Part shown: piece after piece, positions 1 to 64,000 of the stretch
Numbering within the stretch: the stretch's first letter is position 1
How the letters are laid out: every line of letters starts with the position of its first letter
Source of the DNA: Sulfoacidibacillus thermotolerans
Lineage (GTDB): Bacteria; Bacillota; Bacilli; Alicyclobacillales; SLC66
DNA: 64,000 nt
Reading direction: 5' to 3'
Assembly: GCF_003144315.1 (NCBI RefSeq)
Contig: NZ_MPDK01000002.1
Coordinates: 248,001-312,000 of the forward strand
Translations under genes and position numbers: made by a program
The notes under the pieces: generated by a model
What the model saw: only the letters and a program-made list of their open reading frames with translations
Told to the model about the DNA's origin: nothing
Databases searched by the model: none

Positions 1-7
1 TAAAGTG

Positions 8-892
8 TCATGAAAGCAATTGAAAAATAGGTTCTCGCCATAATCCACGTTCAAAAATCGCGGATAAAATTTGTTCCTCATTCAATGTTTTTGCAAATAC
101 GCCACGTCTATCATCATATAACCTCTCATCCCTGATATAGACGACATGATACGTGCCTGGAGCAAATTGTACAGCCACATCACCAATGGCCATTTCGGGA
201 TCTACTACTAGCGCACGCAATGGTTCTGCTGCACGCTTTTTCATCTTGCGTTTGGAATCGAGAAAACGAAGTGTATCATAACGTGATTGCTTACTTAAAG
301 TAAATGCAGAAAATAATAAAAATACGCCTAGCGCCAGTAATCCAAGATCCGCATAGCCTAACCACAAAGACAACAGTCCTAGAATCATGAGTGCAGCTGA
401 TAGGTAATAAGCCAATCGCGTCACCAACCTCGTTGACCATTCATATCCATAATGCACAGCAAGAGCAGCACGCGCAATTCTTCCCCCATCTAAAGGTAGT
501 GCGGGAAGTAAGTTAAAGATGGCAATTGTCATATTCATGGAGACAAAATTTGTCGCGTCATTCGCCGAGATCAAGTGCAACAAATACAAACATTCTGCTA
601 ACAAACTTAAAAGTAAATTCATGAGTGGACCACAAATAGCAATCAAAGTCTCATGCTTAGCATTCCATCCTAATTCACTCGATGCTAATTTTGCCACTCC
701 GCCAAATGGCAGCAATTCGATAGACTCTACACGATATCCGTATACGCGAGCAGCAACAACGTGCGCAATTTCATGAAGAAGCACAATCGTAAACAACAAG
801 GCAATTTGTGTAAAATAATGGCCGTAAACCGCAATCGCGATGACGGCCAGAAACAACAAATTTACCTTAAACTTAATCCCCCAAATTCTCAT
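8..892 (-). CDS. spoIVFB: SpoIVFB-type M50 site-2 intramembrane metalloprotease
   Basis: Membrane-embedded zinc protease which, in the B. subtilis homologue, cleaves pro-sigma K in the mother cell during engulfment-stage sporulation. The 294-residue product has the zinc motif HEIAH at residues 40-44 and the third ligand in LPLDGG (Asp135), spaced as in SpoIVFB, and about six hydrophobic segments. A C-terminal soluble part of about 90 residues resembles the CBS-like tail of the family. The ATG start overlaps the stop of spoIVFA by 4 bases, so the two are translationally coupled. Neighbours minC, minD and spoIVFA match the B. subtilis order. Length is close to the 288 residues of B. subtilis. 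The stop codon is only 7 bases inside the window edge. Confidence 0.95.
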   Translation of the reverse strand: MRIWGIKFKVNLLFLAVIAIAVYGHYFTQIALLFTIVLLHEIAHVVAARVYGYRVESIELLPFGGVAKLASSELGWNAKHETLIAICGPLMNLLLSLLAECLYLLHLISANDATNFVSMNMTIAIFNLLPALPLDGGRIARAALAVHYGYEWSTRLVTRLAYYLSAALMILGLLSLWLGYADLGLLALGVFLLFSAFTLSKQSRYDTLRFLDSKRKMKKRAAEPLRALVVDPEMAIGDVAVQFAPGTYHVVYIRDERLYDDRRGVFAKTLNEEQILSAIFERGLWREPIFQLLS

Positions 893-1752
893 TTTGCTTC
901 ACCAAAAAATGTAGTTGGGTTGTGATAGGCGTTGCCTCGAATATAACCAAAAACTAATTCTCGTTGATCTTTTGGCAAATATCCAATCCCTTGTCCCGCC
1001 ACCACATATTCATTTGTATGCACAGTGATTTGTCCTAGATGCGCATAAAAAGTCTGACCAAATGCGCCATGATCAATCATGATATATTTTCCATTTGCTT
1101 GACTCTCAGCGACAGCAGTCACCAGGCCGTCAGTAGCTGCGACCACTTCTGCACCTGGACGTCCCTCAATCACGAGGTCTGGTGAAATCAAAGAGTATGG
1201 ACGAACAATGGTCCCTTTCAGTGGAATCACCATTTGCATCGCTGATACACTGACAGCCACAGCAGGCTCCGAAGAAGGCAGATTTGTTCCCAACGCATAA
1301 GCAATCTGTTTTGGCAATAAGACACTCAAATCATCGTTTGAAAAAGCTGAGCGTATATCGCGTTGCAATTGCATGGCGAGTGGACGAGTGCTATGAAACA
1401 TAAAAAATGAAGCACCAATTAGAAAAAGTGCCGCAATCGCTTGCAGCGTCCACGCCGAAAGACCCTGCCCCTGTTCTCGCCGATCAAGGAGTGAGGTCTT
1501 GCGATGCCTCGGAAGTGATTTGCGCAATTCACTATACGTCCGATCGCGATACATCCCTGTCTCAAAGCTTGGCACCTTCTCTTCACGCGGAAAGAGGGTA
1601 GACTCGAATCCGGTTTGTGTCATTCGAATTTCTGGATCCGTCTCCTCTTTGCTCTCTTCCCACTGTGCTCCACTCCACGAACGCGGTGATCCATAAAGAT
1701 CATCATCAGGACCTGTCGAATATTCGGGCCGTACATCCTGTCGCTTGATCAA
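889..1752 (-). CDS. spoIVFA: SpoIVFA-like degenerate M23 (LytM) regulator of SpoIVFB
   Basis: Membrane-anchored regulator that in B. subtilis holds SpoIVFB inactive at the outer forespore membrane. The product has a charged N-terminal cytoplasmic part, one transmembrane segment (WTLQAIAALFLIGASFFMF), and a C-terminal M23-like domain. The M23 domain keeps YAHLG but lacks the N-terminal His and Asp zinc ligands, so it should be catalytically dead, as known for SpoIVFA. A longer reading from 1848 overlaps minD; I prefer the TTG at 1752 because a GGAGGGGAG ribosome site lies just before it, giving 287 residues. Followed with a 4-base overlap by spoIVFB. Confidence 0.9.
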   Translation of the reverse strand: MIKRQDVRPEYSTGPDDDLYGSPRSWSGAQWEESKEETDPEIRMTQTGFESTLFPREEKVPSFETGMYRDRTYSELRKSLPRHRKTSLLDRREQGQGLSAWTLQAIAALFLIGASFFMFHSTRPLAMQLQRDIRSAFSNDDLSVLLPKQIAYALGTNLPSSEPAVAVSVSAMQMVIPLKGTIVRPYSLISPDLVIEGRPGAEVVAATDGLVTAVAESQANGKYIMIDHGAFGQTFYAHLGQITVHTNEYVVAGQGIGYLPKDQRELVFGYIRGNAYHNPTTFFGEAK

Positions 1753-1834
1753 AATCTCCCCTCCTCCCATCTTCACGATGCTAGGGACAACCCGTCCATC
1801 TAACATTATGAGATAAGAGCAAGGAATATGCGGC

Positions 1835-2629
1835 CTAGCGCAAGCCAATCAATTTGCGCATCCGTTTAAAAAATCCATCTTCTTCTTGCAAACTTAATAA
1901 AGGCACTGCATCTCCTAAGATGCGTCGAGCTATATTGCGGTAGGCAAGTGAAGCTTTCGAATCTGGCTTAACCACGATCGGTTCGCCTTGGTTTGCTCCT
2001 TTAATCACCAACTCATCATCTGGGACGATGCCAAGAAGATCGATCGACAAAATTCCGATAATATCATCAATGTCAAGCATGTCTCCATTTTTAACCATAT
2101 GAGGGCGAATGCGATTAATAATCAATTTTGCAGGAGGTAACTTCTCTGCTTCTAATAACCCTATTACACGGTCCGCATCGCGCACTGCCGCTTGCTCCGG
2201 CGTTGTTACGACAATCGCTTGATCAGCACCCGTAATCGCGACGCGAAATCCGTGTTCAATCCCTGCCGGACAATCAATAATAATATAATCGAATTGAGAT
2301 TTAAGTTTGCGAACAATCATCTGCATACTATCGACACTTAAAGCGAGTTTATCTTTTGTTTGTGCCGCAGCGAGTAAAAAGAGGTGTTCAAAACGCTTAT
2401 CCTTAATCAACGCCTGTTCGACTCGACAATTCCCTGTCGCGACGTCGACAATGTCAAAAATGATGCGATTTTCAAGTCCCATCACCACATCAAGATTGCG
2501 CAATCCAATATCAGTATCCACCAAGCACACTTTTTTCCCTAGCAATGCAAGCGCAGTTCCGATATTGGCGGAGGAAGTCGTCTTGCCGACGCCACCTTTT
2601 CCAGATGTGACCACGATCGCTTCTCCCAT
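1835..2629 (-). CDS. minD: Septum site-determining ATPase MinD
   Basis: ParA/MinD-family ATPase which recruits MinC to the membrane and keeps division away from the poles. The deviant Walker A motif SGKGGVGKTT is at residues 9-18, the second signature DTDIGLRNLD follows near residue 40, and the C-terminus ends in a basic amphipathic helix (FFKRMRKLIGLR) typical of the MinD membrane-targeting sequence. The 264 residues match family length. It lies 12 bases after minC and is followed by spoIVFA, the standard Bacillales order. Confidence 0.97.
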   Translation of the reverse strand: MGEAIVVTSGKGGVGKTTSSANIGTALALLGKKVCLVDTDIGLRNLDVVMGLENRIIFDIVDVATGNCRVEQALIKDKRFEHLFLLAAAQTKDKLALSVDSMQMIVRKLKSQFDYIIIDCPAGIEHGFRVAITGADQAIVVTTPEQAAVRDADRVIGLLEAEKLPPAKLIINRIRPHMVKNGDMLDIDDIIGILSIDLLGIVPDDELVIKGANQGEPIVVKPDSKASLAYRNIARRILGDAVPLLSLQEEDGFFKRMRKLIGLR

Positions 2630-2641
2630 GCCATTTCCCCC

Positions 2642-3328
2642 TTATATCACAGCGCGAGATCGATTCCTGCGCTGACGATGATACGTAAAGACCGCCATTT
2701 TCTCAACCGCCATTTGTTCGCCCTCTAAATAAGCAAACTCCATCTCTGCTGGGCGATCGTATGCCTCTGGTGAACGGCGCACAACTTGTGCAATCCGCAC
2801 CTGCAGTGGTTCAAAATATGCCGCAGCAACTACAGCACGGACATCTCCCGCTGCTCCAGCATGTGCAGATCCGCGCAAATGCCCCATGACGAAAATGTCT
2901 CCAGAAGCAATAATTTGTGCTCCCGGATTTACATCCCCTATGACAATCACATCTCCATCGTGTTCAATCAATTGCCCCGACCGAAGTGTGCCTTTAAAGA
3001 CGTACGGTGCTTTCACGCCCATCTCACGCATCGGTGGCGGGCCATCAAATCCATCTAAGACGAGGTTTTCGTGTGTAGCAAATACTTCTCGCAAAATTTC
3101 TTGTTCTTCACTCGAAAGCTCACGCATCCCGCATTCAATATAAACGTTTACTGTCGCACCAGACAGCAAATGCTGATGGCTGCCAGTGAGCTTTTGCTTT
3201 AGTTCTTCAACGACATCCGCAAAAAGCGCATCGTCGGCAAGCACAAACAGCAATCCGCTACGGATCCCTTTGATTGTCACGAGTTCTCGCGATCCAATTG
3301 AAGAGATCGACTTCGCCGACTTTGTCAT
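2642..3328 (-). CDS. minC: Septum site-determining protein MinC
   Basis: Inhibitor of FtsZ assembly acting with MinD. The 228-residue product has an N-terminal MinC domain (about residues 15-100) and a C-terminal beta-helix domain with the repeated glycine-rich turns of the family ([21 protein letters not shown]). The stop is 12 bases before minD, so the pair is one transcription unit. Downstream of the mre and PBP genes as in other spore formers. Confidence 0.95.
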
Positions 3329-3367
3329 GACCGGCCTCCCATTGCTTAAGGTTCCAAAAAGATAATT

Positions 3368-5230
3368 TCAACGCAGCGGTGGCATTTTCCTGCTCGCATG
3401 TGCAAAGAATCGATCAAACATTGCACGCGCGATCGGAACTGAAGAATCAGCTCCATGACCTCCACCTGGGATAACAACAGCGACGGCAATTTTCGGATGA
3501 TCAAATGGTGCATAGCCGATAAAAACAGAATTATCAAAGCCTACAATTCCCGTTTCAGCAGTTCCCGTTTTCCCCGCGGCAACATAAGAAGCGGGGTGTT
3601 TGCCATGAAACGTGGAATATGCCGTTCCATTGGGTGCATTACACGTCAAGTACATTCCCCATTTGACGACTGCCATATCCTCTGGGCGAAGCCCTAAGCG
3701 CAGCGCGTCAAAATTGCGCACAGGCTTAGGATGCGTATTGTGAAAAGCAATCGATTGCACGACATACGGCGTTACACGCACTCCACCAGTGGCTAAAGTA
3801 GAGGCATAGACAGCTAGTTCCAGTGGGGTAAACACCTCGTTTTGGCCGATGGCGGTATAAGGTAAATCTGTAACCTGTCCAGACCCTTCATTTACGTATC
3901 CCGTATTTGCATCTGGCAGATCGATCCCCGTCTCCCTGCCAAGGCCAAATGCACGCTGCAATTGTTCTAGTTTGTGCAATGTTTCCAGGCGTGTGCGATG
4001 TAACCAAAAGGGGATCTGCCGATCATGCGGCGGGGGCCAGTGGCCATAGTCTAAACTCGCCTGATAAAAGTACACATCACAAGATTCGGCAAGTGCGGTA
4101 GCTAAGGTCACCTTCCCATGCCGCGTCCAACAGCGAATGACTGTGCCATTCGTCGCTGGAATTCGCAACCCACCACTACAATCGATCGAACGTGTTGGAG
4201 TAATCACGTGTTGCATAAGACCGAATAATCCGGTCAAGGGCTTTAGTGTAGATCCCGGCGCCACAGCCGCTTGAGTGGACCAGTTGCGTTCAGCGGGAGC
4301 AAATTGATTGGTATAAGTTCGATAAGACATTCCACTTACAAACCACTCTGGATGATAGGTAGGTACACTCGCAAGGGCGAGAACAGCTCCAGTATTCGGG
4401 TCAAGTGCAACAGCCATAGCATGTGAGACATCTTTATGTCCATGCCTATGCAAGTCCTCGACTTGACGTGCAAGCAGTTGCTGCACGTCACGCTGATATT
4501 CTGCATCAATCGTCAACGTAAGATCAGCCCCGCGCTTTGGCAACCGCGAGTCAGGCAATGTGCGCTCTGGTACCCCTTCACTGTTGACCTCTACGCAAAT
4601 TCGCCCTGGTTGTCCGCGCAATGCGCGATCATAACTAAGTTCAACGCCACTCCACCCAACTTTTGCAGAAGGGGGAAACCCATTTTGAAGAACATATTGA
4701 TCACGTTTTTGCTCTGGAATCGAGTTAATGTAACCAAGAATGTGACAAGCTAAATCCCCTTGCGGATACACGCGAACAGAGTCAGGAATTATCCGAATGC
4801 CCGGCAATTCCGATTGATGTTCGCCCACATAAGCGATCGCTTTTTCTGGAATATGTGTCGCAAGTAATGTATGCACACTTCCTGAATCATAACCTGTCAT
4901 GCGCGAGATCAACACTTGTTGGGATATTCCCAAAATCGGTGCTAGCTTTTGTGCAATGGGCGCCGCCTCACGCCCATTGCGTGCATAAACCAAACTAAAA
5001 ACAGGTTGATCATAGACGAGAACATGATGATTTCGATCGAAAATAGTTCCACGCGGCGCTGGCGTCGGAAACGTATCCACACGATTGCGCGTAGAAAGCG
5101 CAGCATAGTGATCATGCCCAACCATTTCCATGCTGGCTAGTTTTAAAATGAGAAGCCCAAGAGCCAAGGTAGAACCTAGTTGCAGAATGTTAAAGCGTTT
5201 TTGTCGCAATAAAAATTTTTCATCCGTCAT
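3368..5230 (-). CDS. mrdA: Class B penicillin-binding protein (PBP2/MrdA type)
   Basis: Transpeptidase that cross-links peptidoglycan during elongation, working with the MreBCD complex and a SEDS glycosyltransferase. One N-terminal transmembrane helix is followed by a PBP dimerisation domain and the transpeptidase domain. The active-site SxxK is STLK near residue 327, the second motif is SCD (the form usual in PBP2), and KTGT is near residue 555. The ATG at 5230 has an AGAGG ribosome site; a TTG two codons upstream is less likely. The gene lies directly after mreD, fitting a role in rod shape. No PASTA domain is present, which argues against a SpoVD or PBP2x type. Confidence 0.93.
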   Translation of the reverse strand: MTDEKFLLRQKRFNILQLGSTLALGLLILKLASMEMVGHDHYAALSTRNRVDTFPTPAPRGTIFDRNHHVLVYDQPVFSLVYARNGREAAPIAQKLAPILGISQQVLISRMTGYDSGSVHTLLATHIPEKAIAYVGEHQSELPGIRIIPDSVRVYPQGDLACHILGYINSIPEQKRDQYVLQNGFPPSAKVGWSGVELSYDRALRGQPGRICVEVNSEGVPERTLPDSRLPKRGADLTLTIDAEYQRDVQQLLARQVEDLHRHGHKDVSHAMAVALDPNTGAVLALASVPTYHPEWFVSGMSYRTYTNQFAPAERNWSTQAAVAPGSTLKPLTGLFGLMQHVITPTRSIDCSGGLRIPATNGTVIRCWTRHGKVTLATALAESCDVYFYQASLDYGHWPPPHDRQIPFWLHRTRLETLHKLEQLQRAFGLGRETGIDLPDANTGYVNEGSGQVTDLPYTAIGQNEVFTPLELAVYASTLATGGVRVTPYVVQSIAFHNTHPKPVRNFDALRLGLRPEDMAVVKWGMYLTCNAPNGTAYSTFHGKHPASYVAAGKTGTAETGIVGFDNSVFIGYAPFDHPKIAVAVVIPGGGHGADSSVPIARAMFDRFFAHASRKMPPLR

Positions 5231-5315
5231 GTGCAATCCTCTGCTTCTAGATTACCCGCATGTTCTCCCAGAAGTCAGCTTACCGAGCACAATTATTTAT
5301 CTCTACAACATCCAT

Positions 5316-5831
5316 TTAAACGCCTGCTGAATCGGAATGGTATTTCACCTTGGGTTTTACGAGAAAAACTAGGCGGTAGATCCGATATAAAATGACACAC
5401 GCAATCATCGTCATCAAAGCTGAGCGGGAGGATTCGCGCAAAATCAAGTGTAAACTCGTTGGAGCCGCAGCAAACAATCGACTGACGCCATATACAATCC
5501 ACGTAGAGACTTCCGCGCTCACCCCACTTAATAACAAAGCGAGCAATAGACTTTCACGCATCACCAAACTGCGAAAATACCCGCTTAAATACCCTACAAG
5601 TGCGTAGGCAAATGCTGTTTGACCTAAAAACGGGCCAAAACTCACATCCTGCATCAATCCAATCAACGCACCAAAAATCATCCCCATGCGCGAACCACGT
5701 AAAATTGCCACCATTACAATACCCAAAACTACAAGATTAGGAGCAAATGCTGAAATCCCCGGCATGCGAAAAACTGTCGCGTCAAGGACCAAGCTCACAA
5801 CGAGTACAATGAAAAACAAAATATTTTTCAT
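5316..5831 (-). CDS. mreD: Rod shape-determining membrane protein MreD
   Basis: Small polytopic protein of the elongasome. The 171 residues contain about five hydrophobic segments, and the family pattern with a conserved middle region (LIGLMQDVSFGPFLGQTAFAY; D-x-x-F/L-G) is seen near residues 57-77. The start overlaps the mreC stop by 4 bases. Position between mreC and the PBP gene supports the name more than sequence identity, since MreD diverges quickly. Confidence 0.93.
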   Translation of the reverse strand: MKNILFFIVLVVSLVLDATVFRMPGISAFAPNLVVLGIVMVAILRGSRMGMIFGALIGLMQDVSFGPFLGQTAFAYALVGYLSGYFRSLVMRESLLLALLLSGVSAEVSTWIVYGVSRLFAAAPTSLHLILRESSRSALMTMIACVILYRIYRLVFLVKPKVKYHSDSAGV

Positions 5832-6715
5832 TTTAACACCTGCCCTGGCTGTGGCGAGACGACAAAAACATATTCTAACGCACTCATATTTGCTGCTGGT
5901 GCAACGATCGCAGAACGTGTAATTCCTGTACTATCCGATGTGAATTGTGTAATCGTACCAATCACAAGACCACGTGGATAGATATCACTAAGCCCCGAAG
6001 TTGTTACCTGATCTCCCGGTTTAATCCCTCGCGCCAATTGAGAAATAAACTGCATACTCAACATTCCCGGGTGTGTGCGTGAACCTTGAATCACGCCATA
6101 AGCAGGTGCACCAGACGTTACAATAGCTGCTGACACACCATCTGATGTGGCAGTTGAAGTGATCAACTCAACTGTGCTGCTATACTGTGCAACCGCGACA
6201 ACGCGACCAATCAACTGACCACTTTGGTTGATAACAGGATCGTTATGCACAACTCCAGCCCTTGTCCCAACAGAAATCGTAAGTTCATCATTCCATGAGA
6301 TCGGACTGCGGCCTGTAACTTCTCCCGCGATCAGTTGGAATTGAGGAACTTTCCCCTTATAGTCCAACATTTGTTTAAGAATTTGATTTTGTTGTTGCTC
6401 CTGATACACTTCAGAACGCAAACTCTGATCTTGATTCACAAGCGTTTGTAATTGAGCATTTTCCTCATACAGAGTTTGCAAATCTCGAAGATGCCGAAAA
6501 AAGGTGTCAATCTGAAAAACGGGCTCATAAATCCACCCGCTCACCACTGATTCAGAATCATGAAGCCATCTTTCTGGCCATGTAAGTTGTGAGATGCGCG
6601 AACGCAGTGTCATTCCAGCGACGACGACAAGCAAGATGATCAGCGCCAGCAAGCCAAACAAGCGCCCACCCGACAAAAACTTTCCCACAAACGCCTCTCC
6701 CCTCGCGTCTCGCAA
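5828..6715 (-). CDS. mreC: Rod shape-determining protein MreC
   Basis: Bitopic scaffold of the elongasome that links MreB to the periplasm-equivalent side and to PBPs. It has an N-terminal transmembrane helix (about residues 18-36), a coiled-coil with Gln/Leu heptads (about 70-115), and a C-terminal beta-sandwich domain with glycine-rich turns. The 295 residues are normal for the family. The gene starts immediately after the mreB stop and overlaps mreD. Confidence 0.95.
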   Translation of the reverse strand: MRDARGEAFVGKFLSGGRLFGLLALIILLVVVAGMTLRSRISQLTWPERWLHDSESVVSGWIYEPVFQIDTFFRHLRDLQTLYEENAQLQTLVNQDQSLRSEVYQEQQQNQILKQMLDYKGKVPQFQLIAGEVTGRSPISWNDELTISVGTRAGVVHNDPVINQSGQLIGRVVAVAQYSSTVELITSTATSDGVSAAIVTSGAPAYGVIQGSRTHPGMLSMQFISQLARGIKPGDQVTTSGLSDIYPRGLVIGTITQFTSDSTGITRSAIVAPAANMSALEYVFVVSPQPGQVLK

Positions 6716-7768
<1,053 letters not shown>

Positions 7769-7776
7769 TCACATAG

Positions 7777-8505
7777 TTAGCCAAGTAAAGAACGAGTGTC
7801 AGCAAAATGACCTCTTTCACGCAAACTTATAAACCGTTTGTCACCAATCACAATGTGATCTAGCACCTCAACACCAAGTATAGCTCCCGCAGCAGCGAGT
7901 CGGCGCGTCACTTCGATATCCTCCTGGCTTGGCGTCGGGTCCCCACTCGGATGATTGTGCGCACAAATAATTGCAGCAGCACTACGTTTAACGGCCGTCT
8001 TAAAAATCTCGCGCGGATGCACGATGGAGGCATTTAAAGAACCGATCGAAACCACCTCTTCCCCGAGGATTTGGTGCTTCGTATCCAAGTGGATGGTAAC
8101 AAAATGTTCCTTACGAAGAAAGCGCAACTTTTCCATCAAGTATCGAGCAGCGTCCTCTGGCGAAGCAATCTTCTGGGGCAAAGCCTCTGCCGTCACATGT
8201 AACCTATGACCTAGTTCAATTGCTGCGAGAATAGTGGCCGCTTTTGCAGCCCCCACACCAGACACTTGTCGCAGTTCTGTCACTTGAACGTCGAGTAACT
8301 CCCGCAATCCGCCCACGTGACTTAAAACGCGTTCTCCAACCGCAATCGCTGATTCCCCGCGACGTCCCGTCCCAAGAACAATCGCTAGCAATTCGGATGT
8401 CGACAGATTTTGCGCGCCAGACTGTAACAAACGCTCACGCGGTCTTTCTTCAGTAGGCAATTCAGCCATTAGTGTACCACGTTCCGGCTTTTGGCGCTCG
8501 ATCAA
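7777..8505 (-). CDS. radC: RadC/JAB-domain protein
   Basis: RadC-family protein with an N-terminal helix-hairpin-helix segment (about residues 60-75, VSGVGAAKAATILAAIELG) and a C-terminal JAB metalloprotease-like domain. The metal motif H-x-H followed by Ser and Asp (AHNHPSGDPTPSQED) is near residues 182-196. The biological role of the family is unclear despite the old DNA repair name. Located between maf and mreB exactly as in B. subtilis. The start used is a TTG with a GAGG site; an internal ATG twelve codons downstream is possible. Confidence 0.92.
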   Translation of the reverse strand: MIERQKPERGTLMAELPTEERPRERLLQSGAQNLSTSELLAIVLGTGRRGESAIAVGERVLSHVGGLRELLDVQVTELRQVSGVGAAKAATILAAIELGHRLHVTAEALPQKIASPEDAARYLMEKLRFLRKEHFVTIHLDTKHQILGEEVVSIGSLNASIVHPREIFKTAVKRSAAAIICAHNHPSGDPTPSQEDIEVTRRLAAAGAILGVEVLDHIVIGDKRFISLRERGHFADTRSLLG

Positions 8506-8577
8506 ATGTAATCAGCCTCGCAATCCTCAGCAAATGTCCACTACCTCGCAAGAAGTACCACAGTCCAGATGTTCTCC

Positions 8578-9159
8578 TTAAAACGAGTAGCCACTCTCAA
8601 TTAGCAAATGCGCTGTGAGTTCTAAAGGTAGTCCCACTACTGCATAATAATCCCCGCAAATCCACTCAATAAAGCGCGCACCAACCCCTTGAATTGCATA
8701 GGCACCTGCCTTATCTAAAGGCTCCCGCGTGTTTACATAAGAAACAATTTCGGCATCAGACAACTTGCGCATCTTTACTTCTACACGCCGATAATCCATA
8801 CGCGCCATCAACGTCTTTGCATCGATCACGGCAACGCCTGAGAACACCTCATGCACATGCCCTTGAAGTTTTCGCAACATGTCAACTGCGTCATTGGCGT
8901 CAGTGGGTTTACCAAAAATTTGATTGTCAAAAACAACAACCGTATCAGCTCCAATTACCAAACCCTGCGTAACACGAGAAGCCACTGCGAGTGCTTTTTC
9001 GCGCGCCAGGCGCGAAACGTTGCTAGGGACCGAATCACCGAAAATCATGGTTTCATTCACTGGTACACTTACTACTCGATGAGCAATTCCTAACATGCGC
9101 AGTAATTCTGTTCTTCTTGGAGATGACGAAGCAAGCACAACTTCAGGAACCATATTCAT
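8578..9159 (-). CDS. maf: Maf family nucleotide pyrophosphatase
   Basis: Nucleoside triphosphate pyrophosphatase of the Maf fold, thought to remove non-canonical or modified pyrimidine nucleotides; in B. subtilis it is also linked to septum inhibition. The N-terminal signature ASSSPRRTELLRMLG lies at residues 10-24, and GADTVVVFDNQIFGKP and the DKAGAYAIQGVGARFIEWI block are typical. At 193 residues it is full length. It sits between the spoIIB-like gene and radC, as in B. subtilis. Confidence 0.95.
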   Translation of the reverse strand: MNMVPEVVLASSSPRRTELLRMLGIAHRVVSVPVNETMIFGDSVPSNVSRLAREKALAVASRVTQGLVIGADTVVVFDNQIFGKPTDANDAVDMLRKLQGHVHEVFSGVAVIDAKTLMARMDYRRVEVKMRKLSDAEIVSYVNTREPLDKAGAYAIQGVGARFIEWICGDYYAVVGLPLELTAHLLIESGYSF

Positions 9160-9361
9160 TCACCTACTTGCCAAAGCGCTCACAAAGTAATATGCCCCGC
9201 TTAAGTAAATTTCTTCATTTTGTTTTTAATCGCGAATGAATGTTACTTCATCCTTCTAAATACCTTTCGCATTTGCTCTCAGTATACCATTTACACGAAG
9301 TTCGCCCATTATCTTATGGATAAAAGATGTACTAAGCATTTTCAACGCTCTTCCATGCTCG

Positions 9362-10492
9362 TCAGCCAATTTTTTGCATAGCAATGACAGCTTGTACAAG
9401 CAGCACTTTTCCTACATCGCTCTTTGCATTTGCGATCACACTCAAATGAGTTGCTGCATTTTGTACTCTCTGGTGAAAAGCCCAAATTCTTGTTCCAACA
9501 CGCCCTAAATTCGGCATGATTACCGACAAAGTCTGACCCAAGCTCTCACTTTGCGCCTCTAAGTCGAATAACTGTGGGACTTGGTATTGTGAATTAAGTG
9601 CTAAAAGTGCTTGCAGTAAATTCGCATCAACCGTTACTAGTGCTTCCAGTTTAGAGAGAGTGGGTGTACTCAATGCACGCACGCCTTGTAAGCTAAGCGC
9701 AATCGAATGCTCCTCGATTCTGTAAGGAGTCACTGCATAGGGAACTTCGGCGCGGGTTAAAAAAGAACGAAATGCCTGATCTCCACGAACGTGAAGCACT
9801 GGACCTAGCAACAAGCGATAGGGAGCGTTTGGAGATATTACCGCATCTACGCCACTGTGACGAATGTCTTGAAGGGCCAATTGCGCTTCTGAAAGTGTTG
9901 AAAAAATTCCATCTTCATACATCACAGTCGTCAATGCAGGCACGATCACTGAATCACTCCTTTGTGCCTGATCGATTAGATTTTGGTTACCACTTTGTAC
10001 TTGAATCGCATGGAGACTCGCACCTTGCGTGTATGCACTGTTTAAACCTGAAACATCACTGCCCGGAGCTAATAGAAGCAAAAAATGCAAGCCTGCAATC
10101 AAAAGAGCACCCATCGTCACACCGATCGATAGTGCCGCATAGGCGATTTCGCGTAAAGACCAAGCCACCTTGCCATCTCTCATAAATCGCAAATTACCTT
10201 TGAAGTAGTTACGCTGCTGACGCTTAGCCCGTCGCCATAAAGAATTCCGAACACGCCGAATACCTATTGATGGCGTAGCCATTTTGCCCCAGGTAACATC
10301 ACTTGTACTCGCTAATTCACGAGCATGTTGTAGGACATTGCGTAAATTGTGGTCGACAACTGGCAAAGGGGGTAAAGATGAAGCGTTATGCGCCTCTTGC
10401 GAAAAAGACTTCGTTTTAACGACAACAGAATCAGTACGCTCCCTCATTTTCCCACTTTCCGGGTCTCGCTCAAAACTCCATCTGTACGCCAA
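9362..10492 (-). CDS. spoIIB: SpoIIB-like membrane protein with SPOR-like domain
   Basis: Probable counterpart of SpoIIB, a forespore septum protein that binds peptidoglycan through a SPOR domain and helps engulfment. The product has a long basic cytoplasmic N-terminus (about 115 residues), one transmembrane helix near residues 120-142, and an extracellular region whose middle (VMYEDGIFSTLSEAQLALQD, then a LLLGPV turn) resembles a SPOR repeat pair. Sequence similarity to SpoIIB is weak; the name rests on this architecture and on position directly upstream of maf, where B. subtilis carries spoIIB. The TTG at 10492 has AGGTGA at good distance; a GTG at 10501 is an alternative with no ribosome site. 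Confidence 0.7.
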   Translation of the reverse strand: MAYRWSFERDPESGKMRERTDSVVVKTKSFSQEAHNASSLPPLPVVDHNLRNVLQHARELASTSDVTWGKMATPSIGIRRVRNSLWRRAKRQQRNYFKGNLRFMRDGKVAWSLREIAYAALSIGVTMGALLIAGLHFLLLLAPGSDVSGLNSAYTQGASLHAIQVQSGNQNLIDQAQRSDSVIVPALTTVMYEDGIFSTLSEAQLALQDIRHSGVDAVISPNAPYRLLLGPVLHVRGDQAFRSFLTRAEVPYAVTPYRIEEHSIALSLQGVRALSTPTLSKLEALVTVDANLLQALLALNSQYQVPQLFDLEAQSESLGQTLSVIMPNLGRVGTRIWAFHQRVQNAATHLSVIANAKSDVGKVLLVQAVIAMQKIG

Positions 10493-10498
10493 CTCTAT

Positions 10499-10527
10499 CA
10501 CCTACTAATCAATTTTCTCTTAGTAGG
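10499..10527. repeat. Inverted repeat over the spoIIB-like ribosome site
   Basis: CCTACTA (10501-10507) and TAGTAGG (10521-10527) form a perfect 7-bp inverted repeat with a 13-base loop. On the minus strand the 3' arm is part of the ribosome binding region (TAGTAGGTGATAG) of the spoIIB-like gene, so the RNA hairpin would mask it. It could equally be a DNA operator. Function is not known. Confidence 0.5.
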
Positions 10528-10666
10528 AGAGTATGAGCCTAGCGTCTAATCTATGAGTTCTACTTGTAAGACGAAAATGCTGTACGACTTTGTTCACGGA
10601 TTCTGATCTTCTGCACAAAACTTTTGAAACATATGCTATAAGGACATCCCTAAGGAGGTGACCGCT

Positions 10667-11890
10667 TTGCTCTCATCGCCCTTTTTCACCTTTTCATCCG
10701 TGTTTGTCATCGCTTTTGCGATGCCGATTGTCGCACTCCTGATTCCACAACTGCGCATACCCACTGCAATTCTTGAAATCATAAGTGGATTGCTCGTTGG
10801 TCGCGGCGGATTTCACCTCATTTTGCCTCCAGATTGGATGCGGGTCATTACAAAGGTAGGCCTTCTCTACCTCATGTTTTTAGCCGGTTTAGAAATTCGC
10901 ATTCCCTTAAAACGCAAAGACAAAGTTTCAAGCGAAGTAACAAAACCCGTCCAAACAGGTGGAATCACAACAATAGCGCTGGCAGTCGTCAATTTTCTTG
11001 CAACTGCTGCACTTGCCCTCTTCGCTGGCCATCTTTTGTGGCAACTGAAACTAACTCAAAGTCCAGTCCTCACTGCACTTATTTTTGCCACCACATCCCT
11101 TGGCGTTGTGGTGCCCATTTTAAAGGAAACAGAACTAATCGATCAGCCACTCGGGCAAGCTCTTCTCTTATCGTCTTTACTCGCTGATTTCGTAACCGTC
11201 TTTTTTGCCTCTTGGGTGCTTCATAGTCCTACGCGTCCCCAGGGAGATTTGCGTCTGCAGATGGCTGTACTCACAGGACTAGGTCTCCTCATCTTTTTTG
11301 TGGGACGGTTCGCACTCAGAGTACTTAATTTGCGTCAGCGCATCGTGCGTGTCTCTCAATTAGGCGTTCGTGCTGCCCTGGCCATTATGGCTGTTTGCGG
11401 CGCAGCAGCACTTGCATTACATGCAGAAGTCATACTTGGAGGATTCGTCGGAGGACTCGTCTGTTCATTACTCGCACAGGATGAACATGACATCTTGCGC
11501 AGCAAATTAGAAATTCTAGGATATTCACTCTTTCTCCCCATGTTTTTTGTCACGGTCGGGATGGAACTTGACCTCAGCCACGTTCAGTTCAATTCAGTTC
11601 TAACCAACCTTCCACTCTACGTACTTCTTGCATTTCTCGTTAAAATTGGTGCAGCCGCGGCATTTCGCCCTACTTTCTCTTGGCGCGAGACGATCGCTGG
11701 AGGTGTTTTGATGTCAACGCGGTTTACCCTTGTCATCGCAGTTACAACCGTTGCAGCTCGAATTGGCATAATCGGTGGAACAGAGGAAGGTCTTCTCATC
11801 GCAACTGCGATGGTCACCGTTTTACTTGGACCCTTGCTCTTTAACTACATGTCACGACCACGTAAAATAGCACCCACAGTCACTTCCTAA
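10667..11890 (+). CDS. CPA2-type cation/proton antiporter (Kef/NapA-like)
   Basis: Integral membrane antiporter exchanging a monovalent cation (Na+ or K+) for protons, useful for pH and ion homeostasis. About 12-13 transmembrane segments run the whole 407 residues, with no C-terminal TrkA-N or RCK domain, so it is a bare transporter core. The family blocks LLVGRGGFHLILP, LMFLAGLEI, LIFATTSLGVVVPIL and FFVTVGMELDL are present. I chose the TTG at 10667 since a perfect AAGGAGGTGA ribosome site ends 6-8 bases upstream; the GTG at 10658 is inside that site. The exact ion cannot be told from sequence. Confidence 0.88.
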   Translation: MLSSPFFTFSSVFVIAFAMPIVALLIPQLRIPTAILEIISGLLVGRGGFHLILPPDWMRVITKVGLLYLMFLAGLEIRIPLKRKDKVSSEVTKPVQTGGITTIALAVVNFLATAALALFAGHLLWQLKLTQSPVLTALIFATTSLGVVVPILKETELIDQPLGQALLLSSLLADFVTVFFASWVLHSPTRPQGDLRLQMAVLTGLGLLIFFVGRFALRVLNLRQRIVRVSQLGVRAALAIMAVCGAAALALHAEVILGGFVGGLVCSLLAQDEHDILRSKLEILGYSLFLPMFFVTVGMELDLSHVQFNSVLTNLPLYVLLAFLVKIGAAAAFRPTFSWRETIAGGVLMSTRFTLVIAVTTVAARIGIIGGTEEGLLIATAMVTVLLGPLLFNYMSRPRKIAPTVTS

Positions 11891-11898
11891 CATTCAAT

Positions 11899-11937
11899 AA
11901 GCGGGATAAAGACACCTCTGCCTTCTACCCGCTTTTT
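11899..11937 (+). terminator. Rho-independent terminator of the antiporter gene
   Basis: AAGCGGG (11899-11905) pairs with CCCGCTT (11928-11934), followed by a run of T. The loop is long (22 bases). It starts 8 bases after the antiporter stop codon and separates it from the convergent bacilliredoxin gene. Confidence 0.7.
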
Positions 11938-11988
11938 CGTGATACACGTTTTCGCAAAGCTTGATACAACTTCGCTCACCGAATAACA

Positions 11989-12318
11989 TCAGACATATTT
12001 GGACACGGCTTCTACCAGACTCTGCTCAGTAATACTACCATGTGAAGTATGCCACAGTACGTGATTCTCTTTGACAAGAATCACTTGCGGTGAAGCGTGT
12101 GCAACATGCAAACTATCCGCTAATTTTAAAGAAAAGGGGCGTGCCTCCCGTACTTTTACCATAAAAATAGGGAGCAAGCCCTTTTGCTCAAAACGCATCA
12201 CCTCATGATATGCCGCTGCACTGATCGGACAAGTCGTACTATGTTTAAAGATAAAATAAGGGGATGCTTGTTTACTGGTTTGCTCGATCCACTCTGCTTC
12301 TGTCTTCAATTCAATCAT
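11989..12318 (-). CDS. brxC: Bacilliredoxin BrxC-like (YtxJ family)
   Basis: Thioredoxin-fold monothiol protein that removes bacillithiol from S-bacillithiolated proteins after oxidative stress. The 109-residue product has the YtxJ family core FKHSTTCPISAAAYHE (about residues 24-39); the single Cys of TCPIS replaces the usual CxxC. Length matches B. subtilis YtxJ (108). It stands alone, downstream of the G5-3D gene with a hairpin between them. Its presence implies a bacillithiol-using cell. Confidence 0.9.
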   Translation of the reverse strand: MIELKTEAEWIEQTSKQASPYFIFKHSTTCPISAAAYHEVMRFEQKGLLPIFMVKVREARPFSLKLADSLHVAHASPQVILVKENHVLWHTSHGSITEQSLVEAVSKYV

Positions 12319-12370
12319 TAGCCAATCACCCTTCCCTTTTCACGGATCTCGCTGACTTAGAAATGCGAAT

Positions 12371-12393
12371 GAGGGGAGCTTTTCGCTCCCCTC
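12371..12393 (-). terminator. Strong hairpin after the G5-3D gene
   Basis: GAGGGGAGC (12371-12379) pairs perfectly with GCTCCCCTC (12385-12393) around a five-base loop. It lies about 75 bases past the stop of the G5-3D gene and before the bacilliredoxin start. There is no clear U-tract on either strand, so termination efficiency is uncertain. Confidence 0.5.
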
Positions 12394-12466
12394 GGTCTTA
12401 CGGCGCTGTCTTCTCCCTGCGTTTAACCCCTTCCCCAACACTCCTGCGCGACGCCTATGCATTACA

Positions 12467-13450
12467 TCATGATGAAGATCCCAGTATGTAAACCTTTACC
12501 ATTTGGCGTCCAAAGTCAATCGCTTGGGGTACAGAGTTAAAGCACAAGTCGATGCGATACCCCTGAATCGCACTACCTGTATCGTTTGCCACAGCAAAAC
12601 CATAACCCGGAATATACAACTTTGTACCAAGTGGAATCACACTTGGATCTACTGCAACATCTCCATACCCAGCTGGAGCACCAGTTGCTGTATAGCCACC
12701 GGGATTTGCGTATGCTGTCGCAACGACAGTGAGTACTTCGTTTGCGACGAGTGAAGCATCACTTCTCGACATTACGGGAGCTTGTGGGGCCGTTCCCACG
12801 TCAATAATCTCATTGATCGGTCGCTGTAGCACTTTTTTGGTTTGACGCGTGTAAACGAGCTTCCCGTTAATGTAATGTCTTTGCGTAGTAATCAGTGCCA
12901 TCCCGTTCTCACCAGTGCGGACAACAACATCGTCTCCCGCCGGGTATTGGCTAGAAGATCTACGCTCTACAACATAGGGAATGACTTCTTTCTGTGTTTC
13001 AACAACAGTTTGCAACTTGGTTACGACAATATCCATCCCTGGTTTGATCTTCTCATCAAGTGGGACATTCAACTTGTCGTTTGGCCCCAAACGCACATGC
13101 GCCTGTGCCAAAAATTCCCTTACCGTATTTGCGAGTGTATGCATTGTAACAGGAGGATTCGCTCCATCGCGAAAAACCACCTGTTTCGCTTTTCTAACGA
13201 CGATCTTCATTCCATTTTGAAGTAGTGTCGCTCTTGCTGGTTCAACCAAATCGTAATCTGTGATATGAATGCCTTCTTGGGCTAGAAACTGAGCTACTGT
13301 TTCCCCAGCGTATGTGCCTTCTTGGAGCACATGCCCATCCACCACCACATCGACAGACTTGTACGATGCCATGCCTGTCGTCAATCCTAGCGCCACAAGT
13401 GCCGCTGACGTAACCATGACACCATACTTGGTTCGGCGGAACTTCTGCAC
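12467..13450 (-). CDS. G5 and 3D domain cell-wall protein (YabE/Rpf-like)
   Basis: Secreted or membrane-anchored wall protein related to B. subtilis YabE, whose 3D domain is a Rpf/Slt-like peptidoglycan lytic fold. The product has an N-terminal hydrophobic anchor (VTSAALVALGLTTGMA), two DUF348 repeats, a G5 domain (about residues 155-225) and a C-terminal 3D domain with conserved aspartates (VAVDPSVIPLGTKLYI, VANDTGSAI and RIDLCF). The GTG at 13450 follows AGAGGTGG; a longer reading from 13603 would put 51 non-conserved residues in front of the anchor and cover the promoter. It is downstream of the pilus genes but has its own promoter. Confidence 0.88.
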   Translation of the reverse strand: MQKFRRTKYGVMVTSAALVALGLTTGMASYKSVDVVVDGHVLQEGTYAGETVAQFLAQEGIHITDYDLVEPARATLLQNGMKIVVRKAKQVVFRDGANPPVTMHTLANTVREFLAQAHVRLGPNDKLNVPLDEKIKPGMDIVVTKLQTVVETQKEVIPYVVERRSSSQYPAGDDVVVRTGENGMALITTQRHYINGKLVYTRQTKKVLQRPINEIIDVGTAPQAPVMSRSDASLVANEVLTVVATAYANPGGYTATGAPAGYGDVAVDPSVIPLGTKLYIPGYGFAVANDTGSAIQGYRIDLCFNSVPQAIDFGRQMVKVYILGSSS

Positions 13451-13535
13451 CTGACCACCTCTTTTCACGTATGAAAACCTTACGGAAAAGGGGCAAAGCA
13501 TCAGACAGCGCCTACTGCCTATCAAACTAGCTTGT

Positions 13536-13564
13536 AGTATACCGATCGATCCGCCATTGTGCAA
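13536..13564 (-). promoter_or_regulatory. Sigma A-type promoter of the G5-3D gene
   Basis: On the minus strand TTGCAC (13564-13559) and TATACT (13541-13536) are separated by 17 bases. The predicted start is near 13529, about 80 bases before the GTG start at 13450. This promoter is inside the region covered by the longest possible reading frame, which supports the shorter protein. Confidence 0.65.
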
Positions 13565-13573
13565 TGGGGACAG

Positions 13574-13593
13574 ATGGTATTTATTCATACCAT
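13574..13593. promoter_or_regulatory. Perfect inverted repeat upstream of the G5-3D promoter
   Basis: ATGGTAT (13574-13580) and ATACCAT (13587-13593) flank a 6-base AT-rich spacer. The palindrome ends 10 bases upstream of the -35 box of the G5-3D gene, a usual place for an activator or repressor site. The cognate factor is unknown. Confidence 0.4.
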
Positions 13594-13701
13594 ACACAAG
13601 CAAGCTTACAACTGCATACTGGGTAACTCCTTTTCTTTTCTTAACCGTATGCTGTGCTTTCGTTTTATAGACCGCTAGATTGATCGTTTTCGCTATACAA
13701 A

Positions 13702-14121
13702 TTACTTTTTATTACCATTTATACTTGAGACAAATTGTTCTAGCAAAACTGTTCGATCTCCACTAACGCCTGTGGATGTAATCAAATATCCTTGACTCTC
13801 AGGAGAAACAGATACTCGAAAAATCGCGCTCTCCATTTTAAAAGCAAGTAACTTATTTTTCTCACTAGACGTGAAATATTTGCCATGCCCCTTATCAATT
13901 CTATATTCAGCAACCTGAATCCCAGCCTGTGCATTATAGAGTGCCTGCGTGTCATAAAGTGTGGTTTGAAATGACTGAGTAGGTGCCAACGTCATCATGA
14001 GAACCGCCATAATGAGGATAGACAAAACGGCAACCAAAAGTAAAACATTGATCAGAACCGCACCGCGATCATCATTGCGCAATGTTCGAACCCATCTCAA
14101 AATCAAACACCTCACTCTCAT
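13702..14121 (-). CDS. PilX-like minor pilin
   Basis: Short pilin-like protein at the end of the type IV pilus gene run. The N-terminus has a basic leader, a DRG motif and then a hydrophobic helix (AVLINVLLLVAVLSILIMAV). The residue at mature position 5 is Asn rather than the Glu found in standard pilins, as also seen in PilX-type N-terminal domains. The globular part is about 95 residues and unrecognised. A TTG at 14100 with GAGGTG at 7 bases is a plausible alternative start. In other systems PilX primes or modulates pilus assembly; here the role is inferred from position. Confidence 0.7.
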   Translation of the reverse strand: MRVRCLILRWVRTLRNDDRGAVLINVLLLVAVLSILIMAVLMMTLAPTQSFQTTLYDTQALYNAQAGIQVAEYRIDKGHGKYFTSSEKNKLLAFKMESAIFRVSVSPESQGYLITSTGVSGDRTVLLEQFVSSINGNKK

Positions 14122-14226
14122 AAAAAGAGAATCAAATGATCATCAACTGCGCCCGCCTTCGCTTCACTCAAGATACGAGAATTTCTAAAATTATCGTGTT
14201 AAAGTCTCAGAAAAATTTCATTAGAT

Positions 14227-14931
14227 TTACAAAAAATGCATAATTTGCTGCAAGAGTTGGAGCCCTTCTTTAAGAATTAGCTCTAACCAATAGAAAAATT
14301 CCATCCCCCAAGGTTGTCCAGGTTGTCCAGGTTGTCCAGGTTGTCCAGGTTGTCCAGGTTGTCCAGGTTGTCCAGGTTGTCCAACCACGTTTGCGCGAAA
14401 ATAAATCGGTATTGAATGGCCTAGTTGTATCGTAAATTCCAAAGAATCATTTGGGACAGCACCAAATTGAATATAGTCTCTACTTGTCAACAAATCATCT
14501 TGAATGTTTCCACTCGATAAAAGCAGGTGATCGGTTTGATTCCCACTCGAAATGCTGGTAATCTCAAGAGTAGGCTTGGAATGGAAAGTAGATGGGACAA
14601 AATGAGGATCTGCATATTCCTGTTGACCAAGCTCTTTCATCGTGAAGATGATGGATGAATTTGATGAAAGGGTCACTGCACGTGCATCTTGTGATAGTTC
14701 TTGAAACATCGTCGTCAGTGCTAATTCTTCTTGATTTTGCGTGGACTCTTCTGTAATTGTTGAATACCACTTAAGTATATCCGTGGACAGAAAATAAACG
14801 GTGGAAAGAACAAGTGCACTGATGGAAAGCGAGACAAGAAGCTCAACCAGCGTGATTCCTTCCTCATTCTTTAAAGAAAAAACACGAGTTGACTCTTTCA
14901 AGACTCTCTTCCAACGCAAAAGGATATCCAC
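14227..14931 (-). CDS. PilW-like minor pilin with collagen-like Gly-Gln-Pro repeat
   Basis: Prepilin with an EEG|ITLVELLVSL processing site: Gly at -1 and Glu at +5, followed by a hydrophobic helix, so it should be a substrate of the PilD peptidase encoded upstream. A globular domain of about 130 residues follows. Near residue 184 begins a run of eight Gly-Gln-Pro triplets, and the protein ends with a roughly 25-residue amphipathic tail (MEFFYWLELILKEGL). The GQP run is a Gly-X-Y collagen-type pattern, unusual for a pilin. The GTG start at 14931 follows AAGGAAGGAA. Function by position: pilus tip or priming complex. Confidence 0.8.
   Translation of the reverse strand: MDILLRWKRVLKESTRVFSLKNEEGITLVELLVSLSISALVLSTVYFLSTDILKWYSTITEESTQNQEELALTTMFQELSQDARAVTLSSNSSIIFTMKELGQQEYADPHFVPSTFHSKPTLEITSISSGNQTDHLLLSSGNIQDDLLTSRDYIQFGAVPNDSLEFTIQLGHSIPIYFRANVVGQPGQPGQPGQPGQPGQPGQPGQPWGMEFFYWLELILKEGLQLLQQIMHFL
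14312..14383 (-). repeat. 9-bp tandem repeat, eight units, coding Gly-Gln-Pro
   Basis: Eight identical copies of GGTTGTCCA on the plus strand (TGGACAACC on the coding strand) lie head to tail over 72 bp without a mismatch. The period is a multiple of three, so gain or loss of units would change the protein length without a frameshift. Perfect identity at the DNA level, including third codon positions, suggests recent expansion by slippage. Confidence 0.97.
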
Positions 14932-14971
14932 GAACTATTCCTTCCTTTTCACCTACAAGTTTGATTGTTCT

Positions 14972-15370
14972 TCAATTCGACAAGTATACGGTGAGTTGTA
15001 CAAGATGGCGTTGTCGATTGCCTCGAGCGTCCCAAGAAACGGTGATTTGGTCTGCATGCAAATCAGGATCCAATTCATGTATGTTTTCTCTTGTACTCAA
15101 TTTATCATATATCGCATAGGTAATTCCGCGAATCGTAACCTGCTTGTCAATTTGTGTCGCAGCCGTTCCATTCATTAGTTGTATTGCTGCTTTACGAGCA
15201 AGTTCGAGTGCTTGCACACGCTGTGTCGTCACGCCCACTTGATGTAAAGAAGTGATCGCAAAGGTTGCAAATCCCACTGCAATCATACTGAGAATGACGA
15301 CAGACACAAGTACTTCTACCAGTGTCATCCCAGAATCTCTGTGTCGACGATGCACATCGATCTCGAGCAT
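14972..15370 (-). CDS. PilV-like minor pilin
   Basis: Prepilin with site SG|MTLVEVLVSVVILSM: Gly at -1 and Glu at +5 of the mature protein. The remaining about 85 residues form a small domain with the DPDLHADQITVSWDARGN stretch typical of GspI/PilV-type minor pilins. An AAGGAGG ribosome site precedes the ATG. It is 40 bases upstream of the PilW-like gene in the same direction. Minor pilin class assigned from length, site and position. Confidence 0.78.
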   Translation of the reverse strand: MLEIDVHRRHRDSGMTLVEVLVSVVILSMIAVGFATFAITSLHQVGVTTQRVQALELARKAAIQLMNGTAATQIDKQVTIRGITYAIYDKLSTRENIHELDPDLHADQITVSWDARGNRQRHLVQLTVYLSN

Positions 15371-15415
15371 CAGGCTACCTCCTTTATGATCCGCGTAGAT
15401 TACGAAGATTTTCGA

Positions 15416-16024
15416 TCACGACTGCGCGGATACATCGCGGTAATACAATGCGCAATGAAGGGTCGCCGTGCTCTGTTGCCCTCGTTGCATTTGTGCAATA
15501 TCGACTTCATCTACTGCAGTAGGACGCGGTTCATGTTCAAGCTCTTTAACAAATTGCAAGATACTTTCCGTTTTTCCTTGAATCGATAATTGAACAGAGA
15601 GGCTGTGAATGATCGAATTCGCTTGATTATTGGGCATACCTTGCATCGCACCTGTCGAATTGCCATTTAAATCAATTGCACCTTGTGGTCCAAAAGTAAA
15701 GGACGTGATCACAACTTGTGTCTGATTGGCAACCTGCTCCATCGTAACCAAGATGCTTGGAATATCTGTGAAAGTAGGGAGTGCTGCAATCTGCTCCTGC
15801 GCATGATGGATCGATGACTGAGGTAAGCTATGTAACCTACTGCTTAATGTCTGTATTTGCGAGTTAGCCTGAAATAATAAGTCCTGCTCCTGCTGTTCTG
15901 TCACTGTAGCAGTGGCATTTAATTCGGTAAACATCACCGCGATAACGAGCAGGAAAAACCATGCGATAAATTCTTTCATATAGCTCTGAAAGGATCCCCA
16001 TACCTGTCGAATCACGCCTCGCAT
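15416..16024 (-). CDS. pilO: PilO-like type IV pilus alignment protein
   Basis: Bitopic inner-membrane protein of the PilMNO alignment complex. One N-terminal transmembrane helix (FIAWFFLLVIAVMFT) is followed by a coiled-coil region rich in Gln and Leu and a ferredoxin-like C-terminal domain of about 100 residues. I prefer the ATG at 16024, with AGGAG 9 bases before it, over the ATG at 16033. It follows pilN with almost no gap. Sequence conservation of PilO is low, so the name comes from topology and gene order. Confidence 0.78.
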   Translation of the reverse strand: MRGVIRQVWGSFQSYMKEFIAWFFLLVIAVMFTELNATATVTEQQEQDLLFQANSQIQTLSSRLHSLPQSSIHHAQEQIAALPTFTDIPSILVTMEQVANQTQVVITSFTFGPQGAIDLNGNSTGAMQGMPNNQANSIIHSLSVQLSIQGKTESILQFVKELEHEPRPTAVDEVDIAQMQRGQQSTATLHCALYYRDVSAQS

Positions 16025-16036
16025 CTCGTCCATCTC

Positions 16037-16831
16037 CTACCTATTTGCCATCTGAGCTCTTAACTCTTGTTCGTTTACCTGTAAAGAGAGCGTGACTTCA
16101 ACCGGAGGATGGCTCGTCATCGTAGAGCTTATATCCCTAGTTTCTGACACCTGTTGTGAATGGAAAAAAGCGGCCAAGAGTGATTCCAGGCTACTTTCTG
16201 TAGCAGTCACTGTATGATGTAAAGAAGAAGGGGACTCGACAACAGGCGAATTCTTTGAAGAAAGTGAAGCACCTGTAGTTTGAGGCACATGGTGTGCATT
16301 CGTAGTTGAAGTTGACATTCCCAGTGTAGTTCCTGCCGTCGATAGTGCTGATGGATTACTAGAATACGGATCTGTAACAGTAGAAACTTGCACATCTTGA
16401 AAAACCGGATTGTGGTATAGCGCAGTTAAAAAAGTGGCTGCCTCCTGATACGTATAAAGATAGGCTATCGCAGTGATTCTCCCACTCACATCTGCAATCG
16501 AACCAAGCTCACACGAAGCGGGTAAATCATTCTGAAGTTCTGAAATTGCTTCTTCTGGTAGCGGAAGCGTGGCATCTAGTGTTTTTACCTGCTCGACGAA
16601 TTGCTCTTTTGCTTGTAGCTTTTGTGCAACAGCGACGCTTTGTGAAAGTGGACGAAGAGTACTCTGTGCAGCTATATATTCTGCCGTTAACGTTCGAATA
16701 GAGAGGATCGTTGTATCATAAGTGATGCCACTTTCCAAGGCGAAAATAAATAAAATTGCAAACACAATCCAAAAAAGTAAGACGCGCCTACGCAAAGCTG
16801 GCGGAGGCGGGGGGAGTAAATTAATCCTCAT
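16037..16831 (-). CDS. pilN: PilN-like type IV pilus assembly protein
   Basis: PilN binds the cytoplasmic PilM through its N-terminal peptide. The product begins with MRINLLPPPPP, containing the conserved INLLP motif, then has one transmembrane helix (about residues 18-37), a coiled-coil and a ferredoxin-like domain. The C-terminal part holds a Ser/Thr-rich low-complexity stretch (about residues 165-200), not usual in PilN. The start overlaps the pilM stop by 4 bases, supporting the PilM-PilN pairing. Confidence 0.85.
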   Translation of the reverse strand: MRINLLPPPPPALRRRVLLFWIVFAILFIFALESGITYDTTILSIRTLTAEYIAAQSTLRPLSQSVAVAQKLQAKEQFVEQVKTLDATLPLPEEAISELQNDLPASCELGSIADVSGRITAIAYLYTYQEAATFLTALYHNPVFQDVQVSTVTDPYSSNPSALSTAGTTLGMSTSTTNAHHVPQTTGASLSSKNSPVVESPSSLHHTVTATESSLESLLAAFFHSQQVSETRDISSTMTSHPPVEVTLSLQVNEQELRAQMANR

Positions 16832-17859
16832 TGGGAGACCTCCGACAAAGCAAGTCCAGCAGCCACAAGAGCCCCATGTAAGAGTTCTGCAGAATGCACC
16901 CCTCTACTCTTTTTTTGATCCGCGTCCGACTGCATATGCAAAACACCAAGTTGCGGAGAAATTACCTGTACGGTTTGTTCTAAGCGACTTTGTAAAGCTG
17001 CAATGACCGCTGATGCATAAAATGGAGAGCCAAACACATAGACATGTTCAATATGTGAATCTGCTTGAATGACATTATAGTGGAAGAAATTGAGCGATCG
17101 TTCGATTTCATGGCTCATATCAGATGCAAATCCCATAAGTTGTGATTCTTCAATTCCTGACTCAGCATAAAGTCCATAATCTGCTGGCAACAATTGCACT
17201 TGCCGCAAAAAAATTAGATCAGATCGATCAAAAACACCGAGTTCCGCCCCATATTGGCGCAGGATCACAATCGCATAAAGGCCGCTTTGCACCTCTTTTA
17301 TTCCAAGCATTCGTTGCGCAGCTAATAATGTCGGCTCCATGCGAATAGGCCGCAGTCCGGCAGCGCGAATCCAATCGCTAATTCGTATGACATCTTCTCG
17401 CGGCAGAACCAACAAAATGATATCTTGTTCTCCCTCTTGTCGGGATAGTACATGATTTCCAGAAGACACGGCAAAATCGTAAACGGGGTCTTCAAACGGA
17501 AGTTGCAAAGAATGTGTAAGTTCTGTCTGCACGGCAAGACGAAGTAAGCGATTGGACATTGAAGGTAAGGAAAGATGTCGTAACAACAAATGATCCGATG
17601 GAGCAGAAACGACAACCTTTCTCCCCTTCCAGTGATTCTCTTTCACCACCTGTGCAAGCGTCTCAGTAAACAGTTCTCGCTTTTCCTCATCAAGCCATCG
17701 CCCTTCTTCATTAAGGCGTCTCCAAACTAATTTTTTTAACTCTTGCTGAGCGAGTAATTTAGAGGAACGAAATTTCAGTTCAGAGACAACAAACAGGTCC
17801 CCGTTCAAGTCGAGGCCCAGTGGCAAGGAGCGAGGCCGCTCCAAATGAAGAAGTGCCAT
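16828..17859 (-). CDS. pilM: PilM-like actin-fold type IV pilus protein
   Basis: Cytoplasmic actin-like ATP-binding protein that connects the pilus motor to PilN and PilO. The product starts with an actin-type LGLDLNGDLFVV strand-turn, and the central part (LAVQTELTHSLQLPFEDPVYDF) matches the PilM domain. The ATG at 17859 follows AAAGGA by 8 bases. The length of 343 residues fits the family. First gene of the pilMNO module, downstream of pilD. Confidence 0.88.
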   Translation of the reverse strand: MALLHLERPRSLPLGLDLNGDLFVVSELKFRSSKLLAQQELKKLVWRRLNEEGRWLDEEKRELFTETLAQVVKENHWKGRKVVVSAPSDHLLLRHLSLPSMSNRLLRLAVQTELTHSLQLPFEDPVYDFAVSSGNHVLSRQEGEQDIILLVLPREDVIRISDWIRAAGLRPIRMEPTLLAAQRMLGIKEVQSGLYAIVILRQYGAELGVFDRSDLIFLRQVQLLPADYGLYAESGIEESQLMGFASDMSHEIERSLNFFHYNVIQADSHIEHVYVFGSPFYASAVIAALQSRLEQTVQVISPQLGVLHMQSDADQKKSRGVHSAELLHGALVAAGLALSEVSQ

Positions 17860-17912
17860 AACAAACATCCTTTCATTGCAAAAAACAAATGGAATCTATC
17901 TGTCACGCAGAG

Positions 17913-18647
17913 TTACGAAAATTGTCCCATGTACCATGCGATAAAAGAACTCCCATACAGATGAATAAAAATGGCCGCACTCGCGATATAAGGACCAAAA
18001 GGAATCGCTGCTCGCTTTTGCAGCTTCCCAATCAGACGCAGAACTATTCCGACTCCCGCACCTAAAACGGAAGCGAGAAGCAAAGTAAACACAGTCTGAG
18101 CAAACCCTACATATAATCCAACCAAGAAAAATAGCTTCGCATCGCCAAATCCCATTCCCCCCTTGCTGATGAGAGCAATCGAATAAATAAGTAGAAAACC
18201 TATGAACGCACCCATAAGATAGGAACCCATGCCAAGAGGATGGAAGAAGAGACGAAGCACAAACAGCAGAGAAATACTTGGCAGTACAATTTGATTTGGC
18301 AGACGAAAAGTGAGAAAATCCGAGACTGATACAATTACAAGAATACTCGTTGTAAAAAGTGCAATAAGAAATTCAGGCGTCCACCGAAAATGTAACCATG
18401 TAAGGACAAAGAAGACCCCTGTCACAATTTCAACAAGCGGATATAAAACAGAAACTGACGAATGACAAGTTCTACACTTTCCGCGCAATAGCAACCATGA
18501 AATCACAGGGATCAACTCATAGGCTGCCAATTTCCTCCCACAAGCCGGACAATGCGACGGGGGAGTCACGATCGACTCCCCTTTTGGGACTCTCATCCCC
18601 ACCACACCAAAAAACGACCCGAAAACCAGCCCATAAATGCCCATCAA
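17913..18647 (-). CDS. pilD: Prepilin peptidase PilD/ComC
   Basis: Membrane aspartate protease that removes pilin leader peptides and N-methylates the new N-terminus. It has the zinc-binding pairs CPAC and CRTC in the first cytosolic loop (about residues 33-63), the active-site GMGFGDAKLFF motif with its Asp in the second half, and an earlier Asp in the VSDFLTFRLPN block. Seven to eight hydrophobic segments follow. In B. subtilis the single gene comC occupies this chromosomal place. The annotated start is a TTG with no clear ribosome site; the frame stays open for seven more hydrophobic codons, so the true N-terminus may begin near 18668. Confidence 0.93.
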   Translation of the reverse strand: MMGIYGLVFGSFFGVVGMRVPKGESIVTPPSHCPACGRKLAAYELIPVISWLLLRGKCRTCHSSVSVLYPLVEIVTGVFFVLTWLHFRWTPEFLIALFTTSILVIVSVSDFLTFRLPNQIVLPSISLLFVLRLFFHPLGMGSYLMGAFIGFLLIYSIALISKGGMGFGDAKLFFLVGLYVGFAQTVFTLLLASVLGAGVGIVLRLIGKLQKRAAIPFGPYIASAAIFIHLYGSSFIAWYMGQFS

Positions 18648-18773
18648 AACTGCGACAAGAGTAACGATATTTCATGCACCCTCTAAACTTGCAATCCGAT
18701 CACAGACAAATCCGAGGAAGTTCAGGACCTGGCTCCTCTTTCCCTAACGTTTCATCCAGAAAAACGACTGCTG

Positions 18774-19307
18774 TTAGTTCTGTTGTGTCAATCGAATACT
18801 CGTATTCGTTAAATTTTTCTCGGGTGTAGGCGTCATCCCACCCGCGGTACCACCCTCTGCCTCAATAACACTAGAGTTAGTAGAATTGCCATTTCCCTCG
18901 CTTGAAACTAAAAGGTATCCGTGTGCGTGAGGTGTCGTACCATAATACATAGCTGTACTCCAACCATCATTAAAGGATTGTACATTCAAGTATGGACCAT
19001 AGGTAGTATTATTTGATGTAGTAGAATGGGTAAGGTCGCTTAAACTTGTTGGATATTTCCCATTGTCAATCTCATAACGCTGCAGGGCTTCTTGAATGGT
19101 ACTCATTGTCGTTTCTGTCGCGCTTATTTTTGAATTTGTCATCGCTCCAGAAATCGATGGAATTGCAATCGCAGCGATAATTCCAAGAATTGCGACCACT
19201 ACGAGCAATTCAATTAAGGTGAGCCCTTCCTCTCGCTTTAAAGTATGCAAAATCTGAAAATGATTTATCGATTGCTTGATTTTGTTTCGAAGATTGTTGC
19301 GCATCAT
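18774..19307 (-). CDS. pilA: Major type IV pilin candidate
   Basis: Type IV pilin precursor. The processing site is EEG|LTLIELLVVVAILGI: Gly at -1, Glu at +5 and a 20-residue hydrophobic helix. It has the GspG-like segment (IQEALQRYEIDNGKYPTSLS) after the helix and a globular C-terminus rich in Asn, Ser and Thr. I chose the ATG at 19307, which has AGGGGG 9 bases upstream, giving 177 residues and a leader of about 30. It has its own strong promoter and leader, which fits a highly expressed structural subunit. No cysteine pair is seen in the C-terminal part. Confidence 0.88.
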   Translation of the reverse strand: MMRNNLRNKIKQSINHFQILHTLKREEGLTLIELLVVVAILGIIAAIAIPSISGAMTNSKISATETTMSTIQEALQRYEIDNGKYPTSLSDLTHSTTSNNTTYGPYLNVQSFNDGWSTAMYYGTTPHAHGYLLVSSEGNGNSTNSSVIEAEGGTAGGMTPTPEKNLTNTSIRLTQQN

Positions 19308-19396
19308 TCGATGCTTCCCCCTCAGATAGAGTCTCTTTATGTAATACGTCATACACGCCAAAGGCGGACTTAGACTTAGCAGTTTTTACTGTATTC

Positions 19397-19426
19397 ATTA
19401 TAGGCAATGCTAGATTTTGTTGTAAA
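19397..19426 (-). promoter_or_regulatory. Sigma A-type promoter of the pilin gene
   Basis: On the minus strand TTTACA (19426-19421) and a consensus TATAAT (19402-19397) are 18 bases apart. The predicted transcript starts near 19390, leaving a leader of about 83 bases before the pilin ATG. Confidence 0.75.
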
Positions 19427-19528
19427 GAGCGATCAATAGTCCATTCCTACTGATTCAGATTGATTTTTTGATTATTTATGATAAAAATTTGACATCAAAC
19501 GTTTTTCTATCGTTCAGTCCCTTTTCCA

Positions 19529-20737
19529 CTAGCTAATCGTTTTATAGAGAGAGAACTCAGGCAAAATCACAGCCATCACAATCGTACCAACTATAAGAGC
19601 CAATACGATGACCATGAGAGGCTCAATCAACGCTTTTAAACGATCTGCATAAGTTGAGACTTCAGCCTCATAAAAGTCTGCGATCTTCTCAAACATAAAG
19701 TCCATGTTTCCTGTCTCTTCACCAATCGCAATCATATGTGAAACAAGCGGGGGAAAGAGTTTGCTTTTGCCGATCGGCCCCGATAATGTCCCGCCTTTTT
19801 GGAGATTTTCACCTGCTTGCGTCAGCACTTCACCGATTGCTCGATTCCCGACCACAGCATCTACAATCTCGAGGACCTCCATAATAGGAACTGCGCTTCT
19901 TAGCAAAGAGCTCATCGTTCGCGCCAACCGCGCAATCAAAGATTTTTTGATTAACACCCCAAAAACAGGAATGCGCAATTTCAAGTAATCAAGAAATCTG
20001 TGATAGGATCGTTTGGTCTTCAAGTATACGTGTCCACCATAACCGATTCCCACAACTAGGAGTAGACCCCACCAAGCATGTTCTATCGTTGCACTAGCTC
20101 CAAGCACGATGCGGGTTGGCAAAGGCAGTTGTTGATGAAAGGAAGCAAATACGCCTATAAACGACGGCACAATTTTAACAAGTAAAAAGATCGTGACCAA
20201 CACCGCCACAATTCCGACAACGATCGGATAAGTAAGTGCAGATTTAATTTTTTCTCGCGTCTCATTTTCGCGCTCAAAAAAGTTCGCAATCCGCTCGAGG
20301 ATTTCGTCTAAATTCCCAGCCACTTCACCAGCTCGTACCATATGAATAAAAATCGGCGGAAAAATATCTGTATGCTCAGCAGTTGCTGCAGAGAATGCCC
20401 GTCCGCTCGCAAGCGCACTTCCCATCTCTGTTAGCGCTTGTCGCAATGGTTTTGCTTCACTTTGCTCAGCTAAGATGCGAACACTCTCGATAATGGTCAC
20501 ACCCGCTCGAATTAAGGTGGCGAATTGACGGCAAAATGCTGTGAAATCTTTTAACTTTACTTTAGCCCCAAAATAGATTTCTTGTCTCCACCAAACATCA
20601 ACTTGCTCTTTCACCGAGAGGACATATACGCCTTCCTCACGCAACGCTGCGATCGCCGTTTGCTCACTTTGCGCTTTTTTCACTCCGCGTTTGCGTTTTC
20701 CGTCCCGCGTCAATGCTAGATACGCGTAATCCGGCAT
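19529..20737 (-). CDS. pilC: Type IV pilus platform protein PilC
   Basis: Polytopic inner-membrane platform protein (GspF family) that couples the PilB and PilT motors to the growing pilus. Two GspF domains are seen (about residues 65-190 and 270-392), each with a hydrophobic segment, and the family signature FYEAEVSTYADRLKALIEPLMVI is near residue 350. At 402 residues it is full length. It lies between pilT and the pilin gene. Confidence 0.95.
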   Translation of the reverse strand: MPDYAYLALTRDGKRKRGVKKAQSEQTAIAALREEGVYVLSVKEQVDVWWRQEIYFGAKVKLKDFTAFCRQFATLIRAGVTIIESVRILAEQSEAKPLRQALTEMGSALASGRAFSAATAEHTDIFPPIFIHMVRAGEVAGNLDEILERIANFFERENETREKIKSALTYPIVVGIVAVLVTIFLLVKIVPSFIGVFASFHQQLPLPTRIVLGASATIEHAWWGLLLVVGIGYGGHVYLKTKRSYHRFLDYLKLRIPVFGVLIKKSLIARLARTMSSLLRSAVPIMEVLEIVDAVVGNRAIGEVLTQAGENLQKGGTLSGPIGKSKLFPPLVSHMIAIGEETGNMDFMFEKIADFYEAEVSTYADRLKALIEPLMVIVLALIVGTIVMAVILPEFSLYKTIS

Positions 20738-20807
20738 CCCCGATCAACCATCCTCAATTCAGTATCAAACTACAATGAACTTCTGCTGCCACGCTTTGCA
20801 TCATCGA

Positions 20808-21860
20808 TTAAAGCAAAGACAAACCACTCGCCCATTCGGCTGCATACTGACGAATTTGTGCCTCACTAATGCGTTTACTCTGCAACAATTCCCGCAAGCT
20901 CATTTCCATCGTCTGCATGCCATACATTTTCCCTGTTTGCATCGCCGTGCGAATCTGGTGAACTTTCTCAGACCGAATTAAATTAGCCACAGCTGGCGTG
21001 TTCACAAGAATCTCGCTTGCTGCCACACGCGACTTCCCATCCACCGTTGGAATGAGACGCTGAGAAACAACACCGAGAATCACACTTGCTAACTGAAAGC
21101 GAATCTGCTGCTGTTGCCCAGGGGGAAAAACATCAATCATGCGATCGATCGATTGCGGTGCATCTGGCGTATGTAACGTAGCAAATACTAAATGTCCTGT
21201 CTCTGCGGCTGTAATCGCCGTCGTCATCGTTTCCAGGTCGCGCATCTCACCAACAAGTAAGACGTCTGGATCTTGGCGTAAAGCGGCGCGCAATCCTTGT
21301 GCAAAAGACATCGTATCAATTCCCACTTCGCGTTGATCAATCACTGAACGCTCATGCCGATGCAGATATTCAATTGGATCCTCAAGTGTAATAATGTGTC
21401 GTTTTTGCGTCTGATTAATCGCGTCGATCAGCGCCGCAAGCGTTGTCGACTTTCCGCTTCCAGTTGGGCCTGTCACTAAAACGAGCCCTTGTTGTCGATC
21501 AGCAAAAGCGCGTATCACTGACGGCAATCCTAAGCTTTCAAACGATGGTACATGCGTGGGCACCATCCGTACAGCAAGGCTGTAACATCCGCGCTGGCGA
21601 AATGCGTTCATGCGAAATCGCGACACACCTGGCAGACTGAATGAAAAGTCAATCTCCCCGGTCGTAACAAGATGTTGCCACTGTTCAGCATTAAGTAGTT
21701 CGCGCACCATCGCCTCAGTTTTTTCTGCTCGCAGAGATTCACTTTGCTGAACACGCAGTTCACCTGCGATGCGAAAAACTGGCGGTGATCCTACCGTAAG
21801 GTGCAAGTCCGACGCATTTTGACTTACGGCATCTTGCAAGAGTTCGAGAATTTGACTCAA
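20808..21860 (-). CDS. pilT: Twitching motility retraction ATPase PilT
   Basis: Hexameric ATPase which drives pilus depolymerisation. Walker A is GPTGSGKST, the Asp box ITLEDPIEYLH and Walker B/His boxes (LLVGEMRDLETM, FATLHT) follow, and the C-terminus has the PilT-type motif (VANLIRSEKVHQIRTAM) needed for retraction. The TTG at 21860 is preferred since AGAGGGG lies 8 bases upstream, giving 350 residues. The presence of PilT predicts retractile pili and possible twitching. Confidence 0.95.
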   Translation of the reverse strand: MSQILELLQDAVSQNASDLHLTVGSPPVFRIAGELRVQQSESLRAEKTEAMVRELLNAEQWQHLVTTGEIDFSFSLPGVSRFRMNAFRQRGCYSLAVRMVPTHVPSFESLGLPSVIRAFADRQQGLVLVTGPTGSGKSTTLAALIDAINQTQKRHIITLEDPIEYLHRHERSVIDQREVGIDTMSFAQGLRAALRQDPDVLLVGEMRDLETMTTAITAAETGHLVFATLHTPDAPQSIDRMIDVFPPGQQQQIRFQLASVILGVVSQRLIPTVDGKSRVAASEILVNTPAVANLIRSEKVHQIRTAMQTGKMYGMQTMEMSLRELLQSKRISEAQIRQYAAEWASGLSLL

Positions 21861-21896
21861 ACCAAACGCCCCTCTATCTTTCACTTTTTCACACAC

Positions 21897-23564
21897 TTAA
21901 CGCAACGCGACGCGCACAACTTCTGCAATGGTCGTAAGTCCCTGTGCGGCCTTTTCTAATCCATCTTCTAATAGCGTGTGAAATCCTAGTTCTTTTGCAT
22001 GCATCTGTATCTCTTCACTATGTGCACCACGAGCGATCATGCCACGCAGCATTTCATCGACCTCAAGCACTTCATGGATCGCGAGGCGTCCTTTATAGCC
22101 TGTCTTTCCACATGCTGAGCATCCTTTTCCATATACAAACGACTCCGCATTCATTTCGTAGCGAGCGAGTAACTCCCGCTCAAACGCACTTGGCTCCCTT
22201 AGCCCCTTGCACTCTTCACAAACCCTGCGCACCAGACGCTGAGCAATCACGCCTGTCAATGAAGACGCCACGAGAAAAGGGTCAATCCCCATATCAACAA
22301 GCCGTGCAACGGTGGAGAGAGCATCGTTTGTATGCAACGTAGATAGGACCAGATGCCCTGTTAGCGCCGCGCGCACTGCAATCTCAGCCGTCTCTGTATC
22401 ACGAATCTCGCCAACCATCACGACATCAGGATCTTGTCGTAAAATCGCCCGCAATCCGCGAGCAAAAGTGAGCCCTGTCGTGACATTCACAGCTACCTGG
22501 TTTACACCGGTCAGTTGATATTCAACGGGATCTTCAATCGTGATGACATTTACTTCAGGCGTGCTTCGTTCCACAAGCCCCGCATAAAGCGTGGACGTCT
22601 TTCCGCTGCCAGTCGGACCTGTAATGAGTACAAGCCCATTTGCAGCAGACAACATCCGTTGATATGCAGCGAAATGGGCTGGACTAAATCCAAGATCTTG
22701 TACCCTTTGTAACCCGGATGTCAAATCAAGGACACGCATCACGATTTTTTCGCCGTGCAGCGTAGGTAGAATAGAGACTCGAACATCTACATCGCGCCCA
22801 CTCAGTTGAATGCGAAAGCGCCCGTCTTGTGGCAAGCGATGCTCTGCGATATTCATATTTGCCATCACTTTCACCCGAGACGTCACAAGCTGTTGCATCT
22901 GCTTTGGCAAAATCTGTTCCTGGCGCATCATCCCATCAATTCGCATGCGCACAAAAAGTCCATCTTTCATGGGATCCAGATGAATATCACTTGCACGCCG
23001 ATTTACCGCCTGACTGAGTAACTGATTGACCAGACGCACAACTGGAGAATCCTCATCTAAAAGTTCCGCATCTGCAGTTGCCGCAATATCCACTTGTGCC
23101 GATTGTTGCGCCTGTTCAAGCGATCCTTTCATTCCATACACACGCTCAACATAAAGACGCAACTCATCTTTAGCCGCGATGGCAGCTTCGATTTGAAAGC
23201 CGGTCGACATACGCAAATCGTCGATCGCATAGTAATCAAGTGGATCTGCCATCGCGACGAGTAACTTGTTGCGTTCCTTGCGCAGAGGCAAAACAACGTA
23301 TTTTAATGCCAGTGCATCAGGCACAAGTGCCAAGATCGCAGGATCTAATTTCTCACGCGCTAAGGTTACATGCGGAATCCCTAGTTGAAATTCAAGGACT
23401 TCAATGAGCTGTTTCTCTGTGATAAAACCACACTGGATCAGTACATCCCCCAGCCGATCCTTAGTTCCCTTTTGCCGACGTAACGCCTCTTCCAACTGCT
23501 CTTTGCTAATCAATCCCGACTCATATAACAAATCGCCTAAGCGTTTGCGCGCCACCGCCACCAA
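21897..23564 (-). CDS. pilB: Type IV pilus extension ATPase PilB
   Basis: Hexameric ATPase that powers pilin polymerisation. It has an N-terminal GspE/MshEN domain (about residues 1-150), Walker A ([16 protein letters not shown]), the Asp box TIEDPVEYQ, Walker B (VMVGEIRDTETAE) and a C-terminal zinc site with CEEC and CSAC pairs. At 555 residues it is full length. The start is a GTG with TGGAG close by. First gene of the pilus run, with murC upstream and a terminator between. Confidence 0.95.
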   Translation of the reverse strand: MVAVARKRLGDLLYESGLISKEQLEEALRRQKGTKDRLGDVLIQCGFITEKQLIEVLEFQLGIPHVTLAREKLDPAILALVPDALALKYVVLPLRKERNKLLVAMADPLDYYAIDDLRMSTGFQIEAAIAAKDELRLYVERVYGMKGSLEQAQQSAQVDIAATADAELLDEDSPVVRLVNQLLSQAVNRRASDIHLDPMKDGLFVRMRIDGMMRQEQILPKQMQQLVTSRVKVMANMNIAEHRLPQDGRFRIQLSGRDVDVRVSILPTLHGEKIVMRVLDLTSGLQRVQDLGFSPAHFAAYQRMLSAANGLVLITGPTGSGKTSTLYAGLVERSTPEVNVITIEDPVEYQLTGVNQVAVNVTTGLTFARGLRAILRQDPDVVMVGEIRDTETAEIAVRAALTGHLVLSTLHTNDALSTVARLVDMGIDPFLVASSLTGVIAQRLVRRVCEECKGLREPSAFERELLARYEMNAESFVYGKGCSACGKTGYKGRLAIHEVLEVDEMLRGMIARGAHSEEIQMHAKELGFHTLLEDGLEKAAQGLTTIAEVVRVALR

Positions 23565-23690
23565 ACTCCATTTCTCTCCCCATTTTCCCTACATCTCATC
23601 CTCTGATGCAATTCGACATGATCCGCAAAAACCCTGCTGTGTGTTTTGTTCCCCTATCTAATTGAATTTCCGCCATCACTGATCTTATGA

Positions 23691-23726
23691 AAAAGGCGTG
23701 TCAATTGAATGATCAATCAACACGCC
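23691..23726 (-). terminator. Rho-independent terminator of murC
   Basis: On the minus strand GGCGTGT pairs with ACACGCC around an 18-base region that can itself pair (TGATTGA with TCATTCA), followed by TTTTTC. It begins 44 bases after the murC stop, so the murC and pilB transcripts are separate. Confidence 0.85.
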
Positions 23727-23769
23727 GTTGTTAACGTCCTTTTGTCCAACTCTACTCAGGATGCAGGTC

Positions 23770-25188
23770 TTAGCCGAGTTTTGCCAACGCACCCTTATCC
23801 TCAAACCAAGCAGATAACTCTTTTGCAACCTTCCATATATCCCCTGCCCCCATCGTGAGAACGAGGTCGCCTGGTTGCACATGCTCTTTCAAATAGGTCA
23901 AAATCTCGGCGTGCGTAGCAATAAATTTTGCCGTTTGATTGCTGTTTTCTCGCACCATTTCGGCAAGGCGCTGCGCATTGACACCAGGAATGGGATTTTC
24001 ACCAGCAGGAGAATAAATCGTTGCAATAATGACGTCGTGCGCCTCTGTAAAGGCCTGTGTAAACTCATCAAATAAATGATAGGTGCGCGTATAGCGTTGA
24101 GGTTGGAACACAGCAAGAATCCGCTTGCCAGTCGCCTTAGCTGCTGCAATAATCGCTTTGATCTCCGTGGGATGGTGCGCATAATCATCGACAATCATGA
24201 TGCCGTCGCGATCATAATGCACTTGAAAGCGCCGCAACGCACCGCGAAATAAGGCGAGTGCTTCTTTAATCACGACAAAAGGCACACCCACTTCAAGCGC
24301 AACAAGTGTCGCGGCCAGAGCGTTAGCGATATTGTGAACTCCTGGAACCTGCAGTTGCAGTTCTCCCAAATATTCTCCAAGCAAATACACATCAGAACGC
24401 GAACCGCGCCCATTTAGTTCTACCGCTTGCACCGTCAAATCAGCAACCGCCCCGCGCACAGAATACGTTTTTTTACGACATGGCACTTGAGTAAGCAGAG
24501 ACTGAGCTTCTCCTTCATCTGCACAGGTAATCAACAGTCCATCTTTAGGAATGCGCTCTGCAAAGCGCCGATACGCTGCCTTTAACTGCTCAAATTGACC
24601 CCCGTAGTGCTCGAGATGATCTGCTTCGATGTTTGTAATGACTGCAATGGCTGGCTCATAATTTAAAAAGGACCCGTCACTTTCATCTGCTTCTGCAATC
24701 ACGTAATTTCCCGAACCTGCTTTTGCGCCTGTATCGAGATTCGCTACGACACCCCCAACGAGAAACGTAGGGTCCAAGCCAGCTCGCTCTAAAATCCAAG
24801 AAACCATCGAAGTCGTTGTCGTCTTGCCATGCGCACCAGCAATGGCGATGCCAACACCTTCTTGCATTAATTGTGCCAACATCTGAGAGCGGTGCAAGAT
24901 TGGAATCTGTGCTGCACGAGCTGCGACTAGCTCCACATTATCAGCAGATACGGCTGTTGTATAAACAACAAAATCTGCTCCCGCAATATGCTTTGCATCA
25001 TGACCCTGGTACACAGTGGCACCGCGCTCGACAAGCCGCGCGATGTAATCCTGAGCCGCGACGTCCGACCCTGAGACCTCATAGCCCTTCTCTAACAGAA
25101 TGCTTGCAATCGCACTCATGCCAGCGCCACCAATTCCAATGAAATGAATATGCGGCGCTGACGCTTTATCTACCTGTCCCACTGCCAC
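23770..25188 (-). CDS. murC: UDP-N-acetylmuramate-L-alanine ligase MurC
   Basis: Cytoplasmic ATP-dependent ligase adding L-Ala to UDP-MurNAc in peptidoglycan precursor synthesis. The N-terminal Rossmann motif IHFIGIGGAGMSAIA, the ATP site GAHGKTTTTSM and the Mur ligase signatures (YAHHPTEI) are present. The GTG at 25188 is preceded by AGGTGGAG and gives 472 residues; the longer frame to 25281 extends into folC with non-family sequence. The start overlaps the folC end by 19 bases, so the two are coupled. Confidence 0.95.
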   Translation of the reverse strand: MAVGQVDKASAPHIHFIGIGGAGMSAIASILLEKGYEVSGSDVAAQDYIARLVERGATVYQGHDAKHIAGADFVVYTTAVSADNVELVAARAAQIPILHRSQMLAQLMQEGVGIAIAGAHGKTTTTSMVSWILERAGLDPTFLVGGVVANLDTGAKAGSGNYVIAEADESDGSFLNYEPAIAVITNIEADHLEHYGGQFEQLKAAYRRFAERIPKDGLLITCADEGEAQSLLTQVPCRKKTYSVRGAVADLTVQAVELNGRGSRSDVYLLGEYLGELQLQVPGVHNIANALAATLVALEVGVPFVVIKEALALFRGALRRFQVHYDRDGIMIVDDYAHHPTEIKAIIAAAKATGKRILAVFQPQRYTRTYHLFDEFTQAFTEAHDVIIATIYSPAGENPIPGVNAQRLAEMVRENSNQTAKFIATHAEILTYLKEHVQPGDLVLTMGAGDIWKVAKELSAWFEDKGALAKLG

Positions 25189-26534
25189 TGCTTCTCCACC
25201 TCTCGCGCATACTTTCCTTCTGCTTGTTGCATAAATATCGCCTTCGCTTGTGCAACTGTGTACAAAGATCCCATAATACATAAAGGAAGTGACAAATCTT
25301 TAGCCAATCGTACCGCTCTTTGCACCGCGCTTGATACTTCACGCACAGTTTCTACCGGCACATCAGCTCCCACATGGTGCAAAACGACATCTTTCAAACG
25401 TTCAACCGGTGCAGCTCTTGGCACATCTGGCTCCGTGACGACAATATGCACACAGTCTTTGATGATCGCATGCACAATCCCCTCGATATCTTTATCCCCA
25501 AGCACTCCAATCACAAGCACAAAGCGGTCTATCGCAAGATCTTTCAGTGCCTGTGCTAAAGCGTGTGCAGCCGCGGGATTATGTGCTCCATCTAGTAAAA
25601 CAAGCGGATCTTCCTGAATCACTTCAAGTCGTCCAGGCCACTTCGCCGTAGCGATCCCTGTGCGTACAGCCTCATCGCTGATTGCAAACCCACGTTCGCG
25701 CAACGCCTCCACCAAACCAAGCGCTATTGCAGCATTTTTCAATTGATGGGACCCTAGCATTCGTGTTTGCAATCCGAGATAGTCACGTCGCATGCCAAAA
25801 TAGCTAAAGCGCTGTCCGCGAACGCCAAAACTGCCCTCAAAAACGACATGCAAGTCACGCGATAGAACCCATAATGGACTTTGTTGCTCATTTGCAATTC
25901 GTTCGATTACGGATAAAGCTTGCGAATCAGCTCCTGTGAATACCGGAATTTTTTTCTTTATAATACCAGACTTGTCAAAAGCAATTTCTTCTACACGTTT
26001 CCCTAAAATCTCCGTGTGGTCTAAAGCGACGTTCGTAAGCGCGCATACTTCTGGCCATACGACATTTGTTGCGTCATATCTGCCGCCAAGCCCCGTCTCT
26101 AGTACGACAAGATCGACGTTACGCGCTAAGAAAAACAACATCGAGACAGCCGTGATCACTTCAAACTCTGTCGGCTCAAGCAGTGGATTGCCTTCTACCG
26201 TCTGCGCCACACGCCGCACTTGCTCGGTAAACTGAACCAATTCAAACGCTGTAATTGGATCGCCATTTACACTCATACGCTCTGCAAAAGCTGTCAGATA
26301 AGGCGACGTATAAAGACCAACGCGATAACCGGCCGCTTGCAGAATTTGTGCTGTATAAACACAAGTAGATCCTTTGCCATTCGTTCCCGCTACATGTACA
26401 AAACGCAAGCGATCATGTGGAGAGCCTAACCCGTTTAGCAAGTACAGAATGCGTTCAAGACCAGGCTTTACTCCAAATCGCGCGCGTGATTGAATATACG
26501 CTAAAGTGGAACTCACATCGACAGATAGGCTCAT
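25170..26534 (-). CDS. folC: Folylpolyglutamate/dihydrofolate synthase FolC
   Basis: Bifunctional Mur-like ligase that adds glutamate to dihydropteroate or folate. It carries VAGTNGKGSTCVYTA as the P-loop (about residues 46-60), the GLGGRYDATNV block with the carbamylated-Lys neighbourhood, and LLDGAHNPAAA near residue 310. At 454 residues it is full length. In B. subtilis folC also lies between valS and comC. It starts 12 bases after valS. Confidence 0.95.
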   Translation of the reverse strand: MSLSVDVSSTLAYIQSRARFGVKPGLERILYLLNGLGSPHDRLRFVHVAGTNGKGSTCVYTAQILQAAGYRVGLYTSPYLTAFAERMSVNGDPITAFELVQFTEQVRRVAQTVEGNPLLEPTEFEVITAVSMLFFLARNVDLVVLETGLGGRYDATNVVWPEVCALTNVALDHTEILGKRVEEIAFDKSGIIKKKIPVFTGADSQALSVIERIANEQQSPLWVLSRDLHVVFEGSFGVRGQRFSYFGMRRDYLGLQTRMLGSHQLKNAAIALGLVEALRERGFAISDEAVRTGIATAKWPGRLEVIQEDPLVLLDGAHNPAAAHALAQALKDLAIDRFVLVIGVLGDKDIEGIVHAIIKDCVHIVVTEPDVPRAAPVERLKDVVLHHVGADVPVETVREVSSAVQRAVRLAKDLSLPLCIMGSLYTVAQAKAIFMQQAEGKYAREVEKQWQWDR

Positions 26535-26546
26535 ATTCCTACCATC

Positions 26547-29237
26547 CTATTCCGCTTCTCGATCATTTGCCACTGAGAAGAGTCGCGCCCATTCCGCAGC
26601 TACTTTTTCAAGTTGTTGCTCATAATCATGTAGTTTTTCGCGCTCTTTTTCGACAATGGCCACTGGCGCCTTGGCAATAAAGTTTTCATTGGCCAGCTTT
26701 GTCTGCAGTCGCTTCACTTCAAATTCGAGATGCTTCTTTTCTTCACTCAAACGTGTTTTTTCGGCTGAGAGATCGACAAGTCCAGCTAATGAGAGAGCGA
26801 TCTCTACATCTGCCAACACACTTGTCACCCGCTCTTCTGGAAATGCAGCATCTGGGTCAATGACAAGTAGAGACGGATTACATAAACGATTGATGTACGG
26901 AGCTGCCTGTTGCAAAACAGCTTGCCACTTTGCTTTGGGACGTAAGATCACTTCAACTTTTTTACTCAAAGCAATATTTTTTTCATGCCGCAATGTGCGA
27001 ACTGAACGGATCACATCCATCACAAGAGCCATTCCGTCAGCAGCTGCAGGATCTTCGAACTCCTCAGTAAAGTTCGGCCAGGGAGCTAACATAATTGTCT
27101 TCCCATCGCGAGGTAGGGATTGCCAAATTTGTTCAGTTACAAACGGCATAAACGGATGCAACAAACGCAGAGCGTGATCTAATACGTAGGTAAGCGTCTT
27201 TTGTGTGGGTTCCTTTTGTCTTGCATCTGTACCATACAAATGTACTTTGGATAACTCAATATACCAATCACAAAAATCATTCCAGAAAAACTCGTAAATC
27301 GTTTTTCCAGCCTCTGCGAATTGGAATGCTTCGAGTTCCCGCGTCGCCTGACTCGTCGTTTCTTGTAAGCGATGTAAAATATAGCGATCTGCCAAAGTTC
27401 GTTCTTCAGGCGCTGGCAATCCATAGATCAACTCATTATCTAAATTCATCAAGACAAACCGCGAAGCATTCCAAATTTTTGTGACCAGTGCCTGCGCCGC
27501 TTCTACTCGCTCCATATAAAAGCGCATGTCCTGTCCAAGCGCAGCTCCCGTGACAAGCATAAAGCGTAGTGCATCCGCACTATACTTCTCAATCACATCC
27601 ATCGGATCAATGCCATTGCCAAGACTTTTAGAAAATTTGCGCCCCTGATCATCCCTCACTAATCCGTGAATCAATACATACTCAAACGGGGGTTGGGACG
27701 TAAAAAAGAGCGACATAAAAATCATCCGGGCAACCCAAAAGTATATGATGTCAAAACCTGTAGAAAGCACCTGCGTAGGAAAATAGCGTGCCAAATCCCC
27801 CGCCTCATCTTCTGGCCATCCCATCGTTGAAAAGGGCCATAGTGCAGACGAAAACCAAGTATCCAGGACATCCTCATCTTGCGTTAAGCGTGAACTACCG
27901 CAATGTACACAGACCATCGGATCTTCCCGACTCACTGTAGTCCCTCCACAATCTGCACAATAAAATGCCGGAATGCGATGACCCCACCACAGTTGCCGAG
28001 AAATACACCAATCGCGAATGTTCGAAAGCCAGTGACTATATATTTTTGAGAAGCGGTCGGGAATAAATTGTGTTTTTCCAAGAGCGACAACTTCTTGTGC
28101 AGGGACAGCCAAGGGCTCCATCTTCACAAACCATTGTGTACTAAGCCAAGGTTCCACAACCGTTCCACAACGCTCACAGTGTCCAACCGCATGATGATGT
28201 TCTGTGCGTGTTAAAACACCTGCAGATACAAGTTCTGCAACGATTTTTTCACGGGCTTCAAAACGGTCTAGTCCGGCAAATTTTCCTGCATGCTCATTGA
28301 GCTTACCCTCTTTTGTCATGATGTTGATCGCTGCAAGTTGATGCCGCTGCCCCACCTCAAAATCATTGGGATCATGAGCTGGCGTAATTTTCACTGCCCC
28401 TGTTCCGAATTGGGGATCGACATAATCATCAGCGATCACAGGAATCTCACGTTCGCCAAAGGGAAGCCGCAAGCGTTTCCCAATCACATGGCGATAACGC
28501 TCATCTTCCGGATGAACTGCGACTGCAACATCTCCAAACAGCGTTTCCGGGCGTGTAGTAGCAATCGTAAGTGTACCTGACCCATCAACAAACGGATAGG
28601 AAATATGATATAAAGCACCGACCGTTTCTTCGTACTCGACTTCAATGTCAGAAAGTGCCGTTGTACAGCGCGGACACCAGTTAATAATATAGTTTCCGCG
28701 GTATATCAATCCCTTTTCATAGAGTGTGACAAAGACCTCACGCACGGCTTTTGACAACCCAGGATCCATCGTAAAACGTTCCCGCGACCAATCACAAGAA
28801 GCACCCAACCGGCGAATTTGCGAACGAATCACTTCAGCGTAACGCTCTTTCCAAGCCCACACACGCGAGACAAATGCATCGCGTCCCAAGTCGTGACGCG
28901 ATCTACCTTCTTCTTTACTGACTTGCGCTTCTACACGAGTCTGTGTCGCAATCCCCGCATGATCTGTTCCTGGAATCCAAAGTGCATCATACCCTTGCAT
29001 GCGCTTCATGCGAATGATCAGATCCTGAATCGTATTATCAAGCGCATGCCCCAAATGCAAAACCCCAGTGACATTGGGAGGCGGCATAACGATTGTAAAC
29101 GGTTTTTTCTGCGCATCTCCTGTCGCTCTGAAAAATCCTTCCTGCATCCACCATTCATAAATACGGTTTTCCATTTCTTGCGCATGATAGACACCGAGCG
29201 GTGATTCTTGATTTTTCATAGCACTTTGATCTGACAT
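26547..29237 (-). CDS. valS: Valyl-tRNA synthetase
   Basis: Class I aminoacyl-tRNA synthetase charging tRNA-Val. The HIGH motif appears as LHLGHALDN (about residue 60) and KMSKS as KFSKSLGNG near residue 538. It has the CP1 editing domain, the anticodon-binding domain and a C-terminal coiled-coil arm (about residues 825-890). A strong AGGAGGGG ribosome site precedes the ATG. Regulated by the T-box leader directly upstream. At 896 residues it is full length. Confidence 0.98.
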   Translation of the reverse strand: MSDQSAMKNQESPLGVYHAQEMENRIYEWWMQEGFFRATGDAQKKPFTIVMPPPNVTGVLHLGHALDNTIQDLIIRMKRMQGYDALWIPGTDHAGIATQTRVEAQVSKEEGRSRHDLGRDAFVSRVWAWKERYAEVIRSQIRRLGASCDWSRERFTMDPGLSKAVREVFVTLYEKGLIYRGNYIINWCPRCTTALSDIEVEYEETVGALYHISYPFVDGSGTLTIATTRPETLFGDVAVAVHPEDERYRHVIGKRLRLPFGEREIPVIADDYVDPQFGTGAVKITPAHDPNDFEVGQRHQLAAINIMTKEGKLNEHAGKFAGLDRFEAREKIVAELVSAGVLTRTEHHHAVGHCERCGTVVEPWLSTQWFVKMEPLAVPAQEVVALGKTQFIPDRFSKIYSHWLSNIRDWCISRQLWWGHRIPAFYCADCGGTTVSREDPMVCVHCGSSRLTQDEDVLDTWFSSALWPFSTMGWPEDEAGDLARYFPTQVLSTGFDIIYFWVARMIFMSLFFTSQPPFEYVLIHGLVRDDQGRKFSKSLGNGIDPMDVIEKYSADALRFMLVTGAALGQDMRFYMERVEAAQALVTKIWNASRFVLMNLDNELIYGLPAPEERTLADRYILHRLQETTSQATRELEAFQFAEAGKTIYEFFWNDFCDWYIELSKVHLYGTDARQKEPTQKTLTYVLDHALRLLHPFMPFVTEQIWQSLPRDGKTIMLAPWPNFTEEFEDPAAADGMALVMDVIRSVRTLRHEKNIALSKKVEVILRPKAKWQAVLQQAAPYINRLCNPSLLVIDPDAAFPEERVTSVLADVEIALSLAGLVDLSAEKTRLSEEKKHLEFEVKRLQTKLANENFIAKAPVAIVEKEREKLHDYEQQLEKVAAEWARLFSVANDREAE

Positions 29238-29261
29238 CCTAACCCCTCCTCAAAACTGCAC

Positions 29262-29514
29262 AAAAAGAAAAAACCTTTCGTCCTTGAAGGACGAAAGGAT
29301 GAACTTCCGCGGTACCACCTTACATTTTGTACGCCAAAGCGAACAACACTCAAAGCGATAAGGAGCTACCCCCAACCTAGCGTTTCTTTAGCTAACGAAC
29401 CGACATTCCCTGCGCATCAGCCAGAGAGCTTTCAACCACGGCTCCCCTCTCTGTAGACCTAGAGCGCACGTACTCCTGTTCAGGTTGATTGACTGTGAAA
29501 TTCCGCGAACAATT
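29262..29514 (-). ncRNA. T-box riboswitch leader of valS
   Basis: The minus strand leader contains the conserved T-box AAGGTGGTACCGCGG (29321-29307), which pairs with the acceptor end of uncharged tRNA, and an alternative terminator CCTTTCGTCCTT/AAGGACGAAAGG (29298-29274) followed by a T-rich tract (29273-29262). Stem I material lies between about 29400 and 29510 (GGAGTACG is seen near the 5' part). A GTC triplet in GGGAATGTCGG (29404-29402) is a plausible valine specifier, though I could not fold the stem fully. Low charged tRNA-Val should favour antitermination. Confidence 0.93.
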
Positions 29515-29520
29515 TCCTTC

Positions 29521-29550
29521 ATTATACATACCTTCAGATCACACTGTCAA
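29521..29550 (-). promoter_or_regulatory. Consensus sigma A promoter of the valS T-box transcript
   Basis: On the minus strand TTGACA (29550-29545) and TATAAT (29526-29521), both perfect consensus, are 18 bases apart. Transcription should begin near 29514, directly in front of the T-box leader. Confidence 0.9.
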
Positions 29551-29558
29551 ACTGGCAG

Positions 29559-30131
29559 TCATCTCTTCTTTTTGCGATTATACCGATGTACTCGCGCAGG
29601 ATGTGCGATTTCTTCCTTTTTAGGCGCACGCAATCGCGGACGCTTAGGAAATGATTCAAGCGTTTTTCCAGAAACTTCGTCCGCGCGTTTTGCCTCCAAT
29701 TTTTGTCGCCGTTTTTCAGCCCAATCACTTAGCGCGACTGACATCCACGAAATTCCAATTGCCATGATCAAAAACTGCAAAAACGCCGTTCCAAACACTG
29801 TCCATTGGTTGGCAAACCGACTCGTGGCAAATATGAGTAACAAAAGCATCGCCACAAGACCAGCAACTGCTCCCGTGACACTCCCTTGCCAGATACGCGC
29901 AGTCTTTGTCCGAGGTACAACAAAATAAGGGGCCATCACCATAGGCAAACCAATCCCCATTGTAATGCTATTGACATCAGATCCTTTTTGCAGATACCCG
30001 ATAGCTGCGCCAATAACCCCTACTACCGCTGCAGTATAAAGGATGATTTTAAAACGCCAGCCTTCAGGCGGAGGTGTTAACCCGCTATATTTTTGTGTTG
30101 TTGATGTTTTTTCTGTCACACGCTCACCCAT
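29559..30131 (-). CDS. Membrane protein of unknown function
   Basis: The 190-residue product has four hydrophobic segments (about residues 28-45, 52-70, 82-102 and 107-128) and a strongly basic C-terminal tail of about 60 residues ending in RYNRKKKR. I do not recognise the family. The ATG at 30131 has AAAGGTAG upstream and avoids a Cys-rich, unlikely N-terminal extension of 35 residues. The gene ends just before the valS promoter and is transcribed in the same direction. Divergent from the small plus-strand ORF at 30306. Confidence 0.75.
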   Translation of the reverse strand: MGERVTEKTSTTQKYSGLTPPPEGWRFKIILYTAAVVGVIGAAIGYLQKGSDVNSITMGIGLPMVMAPYFVVPRTKTARIWQGSVTGAVAGLVAMLLLLIFATSRFANQWTVFGTAFLQFLIMAIGISWMSVALSDWAEKRRQKLEAKRADEVSGKTLESFPKRPRLRAPKKEEIAHPARVHRYNRKKKR

Positions 30132-30305
30132 TTCTATGCTACCTTTGCGCCTACAATATACCATGTCTTTGTGTCGCGCGAAAATGGCTACTTGTGAACT
30201 GCAGCAAAAAAAGCACCCGAACGAAGGCGTACGCATATGCTATGGTGAAATCTATTGAGAAATCGATAGCCAAAGATCGTCGATCCTACGAGTGGAGGAA
30301 TTCTC

Positions 30306-30470
30306 ATGCCTAATTTCTTTATGGCACTTGCCCGTTTTGCAAAGGTTATTTTACTTGGATGTATCTTTCTTACAATGATTCAAATGCTTTTTTTCCCATC
30401 TATTATCAATTTGATGATTTTAGCGGGTCTGATCCTTGTTTTGGTCACTTTCTTTCTTGGCGCCTCCTAA
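30306..30470 (+). CDS. Small two-helix membrane protein (54 residues)
   Basis: A short frame starting MPNFFMALARFAKVILLG and ending VTFFLGAS. Two hydrophobic helices cover almost all of it, linked by a Pro-Ser turn. A GGAGGA ribosome site lies 6-8 bases before the ATG. It is divergent from the four-helix membrane protein gene, and its last 51 bases overlap the 3' end of the convergent coat kinase-like gene. No family is recognised. The clean ribosome site and membrane composition favour a real gene, but the overlap leaves doubt. Confidence 0.55.
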   Translation: MPNFFMALARFAKVILLGCIFLTMIQMLFFPSIINLMILAGLILVLVTFFLGAS

Positions 30471-31712
30471 ATTTCCAAACATCGAATGAATAGGTCGCCA
30501 TAATCCGATTGGCCCGGTGTCTGCCGATTTCTCTTTTGTGCCAAATGCAGTCGTCTCAATTCCTCGTTTTTCATATAGTCGAAACTCTTTGGGGTGATCT
30601 TCATCGCGATGATCAAAATCCCCAGGCGCGATCGAATGGCTTGAGTATTTCTCGAAAAATTCACGAAGCGGCACAGGTGGAGGTTCAACCACTGCACCAA
30701 AGAGATGGCGATGCCATGCACTGCGCGCAACATTCATCTCACTTGCATCTTCAAACGCATCAATAAAATCTTCTATTTCCCAATCCCTGCGTTGTCCGTA
30801 ATACCATTCAAGCACACGCAAGAGAGAGGCAGGAAAGCTCAGCAAAACTTCTAATAATTGCCATTCTTCCTCTCGAATCGGTCGAATCCGCTCATAAATT
30901 GCTAAAGCACGTTGACATAATGCAATTTCGAATGACTGTTGCGCCGCATAGCGCTGATAAAAATTTGCCAAATCAAGCATTTGCGAACCTCTATAGATAT
31001 GGTCGTGATCAAGAACATATAACCCATCTTTGGCTTGCACTAAATTTTGACGCACGAAACTGCCATGACAGAGTTCTCCCCGCAAAAAAGCTTCTTGGAG
31101 AATGCGATCATAGGAAATTTGTTTTAGCTTCGCCAATGCAACGCCTACTTGACGATCTAAATCCTCCCTGATAGCAAGGTATCTTTGATCTAGTTCCGTT
31201 GACTCCTCACGCTGTAACGCATACTCACGATAAACTTCTAGTTTCGCTCGCTCTAAATTCCATTGGTAGGTTAAATCGACTCGACGTGGTTGATAGAGGA
31301 TCTCATGGGACGTTTTTGCACTCGCATGCCACTCCGCGAGTGTAGAAATTGCCTGCAGAAAATCTTGCGGCACCTCTAAATCTGGCAGACTTCCAGAAAC
31401 CTGCAGCATCGCATAATACAGTCCTGTTTCGTGAACAACATAAGGATCTCCATATTTCGTATGTAAAAAACGCCTTACGCGTGCCCCTCTAGCAAAAAGA
31501 CCTTCCACAGCTTCATAAATAGCCTGCAAATGGTCACGATGAGAAACTGCAGCACGCTTGAGATACACCGTTTGACGATCGGTAACAAGACGCAGTGCCC
31601 CCCCAACAATTGCTGCCTTGCGTGGATAAAATTCATATTCACGTAATATTTCAACATCTATACCGTACTGTTCACAGACAGTTTTCACGTCGCTTGAAGC
31701 AGAATCTGGCAT
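30420..31712 (-). CDS. CotS/YsxE-family spore coat kinase-like protein
   Basis: Protein of the CotS (aminoglycoside phosphotransferase/choline kinase-like) family, whose Bacillus members are spore coat proteins. The product has the N-lobe pattern (ALRLVTDRQTVYLKRA), the catalytic-loop-like LCHGSFVRQNLV (His present, Asp replaced by Ser) and the LDHDHIYRGSQMLDLANFY metal-binding-like block. The altered catalytic loop suggests weak or no kinase activity. The ATG at 31712 follows AAGGAGAG, which lies inside the end of the preceding kinase-like gene. Downstream of spoVID, so a coat assembly role is inferred. Confidence 0.85.
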   Translation of the reverse strand: MPDSASSDVKTVCEQYGIDVEILREYEFYPRKAAIVGGALRLVTDRQTVYLKRAAVSHRDHLQAIYEAVEGLFARGARVRRFLHTKYGDPYVVHETGLYYAMLQVSGSLPDLEVPQDFLQAISTLAEWHASAKTSHEILYQPRRVDLTYQWNLERAKLEVYREYALQREESTELDQRYLAIREDLDRQVGVALAKLKQISYDRILQEAFLRGELCHGSFVRQNLVQAKDGLYVLDHDHIYRGSQMLDLANFYQRYAAQQSFEIALCQRALAIYERIRPIREEEWQLLEVLLSFPASLLRVLEWYYGQRRDWEIEDFIDAFEDASEMNVARSAWHRHLFGAVVEPPPVPLREFFEKYSSHSIAPGDFDHRDEDHPKEFRLYEKRGIETTAFGTKEKSADTGPIGLWRPIHSMFGNLGGAKKESDQNKDQTR

Positions 31713-31725
31713 ACAACATCTCTCC

Positions 31726-32667
31726 TTATGCCTTCCCGCTATCACCGGTTAGCGCTTGTAACAGGCGCTCTCGCCACACAGGCTCAAAGTGGTGTTCACT
31801 TGCTAGATAATGCTGAGCAATGCGGATTACATAAAAGGGAAAACTCGTAACACTCACAATTCGTTGTTGCCAATCTGCATCAGTGCTCCTGTGCTTCCCA
31901 TACTCTAGAAGGACTCGTTCAATTTCTTTGGAAAAACCACGCACATATAATGAACGGCAAAATGACATTACGTCCATTTCCCAATCGCCCATCCCTATTT
32001 CATCAAAATCAATTGTTGCAAGCCGTCCCAAGTCTGTAAAAGCGACGCTTTGCGGTTCATAACGACCCAAGATCAGTTGCGGAGACAGTTGTGTTGCTCG
32101 CTCTAATAACCCCGCCGCCTTTGCATAGTGAAAGTTGCGGTGCGCCCGCTCGCGCACCGCCGACAAATTGGGTATCAACAGATGAGCAAAAGGAGTCAGA
32201 GGTTCACGGCGACAAGTTTCTTCTATCTGTGCAAGTACATTAAGCCCATGAATCATTACTTCGCTTACATGAGTATGTTTAGGTGCAGTGTGAGCTTCAG
32301 AAGTACAATCATGCAATGCTTCGTGTAATACAGACAAGTTGTATATTGCAGCAAGCGCATCTTTTGGCAACTCGATGTCTCGATCACGCAACTGATCTGA
32401 AACGGTGCAGATATATCCATCGAGACGAACTTCCGAATCACCGTAAATTGTGCGAATATGCCTTGGCACTCTTCTTACCCCGCGCTGTGCAAGCGCATCT
32501 AAAACCTGTCCGCGCAAAACGGCACGCGCAGAGTTATGATCGACACGCAGCAGCTTATGTCCATAAGTTGTAATTAGCAAGCAGGAATTGGGCGTTGTCC
32601 ACTTCCAGTCATAAACACGCATTGGATAATGAGGAATCACCGCATGCAAAATGCTTTCATAGTCCAA
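31726..32667 (-). CDS. ysxE: YsxE-like CotS-family protein
   Basis: Second CotS-family kinase-like protein, 313 residues. B. subtilis ysxE follows spoVID in the same way, which supports the name. The phosphotransferase fold is visible (KLLRVDHNSARAVLRGQ in the N-lobe; ILGRYEPQSVAFTDLGRLATIDFDEIG in the C-lobe), but the usual HGD of the catalytic loop is replaced by LGRYEPQSV, so catalysis is doubtful. The TTG start has GGAGGTGA 7 bases upstream. Confidence 0.85.
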   Translation of the reverse strand: MDYESILHAVIPHYPMRVYDWKWTTPNSCLLITTYGHKLLRVDHNSARAVLRGQVLDALAQRGVRRVPRHIRTIYGDSEVRLDGYICTVSDQLRDRDIELPKDALAAIYNLSVLHEALHDCTSEAHTAPKHTHVSEVMIHGLNVLAQIEETCRREPLTPFAHLLIPNLSAVRERAHRNFHYAKAAGLLERATQLSPQLILGRYEPQSVAFTDLGRLATIDFDEIGMGDWEMDVMSFCRSLYVRGFSKEIERVLLEYGKHRSTDADWQQRIVSVTSFPFYVIRIAQHYLASEHHFEPVWRERLLQALTGDSGKA

Positions 32668-32706
32668 TGCCCAATCACCTCCCTATGCCAACAAAAGACC
32701 CTGTCA

Positions 32707-34869
32707 CTACTGCACTCCTGGTATATATAGCAGCGCGCCAGCCAAAGACCCGTCGACAGCAATTGGATTTGCTCGCATCAAATCAGAAATACTCACTTGG
32801 TATAATGTAGCAATATCCTCCAAGGTCTCTGTTTCATGCACGATGCGAAACTTCATGGTAAATTTGGTATCTCCGGCAGGAATATTCATCGTCTTCCAAA
32901 ACCATTCTGCAGCTGACATTTCAACTGTTTCTTCAGGTACAGCACTATAAGTCATTTGCATAGGCTGTTTTTCTGTGCTTGTCTCTACTTGTAAAACTTC
33001 TTGTACCTCCGCAGTTTCTTCTGGCAATGCTTGTTCAGTAGTCCCTAAATAAGAGATTTCTTCCTCAAGTTGTGCTGCTGGTTGTGCTGCTGGTTGTGCT
33101 GCTGGTTGTGCTGCTGGTTGTGCTGCTGGTTGTGCTGCTGGTTGCTGATACGATTCAGACCGCATCACTTCCATACTCACTTCTTTAGCAGAGAGTTCAA
33201 CTTGTTGTGTGATTTCTTGCTCAGCAGTAACTTGCTGCACGAGTTCAGTCAAAGAGGTATCCCGAATCAGAAGATGCTCGTTCTCACTCTCAGTTGGCAG
33301 AGTATCACTAGATTTAGTTGTACTCTCAAAACCTTGCCGAACTCCCGTTTTAAACGGACTCATCGCTTGGGGAATCGAAGCTTGTGCTCCCGATATTTCA
33401 TTCTCAGAATCATCAGTAGATGAGGTGTGCCGAAGGCCAGGAGCAACATTGGGACTTGACATGGGATTCTCCGATTCTGATGTCACTTGAGATTGTAGAG
33501 GTGCAGCCCCTGTCTTAAATGGATTCATCGCTTCGGCAACTGAATGCTCTGGTAATTCACTTGTTGTTTGACGTAAAGGTGAAAAATTCGGCCACTCACG
33601 CACTTTTTCCTGTACATCTGCTTTCCAGAGCTCACTAGGTGCTGATTGTGCAAGCGGCGCACTTTTCCCAGATACAGCGCTAGGATTCAAATCATCAAGG
33701 GTCAGTAAAGGAGGCATCTTTGAACTCTGCTCTGTTTGCTCAGGCTCATCTTCTATCATTGTTGATTCAAGTGGCCTTGCAGTTTTTTCTTCAACTGATT
33801 CTACACGTGCAAAATCTACCGCCGCAGCATGCATATCTGGATCATCTTCACGGCTATCCTGTTCAAGATGTTCAAAATGAAAGCGTAAAGTAGCAGAAGA
33901 ATCAGCGGGAGTCTCTTCTTGGAAAATAAGTGGATCTTCCTTTGGAGACGTCTGTGCTTCGTCTGACACCGGGCTCGTCTGAGACGAAGAGGTTTCTTGC
34001 GCTTGTGGTACCGGAGGCGAAGTAAAAGGCTTACTCGTTTCCAGCTTCTTCACTTCTTCATCTGGTGTAGAAAATCCATGGAGTGCGCGATCGGCTCCCT
34101 TTAGATCCATTTTCCATTTTTCCACAGAAGATCCTAGTAGTGCGTGAAAACTATCGGTTTGAGAACTCTCTGCTGCTTTCTCCTTGCGCATTGCAAGCTC
34201 TCCATGTGACTGCATATCTTTTACCGAAGATTGGTCAACCTCAAAAGGTTTTAACCATTCACTAAATGAAAAACTACTTTCCTGGGATTGTTTTTGTCCC
34301 GTAGGTGGAACAAATGGCGTTTCCAGAGAACTTGGCCGAAAAGATTCGACACGTTTTTCGCTTTGCGTCACGGCAGAAGGGGGTTGTTCTTGCTCCACAT
34401 CACCCGACTGCACAAATGATGCTGGTGCCATTGCTTCTTGAGCACCACAATGAGCTGTATATCCACCCGTTGGGGACAGACCCTCAATCACTAAAAATGC
34501 TTGAATATTAGTCCAACCCGGCCCCAAAATGGTCATCATCGCATCTGGAACCTGTACTTCGATATTGAGTAAGCCCTTCGGTTGAAACTTTACAGGAACT
34601 TTTAAATCAAACGGCATACGATGCTGGATGTTTTGTACCAGCTCAAAGTCTTCATCTGCATGTGTAGAAGTCACTTCTGTGTCATTTGCGAGGTAGGCGG
34701 TAAATAGTATATTTCCCTCAAGAAATAATTCATCTCCGCGATAATCAAAGGTTGTCACTTCCGTATGTGCTGAAAGTTCCGCTACTTGCTCATTGCCATG
34801 AACGGAATCCACAAAAACTTGTTGATCAATAAATAATTCAATGGAGTGTCGGTCTTCTTGCTCAGTCAA
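32707..34869 (-). CDS. spoVID: Spore coat morphogenetic protein SpoVID
   Basis: SpoVID drives encasement of the spore by the coat and binds SpoIVA. The N-terminal domain (about residues 1-130) aligns in pattern with SpoVID (HSIELFIDQQVFVD then YRGDELFLEGNILFTAYL). A long acidic, low-complexity middle of about 500 residues follows, with a duplicated A-M-x-P-F-K-T-G motif and six QPAA units. The C-terminus is a LysM domain (VHETETLEDIATLYQVSISD). The TTG at 34869 has AGGGGGG at a good distance and removes 14 odd residues. At 720 residues it is longer than the B. subtilis protein (about 575), because of the linker. Confidence 0.9.
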   Translation of the reverse strand: MTEQEDRHSIELFIDQQVFVDSVHGNEQVAELSAHTEVTTFDYRGDELFLEGNILFTAYLANDTEVTSTHADEDFELVQNIQHRMPFDLKVPVKFQPKGLLNIEVQVPDAMMTILGPGWTNIQAFLVIEGLSPTGGYTAHCGAQEAMAPASFVQSGDVEQEQPPSAVTQSEKRVESFRPSSLETPFVPPTGQKQSQESSFSFSEWLKPFEVDQSSVKDMQSHGELAMRKEKAAESSQTDSFHALLGSSVEKWKMDLKGADRALHGFSTPDEEVKKLETSKPFTSPPVPQAQETSSSQTSPVSDEAQTSPKEDPLIFQEETPADSSATLRFHFEHLEQDSREDDPDMHAAAVDFARVESVEEKTARPLESTMIEDEPEQTEQSSKMPPLLTLDDLNPSAVSGKSAPLAQSAPSELWKADVQEKVREWPNFSPLRQTTSELPEHSVAEAMNPFKTGAAPLQSQVTSESENPMSSPNVAPGLRHTSSTDDSENEISGAQASIPQAMSPFKTGVRQGFESTTKSSDTLPTESENEHLLIRDTSLTELVQQVTAEQEITQQVELSAKEVSMEVMRSESYQQPAAQPAAQPAAQPAAQPAAQPAAQLEEEISYLGTTEQALPEETAEVQEVLQVETSTEKQPMQMTYSAVPEETVEMSAAEWFWKTMNIPAGDTKFTMKFRIVHETETLEDIATLYQVSISDLMRANPIAVDGSLAGALLYIPGVQ
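33071..33142 (-). repeat. 12-bp tandem repeat coding Gln-Pro-Ala-Ala
   Basis: Six near-identical 12-bp units (TGTGCTGCTGGT on the plus strand) encode six QPAA tetrapeptides in the SpoVID linker. Unit length is a multiple of three, so slippage keeps the frame. The antisense strand gives a meaningless Cys-Trp-Leu repeat. Confidence 0.95.
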
Positions 34870-34989
34870 AACAATCCCCCCTGCTACCGCCATATGCCTC
34901 TCCCAAACCATACGTCACAAAACGTCGAGTTATGCCTGATGGTCACTTAGAAAGAGCGGACAAAGACAGATCGAGAAATTCCAGGGGGA

Positions 34990-36492
34990 TTAATCAGAGG
35001 ATTCTTGTTTTGCAACTATGAGACTTGGCGAGACAAAAAACGTGAGTAACACGCCAATTGCAGCCGACCAACAGACAAACCAAAATGCATGGTCGATCCC
35101 TGCCGCTAGGGCATCCGTCAAAAAGTGCAGTTGAGATGGCGCTAACTGGGCACGTCGCGCTGGATCAAGCAGCACATTTGTAACATCGAGTGTTGCTCCG
35201 CGCAAAAAATGCGTCGAGGGATACAAATCTAAGTGTTGCGCGATCACCCCGTCCATTACACTGCCTAAAATGGCAACCCATAGTGAGCTTCCTAGTGTCC
35301 GTGCAAACATGTTCACACCAGTAGAAACACCCCGTTGCTCATAGGAAACGACTGTTTGTACCAGTAATAGCGAAGTCGTTGAGGATAACCCCAGACCAAA
35401 ACCAAAGAGCGTAGTTCCAAGAGCAATCCACCACGGACTCGACGTCGCTGTAAGTAAGAAAGGATAGACCAGTGTGGCAAAGAAAGTGAGAATTAATCCC
35501 AGAATAAAAGTAAAACGATACCCGCGAGCCAAAATCAACCTCCCAGACAAACTTGCCGCAATCGGCCAGCCAATCGACAAGGTGGCAATCGTAAGACCTG
35601 CAACAACCGCACTTGTACCAAGCACTCCCTGAACAAAAGTGGGGGTAAAAGAAGAGAGACCATACGTGATTCCACCGATGATCAGTGCGATTGCATTGGC
35701 AAGCGCAATATTTCGCGCGCGCAGCAATTGCAGCGGTAAAATTGGTTCTGCAGCAACTCTTTGACGCAAAATGAACAAGAAAGTAAAAATACCAGAGAAC
35801 AAAAAGACGGCGATGCTTTGCCAAGAGGTCCATGCCCATACCACTCCGCCTTGTACCAAAGCCAAAATAAGCGCTGATGTGCCAAGGACAAGTAGAATGG
35901 ATCCGAGAAAATCAAGAACATGACGTTTTTGCGTAAGCTGTTCCTTGTGAAAGAAAAAGATTCCAAACCAAGCCACAAGTCCAATCGGGACATTAATCCA
36001 AAAAATCCACGGCCATCCAATCGTTTGTACAATGAATCCACCCAACATCGGACCGCCAATTGAGGCGAGAGCCCATACGCTACTAATATACCCTTGGACG
36101 CGGGCGCGTTCGCGCAAGGGGTAGATATCTCCAACAATCGTCGTTGCAATCGGTTGAATTGCTCCAGCACCCACCCCTTGCACAGCCCTAGAAAGAATTA
36201 ATTGCAACATAGAATGAGAGAGACCGCAAAATAAACTGCCAAATAAAAAAATAAAAATCCCTATCGTAAAGACGCGCTTTCTGCCCCACACATCAGCGAG
36301 CCGACCGTAGATGGGAATTGTGGCAACTTGCGCAAGCAAAAACAGGGAGAAAACCCATGCAAATAAAGAGAATCCTCCCAAATCACCGATAATCGTCGGC
36401 ATAGCCGTTGCGACGATCGTTCCTTCCATCGCCGCTAAAAACATCGACACAAGTAGACCAGCAAGCACGATCCGACGTCTTTGTACTTCCAT
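34990..36492 (-). CDS. DHA2-family MFS multidrug-type exporter
   Basis: Drug/H+ antiporter of the 14-helix DHA2 family. The 500 residues hold about 14 transmembrane segments, with the motif A form GRLADVWGRKRV between helices 2 and 3 and motif C (SIGGPMLGGFIV) in helix 5. It is translationally coupled to hemL: the hemL stop and this start are separated by one base, and the ribosome site is within the hemL end. That places it as the last gene of the haem operon and suggests, without proof, export of a porphyrin or other compound tied to haem synthesis. Generic drug export remains the safe reading. Confidence 0.88.
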   Translation of the reverse strand: MEVQRRRIVLAGLLVSMFLAAMEGTIVATAMPTIIGDLGGFSLFAWVFSLFLLAQVATIPIYGRLADVWGRKRVFTIGIFIFLFGSLFCGLSHSMLQLILSRAVQGVGAGAIQPIATTIVGDIYPLRERARVQGYISSVWALASIGGPMLGGFIVQTIGWPWIFWINVPIGLVAWFGIFFFHKEQLTQKRHVLDFLGSILLVLGTSALILALVQGGVVWAWTSWQSIAVFLFSGIFTFLFILRQRVAAEPILPLQLLRARNIALANAIALIIGGITYGLSSFTPTFVQGVLGTSAVVAGLTIATLSIGWPIAASLSGRLILARGYRFTFILGLILTFFATLVYPFLLTATSSPWWIALGTTLFGFGLGLSSTTSLLLVQTVVSYEQRGVSTGVNMFARTLGSSLWVAILGSVMDGVIAQHLDLYPSTHFLRGATLDVTNVLLDPARRAQLAPSQLHFLTDALAAGIDHAFWFVCWSAAIGVLLTFFVSPSLIVAKQESSD

Positions 36493-36493
36493 C

Positions 36494-37825
36494 CTAGCGC
36501 ATCCTCCGACGCAATTCTTGCATCACATCATCCATTGCTTCAAGCGTCTCATCCACTTGTAAATCCGTATGCGCAAGCGAGACAAATCCAGCTTCCAATT
36601 GAGAAGGGGCAAAATAGATACCCCGCGACAACATTTCATGAAAATAGGCGCTATATAGCTGCACATTCGCCTGCTTAGCCGATTCGTAATCCACAATAGG
36701 TTCTGCAGCAAAGAAATTGCCAAACATTGCACCAATCGCATGTGCCTGCACAGAAAATCCCGCTCGCATTCCTGCTTCGACAAACCCTGTGGACACGCGC
36801 TTAGCCACAGCTTCAAGCCGTTCGTAAGTGCCTTCTGTCTGCAGTAACTTTAGAGTTGCTAAACCCGCCGCCATCGCAAGAGGATTCCCAGAGAGGGTTC
36901 CTGCTTGATAAATGGGCCCGTCCGGGGCGACAAGTTCCATGATCTCTCGCTTCCCGCCATATGCACCAACAGGCATGCCACCACCTATGACTTTGCCTAA
37001 CGTCGTAAGATCAGGATCAATTCCAAAACGCTCCTGTGCTCCTCCATAACTGACGCGAAACCCTGTCATGACTTCATCGAAAATCAACACCGTTTCATAC
37101 GCGCGCGTAAGCTCCCGCACAGCCTGCAAAAATCCTCCTTGCGGAAGGACCAACCCCATATTCCCAGCAACTGGTTCAATTATGACGGCGGCAATTTCTT
37201 CTCCATATTGCTCAAATACCATACGCAAATGATCGATGTCATTATAGGGGACTGTTAATGTCAACTCCGCCATGGCGCTAGGCACACCAGGTGAATCGGG
37301 CAAACCAAATGTAGCCACACCTGATCCAGCCCGAATCAGGAAACTATCAGCATGTCCATGGTAGCATCCTGTGAATTTGACAACTCGCGAACGACCAGTA
37401 TACCCACGAGCTAAGCGCAATGCACTCATTGTCGCTTCTGTGCCTGAGTTGACCATCCGCACCAATTCCATCGACGGATAGGCCCGTTTAATTTCCTCTG
37501 CTAGTTCTGTTTCGATTTCAGTAGGAGCACCGAAACTCGTCCCTCGTTGTGCCTGTTTTGTCACTGCTTCTACGACTAGTGGATGAGCATGGCCCGCGAT
37601 TAAAGGCCCCCAAGAAAGCAGATAATCAATATACCTGCGCCCGTCAATATCGTATAAATAAGCCCCGTTACCGCGTGCAATAAAAGGCGGAGTCCCACCT
37701 ACCGCGCGAAAAGCGCGCACAGGACTATTTACCCCCCCAGGCATCGCTTCTTTTGCGCGTGCAAATGCAGCGGCAGACTTCTCCCCCACTTGTTCGTTGG
37801 ATACGTTTTGAAATGACTCACTCAT
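36494..37825 (-). CDS. hemL: Glutamate-1-semialdehyde 2,1-aminomutase
   Basis: PLP enzyme converting glutamate-1-semialdehyde to 5-aminolevulinate, the second step of the C5 haem pathway. It has the aminotransferase class III fold, the FDEVMTGFR PLP-phosphate contact and the catalytic Lys in TTLGKVIGGGMPVGA (about residue 275). The N-terminal PGGVNSPVRAF motif is specific for GSAM. A GGAGGTG site precedes the ATG. At 443 residues it is full length. Confidence 0.97.
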   Translation of the reverse strand: MSESFQNVSNEQVGEKSAAAFARAKEAMPGGVNSPVRAFRAVGGTPPFIARGNGAYLYDIDGRRYIDYLLSWGPLIAGHAHPLVVEAVTKQAQRGTSFGAPTEIETELAEEIKRAYPSMELVRMVNSGTEATMSALRLARGYTGRSRVVKFTGCYHGHADSFLIRAGSGVATFGLPDSPGVPSAMAELTLTVPYNDIDHLRMVFEQYGEEIAAVIIEPVAGNMGLVLPQGGFLQAVRELTRAYETVLIFDEVMTGFRVSYGGAQERFGIDPDLTTLGKVIGGGMPVGAYGGKREIMELVAPDGPIYQAGTLSGNPLAMAAGLATLKLLQTEGTYERLEAVAKRVSTGFVEAGMRAGFSVQAHAIGAMFGNFFAAEPIVDYESAKQANVQLYSAYFHEMLSRGIYFAPSQLEAGFVSLAHTDLQVDETLEAMDDVMQELRRRMR

Positions 37826-37849
37826 GTTTTCAACACCTCCACACCGCCG

Positions 37850-38830
37850 TTAAGATCCACTTTCACGCAGATAGCGTGCAACATCTTTTGCAAAGTAACT
37901 GATTAAGATCTCTGCACCAGCTCGTTTCAGTCCTGTCATCATTTCCATAACTACCGAGCGCTCATCAATCCATCCCTGCATTGCAGCTGCCTTTACCATC
38001 GCGTATTCACCACTGACATTATACGCGGCAAGTGGCAGGTCAAACGATTCTTTCACTGCCCGAATGACATCCATATAGGCAAGAGCTGGTTTCACCATCA
38101 AAATGTCTGCACCTTCAGCGACATCCGAACGTGCTTCACGAATGGCTTCGCGAAGATTAGCCGGATCCATTTGATAACTGCGACGATCGCCAAACGCTGG
38201 AGCAGAATGTGCCGCTTCGCGAAATGGTCCATAAAAAGCAGACGCATACTTTACGGAATACGCCATGATTGGGGTTTGAACGAATCCTGCCTCATCGAGT
38301 TTTGCTCGAATGGCTGCCACCCGTCCATCCATCATATCAGAAGGAGCCACTAAATCTGCACCTGCTATAACATGTGACAAAGCAGTTTGCGCCAGCAATT
38401 CCAGAGATTCATCATTTACAATTTGATCGCCATGTACGATGCCACAGTGACCAGCAGGATTATATTGACACAGACAAACATCAGTTGCTACCAATAACTT
38501 CGGGTTCTCCTGTTTTACAACTCGAATCGCTTGTTGTACAATCCCTTCTTCAGCATAGGCTTCAGAACTCAGGTCATCCTTGATTGCTGGAATCCCAAAA
38601 ATCATCAGAGAGGGAATGCCAAGCTCACTTAGTGTTTCAACTTCACGTTTTAGCTCTTCTAAGCTTAAATGATCAACCCCAGGCATCGATAAGACGGGGT
38701 GCCGCCCCTCATCGTGCGTAACAAATAATGGATACATAAAATCTGAAATGTGGACCTGCGTTTCACGAACCATCTCGCGCAAAATAGGATGGTTGCGCAA
38801 TCTGCGGTGCCGTTCAAATTGTAAATTCAT
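37850..38830 (-). CDS. hemB: Delta-aminolevulinic acid dehydratase
   Basis: Condenses two 5-aminolevulinate molecules to porphobilinogen. The active-site Lys residues are within YSVKYASAFYGPFR (about residue 203) and ILMVKPALAYMD (about 256). The metal site cysteines seem present in VCLCQYNPAGHCG (about residues 127-139), the zinc-type triad. At 326 residues it is full length. Between hemD and hemL. Confidence 0.97.
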   Translation of the reverse strand: MNLQFERHRRLRNHPILREMVRETQVHISDFMYPLFVTHDEGRHPVLSMPGVDHLSLEELKREVETLSELGIPSLMIFGIPAIKDDLSSEAYAEEGIVQQAIRVVKQENPKLLVATDVCLCQYNPAGHCGIVHGDQIVNDESLELLAQTALSHVIAGADLVAPSDMMDGRVAAIRAKLDEAGFVQTPIMAYSVKYASAFYGPFREAAHSAPAFGDRRSYQMDPANLREAIREARSDVAEGADILMVKPALAYMDVIRAVKESFDLPLAAYNVSGEYAMVKAAAMQGWIDERSVVMEMMTGLKRAGAEILISYFAKDVARYLRESGS

Positions 38831-38881
38831 CGTTTAATCCCCCCAACTTTTCTCGGTGGCAAACCTAACACCCTCACCCTA

Positions 38882-39643
38882 CTAAAAATCAGGCGCTAGT
38901 GCAAAATAATTTGCTAATGCGTGGACCAAATGAAACGCTGTCGCTTCTTGCGCCACCACGTGACATGGCAATTGACACTCTACAAGAATTTGCTGTGTTT
39001 TTGGACCAATTGCCGCCACAACCACGCGCCCGATCTGATCATCCGAATTTTTCGCGGCAGCAAAAACGCGCGCAGCAGAACCACTTAAAAATGTGACTGC
39101 GTCAATGTCCCCATTTTTTATATCGTCCCATAGTTTGCGCGCCTCTGTTCCCGGCACTGTTTCATACCCTATTAGTTCCAAGACGTCGCAGCCAAGTTCG
39201 ACAAGCGCTGAACTTAATAAAGGATCTGCCAAATTCCCTCGAACCAGTAACACGCGCTGACCTTGAGCCCCGTTTTTTCGCAGTAGATCAACTATGTACT
39301 CCGCTGCATAGCGCTCAGGCAGTCCTATCACGTGAATTCCTGCGCGCATCGCAGCTTCTGCTGTCTTTTCTCCGACGCACAGCGCCTTTGGAAAGGATTG
39401 CACAGACACGTCTTCACCCCGCGCATGCACATAAGCGCGAACCCCATTGACACTTGTGAAGATAACCAAGTCCACATCTCGCTGTACAGCTTGTTGGAAA
39501 TACGGATCATCTGTGAGCAAGCGAATCTCTAACAAAGGATAACATTTTGGCTCAGCTCCAAAATTCGCAATCGCGCGCATCATCTCTTGCGATTGCAAAA
39601 GAGGCCTTGTAATTGCCACACGTTTACCTACAAATGTCCCCAT
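38882..39643 (-). CDS. hemD: Uroporphyrinogen-III synthase
   Basis: Closes and inverts ring D of hydroxymethylbilane to form uroporphyrinogen III. The 253-residue product has the two-lobed HemD fold with the patterns VAITRPLLQSQEM at the N-terminus, LIFTSVNGVRAYV near residue 60 and TFLSGSAARVF in the second lobe. HemD is poorly conserved, so order (hemC upstream, hemB downstream) strengthens the call. Spacing to hemC is only 6 bases. Confidence 0.93.
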   Translation of the reverse strand: MGTFVGKRVAITRPLLQSQEMMRAIANFGAEPKCYPLLEIRLLTDDPYFQQAVQRDVDLVIFTSVNGVRAYVHARGEDVSVQSFPKALCVGEKTAEAAMRAGIHVIGLPERYAAEYIVDLLRKNGAQGQRVLLVRGNLADPLLSSALVELGCDVLELIGYETVPGTEARKLWDDIKNGDIDAVTFLSGSAARVFAAAKNSDDQIGRVVVAAIGPKTQQILVECQLPCHVVAQEATAFHLVHALANYFALAPDF

Positions 39644-39649
39644 TGCCCG

Positions 39650-40603
39650 TTACCTAGTTCCAATTTGCAGATCACGCAAAATTTGTGCACCGCCCGCTTG
39701 AAGCAAATGTTCCCCTAAGAGTTCACCGATTTCTTGTGGATTTTCTCCTCTCTGTACTCCGCGAAACATTTCGCTTCCATCTGGTGCTCCAATCATGCCT
39801 TCCAAGCGAATCGTTGCTTCATTTTCAATGGTCGCATGTGCACCAATCGGAACTTGACAACTCCCCCCGACCGCCTGTAAAAAGGCGCGTTCAGCCAAAA
39901 CTTGACGAGCAGTGAACGGATCGTGCACGGCCTGTAGCAGTTGGAGTACTTCTTGGTCATCTGCACGGCACTCCAATGCTAATGCACCTTGCCCAACAGC
40001 AGGCAAAAAATCATGAAGCGGAAGCGCATATCCAACAAGTGTATGTCCATGGTAGGATATATTGCCTTCGCCATCCCACCACCCCATTCGACTAAGCCCA
40101 GCTGCCGCAAGCACAATTGCATCCAATTCGCCAAGCCGCCCCAATCTTGTGTCAATATTGCCCCGCAAAATCTCGATTTGTACATCTTCACGCAAACTTC
40201 GCAATTGCGCACTACGGCGTAAAGAGCTCGTTCCTATACGTGCGTTTTGCGGCAGCGAGCGAATCGTCTGCCCATGTTTTGTAACCAGCACGTCGCGCTC
40301 ATCTTCACGTTTTGGAATAGCGCCAAGCGTCAATCCAGGAGCCACTTGTGCAGGCACATCTTTTAAACTGTGCACAGCAAAATCAATTTCTCCTGTTAAT
40401 AAAGCGGCTTCAATCTCTGAAATAAAAAGTCCCTTCCCACCCACTTCAGATAAAGCGACATCGAGGATGCGATCACCTTTTGTCACGATCTCCTTAACCT
40501 CAATTTGCAAGTCACTAAATTGTTCGCGAAGCGCTTGTACCACATGCCCTGTCTGAGTTTTTGCCAATAAGCTGCGCCTAGTCCCTACTATCAATGAACG
40601 CAT
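39650..40603 (-). CDS. hemC: Porphobilinogen deaminase (hydroxymethylbilane synthase)
   Basis: Builds the linear tetrapyrrole from four porphobilinogens with a dipyrromethane cofactor. The cofactor Cys is in GGSCQVPIGAHA (about residue 240). The N-terminal block (GTRRSLLAKTQTGHV) and AVHSLKDVP with the catalytic Asp neighbourhood are typical. The 317 residues are family length. Between ccsA/hemX and hemD. Confidence 0.97.
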   Translation of the reverse strand: MRSLIVGTRRSLLAKTQTGHVVQALREQFSDLQIEVKEIVTKGDRILDVALSEVGGKGLFISEIEAALLTGEIDFAVHSLKDVPAQVAPGLTLGAIPKREDERDVLVTKHGQTIRSLPQNARIGTSSLRRSAQLRSLREDVQIEILRGNIDTRLGRLGELDAIVLAAAGLSRMGWWDGEGNISYHGHTLVGYALPLHDFLPAVGQGALALECRADDQEVLQLLQAVHDPFTARQVLAERAFLQAVGGSCQVPIGAHATIENEATIRLEGMIGAPDGSEMFRGVQRGENPQEIGELLGEHLLQAGGAQILRDLQIGTR

Positions 40604-40615
40604 TTTACTTCCTCC

Positions 40616-41440
40616 TCACCACCGATGGAAATCTGACGCCAGTTCGCCAACAAATAAAAAATTAACCAGGACCGCAAAAAAACACGCGAGATTCAGCCAA
40701 GCTGCGCGACGGCCAGTCATCCAACCAGAACTCCGCGCATACGCATAAAACCCATAAAGCAGTGACAACCCAATTGCACCTAACGGCTTTGGATCAAGCA
40801 ACACGAATTTACCACTTAGCAAAAAGTACCACAAGATCCCTAAGATCAATCCTAATAGCATCAGCGGAAGCGCGATGACTGCAGAGCGCAATGCATACAG
40901 ATCTAATCGTTCAAGCGGCGGAAGCCTACGAAAAGAACCGCTTTGAAAGCGCTTAAAACGCAAGGCAGAATCCTCTAAAAGATACAACAAACTAAAGATG
41001 ACAGATAAAGTAAAAGCAATATAACTTACCAGCGCAACCCCGATGTGCAAGAGCAGGAGATCGCGCTGTCCATACGTAGCCTCTAGCGATTGACCATGAA
41101 CAAACGCATCAAATACTACAAAAATAAAGCCGAGAATGTTCATAAACAATGTAAAATAATCGATTCGCGAAAAATAATTAATAAATATCGAAACCCCAAT
41201 AAGGAGCCACGCAAAAAAAATAATCACTTGCCCTGAAGAAAAAAACGGCAAGAGGTGATCCAAAGAAATTCGTATTCCCATAATCATTGTAACAAAAGCA
41301 AAAACAACAGAAAGCATCGCTAGACCCATTCGACTAGCGATGCGATTATCTCGTAAAAAATCGGCATAAAACAAGCCTATACTCACGCCATACAGCGCGA
41401 TAAGAAGGGTATACGCGGCGGGTGAATTGAAAAATGACAT
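40616..41440 (-). CDS. hemX: HemX/CcsA-like cytochrome c assembly membrane protein
   Basis: Integral membrane protein of the CcmC/CcsA (HemX) family. In B. subtilis HemX sits between hemA and hemC and influences the HemA protein level. The 274 residues form about eight hydrophobic segments. His residues that could bind haem occur in the LLHIGVALVSYIAF block near residue 131. The tryptophan-rich WWD motif of true cytochrome c synthases is not seen, so a HemX rather than a CcsA role is favoured. Position is exactly as in the hemAXCDBL operon. Confidence 0.85.
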   Translation of the reverse strand: MSFFNSPAAYTLLIALYGVSIGLFYADFLRDNRIASRMGLAMLSVVFAFVTMIMGIRISLDHLLPFFSSGQVIIFFAWLLIGVSIFINYFSRIDYFTLFMNILGFIFVVFDAFVHGQSLEATYGQRDLLLLHIGVALVSYIAFTLSVIFSLLYLLEDSALRFKRFQSGSFRRLPPLERLDLYALRSAVIALPLMLLGLILGILWYFLLSGKFVLLDPKPLGAIGLSLLYGFYAYARSSGWMTGRRAAWLNLACFFAVLVNFLFVGELASDFHRW

Positions 41441-41449
41441 TTCATCCCC

Positions 41450-42901
41450 TCATAGCGCAGAAAGTGCAATGGCAGGCGTCGTCGTTCCATTCCAATCACG
41501 AGAATGCGCATCGCGTTTATCGACCCGCGAGCAACTGCGCTCAGCAGCAGTTTCCTCAAGCCTTGTCGCATCGCCTCGCACTTCTGGAAAAGTCGGTAAC
41601 ACTTGATCCTCCACACCACTCACTCGCTCTTGCAAAAAATCAGACAACCCAAAAATCCGAGCAAACGCCGCCATCGCCTCAGCTCCATTTGGCTCTACTG
41701 CCATTTCTTTGATTTGAGCAATAGGTTCGCGCAACAATTGATTTACAATGCTCATCGTATGTTTTTGCAATACTTTCATTTGCCGTTCATCAAGTTCTGG
41801 CAACTTGTGAGCCAAGCTATCCATGACACTTTCTTGAACCTCTACTGCCTTCTTCCGCAAGTCAGCAATCAGAGGTACCACTTCTTGTTCTAACAACCAG
41901 GTAGCAAAGGCGGCAGCTTCTTCTTGAATCATCTCCTCCACACGCAGGGACTCTTGTTTGCGAAGTGCAACGTTCGCTGCTACGACGCCTTGCAAATCAT
42001 CAATGTCATAGAGATAGATATTCGTAACTCGCCCGAGTGCCGGATCAATATCACGCGGAACAGCGATGTCAATGCAGAACAAAGGGCGCTGTTTGCGTTG
42101 ACGCATGAGATCACTTAGGAGCGAATAGGTTAACACATACTCTTTTGAACCGGTTGAACTAATCACAATATCCGCTTCAAAAAGCGCCTGTGCTAACTGA
42201 TCCAAAGGAAACGCTCGACCGCCAAACCTTTGCGCCATCTCCTTGGCACGCTCTAAAGTCCGATTCACAATAAATATGCGATTGACACCTTGGGCAGTAA
42301 GGTGCGTGAGCGTTAGATCGCTCATCTTCCCAGCCCCTATGACAAGTACCGTCTTATGTGCTAAGCTGTCAAATACTTTTTTGGCAAGAGACACGGCAGC
42401 GTAACTGACTGATACAGCACTTTGACCAATCGTCGTCTCTGTCTGCACACGCTTACCAAGACTAACTGCTGAACGGAAGAGTTGATTCAAAACCGGACCC
42501 GTTGCATTGGCTGACTGCGCATACAGATAGGCATGGCGCACCTGACCAAGAATTTGCGTCTCCCCAACCACCATCGAATCGAGCCCACTCACCACACGAT
42601 ACAAGTGCGTTACAGCATGGTGATCCACCGCTGTATACAAATAGGAAACAAACGCATCGACTGGTAGCCCAGACACACGACTCAATAATTCACGCACATC
42701 CTGTTCGCCACGTGTTCGATGGTTCGTGACCGCGTAGATTTCCGTTCGATTACACGTCGATACAATCACAGCTTCACGAACCCCAGACATTGCAAGTAAG
42801 TCTTGCAATGTCTGTTCGAGAACTGATTCGTCAACACTAAAGCGCTCTCGGACTTCGACAGGTGCCGTTCGATAGTTAAGCCCTATCAACAAAATCTGCA
42901 T
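41450..42901 (-). CDS. hemA: Glutamyl-tRNA reductase
   Basis: First enzyme of the C5 haem pathway, reducing Glu-tRNA to glutamate-1-semialdehyde with NADPH. The active-site Cys is within IVSTCNRTEIYAV (about residue 50), the NADPH site is VLVIGAGKMSDLT and the dimerisation domain is C-terminal. The ATG at 42901 with GGAG upstream gives 483 residues, about 30-40 more than the usual Bacillus enzyme; the extra is a polar C-terminal tail that may be unstructured. First gene of the haem operon; a TATAAT box is at 42976-42971, but no good -35 box is visible. Confidence 0.96.
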   Translation of the reverse strand: MQILLIGLNYRTAPVEVRERFSVDESVLEQTLQDLLAMSGVREAVIVSTCNRTEIYAVTNHRTRGEQDVRELLSRVSGLPVDAFVSYLYTAVDHHAVTHLYRVVSGLDSMVVGETQILGQVRHAYLYAQSANATGPVLNQLFRSAVSLGKRVQTETTIGQSAVSVSYAAVSLAKKVFDSLAHKTVLVIGAGKMSDLTLTHLTAQGVNRIFIVNRTLERAKEMAQRFGGRAFPLDQLAQALFEADIVISSTGSKEYVLTYSLLSDLMRQRKQRPLFCIDIAVPRDIDPALGRVTNIYLYDIDDLQGVVAANVALRKQESLRVEEMIQEEAAAFATWLLEQEVVPLIADLRKKAVEVQESVMDSLAHKLPELDERQMKVLQKHTMSIVNQLLREPIAQIKEMAVEPNGAEAMAAFARIFGLSDFLQERVSGVEDQVLPTFPEVRGDATRLEETAAERSCSRVDKRDAHSRDWNGTTTPAIALSAL

Positions 42902-43190
42902 AACCGTCATCTCCATAGTCAGCGCCAAGTCGCCGACAAAACTAATCTATCTCCGACTTTCACGCAATTCATTATAACACTTTGCTTGACCCGCAACTGA
43001 AGCGAACTATGACACCTTTTTGATCTGTCATCCTGTTTTCCAGCTTAAAAAGCCGATAAAACCCTGCAAATCCCGTCCCCTTCTCTATCATGAGAATAGC
43101 TTGACGCACGAAGATGGTCAAGGCACAATAGGACTACATAAATCTAGGTCATTTGAACTACGAATGGCAAGGAATAGGTGGGGTTGTCAC

Positions 43191-44102
43191 ATGGTCAAAC
43201 GCTACACTGCAGATATCATCCTTCTTTTGATTACCTTTGTTTGGGGGGCAACCTTCGTCCTCGTGCAAGATGCAATACATCTTATCCCCGTGTTTTCCTT
43301 TCTTGCCATCCGTTTTACGGTTGCTGGTCTGCTCATGTTGTTCATCGCACTGCTTTATGCACCCTGGCGAGCGGCATTTCACCGCCACCTTTACATAGCG
43401 GGATTTATCATTGGACTTTGGCTATTTGCTGGATATGCCTTTCAGACGTTAGGTCTACTCTATACTTCACCTGCGACGGCCGGATTTATCACAGGACTTT
43501 CCGTTGTTTTGGTTCCCATCTTTTCAATTGTGCTTTTGAAAAGAAAACCTCCAAAAGTCGCTTGGATTGGCGTTTCCATGGCGGCAATTGGCCTCTTTCT
43601 ACTTGCCTTTGGTCAGTCTGGTACGCTAAATGGCGGCGACCTTCTCGAACTACTCTGTGCTGTTTCCTTTGCCATGCAAATTATTGCCGTCGGCAAGTAC
43701 GCACCAAATTATCCTGCACTACCGCTTGCAGCAGTTGAAATTCTCACGGTCGGCATTTTATCGCTTTTTGTTTTAGTGTTCACTCACACACCACTCGCCC
43801 ATCCAACGACTGCTCTGTTAACACCAACTGTACAATGGGCTCTATGGATCTGTATCTTATTGGCAACTGTTATCGCTTATTTTGCCCAGACTGCCTTTCA
43901 AAAATTTACAACCCCGACTCGAACAGCGCTCATTTTTTCTATGGAACCTGTTTTTGCTGCTGTCGCCACTTACCTTTGGACAAAACAACAACTCACGAAA
44001 GCAGAATTAATCGGCTGTGGTATGATCTTGCTTGGTATGCTCATCACTGAGCTCGGCGGGCAAGACCATACGATCGCCCCCGTATCAAGCGATCTCTCCT
44101 AA
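43191..44102 (+). CDS. EamA/DMT-family transporter
   Basis: Ten-helix transporter of the drug/metabolite superfamily with two EamA repeats (about residues 6-140 and 150-290). The N-terminal LLLITFVWGATFVLVQDA and the second repeat end LIGCGMILLGMLITELG are typical. Substrate is unknown. The ATG at 43191 has AGGTGGGG 8 bases upstream; the frame open from 43020 adds 57 residues without family character. Divergent from hemA and convergent with engB. A weak promoter may be TTGACC (42985-42990) with TATGAC (43007-43012). Confidence 0.88.
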   Translation: MVKRYTADIILLLITFVWGATFVLVQDAIHLIPVFSFLAIRFTVAGLLMLFIALLYAPWRAAFHRHLYIAGFIIGLWLFAGYAFQTLGLLYTSPATAGFITGLSVVLVPIFSIVLLKRKPPKVAWIGVSMAAIGLFLLAFGQSGTLNGGDLLELLCAVSFAMQIIAVGKYAPNYPALPLAAVEILTVGILSLFVLVFTHTPLAHPTTALLTPTVQWALWICILLATVIAYFAQTAFQKFTTPTRTALIFSMEPVFAAVATYLWTKQQLTKAELIGCGMILLGMLITELGGQDHTIAPVSSDLS

Positions 44103-44134
44103 CGAAACATCGCCATCTGCGATGTTTCGGTTTA
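44103..44134. terminator. Hairpin between the convergent EamA and engB genes
   Basis: CGAAACATCGC (44103-44113) and GCGATGTTTCG (44119-44129) form a perfect 11-bp stem with a five-base loop. It begins right after the EamA stop and lies just past the engB stop on the other strand, so it can serve both. U-tracts are short on both sides. Confidence 0.7.
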
Positions 44135-44138
44135 CATA

Positions 44139-44756
44139 TTATAAGGAGGATTCACTATATCCAGGATATTCCTTCAATTTTCGCGCAAGGGTATCCCACA
44201 CTTCTTGAATCCCATAGCCAGTATCCGCTGATGTGAGTATAACTGGCAATTGGGAGGATTGCATTCCTAAGTTTACACGAATTTGCTGCGTATGTTTTGC
44301 GTACATCCCGCGCGCAATCTTATCTGCTTTTGTCGCGACGACAAGCGGGGTACGTCCATGATAGTGAAGCCATTCAAACATTTGTTGATCATCGCGCGTG
44401 GGTGGATGTCTCACATCAATCAATTGGACAACTTGTATCAGTGAATTCCGACGCATCAAATACTCTTCAACCATGGGTCCCCACTTTGCGCGAAGCTCCT
44501 TAGATACACGCGCATAACCATAACCAGGAAGATCAACCAAATAGAATGTGTTGTTAATATGGTAAAAATTTAATGTTTGTGTTTTCCCGGGCTGCCCAGA
44601 AATGCGAGCCAAATTTCGACGATTGAGCAGTTTGTTTAATAGCGAAGATTTGCCTACATTTGAGCGCCCGACAAACGCGATTTCTGGTTCACCGTTTGCC
44701 GGACACTGCTCAAGGCGCACCGCGGAAATCGTAAATTCTGCAGAGCGGATAATCAC
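44139..44756 (-). CDS. engB: Ribosome biogenesis GTPase EngB/YsxC
   Basis: Essential TrmE-Era-EngA-type GTPase that helps assemble the 50S subunit. G1 is GRSNVGKSSLLNKL (about residues 31-44), G3 is DLPGYGYARV and G4 is TKADK. At 205 residues it is full length. It follows lonA after about 30 bases, as in B. subtilis (ysxC after lonA). Confidence 0.96.
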   Translation of the reverse strand: MIIRSAEFTISAVRLEQCPANGEPEIAFVGRSNVGKSSLLNKLLNRRNLARISGQPGKTQTLNFYHINNTFYLVDLPGYGYARVSKELRAKWGPMVEEYLMRRNSLIQVVQLIDVRHPPTRDDQQMFEWLHYHGRTPLVVATKADKIARGMYAKHTQQIRVNLGMQSSQLPVILTSADTGYGIQEVWDTLARKLKEYPGYSESSL

Positions 44757-44785
44757 GTGCGCGCCTCCTTTTTTAAGATCGCAAA

Positions 44786-47107
44786 TTACTTTAACGCTTG
44801 GCGTAAAACTTCATCCATGTGCTCAACAAATACAAACTCCATTTTTTCGCGAACGCTCTCCGGCACCTCGTCGACATCTTTCTGATTATCGCGTGGCAGT
44901 AAAATTTTTTGGATGCCTGCGCGATGGGCACTCAGCGACTTTTCCTTCACCCCACCAATAGGTAACACGCGTCCGCGCAGCGTAATCTCTCCTGTCATCG
45001 CGATGCGCCGATCTACAGGTCGCCCTGTCAAGGCAGAAGCCAAAGCGGTGGCGATCGTAATCCCGGCCGAAGGTCCGTCTTTTGGAATTGCTCCCTCTGG
45101 TACGTGGATATGAATGTCATGTGTCTCTATAAACTCAGGTGAGATGGAAAGTTCCTTTGCTCTTCCACGAATATAAGACAATGCCGCCTGAGCAGATTCT
45201 TTCATGACATCACCCAATTGACCCGTAATATTGAGTCGTCCTTTGCCTTCGACTACAGACACTTCAATTGCTAAAATGTCTCCTCCCGCTTCCGTCCACG
45301 CGAGCCCTGTCACTACCCCAATTTGGTCTTCTTGTTCTGCCATCCCATAACGATAACGCTGTGTCCCTAGAAACTGTGAGAGATTTTTCAAGGTGACGGT
45401 AACCCGTTTTTTCTCCCCCGCGACAATCATCTTTGCTGCCTTGCGACATAGGCTAGCAATCTGTCGTTCTAAATTGCGCACGCCTGCCTCGCGCGTATAT
45501 TCACGAATCACGCGCAACATCGTATCTTGACTGATGCTCAGTTTATCTTTTGTTAGACCGTGTGCTTTGCGCTGTTTAGGCAACAAATAATCCATTGCGA
45601 TCCGCAACTTTTCAACCTCTGTATACCCGGAAATATAAATCGTCTCCATTCGATCTAAGAGAGGTTGCGGAATGGTATGTAAAGTGTTCGCTGTCGTAAT
45701 AAACATAACTTTAGACAAATCATAAGGAATCTCAATGTAATGATCGCTAAAAGTGCTATTTTGTTCCGGGTCGAGCACTTCGAGCATTGCCGATGCCGGG
45801 TCGCCGCGAAAATCACTTGCCATTTTGTCGATTTCGTCTAGCAAAAACACAGGGATCATCGTGCCAGCTGTCTTCATTCCCTGAATAATGCGCCCAGGCA
45901 TTGCACCTACATAAGTTCGCCGATGCCCCCGAATCTCTGCCTCATCACGTACACCGCCAAGTGATATGCGCACAAATTTGCGATTCAGTGCATGCGCTAC
46001 GGATTTGGCAAGTGAGGTTTTTCCGACTCCTGGAGGTCCAACGAGGCAAAGAATTGGACCACGATGCTCACCGACTAATTTTTGCACCGCCAAATATTCG
46101 ATAATCCGCTCTTTCACTTTCTCTAACCCGTAATGATCCGCATCTAACACCGCACTCGCACGATGAATATCGATCTCTGGTTGATCCTCCACTTTCCAAG
46201 GAAGAGCGAGTAGCCAGTCAATATACGTGCGAATGACAGAACCTTCAGCGGAAGATTGCGGGACCTTTTCTAGGCGGTCAATTTCCTTATCAACCCGCTC
46301 ATAGACACTCTCTGGAAGGTCAGCCTGCTCGAGTTGTGCACGCAGTTCTTCGACTTCTGCCACGCGGCCTTCTTTATCGCCCAACTCTTTTTGAATCGCC
46401 TTCATTTGTTCCCGTAAATAGTACTCTTTTTGCGTTCGCTCCATTTGTTTGCGCACGCGTTGCGATATTTTTTTCTCTAATTCGAGAATTTCCCGCTCAT
46501 CCGATAAAATTTGCAACAGCGTTTCTAAGCGTTCTGTAACATCCACCGCTTCCAGAATCGCTTGCTTATCTTTCATTTTAAGCGATAAATTTGCTGCAAT
46601 CGCATCCGCCAAGCGACCTGGATCATCAATATCAGCCACAGCCGCATACGTCTCAGCCGTGTTTTTCTTTGACACTTGCAAAAATTGCTCAAACTGCTGA
46701 GTCACTGCACGCACTAAAGCGTCGATCTCGGGATTCGCGTGAAATGAAGAATTTAAGATTTCAGCGCGCACTTCAAACCATTCATCTTCCTCCGTGTAAT
46801 CGAGGATCTTCGCTCGTTCAATCCCTTCGACTAATACTCGAATTGTCCCATTTGGCAACTTCATCATCTGTTTTACCCGCGCAACTGTTCCCACGGTGTA
46901 GATGTCTTCCGGCATGGGATCATCAATTTGCGTATCCATCTGTGTCGCTAGCAGAATCATATGATCTTCAACCATCGCTTTATCCAAAGCGCGGACAGAT
47001 TTCTCACGGCCAACATCTAAATGAAGAACTGTCGCTGGATACACGAGCAGGCCGCGAAGCGGGAGTAGCGGCAATATCCGTTCCTCTGTCATTTCAGCTT
47101 GAGCCAT
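44786..47107 (-). CDS. lonA: ATP-dependent protease LonA
   Basis: Cytosolic AAA+ serine protease for misfolded and regulatory proteins. It has the N-terminal LON substrate domain (about residues 12-205), a coiled-coil, Walker [12 protein letters not shown] (about residue 350), Walker [11 protein letters not shown], and the Ser-Lys protease domain with catalytic Ser in [11 protein letters not shown] near residue 670. I use the ATG at 47107 with GGGGGTG before it (773 residues). A candidate promoter is upstream. Confidence 0.97.
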
Positions 47108-47130
47108 TGTCTGCACCCCCACAGCTTTAT

Positions 47131-47172
47131 CACTGTGCATTGTATCGAAATTCCACTCCTTTGTCTAACGAA
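47131..47172 (-). promoter_or_regulatory. Candidate sigma A promoter of lonA
   Basis: On the minus strand TTAGAC and TACAAT are separated by 18 bases just upstream of the lonA ribosome site. No CtsR-type heptamer repeat or CIRCE element was seen there. The -35 box is imperfect, so confidence is limited. Confidence 0.45.
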
Positions 47173-47245
47173 CGAAATCAAGAGCGACAAACATCCTACA
47201 ATCATGATTTGACGCATCCCTGTTCCAACAGCAAAAGCACACCCC

Positions 47246-47276
47246 GAAAAGAAACAGAAGCGTGGACGCTTCTGTT
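47246..47276 (-). terminator. Rho-independent terminator of lonB
   Basis: AACAGAAGCG pairs with CGCTTCTGTT (47253-47276) in a ten-base stem with a four-base loop, followed on the minus strand by TTCTTTTC. It lies about 40 bases after the lonB stop and before the lonA promoter, separating the two genes. Confidence 0.75.
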
Positions 47277-47313
47277 CTCTCTATACTATGCTTTTCCAAA
47301 AACCAAGATGTAT

Positions 47314-49011
47314 TCATATACTTCCTTGAGCTACCGCTCCAGGTGCAGAAACAGGCGCAGTCACCGATCGCGCAAGCGGTTCTGGAAGAGTAGCTACGCC
47401 AAGAGCTTCCGCCAATGCTTCTTCAATACGCGTAATTGGAATTACGCGTAAGTCTGAGTCCTCATGTAATCGCAACTGATCATTTTCAGCAGGAATGAGT
47501 ACTTTCTTTGCGCCAGCCTCTTGTGCAGCCTTCACTTTTTCCGGCACGCCTCCAACAGGTCGTACTGTTCCATAAATTGAGATTTCTCCAGTCATCGCCA
47601 CTAAGTTGTCTACTTTCAATCCTGTGATTGCAGAATAAATGGCAACCGCCATACTAACGCCAGCAGAAGGCCCATCCACAGGGATCCCTCCGGGGAAATT
47701 CACGTGCACATCGTAATCCAGCAGATTGACAGGTAACATTCGGCGCAGTGCGGTAATTACGTTATCAACCGAACTACGCGCCATGCTACGGCGTTTTAAC
47801 ACTCTGCCACTGCCGCCAATTTCTTCTTCTTCTACTACGCCAGTAATGGACACTTTTCCTCGCCCTGGGACGGTGGCAAGAGTTGCCGTCGCCTCAACTT
47901 CTAATAACAACCCAGTCGAAGGACCGTAAACTGCAAGCCCATTTACCACACCTACCTGCGGTTGTGCTGGGACTTTGCGTTCGGGCCGCGGTGCGATATG
48001 ACTACTGTGAACGACCCATTCCATATCGCTTGCAACAATCTGGCCTCGACCGTCTGTCAAAGTAATACCTGCTGCAATCTGTACAACATTCACTGCCTCA
48101 CGCCCATTGGTCGCATGACGTTTCACGACTTCAACCGCGTCAGGTGTGATCGGCATGTTCAACTTCTCAGCAGCGCGCTCGACGATGACCCCAATCTCTT
48201 CAGGTACTAGCGGCCGGAAAAATACTTCTACACAACGCGAACGCACAGCTGGTGGAAGCTCTTCTGGACTTCTTGTCGTTGCGCCTACAAGTCGAAAATC
48301 TGCAGGCAACCCTTGTTGAAAAATATCGTGAATATGGAGTGGAATGTTTGTGTCATCCGGATTATAATAAGCACTTTCAAGATAGACACGGCGATCTTCC
48401 AAGACTTTTAGCAATTTGTTCATTTGAATCGGATGTAATTCACCAATTTCATCGATAAAAAGCACTCCACCATGCGCCTTTGTCACTGCGCCTGGCTTTG
48501 GCTGGGGAATTCCTGCAACCCCCATAGCTCCAGCACCCTGATAAATCGGATCATGAACCGATCCAATCAGCGGGTCAGCAATTCCTCGTTCATCAAAGCG
48601 GGCGGTCGTTGCATCAATCTCCCAAAAAACAGCATCCGCAGCAAAAGGAGAGCCCATGCTGCGCTTTGCCTCTTCGAGCACAACGCGCGCTGCTGCTGTC
48701 TTACCAACACCAGGTGGTCCATAAATCAGAACATGTTGTGGGTGCGGTCCAAAAAGCGCTGCACGAAGTGCACGTAACCCATCTTCTTGACCCACAATGT
48801 CACGCATCGAAGCAGGGCGTGTCTTTTCAGCTAACGGCTCAGTTAACGAGATCGCGCGCAGACGGCGCAGACGTTCCATTTCACGCGACGACTCACGGTC
48901 AATATTCACGCGATGATGTTGTTGTGTGCGCATTAAATTAAAGAAATACACACTAACAATCCCGGCAAAAATTACTTGAATTACTGCGAGCAGCAATAAG
49001 CTCGAGTTCAT
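47314..49011 (-). CDS. lonB: Sporulation-type ATP-dependent protease LonB
   Basis: Membrane-anchored Lon-type protease; the B. subtilis homologue is made in the forespore. The N-terminal hydrophobic helix (LLLLAVIQVIFAGIVSVYFF) replaces the soluble LON domain of LonA. Walker A is [11 protein letters not shown] (about residue 104), Walker B GVLFIDEIGEL, and the protease site PVDGPSAGVSMAVA. The ATG at 49011 has GGAGG 7 bases upstream. The forespore-type promoter upstream fits the expected compartment. Confidence 0.95.
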   Translation of the reverse strand: MNSSLLLLAVIQVIFAGIVSVYFFNLMRTQQHHRVNIDRESSREMERLRRLRAISLTEPLAEKTRPASMRDIVGQEDGLRALRAALFGPHPQHVLIYGPPGVGKTAAARVVLEEAKRSMGSPFAADAVFWEIDATTARFDERGIADPLIGSVHDPIYQGAGAMGVAGIPQPKPGAVTKAHGGVLFIDEIGELHPIQMNKLLKVLEDRRVYLESAYYNPDDTNIPLHIHDIFQQGLPADFRLVGATTRSPEELPPAVRSRCVEVFFRPLVPEEIGVIVERAAEKLNMPITPDAVEVVKRHATNGREAVNVVQIAAGITLTDGRGQIVASDMEWVVHSSHIAPRPERKVPAQPQVGVVNGLAVYGPSTGLLLEVEATATLATVPGRGKVSITGVVEEEEIGGSGRVLKRRSMARSSVDNVITALRRMLPVNLLDYDVHVNFPGGIPVDGPSAGVSMAVAIYSAITGLKVDNLVAMTGEISIYGTVRPVGGVPEKVKAAQEAGAKKVLIPAENDQLRLHEDSDLRVIPITRIEEALAEALGVATLPEPLARSVTAPVSAPGAVAQGSI

Positions 49012-49042
49012 CCTCATCCCTCCACTTCCCACAAGTAGTAGT

Positions 49043-49072
49043 CATTGTAGCCAAGGAAAGAAAAGGATAAAC
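49043..49072 (-). promoter_or_regulatory. Candidate sigma F/G promoter of lonB
   Basis: On the minus strand GTTTA (49072-49068) and GGCTACAATG (49052-49043) are 15 bases apart, in good agreement with the forespore sigma pattern (GYATA, then GG-N-N-A-N-A-N-T). The start site would be near 49037, about 26 bases before the lonB ATG. B. subtilis lonB is known to be sigma F dependent. Confidence 0.6.
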
Positions 49073-49167
49073 GGATCTTCTCAAGCTTTATGCAGAATTG
49101 TAAAAGAAATATTCGCAGGCATTGAGGAGGAGGCGACAACCCGCTGCCATTTCGCACGTACAACACC

Positions 49168-49193
49168 AAAAGAAAAGACCGCTTATGCGGTCT
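49168..49193 (-). terminator. Rho-independent terminator overlapping the clpX stop
   Basis: AGACCGC (49193-49187 on the minus strand) pairs with GCGGTCT around ATAA, followed by TTTCTTTT. The stem includes the last clpX codons and the TAA stop itself. Confidence 0.88.
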
Positions 49194-50463
49194 CCTCTTT
49201 CTTCTTTTTCTTGCGACCATCAGTGGCTGGACCTGAATCCATGATGAGCATCGGTTCTTCTCGATTTACAACAGTCTCTTTTGTCACAATACATTTCTTC
49301 ACGTCTGTTCGTGACGGCAAATCATACATCACATCCAGCATGATACTCTCGATAATCGCACGCAATCCTCGAGCCCCTGTGTTGCGCTTAATCGCTTCTT
49401 TTGCAATCTCAGAAAGAGCCTCATCATCAAACTCAAGCTCAACAGAATCCATTTCAAGCAACCGTTGATATTGTTTCACCAATGCATTTTTAGGTTCCGT
49501 CAGGATTTGCTTCAATGCAGACTCATCGAGTGCTTGTAAGGTTGTTACAACAGGTAACCGTCCTACAAATTCAGGAATCAAGCCATACTTCAACAAATCT
49601 TCCGGAAGTACGCGAGAGAGCAATTCGTTCTCGACAATATGTTCACGCGCCTCATCTGTCGTACCAAACCCAATCACTTTTTTACCCAATCGACGGCGAA
49701 TAATCGGTTCCATGCCATCGAATGCTCCACCGCAGATAAACAAGATATTGCTCGTATCTATTTGAATAAACTCTTGATGAGGATGTTTTCGGCCACCTTG
49801 CGGCGGAACACTGGCAACTGTTCCCTCAAGAATTTTCAAAAGTGCTTGTTGCACGCCCTCGCCAGATACATCTCGCGTAATCGAAGGATTTTCTGATTTG
49901 CGTGCGATTTTGTCAATTTCATCAATATAAATAATGCCCTTCTCTGCCTTTTCAACATCGTAATCAGCAGACTGAATGAGCTTTAACAAGATATTTTCAA
50001 CATCTTCTCCAACATATCCGGCTTCCGTCAAAGAAGTTGCATCAGCAATCGCAAAAGGAACATTCAAAATCCGTGCAAGCGTCTGTGCTAGCAAAGTCTT
50101 CCCTGAGCCTGTCGGACCGATCAACAAGATATTGCTCTTTGACAATTCAACGTCTTCCGCTTTTGAGCCTGTGTTGATACGCTTATAGTGATTGTAGACA
50201 GCCACTGCAAGCGATTTTTTCGCACGCTCTTGACCAATCACATAGGAATCAAGGATTGCCTTAATTTCAGTTGGTTTTGGAACGTCCTTCAGCTCAAACT
50301 CTTCTTCGTCGCCGAGTTCCTCCTCGACAATCTCATTACACAGTTCGATGCACTCATCACAAATATAGACACCCGGTCCTGCTACGAGTTTGCGCACTTG
50401 ATCCTGGGTTTTCCCACAAAACGAACACTTAAGTTGCCCTTTGTCATCGTTGAACTTAAACAT
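49183..50463 (-). CDS. clpX: ClpX ATPase subunit of the ClpXP protease
   Basis: AAA+ unfoldase that feeds substrates to ClpP. The N-terminal zinc-binding domain has CSFC (residues 14-17) and CDEC (36-39); Walker A is [11 protein letters not shown] near residue 120, Walker B is IIYIDEIDK, and the ClpP-contact loop IGF is in KKVIGFGTT near residue 270. At 426 residues it is full length. It starts 12 bases after clpP. Confidence 0.98.
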
Positions 50464-50475
50464 GGGTATCCCTCC

Positions 50476-51072
50476 CTATCGTAGATCCGTACGCAAAATC
50501 ACCTCATCGATGAGGCCATACGCTTTTGCCTCTTCTGCGCTCATCCAATTATCGCGATCCGTATCCTTTTCAATGCGCTCTAACGATTGCCCCGTGCGTT
50601 CTACATAGATTTGATTCAATTTGTGCCGTGTCTTTAAAATCCACTCAGCATGAATCTTTATATCAGCTGCTTGCCCACGAACTCCACCAAGCGGCTGATG
50701 GATCATAATTTCACTATTTGGCAATGCAAATCGTTTGCCTTTTGCTCCTGCGGTCAACAATAAAGACCCCATGCTAGCAGCAAGACCTACGCAAATCGTG
50801 GACACCTGGGGTTTAATGTACTGCATGGTGTCATAAATCGCTAATCCTGCAGTCACCGAACCACCTGGACTGTTGATGTACAGGCTAATGTCTTTCTCCG
50901 CATCTTCTGAAGCTAAGAACAACAACTGAGCAACGACAGAATTCGCAACATAATCATCAATCGGAGTACCAATAAAGATAATCCGATCCTTCAACAAACG
51001 CGAGTAAATGTCATAGGCACGCTCACCGCGACTCGTTTGCTCAATGACCATAGGCACTAAGTTCATACTCAA
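50476..51072 (-). CDS. clpP: ClpP protease subunit
   Basis: Serine peptidase forming the tetradecameric chamber of ClpXP and ClpCP. Catalytic Ser is in AASMGSLLL (about residue 99), His in [10 protein letters not shown] (about 124), and Asp further on (about 173). A strong AGGAGGG site is upstream. It is placed between tig and clpX; in B. subtilis clpP stands alone elsewhere. The 198 residues are family length. Confidence 0.97.
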
Positions 51073-51104
51073 ACCCTCCTGTTACCAACAACACCATGTT
51101 CAGA

Positions 51105-51140
51105 AGGAAAAATAAGGCACATGTTTCACAGTGCCCTATT
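51105..51140 (-). terminator. Rho-independent terminator of tig
   Basis: On the minus strand AATAGGGCAC pairs with GTGCCTTATT (one mismatch) around a ten-base loop, followed by TTTTCC. It lies about 27 bases past the trigger factor stop and about 33 bases before clpP. Confidence 0.75.
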
Positions 51141-51166
51141 ACTTCATACATTTATTTTACACAACT

Positions 51167-52459
51167 TTACGCGCGAACGCTATGTTCAACCAAAAACTCG
51201 ACAGTTTTACGCGAAAGAATTTGTGCGCGCAATCCCATAAGTCCCGGATCACGGCTCTGCAGTAGCTGAACGACCCGGCCAATCTCAAGACCTGTCGATT
51301 CTGCAAACTTTTGCAATTCCGCACTTACTTCGTCTTCTGTCACTTGAATATTTTCTGCACGGGCCACCGCATCAAGGACAAGCGAAGTTTTTACGCGCTT
51401 TTGCGCTTCTTCACGAAACTGCTCTCGCAATTCTTCCATCGTCGTTCCCGTAAACTCCTGATAAGCATCAAGCGGAATCCCTTGCGAGGACAAGCGCGAT
51501 TCAAACTCTTTAATTTCAGAGTCGATTTCCTGCTCAAACATGACTTCCGGGATTTCTGCTGAAGCCTGCGCAACCACTGCCTCAACGACTGCGTCTTGTA
51601 CATAATGTTCATGTTCATGCGCTAAGTCATGCTCTAATTTTTTCACAACATCCGCTTTAAATTCCTCAAACGTCTCGAATTCACTGATGTCCTTAGCAAA
51701 TTCATCATCCAATTCGGGCAATACTTTTCGTTTGACATCATGAACGAGCACATCAAACTTCGCTTCTTTACCCGCGAGCGACTTTACATGGTAGTCTGCT
51801 GGGAATGTCACGATCACTTCGCGACTTTCTCCCGCTTTAGCCCCGATCAGTTGATCTTCAAATCCCGGAACAAACGTATTGGATCCAATCTCCAACTGAT
51901 AGTTCTCTGCTTCACCGCCCTCAAACGCTTCGCCGTCCACATAACCTTTAAAATCCATCACGACTAAATCGCCCGCTTCAACTGTTCCATCTTCCACGAC
52001 TTGCAGTTCAGCGTGCCCCTTGCGGATTTTTTCAAGTTCTTCAGCAATGCGTTCTTCTGTGAGCACAAAGTCTTTATCTGTATATGTAATCCCTTTGTAC
52101 ACACCGAGATCGACTTCCGGCTTGACAGTTACTGTCGCCTTAAAGACAAGCGGTTTGCCAGCTTCCATTTGCACAATATCAATCTGCGGACGATCCACTG
52201 GCTCTAGCTGTGCCTCGACCACTGCGCTGCTGTACGCTTCTGGCAACAACACGTCTAGCGCATCTTGATAAAGTGATTCTACGCCAAAGCGCGCTTCAAA
52301 AATTTTGCGCGGCACCTTCCCCTTGCGGAAACCTGGAAGATTGACGCGCTTGACTACTTTTTTAAACGCTTGATCCAGCGCTGTGGCAACTTTATCTTGT
52401 CCAACCTCGACTTCCAAAACGCCCACATTCGCCTCTATCTTTTCCCATTTCACAGTCAT
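51167..52459 (-). CDS. tig: Trigger factor chaperone
   Basis: Ribosome-bound chaperone with prolyl isomerase activity. The ribosome-binding signature NLPGFRKGKVPRKIFEARFG is near residues 42-62, the FKBP domain spans about 145-250 (GDLVVMDFKGYVDGEAFEGG), and the rest is the helical arm domain. The ATG at 52459 has GGAGG about 6-7 bases upstream. At 430 residues it is full length. First gene of the tig-clpP-clpX cluster. Confidence 0.97.
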   Translation of the reverse strand: MTVKWEKIEANVGVLEVEVGQDKVATALDQAFKKVVKRVNLPGFRKGKVPRKIFEARFGVESLYQDALDVLLPEAYSSAVVEAQLEPVDRPQIDIVQMEAGKPLVFKATVTVKPEVDLGVYKGITYTDKDFVLTEERIAEELEKIRKGHAELQVVEDGTVEAGDLVVMDFKGYVDGEAFEGGEAENYQLEIGSNTFVPGFEDQLIGAKAGESREVIVTFPADYHVKSLAGKEAKFDVLVHDVKRKVLPELDDEFAKDISEFETFEEFKADVVKKLEHDLAHEHEHYVQDAVVEAVVAQASAEIPEVMFEQEIDSEIKEFESRLSSQGIPLDAYQEFTGTTMEELREQFREEAQKRVKTSLVLDAVARAENIQVTEDEVSAELQKFAESTGLEIGRVVQLLQSRDPGLMGLRAQILSRKTVEFLVEHSVRA

Positions 52460-52481
52460 CAAAACGTCCTCCACTCAATAG

Positions 52482-52558
52482 TGGCGTCCCAGGAGGGATT
52501 CGAACCCCCGACCCACAGCTTAGAAGGCTGTTGCTCTATCCAACTGAGCTACTGAGAC
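52482..52558 (-). tRNA. tRNA-Arg (anticodon TCT)
   Basis: A 77-base cloverleaf on the minus strand with encoded CCA. Acceptor GTCTCAG pairs with CTGGGAC, the D-arm is GCTCAGTTGGATAGAGC, the anticodon arm ACAGC-CTTCTAA-GCTGT carries TCT, and the T-loop is TTCGAAT. It reads AGA arginine codons. Located between rdgB and tig. Confidence 0.97.
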
Positions 52559-52630
52559 GCAAGTAAGCAAGATTAAACAGTACCATTATAATGATCGGAT
52601 CTTTCCGTGTAAAGCGCATTTTTATCCAAC

Positions 52631-53230
52631 CTATTTGCGATCAAAACCATTTTGCAGTAACCGCTCACGCAACTGTGCAAGTGCGCGCCCGCGGTGACTT
52701 ATTGCCGATTTTTCAGATAAAGACATCTGTGCAAAAGTTTTTGCAAATGGAGGGTAGTAAAAAACAGGGTCATATCCAAATCCATCTTGACCTTGTAAAG
52801 AGGTGGCAATTTCCCCAGAACAAGTGCCAATTGCAGTGAGAGTCTCGCCATCAGGCCACACAAGCGCTAACGCTGCGACAAAGCGCGCCCTACGCTCATA
52901 GGGAGGAATCCCTTGCATGCGTTCTAACAGCAATTCACAACGCTCGCGATCACTCGCCTCAAGTCCGCCAAAGCGTGCAGAAAAAATGCCTGGCGCCCCC
53001 CCTAAGGCATCGACTACAAGGCCAGAGTCATCGGCAAGTACAGGGACAGAGAGTAACTTAGAAGCATACCGCGCTTTGACTAGCGCATTTTCCAGGAAAC
53101 TACTCCCCTCTTCTGCGGGGGGGCAATAATCCTTCGGTAATCCCTCCACCTGCTTCACAATTTCTTTTAGCTCCGCCTTGAACTCCTGTAATTTTCCTTG
53201 ATTGGTCGTAGCAACGACAAGATACTCCAC
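52631..53230 (-). CDS. rdgB: XTP/dITP diphosphatase (RdgB/HAM1)
   Basis: Nucleotide pool sanitation enzyme hydrolysing ITP, dITP and XTP. The start block VVATTNQGKLQEF and VLADDSGLVVDALGGAPGIFSARF are the HAM1 signatures, and GQDGFGYDPVFYYP is the substrate site. A GTG at 53230 follows GGAGGGAGG and gives 199 residues, the usual size. Directly after rph, as in B. subtilis. Confidence 0.95.
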   Translation of the reverse strand: MEYLVVATTNQGKLQEFKAELKEIVKQVEGLPKDYCPPAEEGSSFLENALVKARYASKLLSVPVLADDSGLVVDALGGAPGIFSARFGGLEASDRERCELLLERMQGIPPYERRARFVAALALVWPDGETLTAIGTCSGEIATSLQGQDGFGYDPVFYYPPFAKTFAQMSLSEKSAISHRGRALAQLRERLLQNGFDRK

Positions 53231-53254
53231 CCGCACCTCCCTCCTCCCACGCAA

Positions 53255-54001
53255 TTACAACGGCTTTTGCCCAATCCCTGCCGCCAAATCACCAAGCGTA
53301 GCGCGTTGGACGTCAATGAGACCTTGAATCCCAAGTTGTGCAAGATCGAGTAATTCATTTAATTGATCGCGTGAAAAAACTGCAGATTCACCAGTGCCTT
53401 GTACCTCGACAAGTTTCCCTGAACCAGTCATGACAACATTCATATCCACACTAGCCACTGAATCTTCTTTATAGCGCAAGTCAAGCAGCATTTGCTCTTC
53501 AACAATTCCTACACTTGTAGCTGCCAAGAAATCACGAATCGGCAGCTTTTGTAATGCGCCACGACGACGCAAAGCTGACACTGCATCTACAACTGCGATA
53601 AAAGCCCCCGTAATGGCTGCTGTGCGTGTCCCCCCATCAGCCTGAATCACGTCACAGTCGATCCACAATGTCCGTTCCCCTAGATCTTTTAAATCGAGAA
53701 TTGCACGCAGTGAACGACCGATCAAACGCTGTATCTCCATCGTTCGCCCACCTAATTTCCCCCGCGTTGCTTCTCGCTGCGTTCGCTGTTCTGTCGCGCG
53801 CGGTAACATCGAGTACTCGGCGGTGATCCAGCCGTGTCCTGCTCCACGCAAAAATGGCGGAACTTTCTCTTCTACAGAGGCTGTACACAAAACACGTGTG
53901 TCCCCGACTTCAATCAATGCCGAACCTTCCGCATGCTTAATGTAATTCCGAGTAATCGTTACTGGACGCAATTGATTCGCTAATCGCCCATCTCCCCGCA
54001 A
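53255..54001 (-). CDS. rph: RNase PH
   Basis: Phosphorolytic 3'-5' exoribonuclease for tRNA 3' trimming. The N-terminal region with [19 protein letters not shown], the [24 protein letters not shown] core containing phosphate-contacting Arg residues, and [14 protein letters not shown] are typical. The start is TTG with AGGAGG 8 bases upstream. The 248 residues match family length. Between murI and rdgB. Confidence 0.97.
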
Positions 54002-54037
54002 CGCAATTCCTCCTGTTCCGCGATTCCCTGCCTCACG

Positions 54038-54871
54038 CTAAAAGTGTGCGGGCTCAGCATAATCACCCATTTGCCAGACATCAAAGTGACTCACATCCAG
54101 TGATCGGCCGAGCCACTTTTGCCCAATACGCAAAAATTGTTGTGGATCTCCGCTGGTTAAAAATACATGATGTGGTTCACGCAAGTCAATGCGTGTAAGC
54201 TCATGCTCATCTAACCAAAAACTCACATCGCGAGCAGTTTGCTCTGCAGAATTAATTAACTGCACATGACTTCCAACGACTTCTTGAATTACTGGTGTTA
54301 ATAGGGGGTAATGTGTACACCCGAGAATCAAAGTGTCCATCTGAGAAGTTAGCAGCGGCTGTAATGTATTTTCAATCACAGGCAACGCCTCTTCATAAGC
54401 GACGCCCCGCTCCACGAGATCAACAAATCGCGGACACGCCAAAGGAAAAGTTTGAATGCCGCGATGCGTAGCGTGCAAAGCTTTAGGATAACTCCCCGAA
54501 CGAATCGTCGCCGTTGTCCCGATGATTCCAACCTTCTGATTCGACGTAGCAGCAATCGCTGCGCGTGCACCTGGAGCAATGACGCCAAGGACCGGGATCG
54601 CATAGCGTTTGCGCGCCGTTTCTAAGCATACTGCAGTCGCCGTGTTACAGGCGATCACAAGCATTTTCACACCTTGACTAACTAAATAATCAAGCGCCTT
54701 AAATGTGAAAGTGACAATCTCCTCAATCGGTCGATCCCCATATGGGCAACGCGCTGAATCCCCATAAAATAATACCTCTTCGCGTGGTAGTTGTCGCCAA
54801 ATCTCCCCTACTACAGTCAATCCACCGACACCAGAATCCATAACCCCAATTGGCGCATTGCGCATCGACAT
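54038..54871 (-). CDS. murI: Glutamate racemase
   Basis: Cofactor-independent racemase supplying D-glutamate for peptidoglycan. The two catalytic Cys are in IACNTATAV (about residue 75) and LGCTHYPLL (about 187), with GVMDSGVGGLTV at the N-terminus. The ATG at 54871 follows AGGAGG and gives 277 residues; the frame open to 55009 adds non-family sequence. Followed by rph and rdgB (the B. subtilis racE-ysmB/gerM-rph-ysnA area is similar). Confidence 0.96.
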   Translation of the reverse strand: MSMRNAPIGVMDSGVGGLTVVGEIWRQLPREEVLFYGDSARCPYGDRPIEEIVTFTFKALDYLVSQGVKMLVIACNTATAVCLETARKRYAIPVLGVIAPGARAAIAATSNQKVGIIGTTATIRSGSYPKALHATHRGIQTFPLACPRFVDLVERGVAYEEALPVIENTLQPLLTSQMDTLILGCTHYPLLTPVIQEVVGSHVQLINSAEQTARDVSFWLDEHELTRIDLREPHHVFLTSGDPQQFLRIGQKWLGRSLDVSHFDVWQMGDYAEPAHF

Positions 54872-55012
54872 CCCTTTCAACCTCCTGTGTACAAAACAAT
54901 ACGCGCCAATTGCAAAAAAGGCTCCTGCCGAGTCCCCCTTTACTGGAGATGACAAGAGTTGACCAATCCTGACGATCCATCTGTAAAGCACACGCCTATC
55001 GCAATTCAAGTT

Positions 55013-55456
55013 TTACAGTGTATGCAATTGCTCTTGTAAGATCATTAATGCACTTAAAATTAATTTTTGGTCTGCTTCTGATACTCGACTCAATACACGC
55101 CAAAGATAGTTTCTGCGCTCATCAAGCACACGGTCTATCAATGCCAAACCTTTTGCCAACACTCGCACACGAACGACACGCTTATCCTGCTCATCGCGCA
55201 CGCGTTCAACAAATCCACGCACTTCAATGCGGTCAACTAAATCTGTCGTTGTGCTATAGGCAAGTCCGAGTCGAGCACTCAATTCGCCAATTGTTAAATC
55301 CCTAAATTCATCGGCTAAAACCAGCGCGTCAAATTGGACTGGCGTCATCCCAAAATCCCCGAGGATCGTCCGCCCCTGCTTGCGTACGGCAGAAGATACA
55401 CTGCGCAGCAACATCTCTATTTTTTCAACGTCCTCGCTCATAATGTTTAACGACAC
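55013..55456 (-). CDS. MarR-family transcriptional regulator
   Basis: Winged-helix regulator of 147 residues with the MarR core: LTIGELSARLGLAYSTTTDLVDRIEVRGFVER is the recognition helix and wing region (about residues 54-85), followed by RDEQDKRVVRVRVLAKG. It may sense small ligands or oxidants. B. subtilis has a MarR gene (ysmB) beside racE, so this may be that orthologue. The GTG start has GGAGG 8 bases before it. Divergent from the ABC-F gene; whether it controls that gene is unknown. Confidence 0.9.
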   Translation of the reverse strand: MSLNIMSEDVEKIEMLLRSVSSAVRKQGRTILGDFGMTPVQFDALVLADEFRDLTIGELSARLGLAYSTTTDLVDRIEVRGFVERVRDEQDKRVVRVRVLAKGLALIDRVLDERRNYLWRVLSRVSEADQKLILSALMILQEQLHTL

Positions 55457-55485
55457 GGTCTAACCTCCGCATTTCAACTATCCAC

Positions 55486-55513
55486 ATTGTACACTTTGTA
55501 AAGACAGCGTCAA
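55486..55513 (-). promoter_or_regulatory. Sigma A promoter of the marR-type gene
   Basis: On the minus strand TTGACG (55513-55508) and TACAAT (55491-55486) are 16 bases apart. The spacer and -10 region hold an imperfect palindrome TACA-AAG-TGTA (minus strand), a possible autoregulatory MarR site. Confidence 0.75.
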
Positions 55514-55560
55514 CAGATGACAACACGAACAAAGAGTTGTCTGTGTAAATCTGCACGTCT

Positions 55561-55589
55561 TTGCAGCTGAATCAGCCCCATGATATACT
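55561..55589 (+). promoter_or_regulatory. Sigma A promoter of the ABC-F leader
   Basis: TTGCAG (55561-55566) and TATACT (55584-55589) are 17 bases apart. The predicted start near 55596 leaves a 135-base untranslated leader before the ABC-F ATG, much longer than needed. Confidence 0.7.
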
Positions 55590-55625
55590 CACTCACATAA
55601 ACGAATTCCTATTATTCTAAATTGA

Positions 55626-55637
55626 GGAGTACTCCTG
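55626..55637. repeat. 12-bp perfect palindrome in the ABC-F leader
   Basis: AGGAGTACTCCT is a perfect 12-bp palindrome. Its left half contains the ribosome site (GAGGAG) of the first leader ORF. It might be a regulator site downstream of the transcription start, or only a by-product of the ribosome site. Confidence 0.5.
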
Positions 55638-55715
55638 GTGTGTAAAGGTTTAAACGGAGATGGCCTACATTTGTCTCCGCACTGTTGCTTGCTGGCCATC
55701 AGATCCTCAAAATGA
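55638..55715 (+). CDS. Leader peptide ORF upstream of ABC-F (25 residues)
   Basis: A GTG with GAGGAG 8 bases upstream opens a 25-codon frame that reads (M)CKGLNGDGLHLSPHCCLL and ends with a TGA at 55713-55715. A second frame, ATG at 55660 to TGA at 55723-55725 (MAYICLRTVACWPSD start), overlaps it and ends 5 bases before the ABC-F start. Either could be a regulatory leader peptide on which the ribosome stalls. The first has the better ribosome site, the second the more suggestive coupling distance. No match to a known leader is claimed. Confidence 0.5.
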   Translation: MCKGLNGDGLHLSPHCCLLAIRSSK

Positions 55716-55727
55716 AAGGTTCTGATG
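55655..55727 (+). promoter_or_regulatory. Mutually exclusive hairpins (candidate translational attenuator)
   Basis: Three stems can form. Stem A: CGGAGA (55655-55660) with TCTCCG (55674-55679). Stem B: GATGGCC (55659-55665) with GGCCATC (55694-55700). Stem C: CATCAGATCC (55697-55706) with GGTTCTGATG (55718-55727), one mismatch. Stem C includes the GG of the ABC-F ribosome site GAAAGG and lies 3 bases before its ATG. A and B share bases, as do B and C, so A plus C would be the closed state and B the open state, the arrangement used by inducible resistance genes. Confidence 0.6.
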
Positions 55728-55730
55728 TAG

Positions 55731-57332
55731 ATGAGTATTTTAGAAATCTCCAATCTATCTCATGGGTTTGGCGATCGAACTCTATTTAAGAATGTCAACA
55801 TTCATCTCTCAGCTCGTGAACACGTTGCGCTCATCGGACGAAACGGGGCTGGTAAATCCACCCTGTTTAATCTAATTACGGATCAAATCTCGCACGATCA
55901 AGGTCATATTCGATGGCAAAATGGCATAAAAATCGGCTTCTTAACGCAACACGCGAAATTATCTGATTTTCTGACGATCAACGACGCATTATTACACGCA
56001 TTTGACAGCATTCTCTCAAAAGAGCGCACATTGCAGGGAATTGCTACAAAGTTAGCAAATGCGACGGGCAAACAACTCGAGCGCTTACTTGAACAATATG
56101 CAAACCTTCAAGATGAATTAGAACGCGAAGGGATCTATGAAGTCAGCGCACGCATTCAAACGGTTGCAGATGGACTCGGCATCCTTGAACTTGGACTAGA
56201 CCATCCTGTCGCTCATTTGAGTGGCGGACAACGAACAAAAGTCTTATTAGCACAACTTTTATTGCAACAGTGTGACGTGCTTTTACTCGATGAACCGACA
56301 AATTTCTTGGATGTCAGTCACATCAATTGGTTAAGTAATTTTTTGAAACAATACGAGAAAGCCTTTCTTGTAATTTCACACGATGCACTTTTTTTAAATC
56401 AGATCGCCGATGTGATTTGGTCCTTGGAAAATACCGAACTTGTTCGCTACAGTGGGTCCTATTCTGCTTACCTCAGCTATGCAAGCGAAAAACAAACACA
56501 GCAAATTCAGGCTTATTCCAGACAGCAGCAAGAAATTAAGCGCATGGAAGACTTTATCGAAAAAAACATCGCCCGTGCTTCCACAACAAAACGAGCACAG
56601 AGTCGACGTAAAGCATTAGAAAAGATGGATCGGATTACAACACCTACAATTTTAGCACCACCCTCTTTTTCTTTTAAGGAGGTCCCAGCATCAGCAAAGA
56701 TCGCTCTCGAAGCGACGAATCTAATCATTGGTTACACGCATCCACTGCTCCCTGCACTCAACCTTCTGATTGAGCATAACAGTAAAATTGCCTTAACCGG
56801 TTGCAATGGAATCGGAAAATCTACGCTTTTGCGAACACTCCTAGGCGAACTTCCACCACTCAGTGGAGAGATCCACCATGACGAAAAGCTGAAAATTGGA
56901 TATTTTGCCCAAGAAGAATATGAAAAAAGCAAAGCAACACCGCTCGACCGTATTTGGCAATGTGTACCGGATTGGCCCAAAAAAGATGTCTTGCGTGTAC
57001 TTGCACGTTCTGGTTTAAAACATGAACATATGAATCAGCCAATCCACTCTCTAAGTGGAGGGGAACAGGCAAAAGTTAGATTATGTAAACTGACACTGCA
57101 ACCTGCAAACTTCTTGCTTTTTGACGAACCGACCAATCACCTAGACCAGCCCACCAAAGATGCCCTAAATACTGCGATGAAGAATTTTACTGGAACACTT
57201 ATTCTCGTTTCACACGAACCTGCTTTTTACAAGTCAATTGTTGATACCCTCATAGATTTAGAAACACTCTATGCAAACGGCAAAGAGACACAAATCATCG
57301 CGCGCCATTTTAAGAAAACAAAGCGTCACTAA
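55731..57332 (+). CDS. ABC-F family ribosome-associated ATPase
   Basis: Cytosolic protein with two ABC ATPase domains and no membrane part, of the ABC-F class which acts on the ribosome (translation factors or antibiotic resistance by target protection). Walker A motifs are GRNGAGKST (about residue 37) and GCNGIGKST (about 350), signatures LSGGQ and LSGGE, Walker B LLLDEPTNFLD and LLFDEPTNHLD. The interdomain linker (about residues 240-310) is rich in Gln, Arg and Lys, like housekeeping YfmM/YdiF types and also VmlR-like ones, so subclass is open. The long leader with small ORFs favours inducible control by a ribosome-targeting compound. Confidence 0.93.
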   Translation: MSILEISNLSHGFGDRTLFKNVNIHLSAREHVALIGRNGAGKSTLFNLITDQISHDQGHIRWQNGIKIGFLTQHAKLSDFLTINDALLHAFDSILSKERTLQGIATKLANATGKQLERLLEQYANLQDELEREGIYEVSARIQTVADGLGILELGLDHPVAHLSGGQRTKVLLAQLLLQQCDVLLLDEPTNFLDVSHINWLSNFLKQYEKAFLVISHDALFLNQIADVIWSLENTELVRYSGSYSAYLSYASEKQTQQIQAYSRQQQEIKRMEDFIEKNIARASTTKRAQSRRKALEKMDRITTPTILAPPSFSFKEVPASAKIALEATNLIIGYTHPLLPALNLLIEHNSKIALTGCNGIGKSTLLRTLLGELPPLSGEIHHDEKLKIGYFAQEEYEKSKATPLDRIWQCVPDWPKKDVLRVLARSGLKHEHMNQPIHSLSGGEQAKVRLCKLTLQPANFLLFDEPTNHLDQPTKDALNTAMKNFTGTLILVSHEPAFYKSIVDTLIDLETLYANGKETQIIARHFKKTKRH

Positions 57333-57386
57333 ACAAAGAATTTTGATCACTAGAGGTGATTGGACAAAAATAGAACGTACGTAGTC

Positions 57387-57423
57387 AAAAAAGACTTTCG
57401 GATTACACCCGAAAGTCTTTTTT
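57387..57423. terminator. Bidirectional terminator between ABC-F and qoxD
   Basis: AAAAAAGACTTTCGG (57387-57401) and CCGAAAGTCTTTTTT (57409-57423) form a perfect 15-bp inverted repeat with a seven-base loop. The A and T tracts at both ends let it work for the ABC-F gene on plus and the qox operon on minus. Confidence 0.93.
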
Positions 57424-57456
57424 GTAAATTAAGAGTAGATTAACTTTGCTCAGTGA

Positions 57457-57816
57457 TTAAGCAACTGTCGCATGGAAAGTAAACATAATCCATGCCGAAC
57501 CGGCAACAATGGTAAAAGCCACAAAAAAGCCAAATACAAGAGTTAGAACATGTGTGGCAGGACCATGTCTTTCGGTTAAATGCATAAACAAAAGCAATTG
57601 CACGAGCAGCTGCAGGACAGCTAAAACAACAATCGAAACTATGACGGCAGTGAGCGGAAGTGCCGCCGATAAAACAAGACCCAAAGCTGCAAAAGTAAGA
57701 ACTAATGACAGGACAAATCCCAATATATGCTTCCACGGAAACGTTTCATGATGTGCTTTGGGATCTGAAGGAAGCGTTGCACCATGGGACGGATTCACAT
57801 CTGAATGTGTCGTCAT
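57457..57816 (-). CDS. qoxD: Quinol oxidase subunit IV (QoxD)
   Basis: Small membrane subunit of the aa3-600 type menaquinol oxidase, helping assembly of the binuclear centre. The 119 residues have three hydrophobic helices (about residues 29-50, 53-76, 86-108) and the family piece LFMHLTERHGPATHV. It starts one base after qoxC and is the last gene of the operon. Confidence 0.92.
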   Translation of the reverse strand: MTTHSDVNPSHGATLPSDPKAHHETFPWKHILGFVLSLVLTFAALGLVLSAALPLTAVIVSIVVLAVLQLLVQLLLFMHLTERHGPATHVLTLVFGFFVAFTIVAGSAWIMFTFHATVA

Positions 57817-57817
57817 C

Positions 57818-58444
57818 CTAACTCACCTTCCCTGTCAGATACACCACTGTGAAAATAAAGATCCAAACCGCATCCAAAAAGTGCCAGTAAAGACTTGCAA
57901 CAAACGCTTTACGAGCGGTTATTGCAGTGATTCCATAACGCAGCAATTGAACTAGCAATCCAAGCATCCAGAAAATCCCGATCGTAACATGCGTTCCATG
58001 TGTCCCAACGAGAATAAAGAAAGCGGATAAAAAGGCGCTGCGTGTAATGTTTGCACCCTCGCCTACATACTTCGCGAATTCGCTAATTTCCATGCCGACA
58101 AAACCCATACCAAGCAGAATCGTGACAATCCACCAGCCGATCATTGGCTGCAGACGATTGCGATGCATTTCAAAAATAGCTAGACCACAGGTGAAACTAC
58201 TGGTCAACAGCAACAACGTCTCTGTGACAAACCCTGGAACATCAAATAACTGTTGTGCGGTAGGACCGCCATACGTGTTGTGTTGAAGCACGATGTACGT
58301 TGCAAACAAACAAGAGAACAACACCACGTCAGCCGCAAGGAAGATCCAAAAACCGAGAATCTTTAAACTGCCATCTTCCGTCGCGTATTCTAGCGGCACT
58401 GACGAATCAACAGGCGCGTGATGTGCATCTAGTTGGTACGCCAT
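57818..58444 (-). CDS. qoxC: Quinol oxidase subunit III (QoxC)
   Basis: Haem-copper oxidase subunit III with five transmembrane helices in 208 residues, as usual for the quinol oxidase form lacking the first two helices of the seven-helix version. Seen are LGFWIFLAADVVLFSCLFATY, the LLLTSSFTCGLAIFEM helix, VGTHGTHVTIGIFWM and WHFLDAVWIFIFTVVYLTG. Follows qoxB after two bases. Confidence 0.95.
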   Translation of the reverse strand: MAYQLDAHHAPVDSSVPLEYATEDGSLKILGFWIFLAADVVLFSCLFATYIVLQHNTYGGPTAQQLFDVPGFVTETLLLLTSSFTCGLAIFEMHRNRLQPMIGWWIVTILLGMGFVGMEISEFAKYVGEGANITRSAFLSAFFILVGTHGTHVTIGIFWMLGLLVQLLRYGITAITARKAFVASLYWHFLDAVWIFIFTVVYLTGKVS

Positions 58445-58446
58445 TT

Positions 58447-60402
58447 TTATAACCTCCCCGCCGCAGCCTCAGTGTGTTCAATTTCTTCCACACTGATATA
58501 GTGATCCGTATCATACTCAAACGATCGCAAATACATAAAGACAAACACTGCTGCTAATCCAAGGCCTCCTACTAAATACCACTTAAAGACAAATCCCCAG
58601 AACGAGATAAAGAAGGCAAGCGACATTAAGAATGGACGCCCTGAATTGTTTGGCATATGAATTGGTCGATACGGTTTCGCCTTCACTTGATATTTTTCGC
58701 GATTCTTGCCGTACTTCATATCCCAAAATGCATCTCTACCATATACGACAGGGACATGCGCGAAGTTATATTCTGGTGCAGGTGAGGTCGTCGACCACTC
58801 AAGCGCACGTCCATCCCAAGCATCCCCCGTCACATCGCGTTCACCATATTTGATACTCCAAACAATGTTGACTGCGAGGAACATCATTCCAATCGCCTGC
58901 CCAAATGCACCCACCGTCTCGATCATATTCAGATGGCTCCAGCCAAGTCCTGGTGGATATGTGTACATACGTCGCGTCATTCCCATGAGCCCGAGTAAAA
59001 ACATTGGCAAGAAGGTAACATTGAAGCTGATGATAAACGTCCAGAAATTCCAGCGACCCAATCTTTCATTTAACTTAAAGCCAAACATTTTCGGCCACCA
59101 GTAATAAAGGCCTGCAAATACTCCAAAAACCGTTCCACCTATTAACGTATAGTGAAAGTGAGCGATCAAGAAGTAACTGTTGTGATACTGATAGTCTGCA
59201 GGTGCAACCGCAAGCATAACCCCTGTCATACCGCCGACGACAAAAGTAGGAATAAAAGCAAGCGCCCAAAGCATCGCAGTGGTAAAGCGGATCTTTCCTC
59301 TGTACATGGTAAAAATCCAGTTGAATACCTTAACACCTGTAGGAATCGCAATCAGCATTGTAGAAACGCCAAAAAACGAGTTAACCGCTGGTCCTGCACC
59401 CATTGTAAAGAAGTGGTGCACCCATACTGTAAAGCTTAAAAAGGCGATCGCGACCATTGAACCGACCATTGCCGAATACCCAAAGAGCTTTTTCCCAGAG
59501 AAAGTGCTGATGACCTCGGACAATATCCCAAAGGCTGGCAAAATTACGATATATACCTCCGGATGACCCCAGATCCAAAAGAGATTTACCCACATCATCG
59601 GCATACCGCCGTGTGTCATCGAAAAAATATGAGACCCAAACAGGCGGTCAAAAGTCAACAACGATAGCGCGACAGTTAAAACAGGGAAAGCAAAGATAAT
59701 CAAAATCGATGTAATCAAGGTCGACCATGTAAACATGGGCATATCCATTAATTTCATTCCTGGTGCCCGCATCTTAATGATCGTCACAAGAAAATTAATT
59801 CCACTAGCAAGCGTTCCAATCCCTGCAAGATTCAAGCCAAACAGATAATAGTTCTCGCCCGGTCCAGGATCAAACGTTGGCCCTGCGAGTGGTGCGTAAC
59901 TGGTCCAGCCCGCATCGGGAGATCCACCAATCACAAACGACAAATTAAACAACATGGCGCCAAAAAAGAACGTCCAAAAACTAATCGCATTGAGATATGG
60001 GAACGCAACGTCACGCGCTCCAATTTGTAATGGCATTGCCACATTGATCAACCCGATCAAGTAGGGCATCGCCATAAACAAAATCATAATCGTACCATGT
60101 GTTGTAAAGACCTGATCATAGTGCTCTGCACCTAAAAAGTGATTGTTCGGAACGGCCAATTGCGTGCGCATCATCAAACCGTCCATACCACCGCGGAAAA
60201 ACATTGCCGTTGCTGCAATAATATACATGATGCCAATCTTCTTGTGATCGACTGTCGTCAACCACTCACGCCACAGCCACTTCCACTTCTTGAAGTAGGT
60301 AAGAACACCTACAATGCCAAGGCTCGTTAAGATGATGAGCACATCTGCGATATAGATGTCTGTCCCAGTTACAAATAAGTGATTAAAGTAATGTGGAAGC
60401 AT
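58447..60402 (-). CDS. qoxB: Quinol oxidase subunit I (QoxB)
   Basis: Catalytic subunit of the terminal oxidase reducing O2 to water and pumping protons. Haem and copper ligands are visible: His in FTTHGTIMILFMAMP (about residue 105), WIWGHPEVYIVILP with the His-Tyr cross-link pair (about 285), HH in VHHFFTMG (about 333) and the two haem His in LIAHFHYTLIGG (about 420). About 15 helices in 651 residues, the length of QoxB (649) rather than of CtaD (622). The C-terminal extension is quinol-oxidase-like. Confidence 0.97.
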   Translation of the reverse strand: MLPHYFNHLFVTGTDIYIADVLIILTSLGIVGVLTYFKKWKWLWREWLTTVDHKKIGIMYIIAATAMFFRGGMDGLMMRTQLAVPNNHFLGAEHYDQVFTTHGTIMILFMAMPYLIGLINVAMPLQIGARDVAFPYLNAISFWTFFFGAMLFNLSFVIGGSPDAGWTSYAPLAGPTFDPGPGENYYLFGLNLAGIGTLASGINFLVTIIKMRAPGMKLMDMPMFTWSTLITSILIIFAFPVLTVALSLLTFDRLFGSHIFSMTHGGMPMMWVNLFWIWGHPEVYIVILPAFGILSEVISTFSGKKLFGYSAMVGSMVAIAFLSFTVWVHHFFTMGAGPAVNSFFGVSTMLIAIPTGVKVFNWIFTMYRGKIRFTTAMLWALAFIPTFVVGGMTGVMLAVAPADYQYHNSYFLIAHFHYTLIGGTVFGVFAGLYYWWPKMFGFKLNERLGRWNFWTFIISFNVTFLPMFLLGLMGMTRRMYTYPPGLGWSHLNMIETVGAFGQAIGMMFLAVNIVWSIKYGERDVTGDAWDGRALEWSTTSPAPEYNFAHVPVVYGRDAFWDMKYGKNREKYQVKAKPYRPIHMPNNSGRPFLMSLAFFISFWGFVFKWYLVGGLGLAAVFVFMYLRSFEYDTDHYISVEEIEHTEAAAGRL

Positions 60403-60432
60403 CGTTCTCCCCCTTTACTTTCTGGTGAATTC

Positions 60433-61296
60433 CTACATGCCACTCATCAATGTGTTTTGATTTTGTGGAACAGCTCCTGCCGGATACGATGAAAATGTGA
60501 GAATCGGTGAAAGCCCGTGATGATTTACTAATTGATTGGCTTGCGCCATGGTTAGCGGTGGATCTTGTGCCTTCACTTGCGCCACCCATTGATTAAATTC
60601 AGCTTGTGGTTTGGCGTAGACATTGAACTGCATATGTGCAAATCCCTTGCCTGAAAAGTTCGCCCCACGACCTAAATACACGCCTGATTTGCTAGCTTCT
60701 AGCCACAATCCCAGATTTGCTCCCGGCATTGTAAATTCCATTCCGCCAAGTTCTGGAATCCAGAAAGTGTTCATCGGCCCAACAGACGTAAGAATAAACT
60801 TTACAGGTACGCCAGTTGGAATCACCAGATAGTTGACCGTTTCAATGTGTTGACCGGGATATTGAAAAATCCATTTCCAAGCAGCACTTGTTACATCAAT
60901 TTCCATCGGATCATGCGCCTGTACCGGTGGTTGCGTAAGCGCATACGTTGTTTTGACAGTTGGAATGGCCAACGCAATCACGATCAACAAAGGAATGACG
61001 GTCCAAACGACCTCAAGTTTGCGATTTCCTTCCAGGTTAGGATCATAATATTTCTCAACACCTGGACGGGCACGATACTTAATGAGCATATAGGCAAATA
61101 ATATGAAGACGGCTAGCCCGACAAACGCCATGAGAATGAACGACCAAATGATCAAATTATACTCTTGTCGCGCCACGGGACCTTCTGGGTGCAAAACTGC
61201 AATTTGTGATCCGCAACCAGAAAGCAGAAGCACGGACGCCGACAGCGCAGCAAACGCTAGTCCCCGCCGTTTCTTTGGTGACAACATTCTGCTCAC
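60433..61296 (-). CDS. qoxA: Quinol oxidase subunit II lipoprotein (QoxA)
   Basis: Subunit II, made as a lipoprotein: the signal peptide ends in the lipobox LLSGC (Cys about residue 28). Two transmembrane helices and a cupredoxin domain (about residues 130-240) follow. The CuA ligands are missing: where a cytochrome c oxidase has CxxxC, this has RGANFSGKGFAHM. It therefore takes electrons from menaquinol, not cytochrome c. First gene of qoxABCD. Start may be the GTG at 61296 or an ATG three codons later. Confidence 0.95.
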   Translation of the reverse strand: MSRMLSPKKRRGLAFAALSASVLLLSGCGSQIAVLHPEGPVARQEYNLIIWSFILMAFVGLAVFILFAYMLIKYRARPGVEKYYDPNLEGNRKLEVVWTVIPLLIVIALAIPTVKTTYALTQPPVQAHDPMEIDVTSAAWKWIFQYPGQHIETVNYLVIPTGVPVKFILTSVGPMNTFWIPELGGMEFTMPGANLGLWLEASKSGVYLGRGANFSGKGFAHMQFNVYAKPQAEFNQWVAQVKAQDPPLTMAQANQLVNHHGLSPILTFSSYPAGAVPQNQNTLMSGM

Positions 61297-61780
61297 TCAA
61301 CTCCTCTCTTCCAGTTTGTCAACTGCGCTTATAGGCAAGCACTGCATAACAGTAGACTCGCCGATCACTGCATCACCATAAATTAAAAGGAATGAGAGCG
61401 AAACTGACTGTCTGCCCACCTTGCTCCAAACTAAGCACAATATCGACAAAGTTATGTTAGCACTCTTTCGCTTTCTCCTGCAGTATCCCAAGGGCTAAAT
61501 AAGTGCAGTGTCATAGATTCATCACGACTGACTAAAAACTGTAACAAAATCTTCGATATTGCCAGGAGTTGTTCAAAATTAACTAGAGTTGTCCCCTTTC
61601 TCGAAACAAGCAAACGCGTCATTATAGTAATTGTTCTTTTTATTTCATCATTTGTAGCATATCTTTGTCCGCACGATCTTGTCATAGAATATACAAAATG
61701 CGAAAGCTTGGCTAAGTCGCTAGAATAGCAAAGCAACTTACCCAAGCTCACGCATCCGTGTAAAACAACCGCTAATCCAA
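61297..61780. other. 484-base gap between qoxA and ctaM
   Basis: No convincing gene is seen on either strand. It holds the qoxA upstream region (a weak TATAAG at about 61335 and two direct ATGCAGTG octamers about 20 bases apart, minus strand, near 61345-61375), a lone TTAGCACTC half-site, and the ctaM terminator at the right end. The size suggests control of qox transcription, but no recognised operator was found. Confidence 0.6.
61699..61754 (-). terminator. Hairpin terminator after ctaM
   Basis: AGCTTGG (61705-61711) pairs with CCAAGCT (61742-61748), the inner AAGT with ACTT, and the outer TGCG with CGCA. On the minus strand TTTTG follows. It lies about 30-80 bases past the ctaM stop. Confidence 0.6.
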
Positions 61781-62239
61781 TTATTGACCTAAAACGTGTA
61801 GTACATTTCGCAAGGTGGGTCCAGGTGGAAAGATTACAAATAACATCAAATATACAGCAAGTCCAGTCGCTGCTGTAATAAACCAAAATACAGCAGTCCA
61901 GGGACCTACACGTCGATGGATACGAAAACGCCTTTTAAATGCCAAGCGCAGAACCCAGATTCCCATTAGCGCTGCAATGCTTGCCAAGAACACGTGAATC
62001 TTCAAAAAGATCGTGTAGGCAGTCACATAATTCGCAGGACCCCCAAATTCTGTATCGCCCACAACAAGGGTACCCACTGCATAACTTACAAAAAATAAAG
62101 CGCCTAACCACGTTCCCGCTAACATAAAGCGACGGTGAATGCGAACTTTATTTCTCCGAATCATCACCCATCCCAAAGCAATGCATAAGGCACTTACAAT
62201 CATGGTGCCTTCATTAAAAAGCGCCCAACCAGCCGCCAC
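61781..62239 (-). CDS. ctaM: DUF420 protein CtaM/YozB
   Basis: Membrane protein of the DUF420 family. The S. aureus homologue CtaM is needed for function of the QoxABCD oxidase, so location next to qox makes sense. The 152 residues have four hydrophobic helices and the conserved His in KVRIHRRFM, IFLKIHVFLA and RFRIHRRVG, candidates for haem or metal contact. The GTG at 62239 follows AAGGGGGA. It has its own promoter about 95 bases upstream. Confidence 0.9.
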   Translation of the reverse strand: MAAGWALFNEGTMIVSALCIALGWVMIRRNKVRIHRRFMLAGTWLGALFFVSYAVGTLVVGDTEFGGPANYVTAYTIFLKIHVFLASIAALMGIWVLRLAFKRRFRIHRRVGPWTAVFWFITAATGLAVYLMLFVIFPPGPTLRNVLHVLGQ

Positions 62240-62335
62240 AAAAATCCCCCTTATTGCACACTCTGCTACCTATGTGCTTTCCTATGACTTGTTCATCCTG
62301 TTCGTTCGTTTGACTTACTTGTGACGAGATCAGAT

Positions 62336-62363
62336 AGTATATTATCGCAAATTTTTAAGACAA
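62336..62363 (-). promoter_or_regulatory. Sigma A-type promoter of ctaM
   Basis: On the minus strand TTGTCT (62363-62358) and TATACT (62341-62336) are 16 bases apart, in an AT-rich context. The leader to the GTG at 62239 would be about 90 bases. Confidence 0.6.
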
Positions 62364-62428
62364 GCAGAAGTTTGTTCACGTTTTTGTGCGAAATCCTCCA
62401 ACAAGTGCAACTTCCTCTAGAAAATCAG

Positions 62429-62947
62429 TTATTTAGCAGATTGATCAAGAAGATTTTCGGCAGAGATGACAACTCCATCTTCATCTGCAAAGACATAGTT
62501 GCCGGGTTCCCAAGAAAGATCCCCAAAACTCACCGTTACATCGCGCGATCCCGTTCCTTCTTTTCTACTTTTGACTGGACAAGCGCCTAACGCCAAAATC
62601 CCTAACTGACAGTTCTGCAGTTCATGCACATCCCGTACACAGCCATACACGATCATGCCAGACAACCCGCGCTTCTCAGCTAATGCAGCTAAATTTCCGC
62701 CAACTAACGCACACTCCCTTGATCCTCCGCCGTCAATAACTAATACAGCACCGGTAGGAATACTTGAAATTGCATCTTTTACAAGCACATTATCCTCATA
62801 TACGCGAACTGTATGAATCGGACCGGAAAAGACCTTATTCTTTCCGTAGGAAATAAACTTCAACTTACATAAGCGGACTTTCGAACCATAGAGATCACAT
62901 AAATCAGCAGTGTGCAATTTTGCTTCCTCCTTGTCCATTACACTCAC
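62429..62947 (-). CDS. RraA-family protein (HMG/oxaloacetate aldolase-like)
   Basis: RraA-like fold. Members are either HMG/CHA aldolases with oxaloacetate decarboxylase activity or, in proteobacteria, RNase E inhibitors. The product shows VIDGGGSRECALVGGNLAALAEKRG with the Arg and Gly-rich pyruvate site, then GCVRDVHEL with the Asp metal ligand, at usual spacing. Bacillota of this type have no RNase E, so an enzymatic role is more likely than regulation of RNA decay. The start is GTG at 62947, with an ATG three codons on. Function in this locus is unknown. Confidence 0.88.
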   Translation of the reverse strand: MSVMDKEEAKLHTADLCDLYGSKVRLCKLKFISYGKNKVFSGPIHTVRVYEDNVLVKDAISSIPTGAVLVIDGGGSRECALVGGNLAALAEKRGLSGMIVYGCVRDVHELQNCQLGILALGACPVKSRKEGTGSRDVTVSFGDLSWEPGNYVFADEDGVVISAENLLDQSAK

Positions 62948-62986
62948 ATTTTCCGATTGCCCAGGGAGTACTTCGATATCAGTATA

Positions 62987-64000
62987 TCACGTGGAAAGAG
63001 AGTTCTGGTGCCCTGGTAAAATAACGCGAAAGCGCGTCCCTTTCCCGATGGAACTCTCTACCTCAATTTTGCCCCGATGAGATTGTACGATCCACTTGGC
63101 AATCGCCAAACCTAGTCCTGTCCCTTCCGTCGTTCGCGCTCGCTCTCCACGAAAGAAGCGGTCAAAGATATGCTGTTGCTGCTGCGGCGAAATCCCCATT
63201 CCTGTGTCTGTAATCTCTAAGACAATCTGATGCCCCTTGATATGTCGTAATGCAACGACAATCTCTCCAGTCTGTGTATATTTAATCGCGTTATCTAAGA
63301 GAATAAAAGTAAGTTGATATAAGCGATCGACGTCGCCCAAAACTGTAAATTCCCACTCCGCAGTTTTGGGCCAGCTATGTGTTTGCATGGATAATAAATG
63401 TTCGGGAATTGGAAAGTGCATCTTTAATCCTTTCGCTTCACCAAACGGAGCGAGCGATTCAAACACTTGTTGATTCAGTGCCAACCAATTTACAGCTTTG
63501 CGTTGTATCAGTTGTTCGTTCGAATCTGCACGCGCGAGTGTCAACAGATCCGCGATAAGTCGCGAAAGCCTCCTCACTTCCGCCTTGACATTGTTAAGCC
63601 ACTCAAAATTTTGCTCTACTGTTTGCTTGGGATGTCCCATTACAAGATCTAAATTTGATTGAATAACGGCCATAGGGGTACGCAGTTCATGAGACGCATC
63701 TGCAACAAATTGCTGCTGACGTTGCCAAGACCGCAAGATTGGGCGCAATGCCAAACCAGAAACAAAAAAACCTGCCACCACAGCTCCTAAAAGTCCAATC
63801 AAGCCGACTTCGATAAGAATTTTTTGCAAGCGCCAAAGCGCCGATAAGACTCCATTCATTCTCTCTGCTAACTGCAACTCTCCTATTTTATGCAGAGTAT
63901 AGGGATTATAGAGAGGCAGATTTACAACCCGCAAATGCAGATTGAACTTTTTAATGTTTAGCGTTTCCCACTTGGGTCTCGTGAGCTGCGACAGTGGAAC
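62987..64000 (-). CDS. Sensor histidine kinase, N-terminus cut by window edge
   Basis: HisKA/HATPase_c kinase. The visible part has a transmembrane helix (ILIEVGLIGLLGAVVAGFFV), the H-box VADASHELRTPMAVIQ, N-box LLDNAIKYTQ, G1 DTGMGISP, F-box and G2 GTGLGLAIAKWIVQSH, and the short C-terminus of this class. The frame stays open to base 64000 without a stop, so the sensor domain and first helix continue outside; a TTG at 63934 is not the true start. No response regulator is within the window; it probably lies upstream, outside. Signal unknown. Confidence 0.93.
   Translation of the reverse strand, partial: VPLSQLTRPKWETLNIKKFNLHLRVVNLPLYNPYTLHKIGELQLAERMNGVLSALWRLQKILIEVGLIGLLGAVVAGFFVSGLALRPILRSWQRQQQFVADASHELRTPMAVIQSNLDLVMGHPKQTVEQNFEWLNNVKAEVRRLSRLIADLLTLARADSNEQLIQRKAVNWLALNQQVFESLAPFGEAKGLKMHFPIPEHLLSMQTHSWPKTAEWEFTVLGDVDRLYQLTFILLDNAIKYTQTGEIVVALRHIKGHQIVLEITDTGMGISPQQQQHIFDRFFRGERARTTEGTGLGLAIAKWIVQSHRGKIEVESSIGKGTRFRVILPGHQNSLST

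Follow-up and report, generated by a model that had tools for sequence, protein, structure and literature searches.

In the ermCL-ermC system, the inducing stall places codon 9 of the leader peptide ErmCL in the P site of the ribosome (PMC13148051). ABC-F genes have leaders of their own: the leader ORFs of vmlR, cplR, vmlR2, and lsaA comprise only three to four codons (MIN, MR[I/M], MK[L/Q], and MAGN; PMC10201436), and msrD is preceded by the msrDL peptide MYLIFM (PMC10314930). Several known ABC-F leaders have intrinsic terminators (PMC9226507, PMC10201436, PMC10314930), and that of vmlR also has a hairpin that hides the ribosome site (PMC9226507).

Here, the leader of an ABC-F gene from Sulfoacidibacillus thermotolerans (draft genome G000, 2.87 Mb) was analyzed within a window of 64,000 nucleotides, the whole stretch of DNA that was studied. 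This leader is probably the shortened descendant of a leader-peptide attenuator that is specific to one clade and regulates translation of the ABC-F ATPase. Judging from the sequences, relatives carry the intact version and the window a rewired or decaying one. No paper describing a MarR/ABC-F gene pair with a leader was found.

The ABC-F gene and its leader in the window

The ABC-F gene and a marR gene are transcribed in opposite directions (Table 1), with cytochrome oxidase genes next on the other strand. The encoded protein has two ABC domains (two ABC_tran stretches) and the ABC-F linker (ABC_tran_Xtn), which aligns to that of YheS and contains no long insertion. Among curated family models, only the general NCBIfam model for ribosomal-protection-like ABC-F proteins was passed (398.8 against a cut-off of 380); the scores for the Vga, Lsa, Msr, Sal, OptrA, and CplR resistance subclasses were all far below their cut-offs (for example, Sal, 272 against 725, and Msr, 258 against 680). 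In a tree, seven proteins form one clade (support 100/98), and its sister is a large set of proteins from Bacilli that we take to be YfmM. On sequence grounds, the product is thus a YfmM-like ABC-F protein outside the recognized resistance subclasses. Both the ABC-F protein, whose branch (0.33 versus 0.14 for its sisters) is the longest in the genus, and the leader appear to have changed faster in the window.

A probable marR promoter (TTGACG-16-TACAAT) lies at window positions 55486-55513 on the minus strand. Within the spacer of this promoter is an imperfect inverted repeat (TACACTTTGTA-like) that is kept within the genus and is a candidate MarR operator, through which the regulator may control itself. 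An Rfam scan of the window returned one tRNA and nothing else.

Table 1. Features of the marR-ABC-F region, in window positions.
Feature	Position	Strand	Remarks
Divergent MarR-family regulator gene	55013..55456	-	Pfam MarR, 1.1e-13
ABC-F promoter, TTTGCA-18-TATACT	55560..55589	+	TTTGCA 55560-55565, 18 nt spacer, TATACT 55584-55589; TG ahead of -10 (TGaTATACT); aligned in L002 and L003, conserved in both same-genus genomes
Ribosome site GAGGAG of ORF1	55624..55629	+	duplex -8.1 kcal/mol; aligns with L002 leader-ORF ribosome site
12-bp palindrome AGGAGTACTCCT	55625..55636	.	spans junction of ~25-nt deletion relative to L002 (the first junction)
Block matching arm 1 / VLMVSEG codons of relatives	55629..55650	+	19/22 identical to L002
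ORF1, GTG start, 25 aa	55638..55715	+	TGA 55713-55715; frame of relatives' leader ORF; new start, early stop gone
Stem A hairpin	55655-55663/55671-55679	+	9 bp, 3 G-U; covers arm 2; window-specific substitute for relatives' arm 1-2 pairing
Stem B (ON state)	arm 2 55659-55665 / arm 3 55694-55700	+	7 bp, perfect
ORF2, ATG start, 21 aa	55660..55725	+	TGA 55723-55725, 5 bases short of ABC-F ATG 55731; not conserved
Stem C (OFF state)	arm 3 55697-55703 / arm 4 55721-55727	+	7 bp + 3 bp inside; surrounds ABC-F ribosome site
ABC-F ribosome site AAAGG	55715..55719	+	identical position in 6/6 leaders
ABC-F ATPase gene	55731..57332	+	533 aa; ATG 55731; clade-specific, sister to YfmM-like proteins

The promoter, the two small ORFs, and the three stems are all present as first described, and so is a leader of ~135 nt, a length that assumes a transcription start near 55596. 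Stems A and B are mutually exclusive, as are stems B and C. A triple of stems with the observed strengths and the same overlap appeared in 0 of 1,000 dinucleotide shuffles, the thresholds being the observed strengths themselves, chosen after the data had been seen. This bears out the first-pass description of neighboring stems that exclude each other, the last of them around the ABC-F ribosome site.

The overall folding energy of the window leader is unremarkable (z -0.88). The palindrome, which had been singled out earlier, is perfect and real, but such 12-bp palindromes occur at chance frequency (17 in the window against 15.6 expected), and comparison with L002 indicates that this one is a by-product of a deletion junction. 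A role as an operator or other regulatory element was rejected because of this frequency and this position.

The long leader form of related genomes

Beyond the window, close homologues of the ABC-F protein (56-66% identity) were confined to six genomes of the family. Five of them carry a longer leader together with the same divergent marR gene (G001 and G002 from the same genus; G008, G014, and G016 from another), and the MarR proteins share 64-78% identity; the sixth, G010, has neither. The divergent marR gene adjoins every leader-bearing copy and is absent upstream of the leaderless homologues that were checked. This linkage would suit a scheme in which the divergent MarR repressor exerts the main control, at transcription, leaving the leader merely to tune translation. 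We regard that scheme as rather unlikely: it leaves the conserved leader peptide and the covarying arms described below unexplained, and the ABC-F promoter is without a demonstrated operator.

Each of the five long leaders, which come from two genera, contains a leader ORF that is exactly 12 codons long and has a ribosome site of its own. With the first residue read as Met, the peptides are MCLLYVLMVSEG, MCQERVLMVSEG, MRQCVVLMVSVS, MRQFVVLMVSVS, and MCQRVVLMVSAS, in which VLMVS is invariant at codons 6-10 (V6 L7 M8 V9 S10). Ser10 is encoded by AGT in one genus and by TCG in the other, and its retention through this change points to selection on the leader peptide. Codons 7-9 are invariant at the DNA level too, for which pairing by arm 1 could be an alternative cause. 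The long form combines two features of a leader-peptide translational attenuator, a conserved leader ORF with a ribosome site and mutually exclusive pairings that would hide or free the ribosome site of the gene.

When the 5' halves of the leaders were compared genus against genus, the alignment was better than 1000/1000 shuffles in five of six comparisons. A covariance model of this 5' half (R1; 105 positions), built from the five relatives, matched each of its source loci once and gave no other match in 59 genomes of the order; across 300 genomes of the class, only the known loci were found. A search of genome contigs for homologues returned distant ones only. A two-gap DNA pattern of the arms, run family-wide, had gap limits too narrow to reach the other genus and matched just the two loci from the same genus. 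Among other YfmM-like homologues, no leader ORF combining a strong ribosome site with the VLMVS motif recurred, and the lack of such a leader in more distant ABC-F homologues counts against an attenuator.

Two further observations concern individual loci. In L004 and L005, the ABC-F frame stays open for ~50 codons upstream, across the leader; the same frame is interrupted by a TGA in L008, which makes a real N-terminal extension unlikely. The leader ORF of L002 contains GTACTCAT, the complement of ATGAGTAT at the start of the ABC-F gene (55629-55636 and 55731-55738 are the window counterparts). Pairing between the two might mask the start codon directly; in the window and the remaining genomes it is weaker.

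Switch arms and the shortened copy

Three arms follow the leader ORF: arm 2 has the core GATGG and arm 3 the core CCATC, and arm 4 (TCTGATG or a variant of it) lies beside the ribosome site AAAGG. Arm 3 has two alternative partners, arm 2 or the ribosome-site arm 4. Covariation was measured on a joined alignment of the arms from all six leaders. Pairing between arms 2 and 3 stands at 95.6%. Three of the pairs carry two-sided changes, some of them specific to the window, and one pair occurs as U-A, A-U, and C-G; both the covariation score and the pairing exceeded 500/500 shuffles and every slid control. Arms 3 and 4 are 100% paired in 6/6 leaders, with one-sided G-U changes at four pairs. These results, limited to about three independent lineages, indicate that both partners of arm 3 have been retained. 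Thus, stem B bears the compensatory changes that were looked for, and stem C pairs throughout but has changed on one side only.

An ordinary 5' leader with incidental small ORFs and stems would agree with the folding energy and palindrome frequency given above and with the fact that neither ORF1 nor ORF2 is conserved. Such a chance origin is highly improbable, being already contradicted by the covariation of arms 2 and 3 and by the leader ORF with its VLMVS motif conserved in relatives; the arm 3-4 pairing, the shuffle test, and the specificity of R1 argue against it as well.

Ribosome stalling was modeled by folding each leader with the ribosome footprint blocked out, so that the following values are predictions of single-strand folding models rather than measurements. 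In free RNA, arm 3-4 pairing is near 1.0 in five of the six sequences; L002 is predicted to be ON even with the ribosome absent. In L004 (0.99), L005 (0.43), and L008 (0.98), arm 2-3 pairing reaches its maximum when codon 9 occupies the P site. A stall at this codon is thus predicted to flip the switch in L004 and L008, and partly in L005; L002, already ON, and L003 gave no switching with a codon-9 stall.

From the sequences, their conservation, the covariation, and the deletions described below, the following mechanism can be proposed. In the ancestral form, represented by the five relatives, ribosomes would translate the 12-codon ORF. When no ribosome stalls, arms 1 (the VLMVS codons) and 2 would pair, as would arms 3 and 4, leaving the ABC-F ribosome site hidden. 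A ribosome stalling on the VLMVS codons would free arm 2 to capture arm 3, and the site would open.

Could the leader ORF instead govern transcription termination, in the manner of vmlR or msrD? Known ABC-F leaders work in this way (PMC9226507, PMC10314930), and the first hairpin of L004 and L005 (AAAAAGGG...CCCTTTTT) looks weakly terminator-like by eye. A simple consensus scan of the window, L003, and L005 leaders found no intrinsic terminator, the single L003 hit lying inside the gene, and the first hairpin is missing from the window. Transcription attenuation was rejected on the basis of these terminator-free leaders, and we consider it improbable.

In the window, the proposed translational switch would have been reshaped by two deletions. 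Joint MAFFT alignments misplaced the window leader, which was aligned instead by pairwise affine alignment; its 5' block matches L002 better than 2000/2000 shuffles. At the first junction (GAGGA|GTACTC), 25 nt are missing, including the leader start and early codons; at the second (GGTT|TAAAC, read by eye), the loss of ~32 nt removed the leader stop and the first hairpin. Because the other genus carries the long form, the short leader is the derived one. R1 does not match the window (<=0.1 bits). Accompanying these losses, the GTG start of ORF1 is the former codon 9 of the leader ORF, well spaced from the old ribosome site, and the ORF1 stop falls on the ABC-F ribosome site. Neither of the small ORFs named at first is the conserved leader ORF of the relatives, and neither is itself conserved: ORF1 overlaps, in the same frame, the 3' part of the conserved ORF, whose start and stop the deletions removed, and ORF2 has no counterpart. 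The proposed layout of translational attenuation holds for the exclusive stems, conserved with covariation, and for the leader ORF of the relatives, but not for the two ORFs that were named.

The window copy nonetheless retains the mutually exclusive pairings of stems A, B, and C, with compensatory changes in B: arms 2 and 3 gained two window-specific C-G pairs and lost two outer pairs. In terms of the model, arms 2, 3, and 4 were kept, and arm 1-2 pairing and the old leader start and stop were deleted; the new hairpin, stem A, would cover arm 2, and the GTG ORF would take over the old ribosome site. The window switch would then open only through a stall in the first ORF1 codons, or through ribosomes that translate ORF1 as far as its stop beside the ABC-F ribosome site. 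Modeled switching is weak: arm 2-3 pairing does not exceed 0.37, a value obtained with the P site on codon 3.

It is also quite possible that the window copy is a decayed attenuator, in which the deletions broke drug sensing and ORF1, with its stop on the ribosome site, couples translation constitutively to ABC-F. The missing leader start, first codons, stop, and first hairpin, the lack of any R1 match, and the long protein branch are all in keeping with decay. So is the passage of ORF1 through arms 2 and 3, a feature that counts against an attenuator and would favor constitutive coupled expression; in the folding model, ribosomes past codon 16 of ORF1 dissolve stem C. Decay alone accounts less readily for arms 2 and 3, which have changed on both sides yet still pair, for the new hairpin over arm 2, or for the ABC-F frame, which is intact at 533 codons with its ATPase motifs present. 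We read the window leader as a derived attenuator whose stems are conserved and which may still be inducible; an early-stall switch and constitutive coupling are both compatible with the evidence.

Comparison with known attenuators

If the attenuator reading is true, the ABC-F lineages under stalling-peptide control gain one that belongs to none of the named resistance subclasses. The relatives and the window would also form a before-and-after pair, a leader-peptide switch whose peptide was lost and whose stems were kept, which raises the question of whether early-codon sensing can replace sequence-specific sensing. A more far-reaching version, which we advance only tentatively and consider doubtful, is that an ErmCL-like leader peptide, stalling at VLMV/S (codons 9/10), controls a housekeeping-type YfmM-like protein paired with MarR, so that stalled ribosomes turn on an ABC-F protein that belongs to no known resistance subclass; the window lineage would have been rewired by deletion, with a new hairpin in place of the lost arm and an early-stall ORF in place of the sequence-specific peptide.

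At the protein level, the nearest relatives are the YfmM-like ABC-F proteins of Bacilli, with 45-51% identity and a sister position in the tree; the window clade is separate from them, confined to one family, and has the divergent marR gene and leader in five members and the window. Like vmlR, cplR, vmlR2, and lsaA, the present genes have a short upstream ORF before an ABC-F gene and alternative hairpins, although vmlR and cplR use an intrinsic terminator and none was found in the leaders scanned here. The msrDL-msrD pair likewise places a hydrophobic leader peptide before an ABC-F gene, but acts by transcriptional attenuation with a terminator and differs in its peptide and ABC-F subclass. 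With ermCL-ermC, the leaders share a leader ORF, mutually exclusive stems, and an OFF state in which the ribosome site of the gene is hidden. The VLMV residues span codons 6-9, followed by Ser at codon 10, and in three genomes modeled switching is greatest at codon 9; any residue-by-residue resemblance to ErmCL is tentative. The differences are that an ABC-F protein rather than a methyltransferase is controlled, that the peptide has 12 codons, and that the window copy is without the peptide. By anatomy, the long-form geometry, with its expected codon-9 stall and hidden ribosome site, is closest to that of ermCL-ermC.
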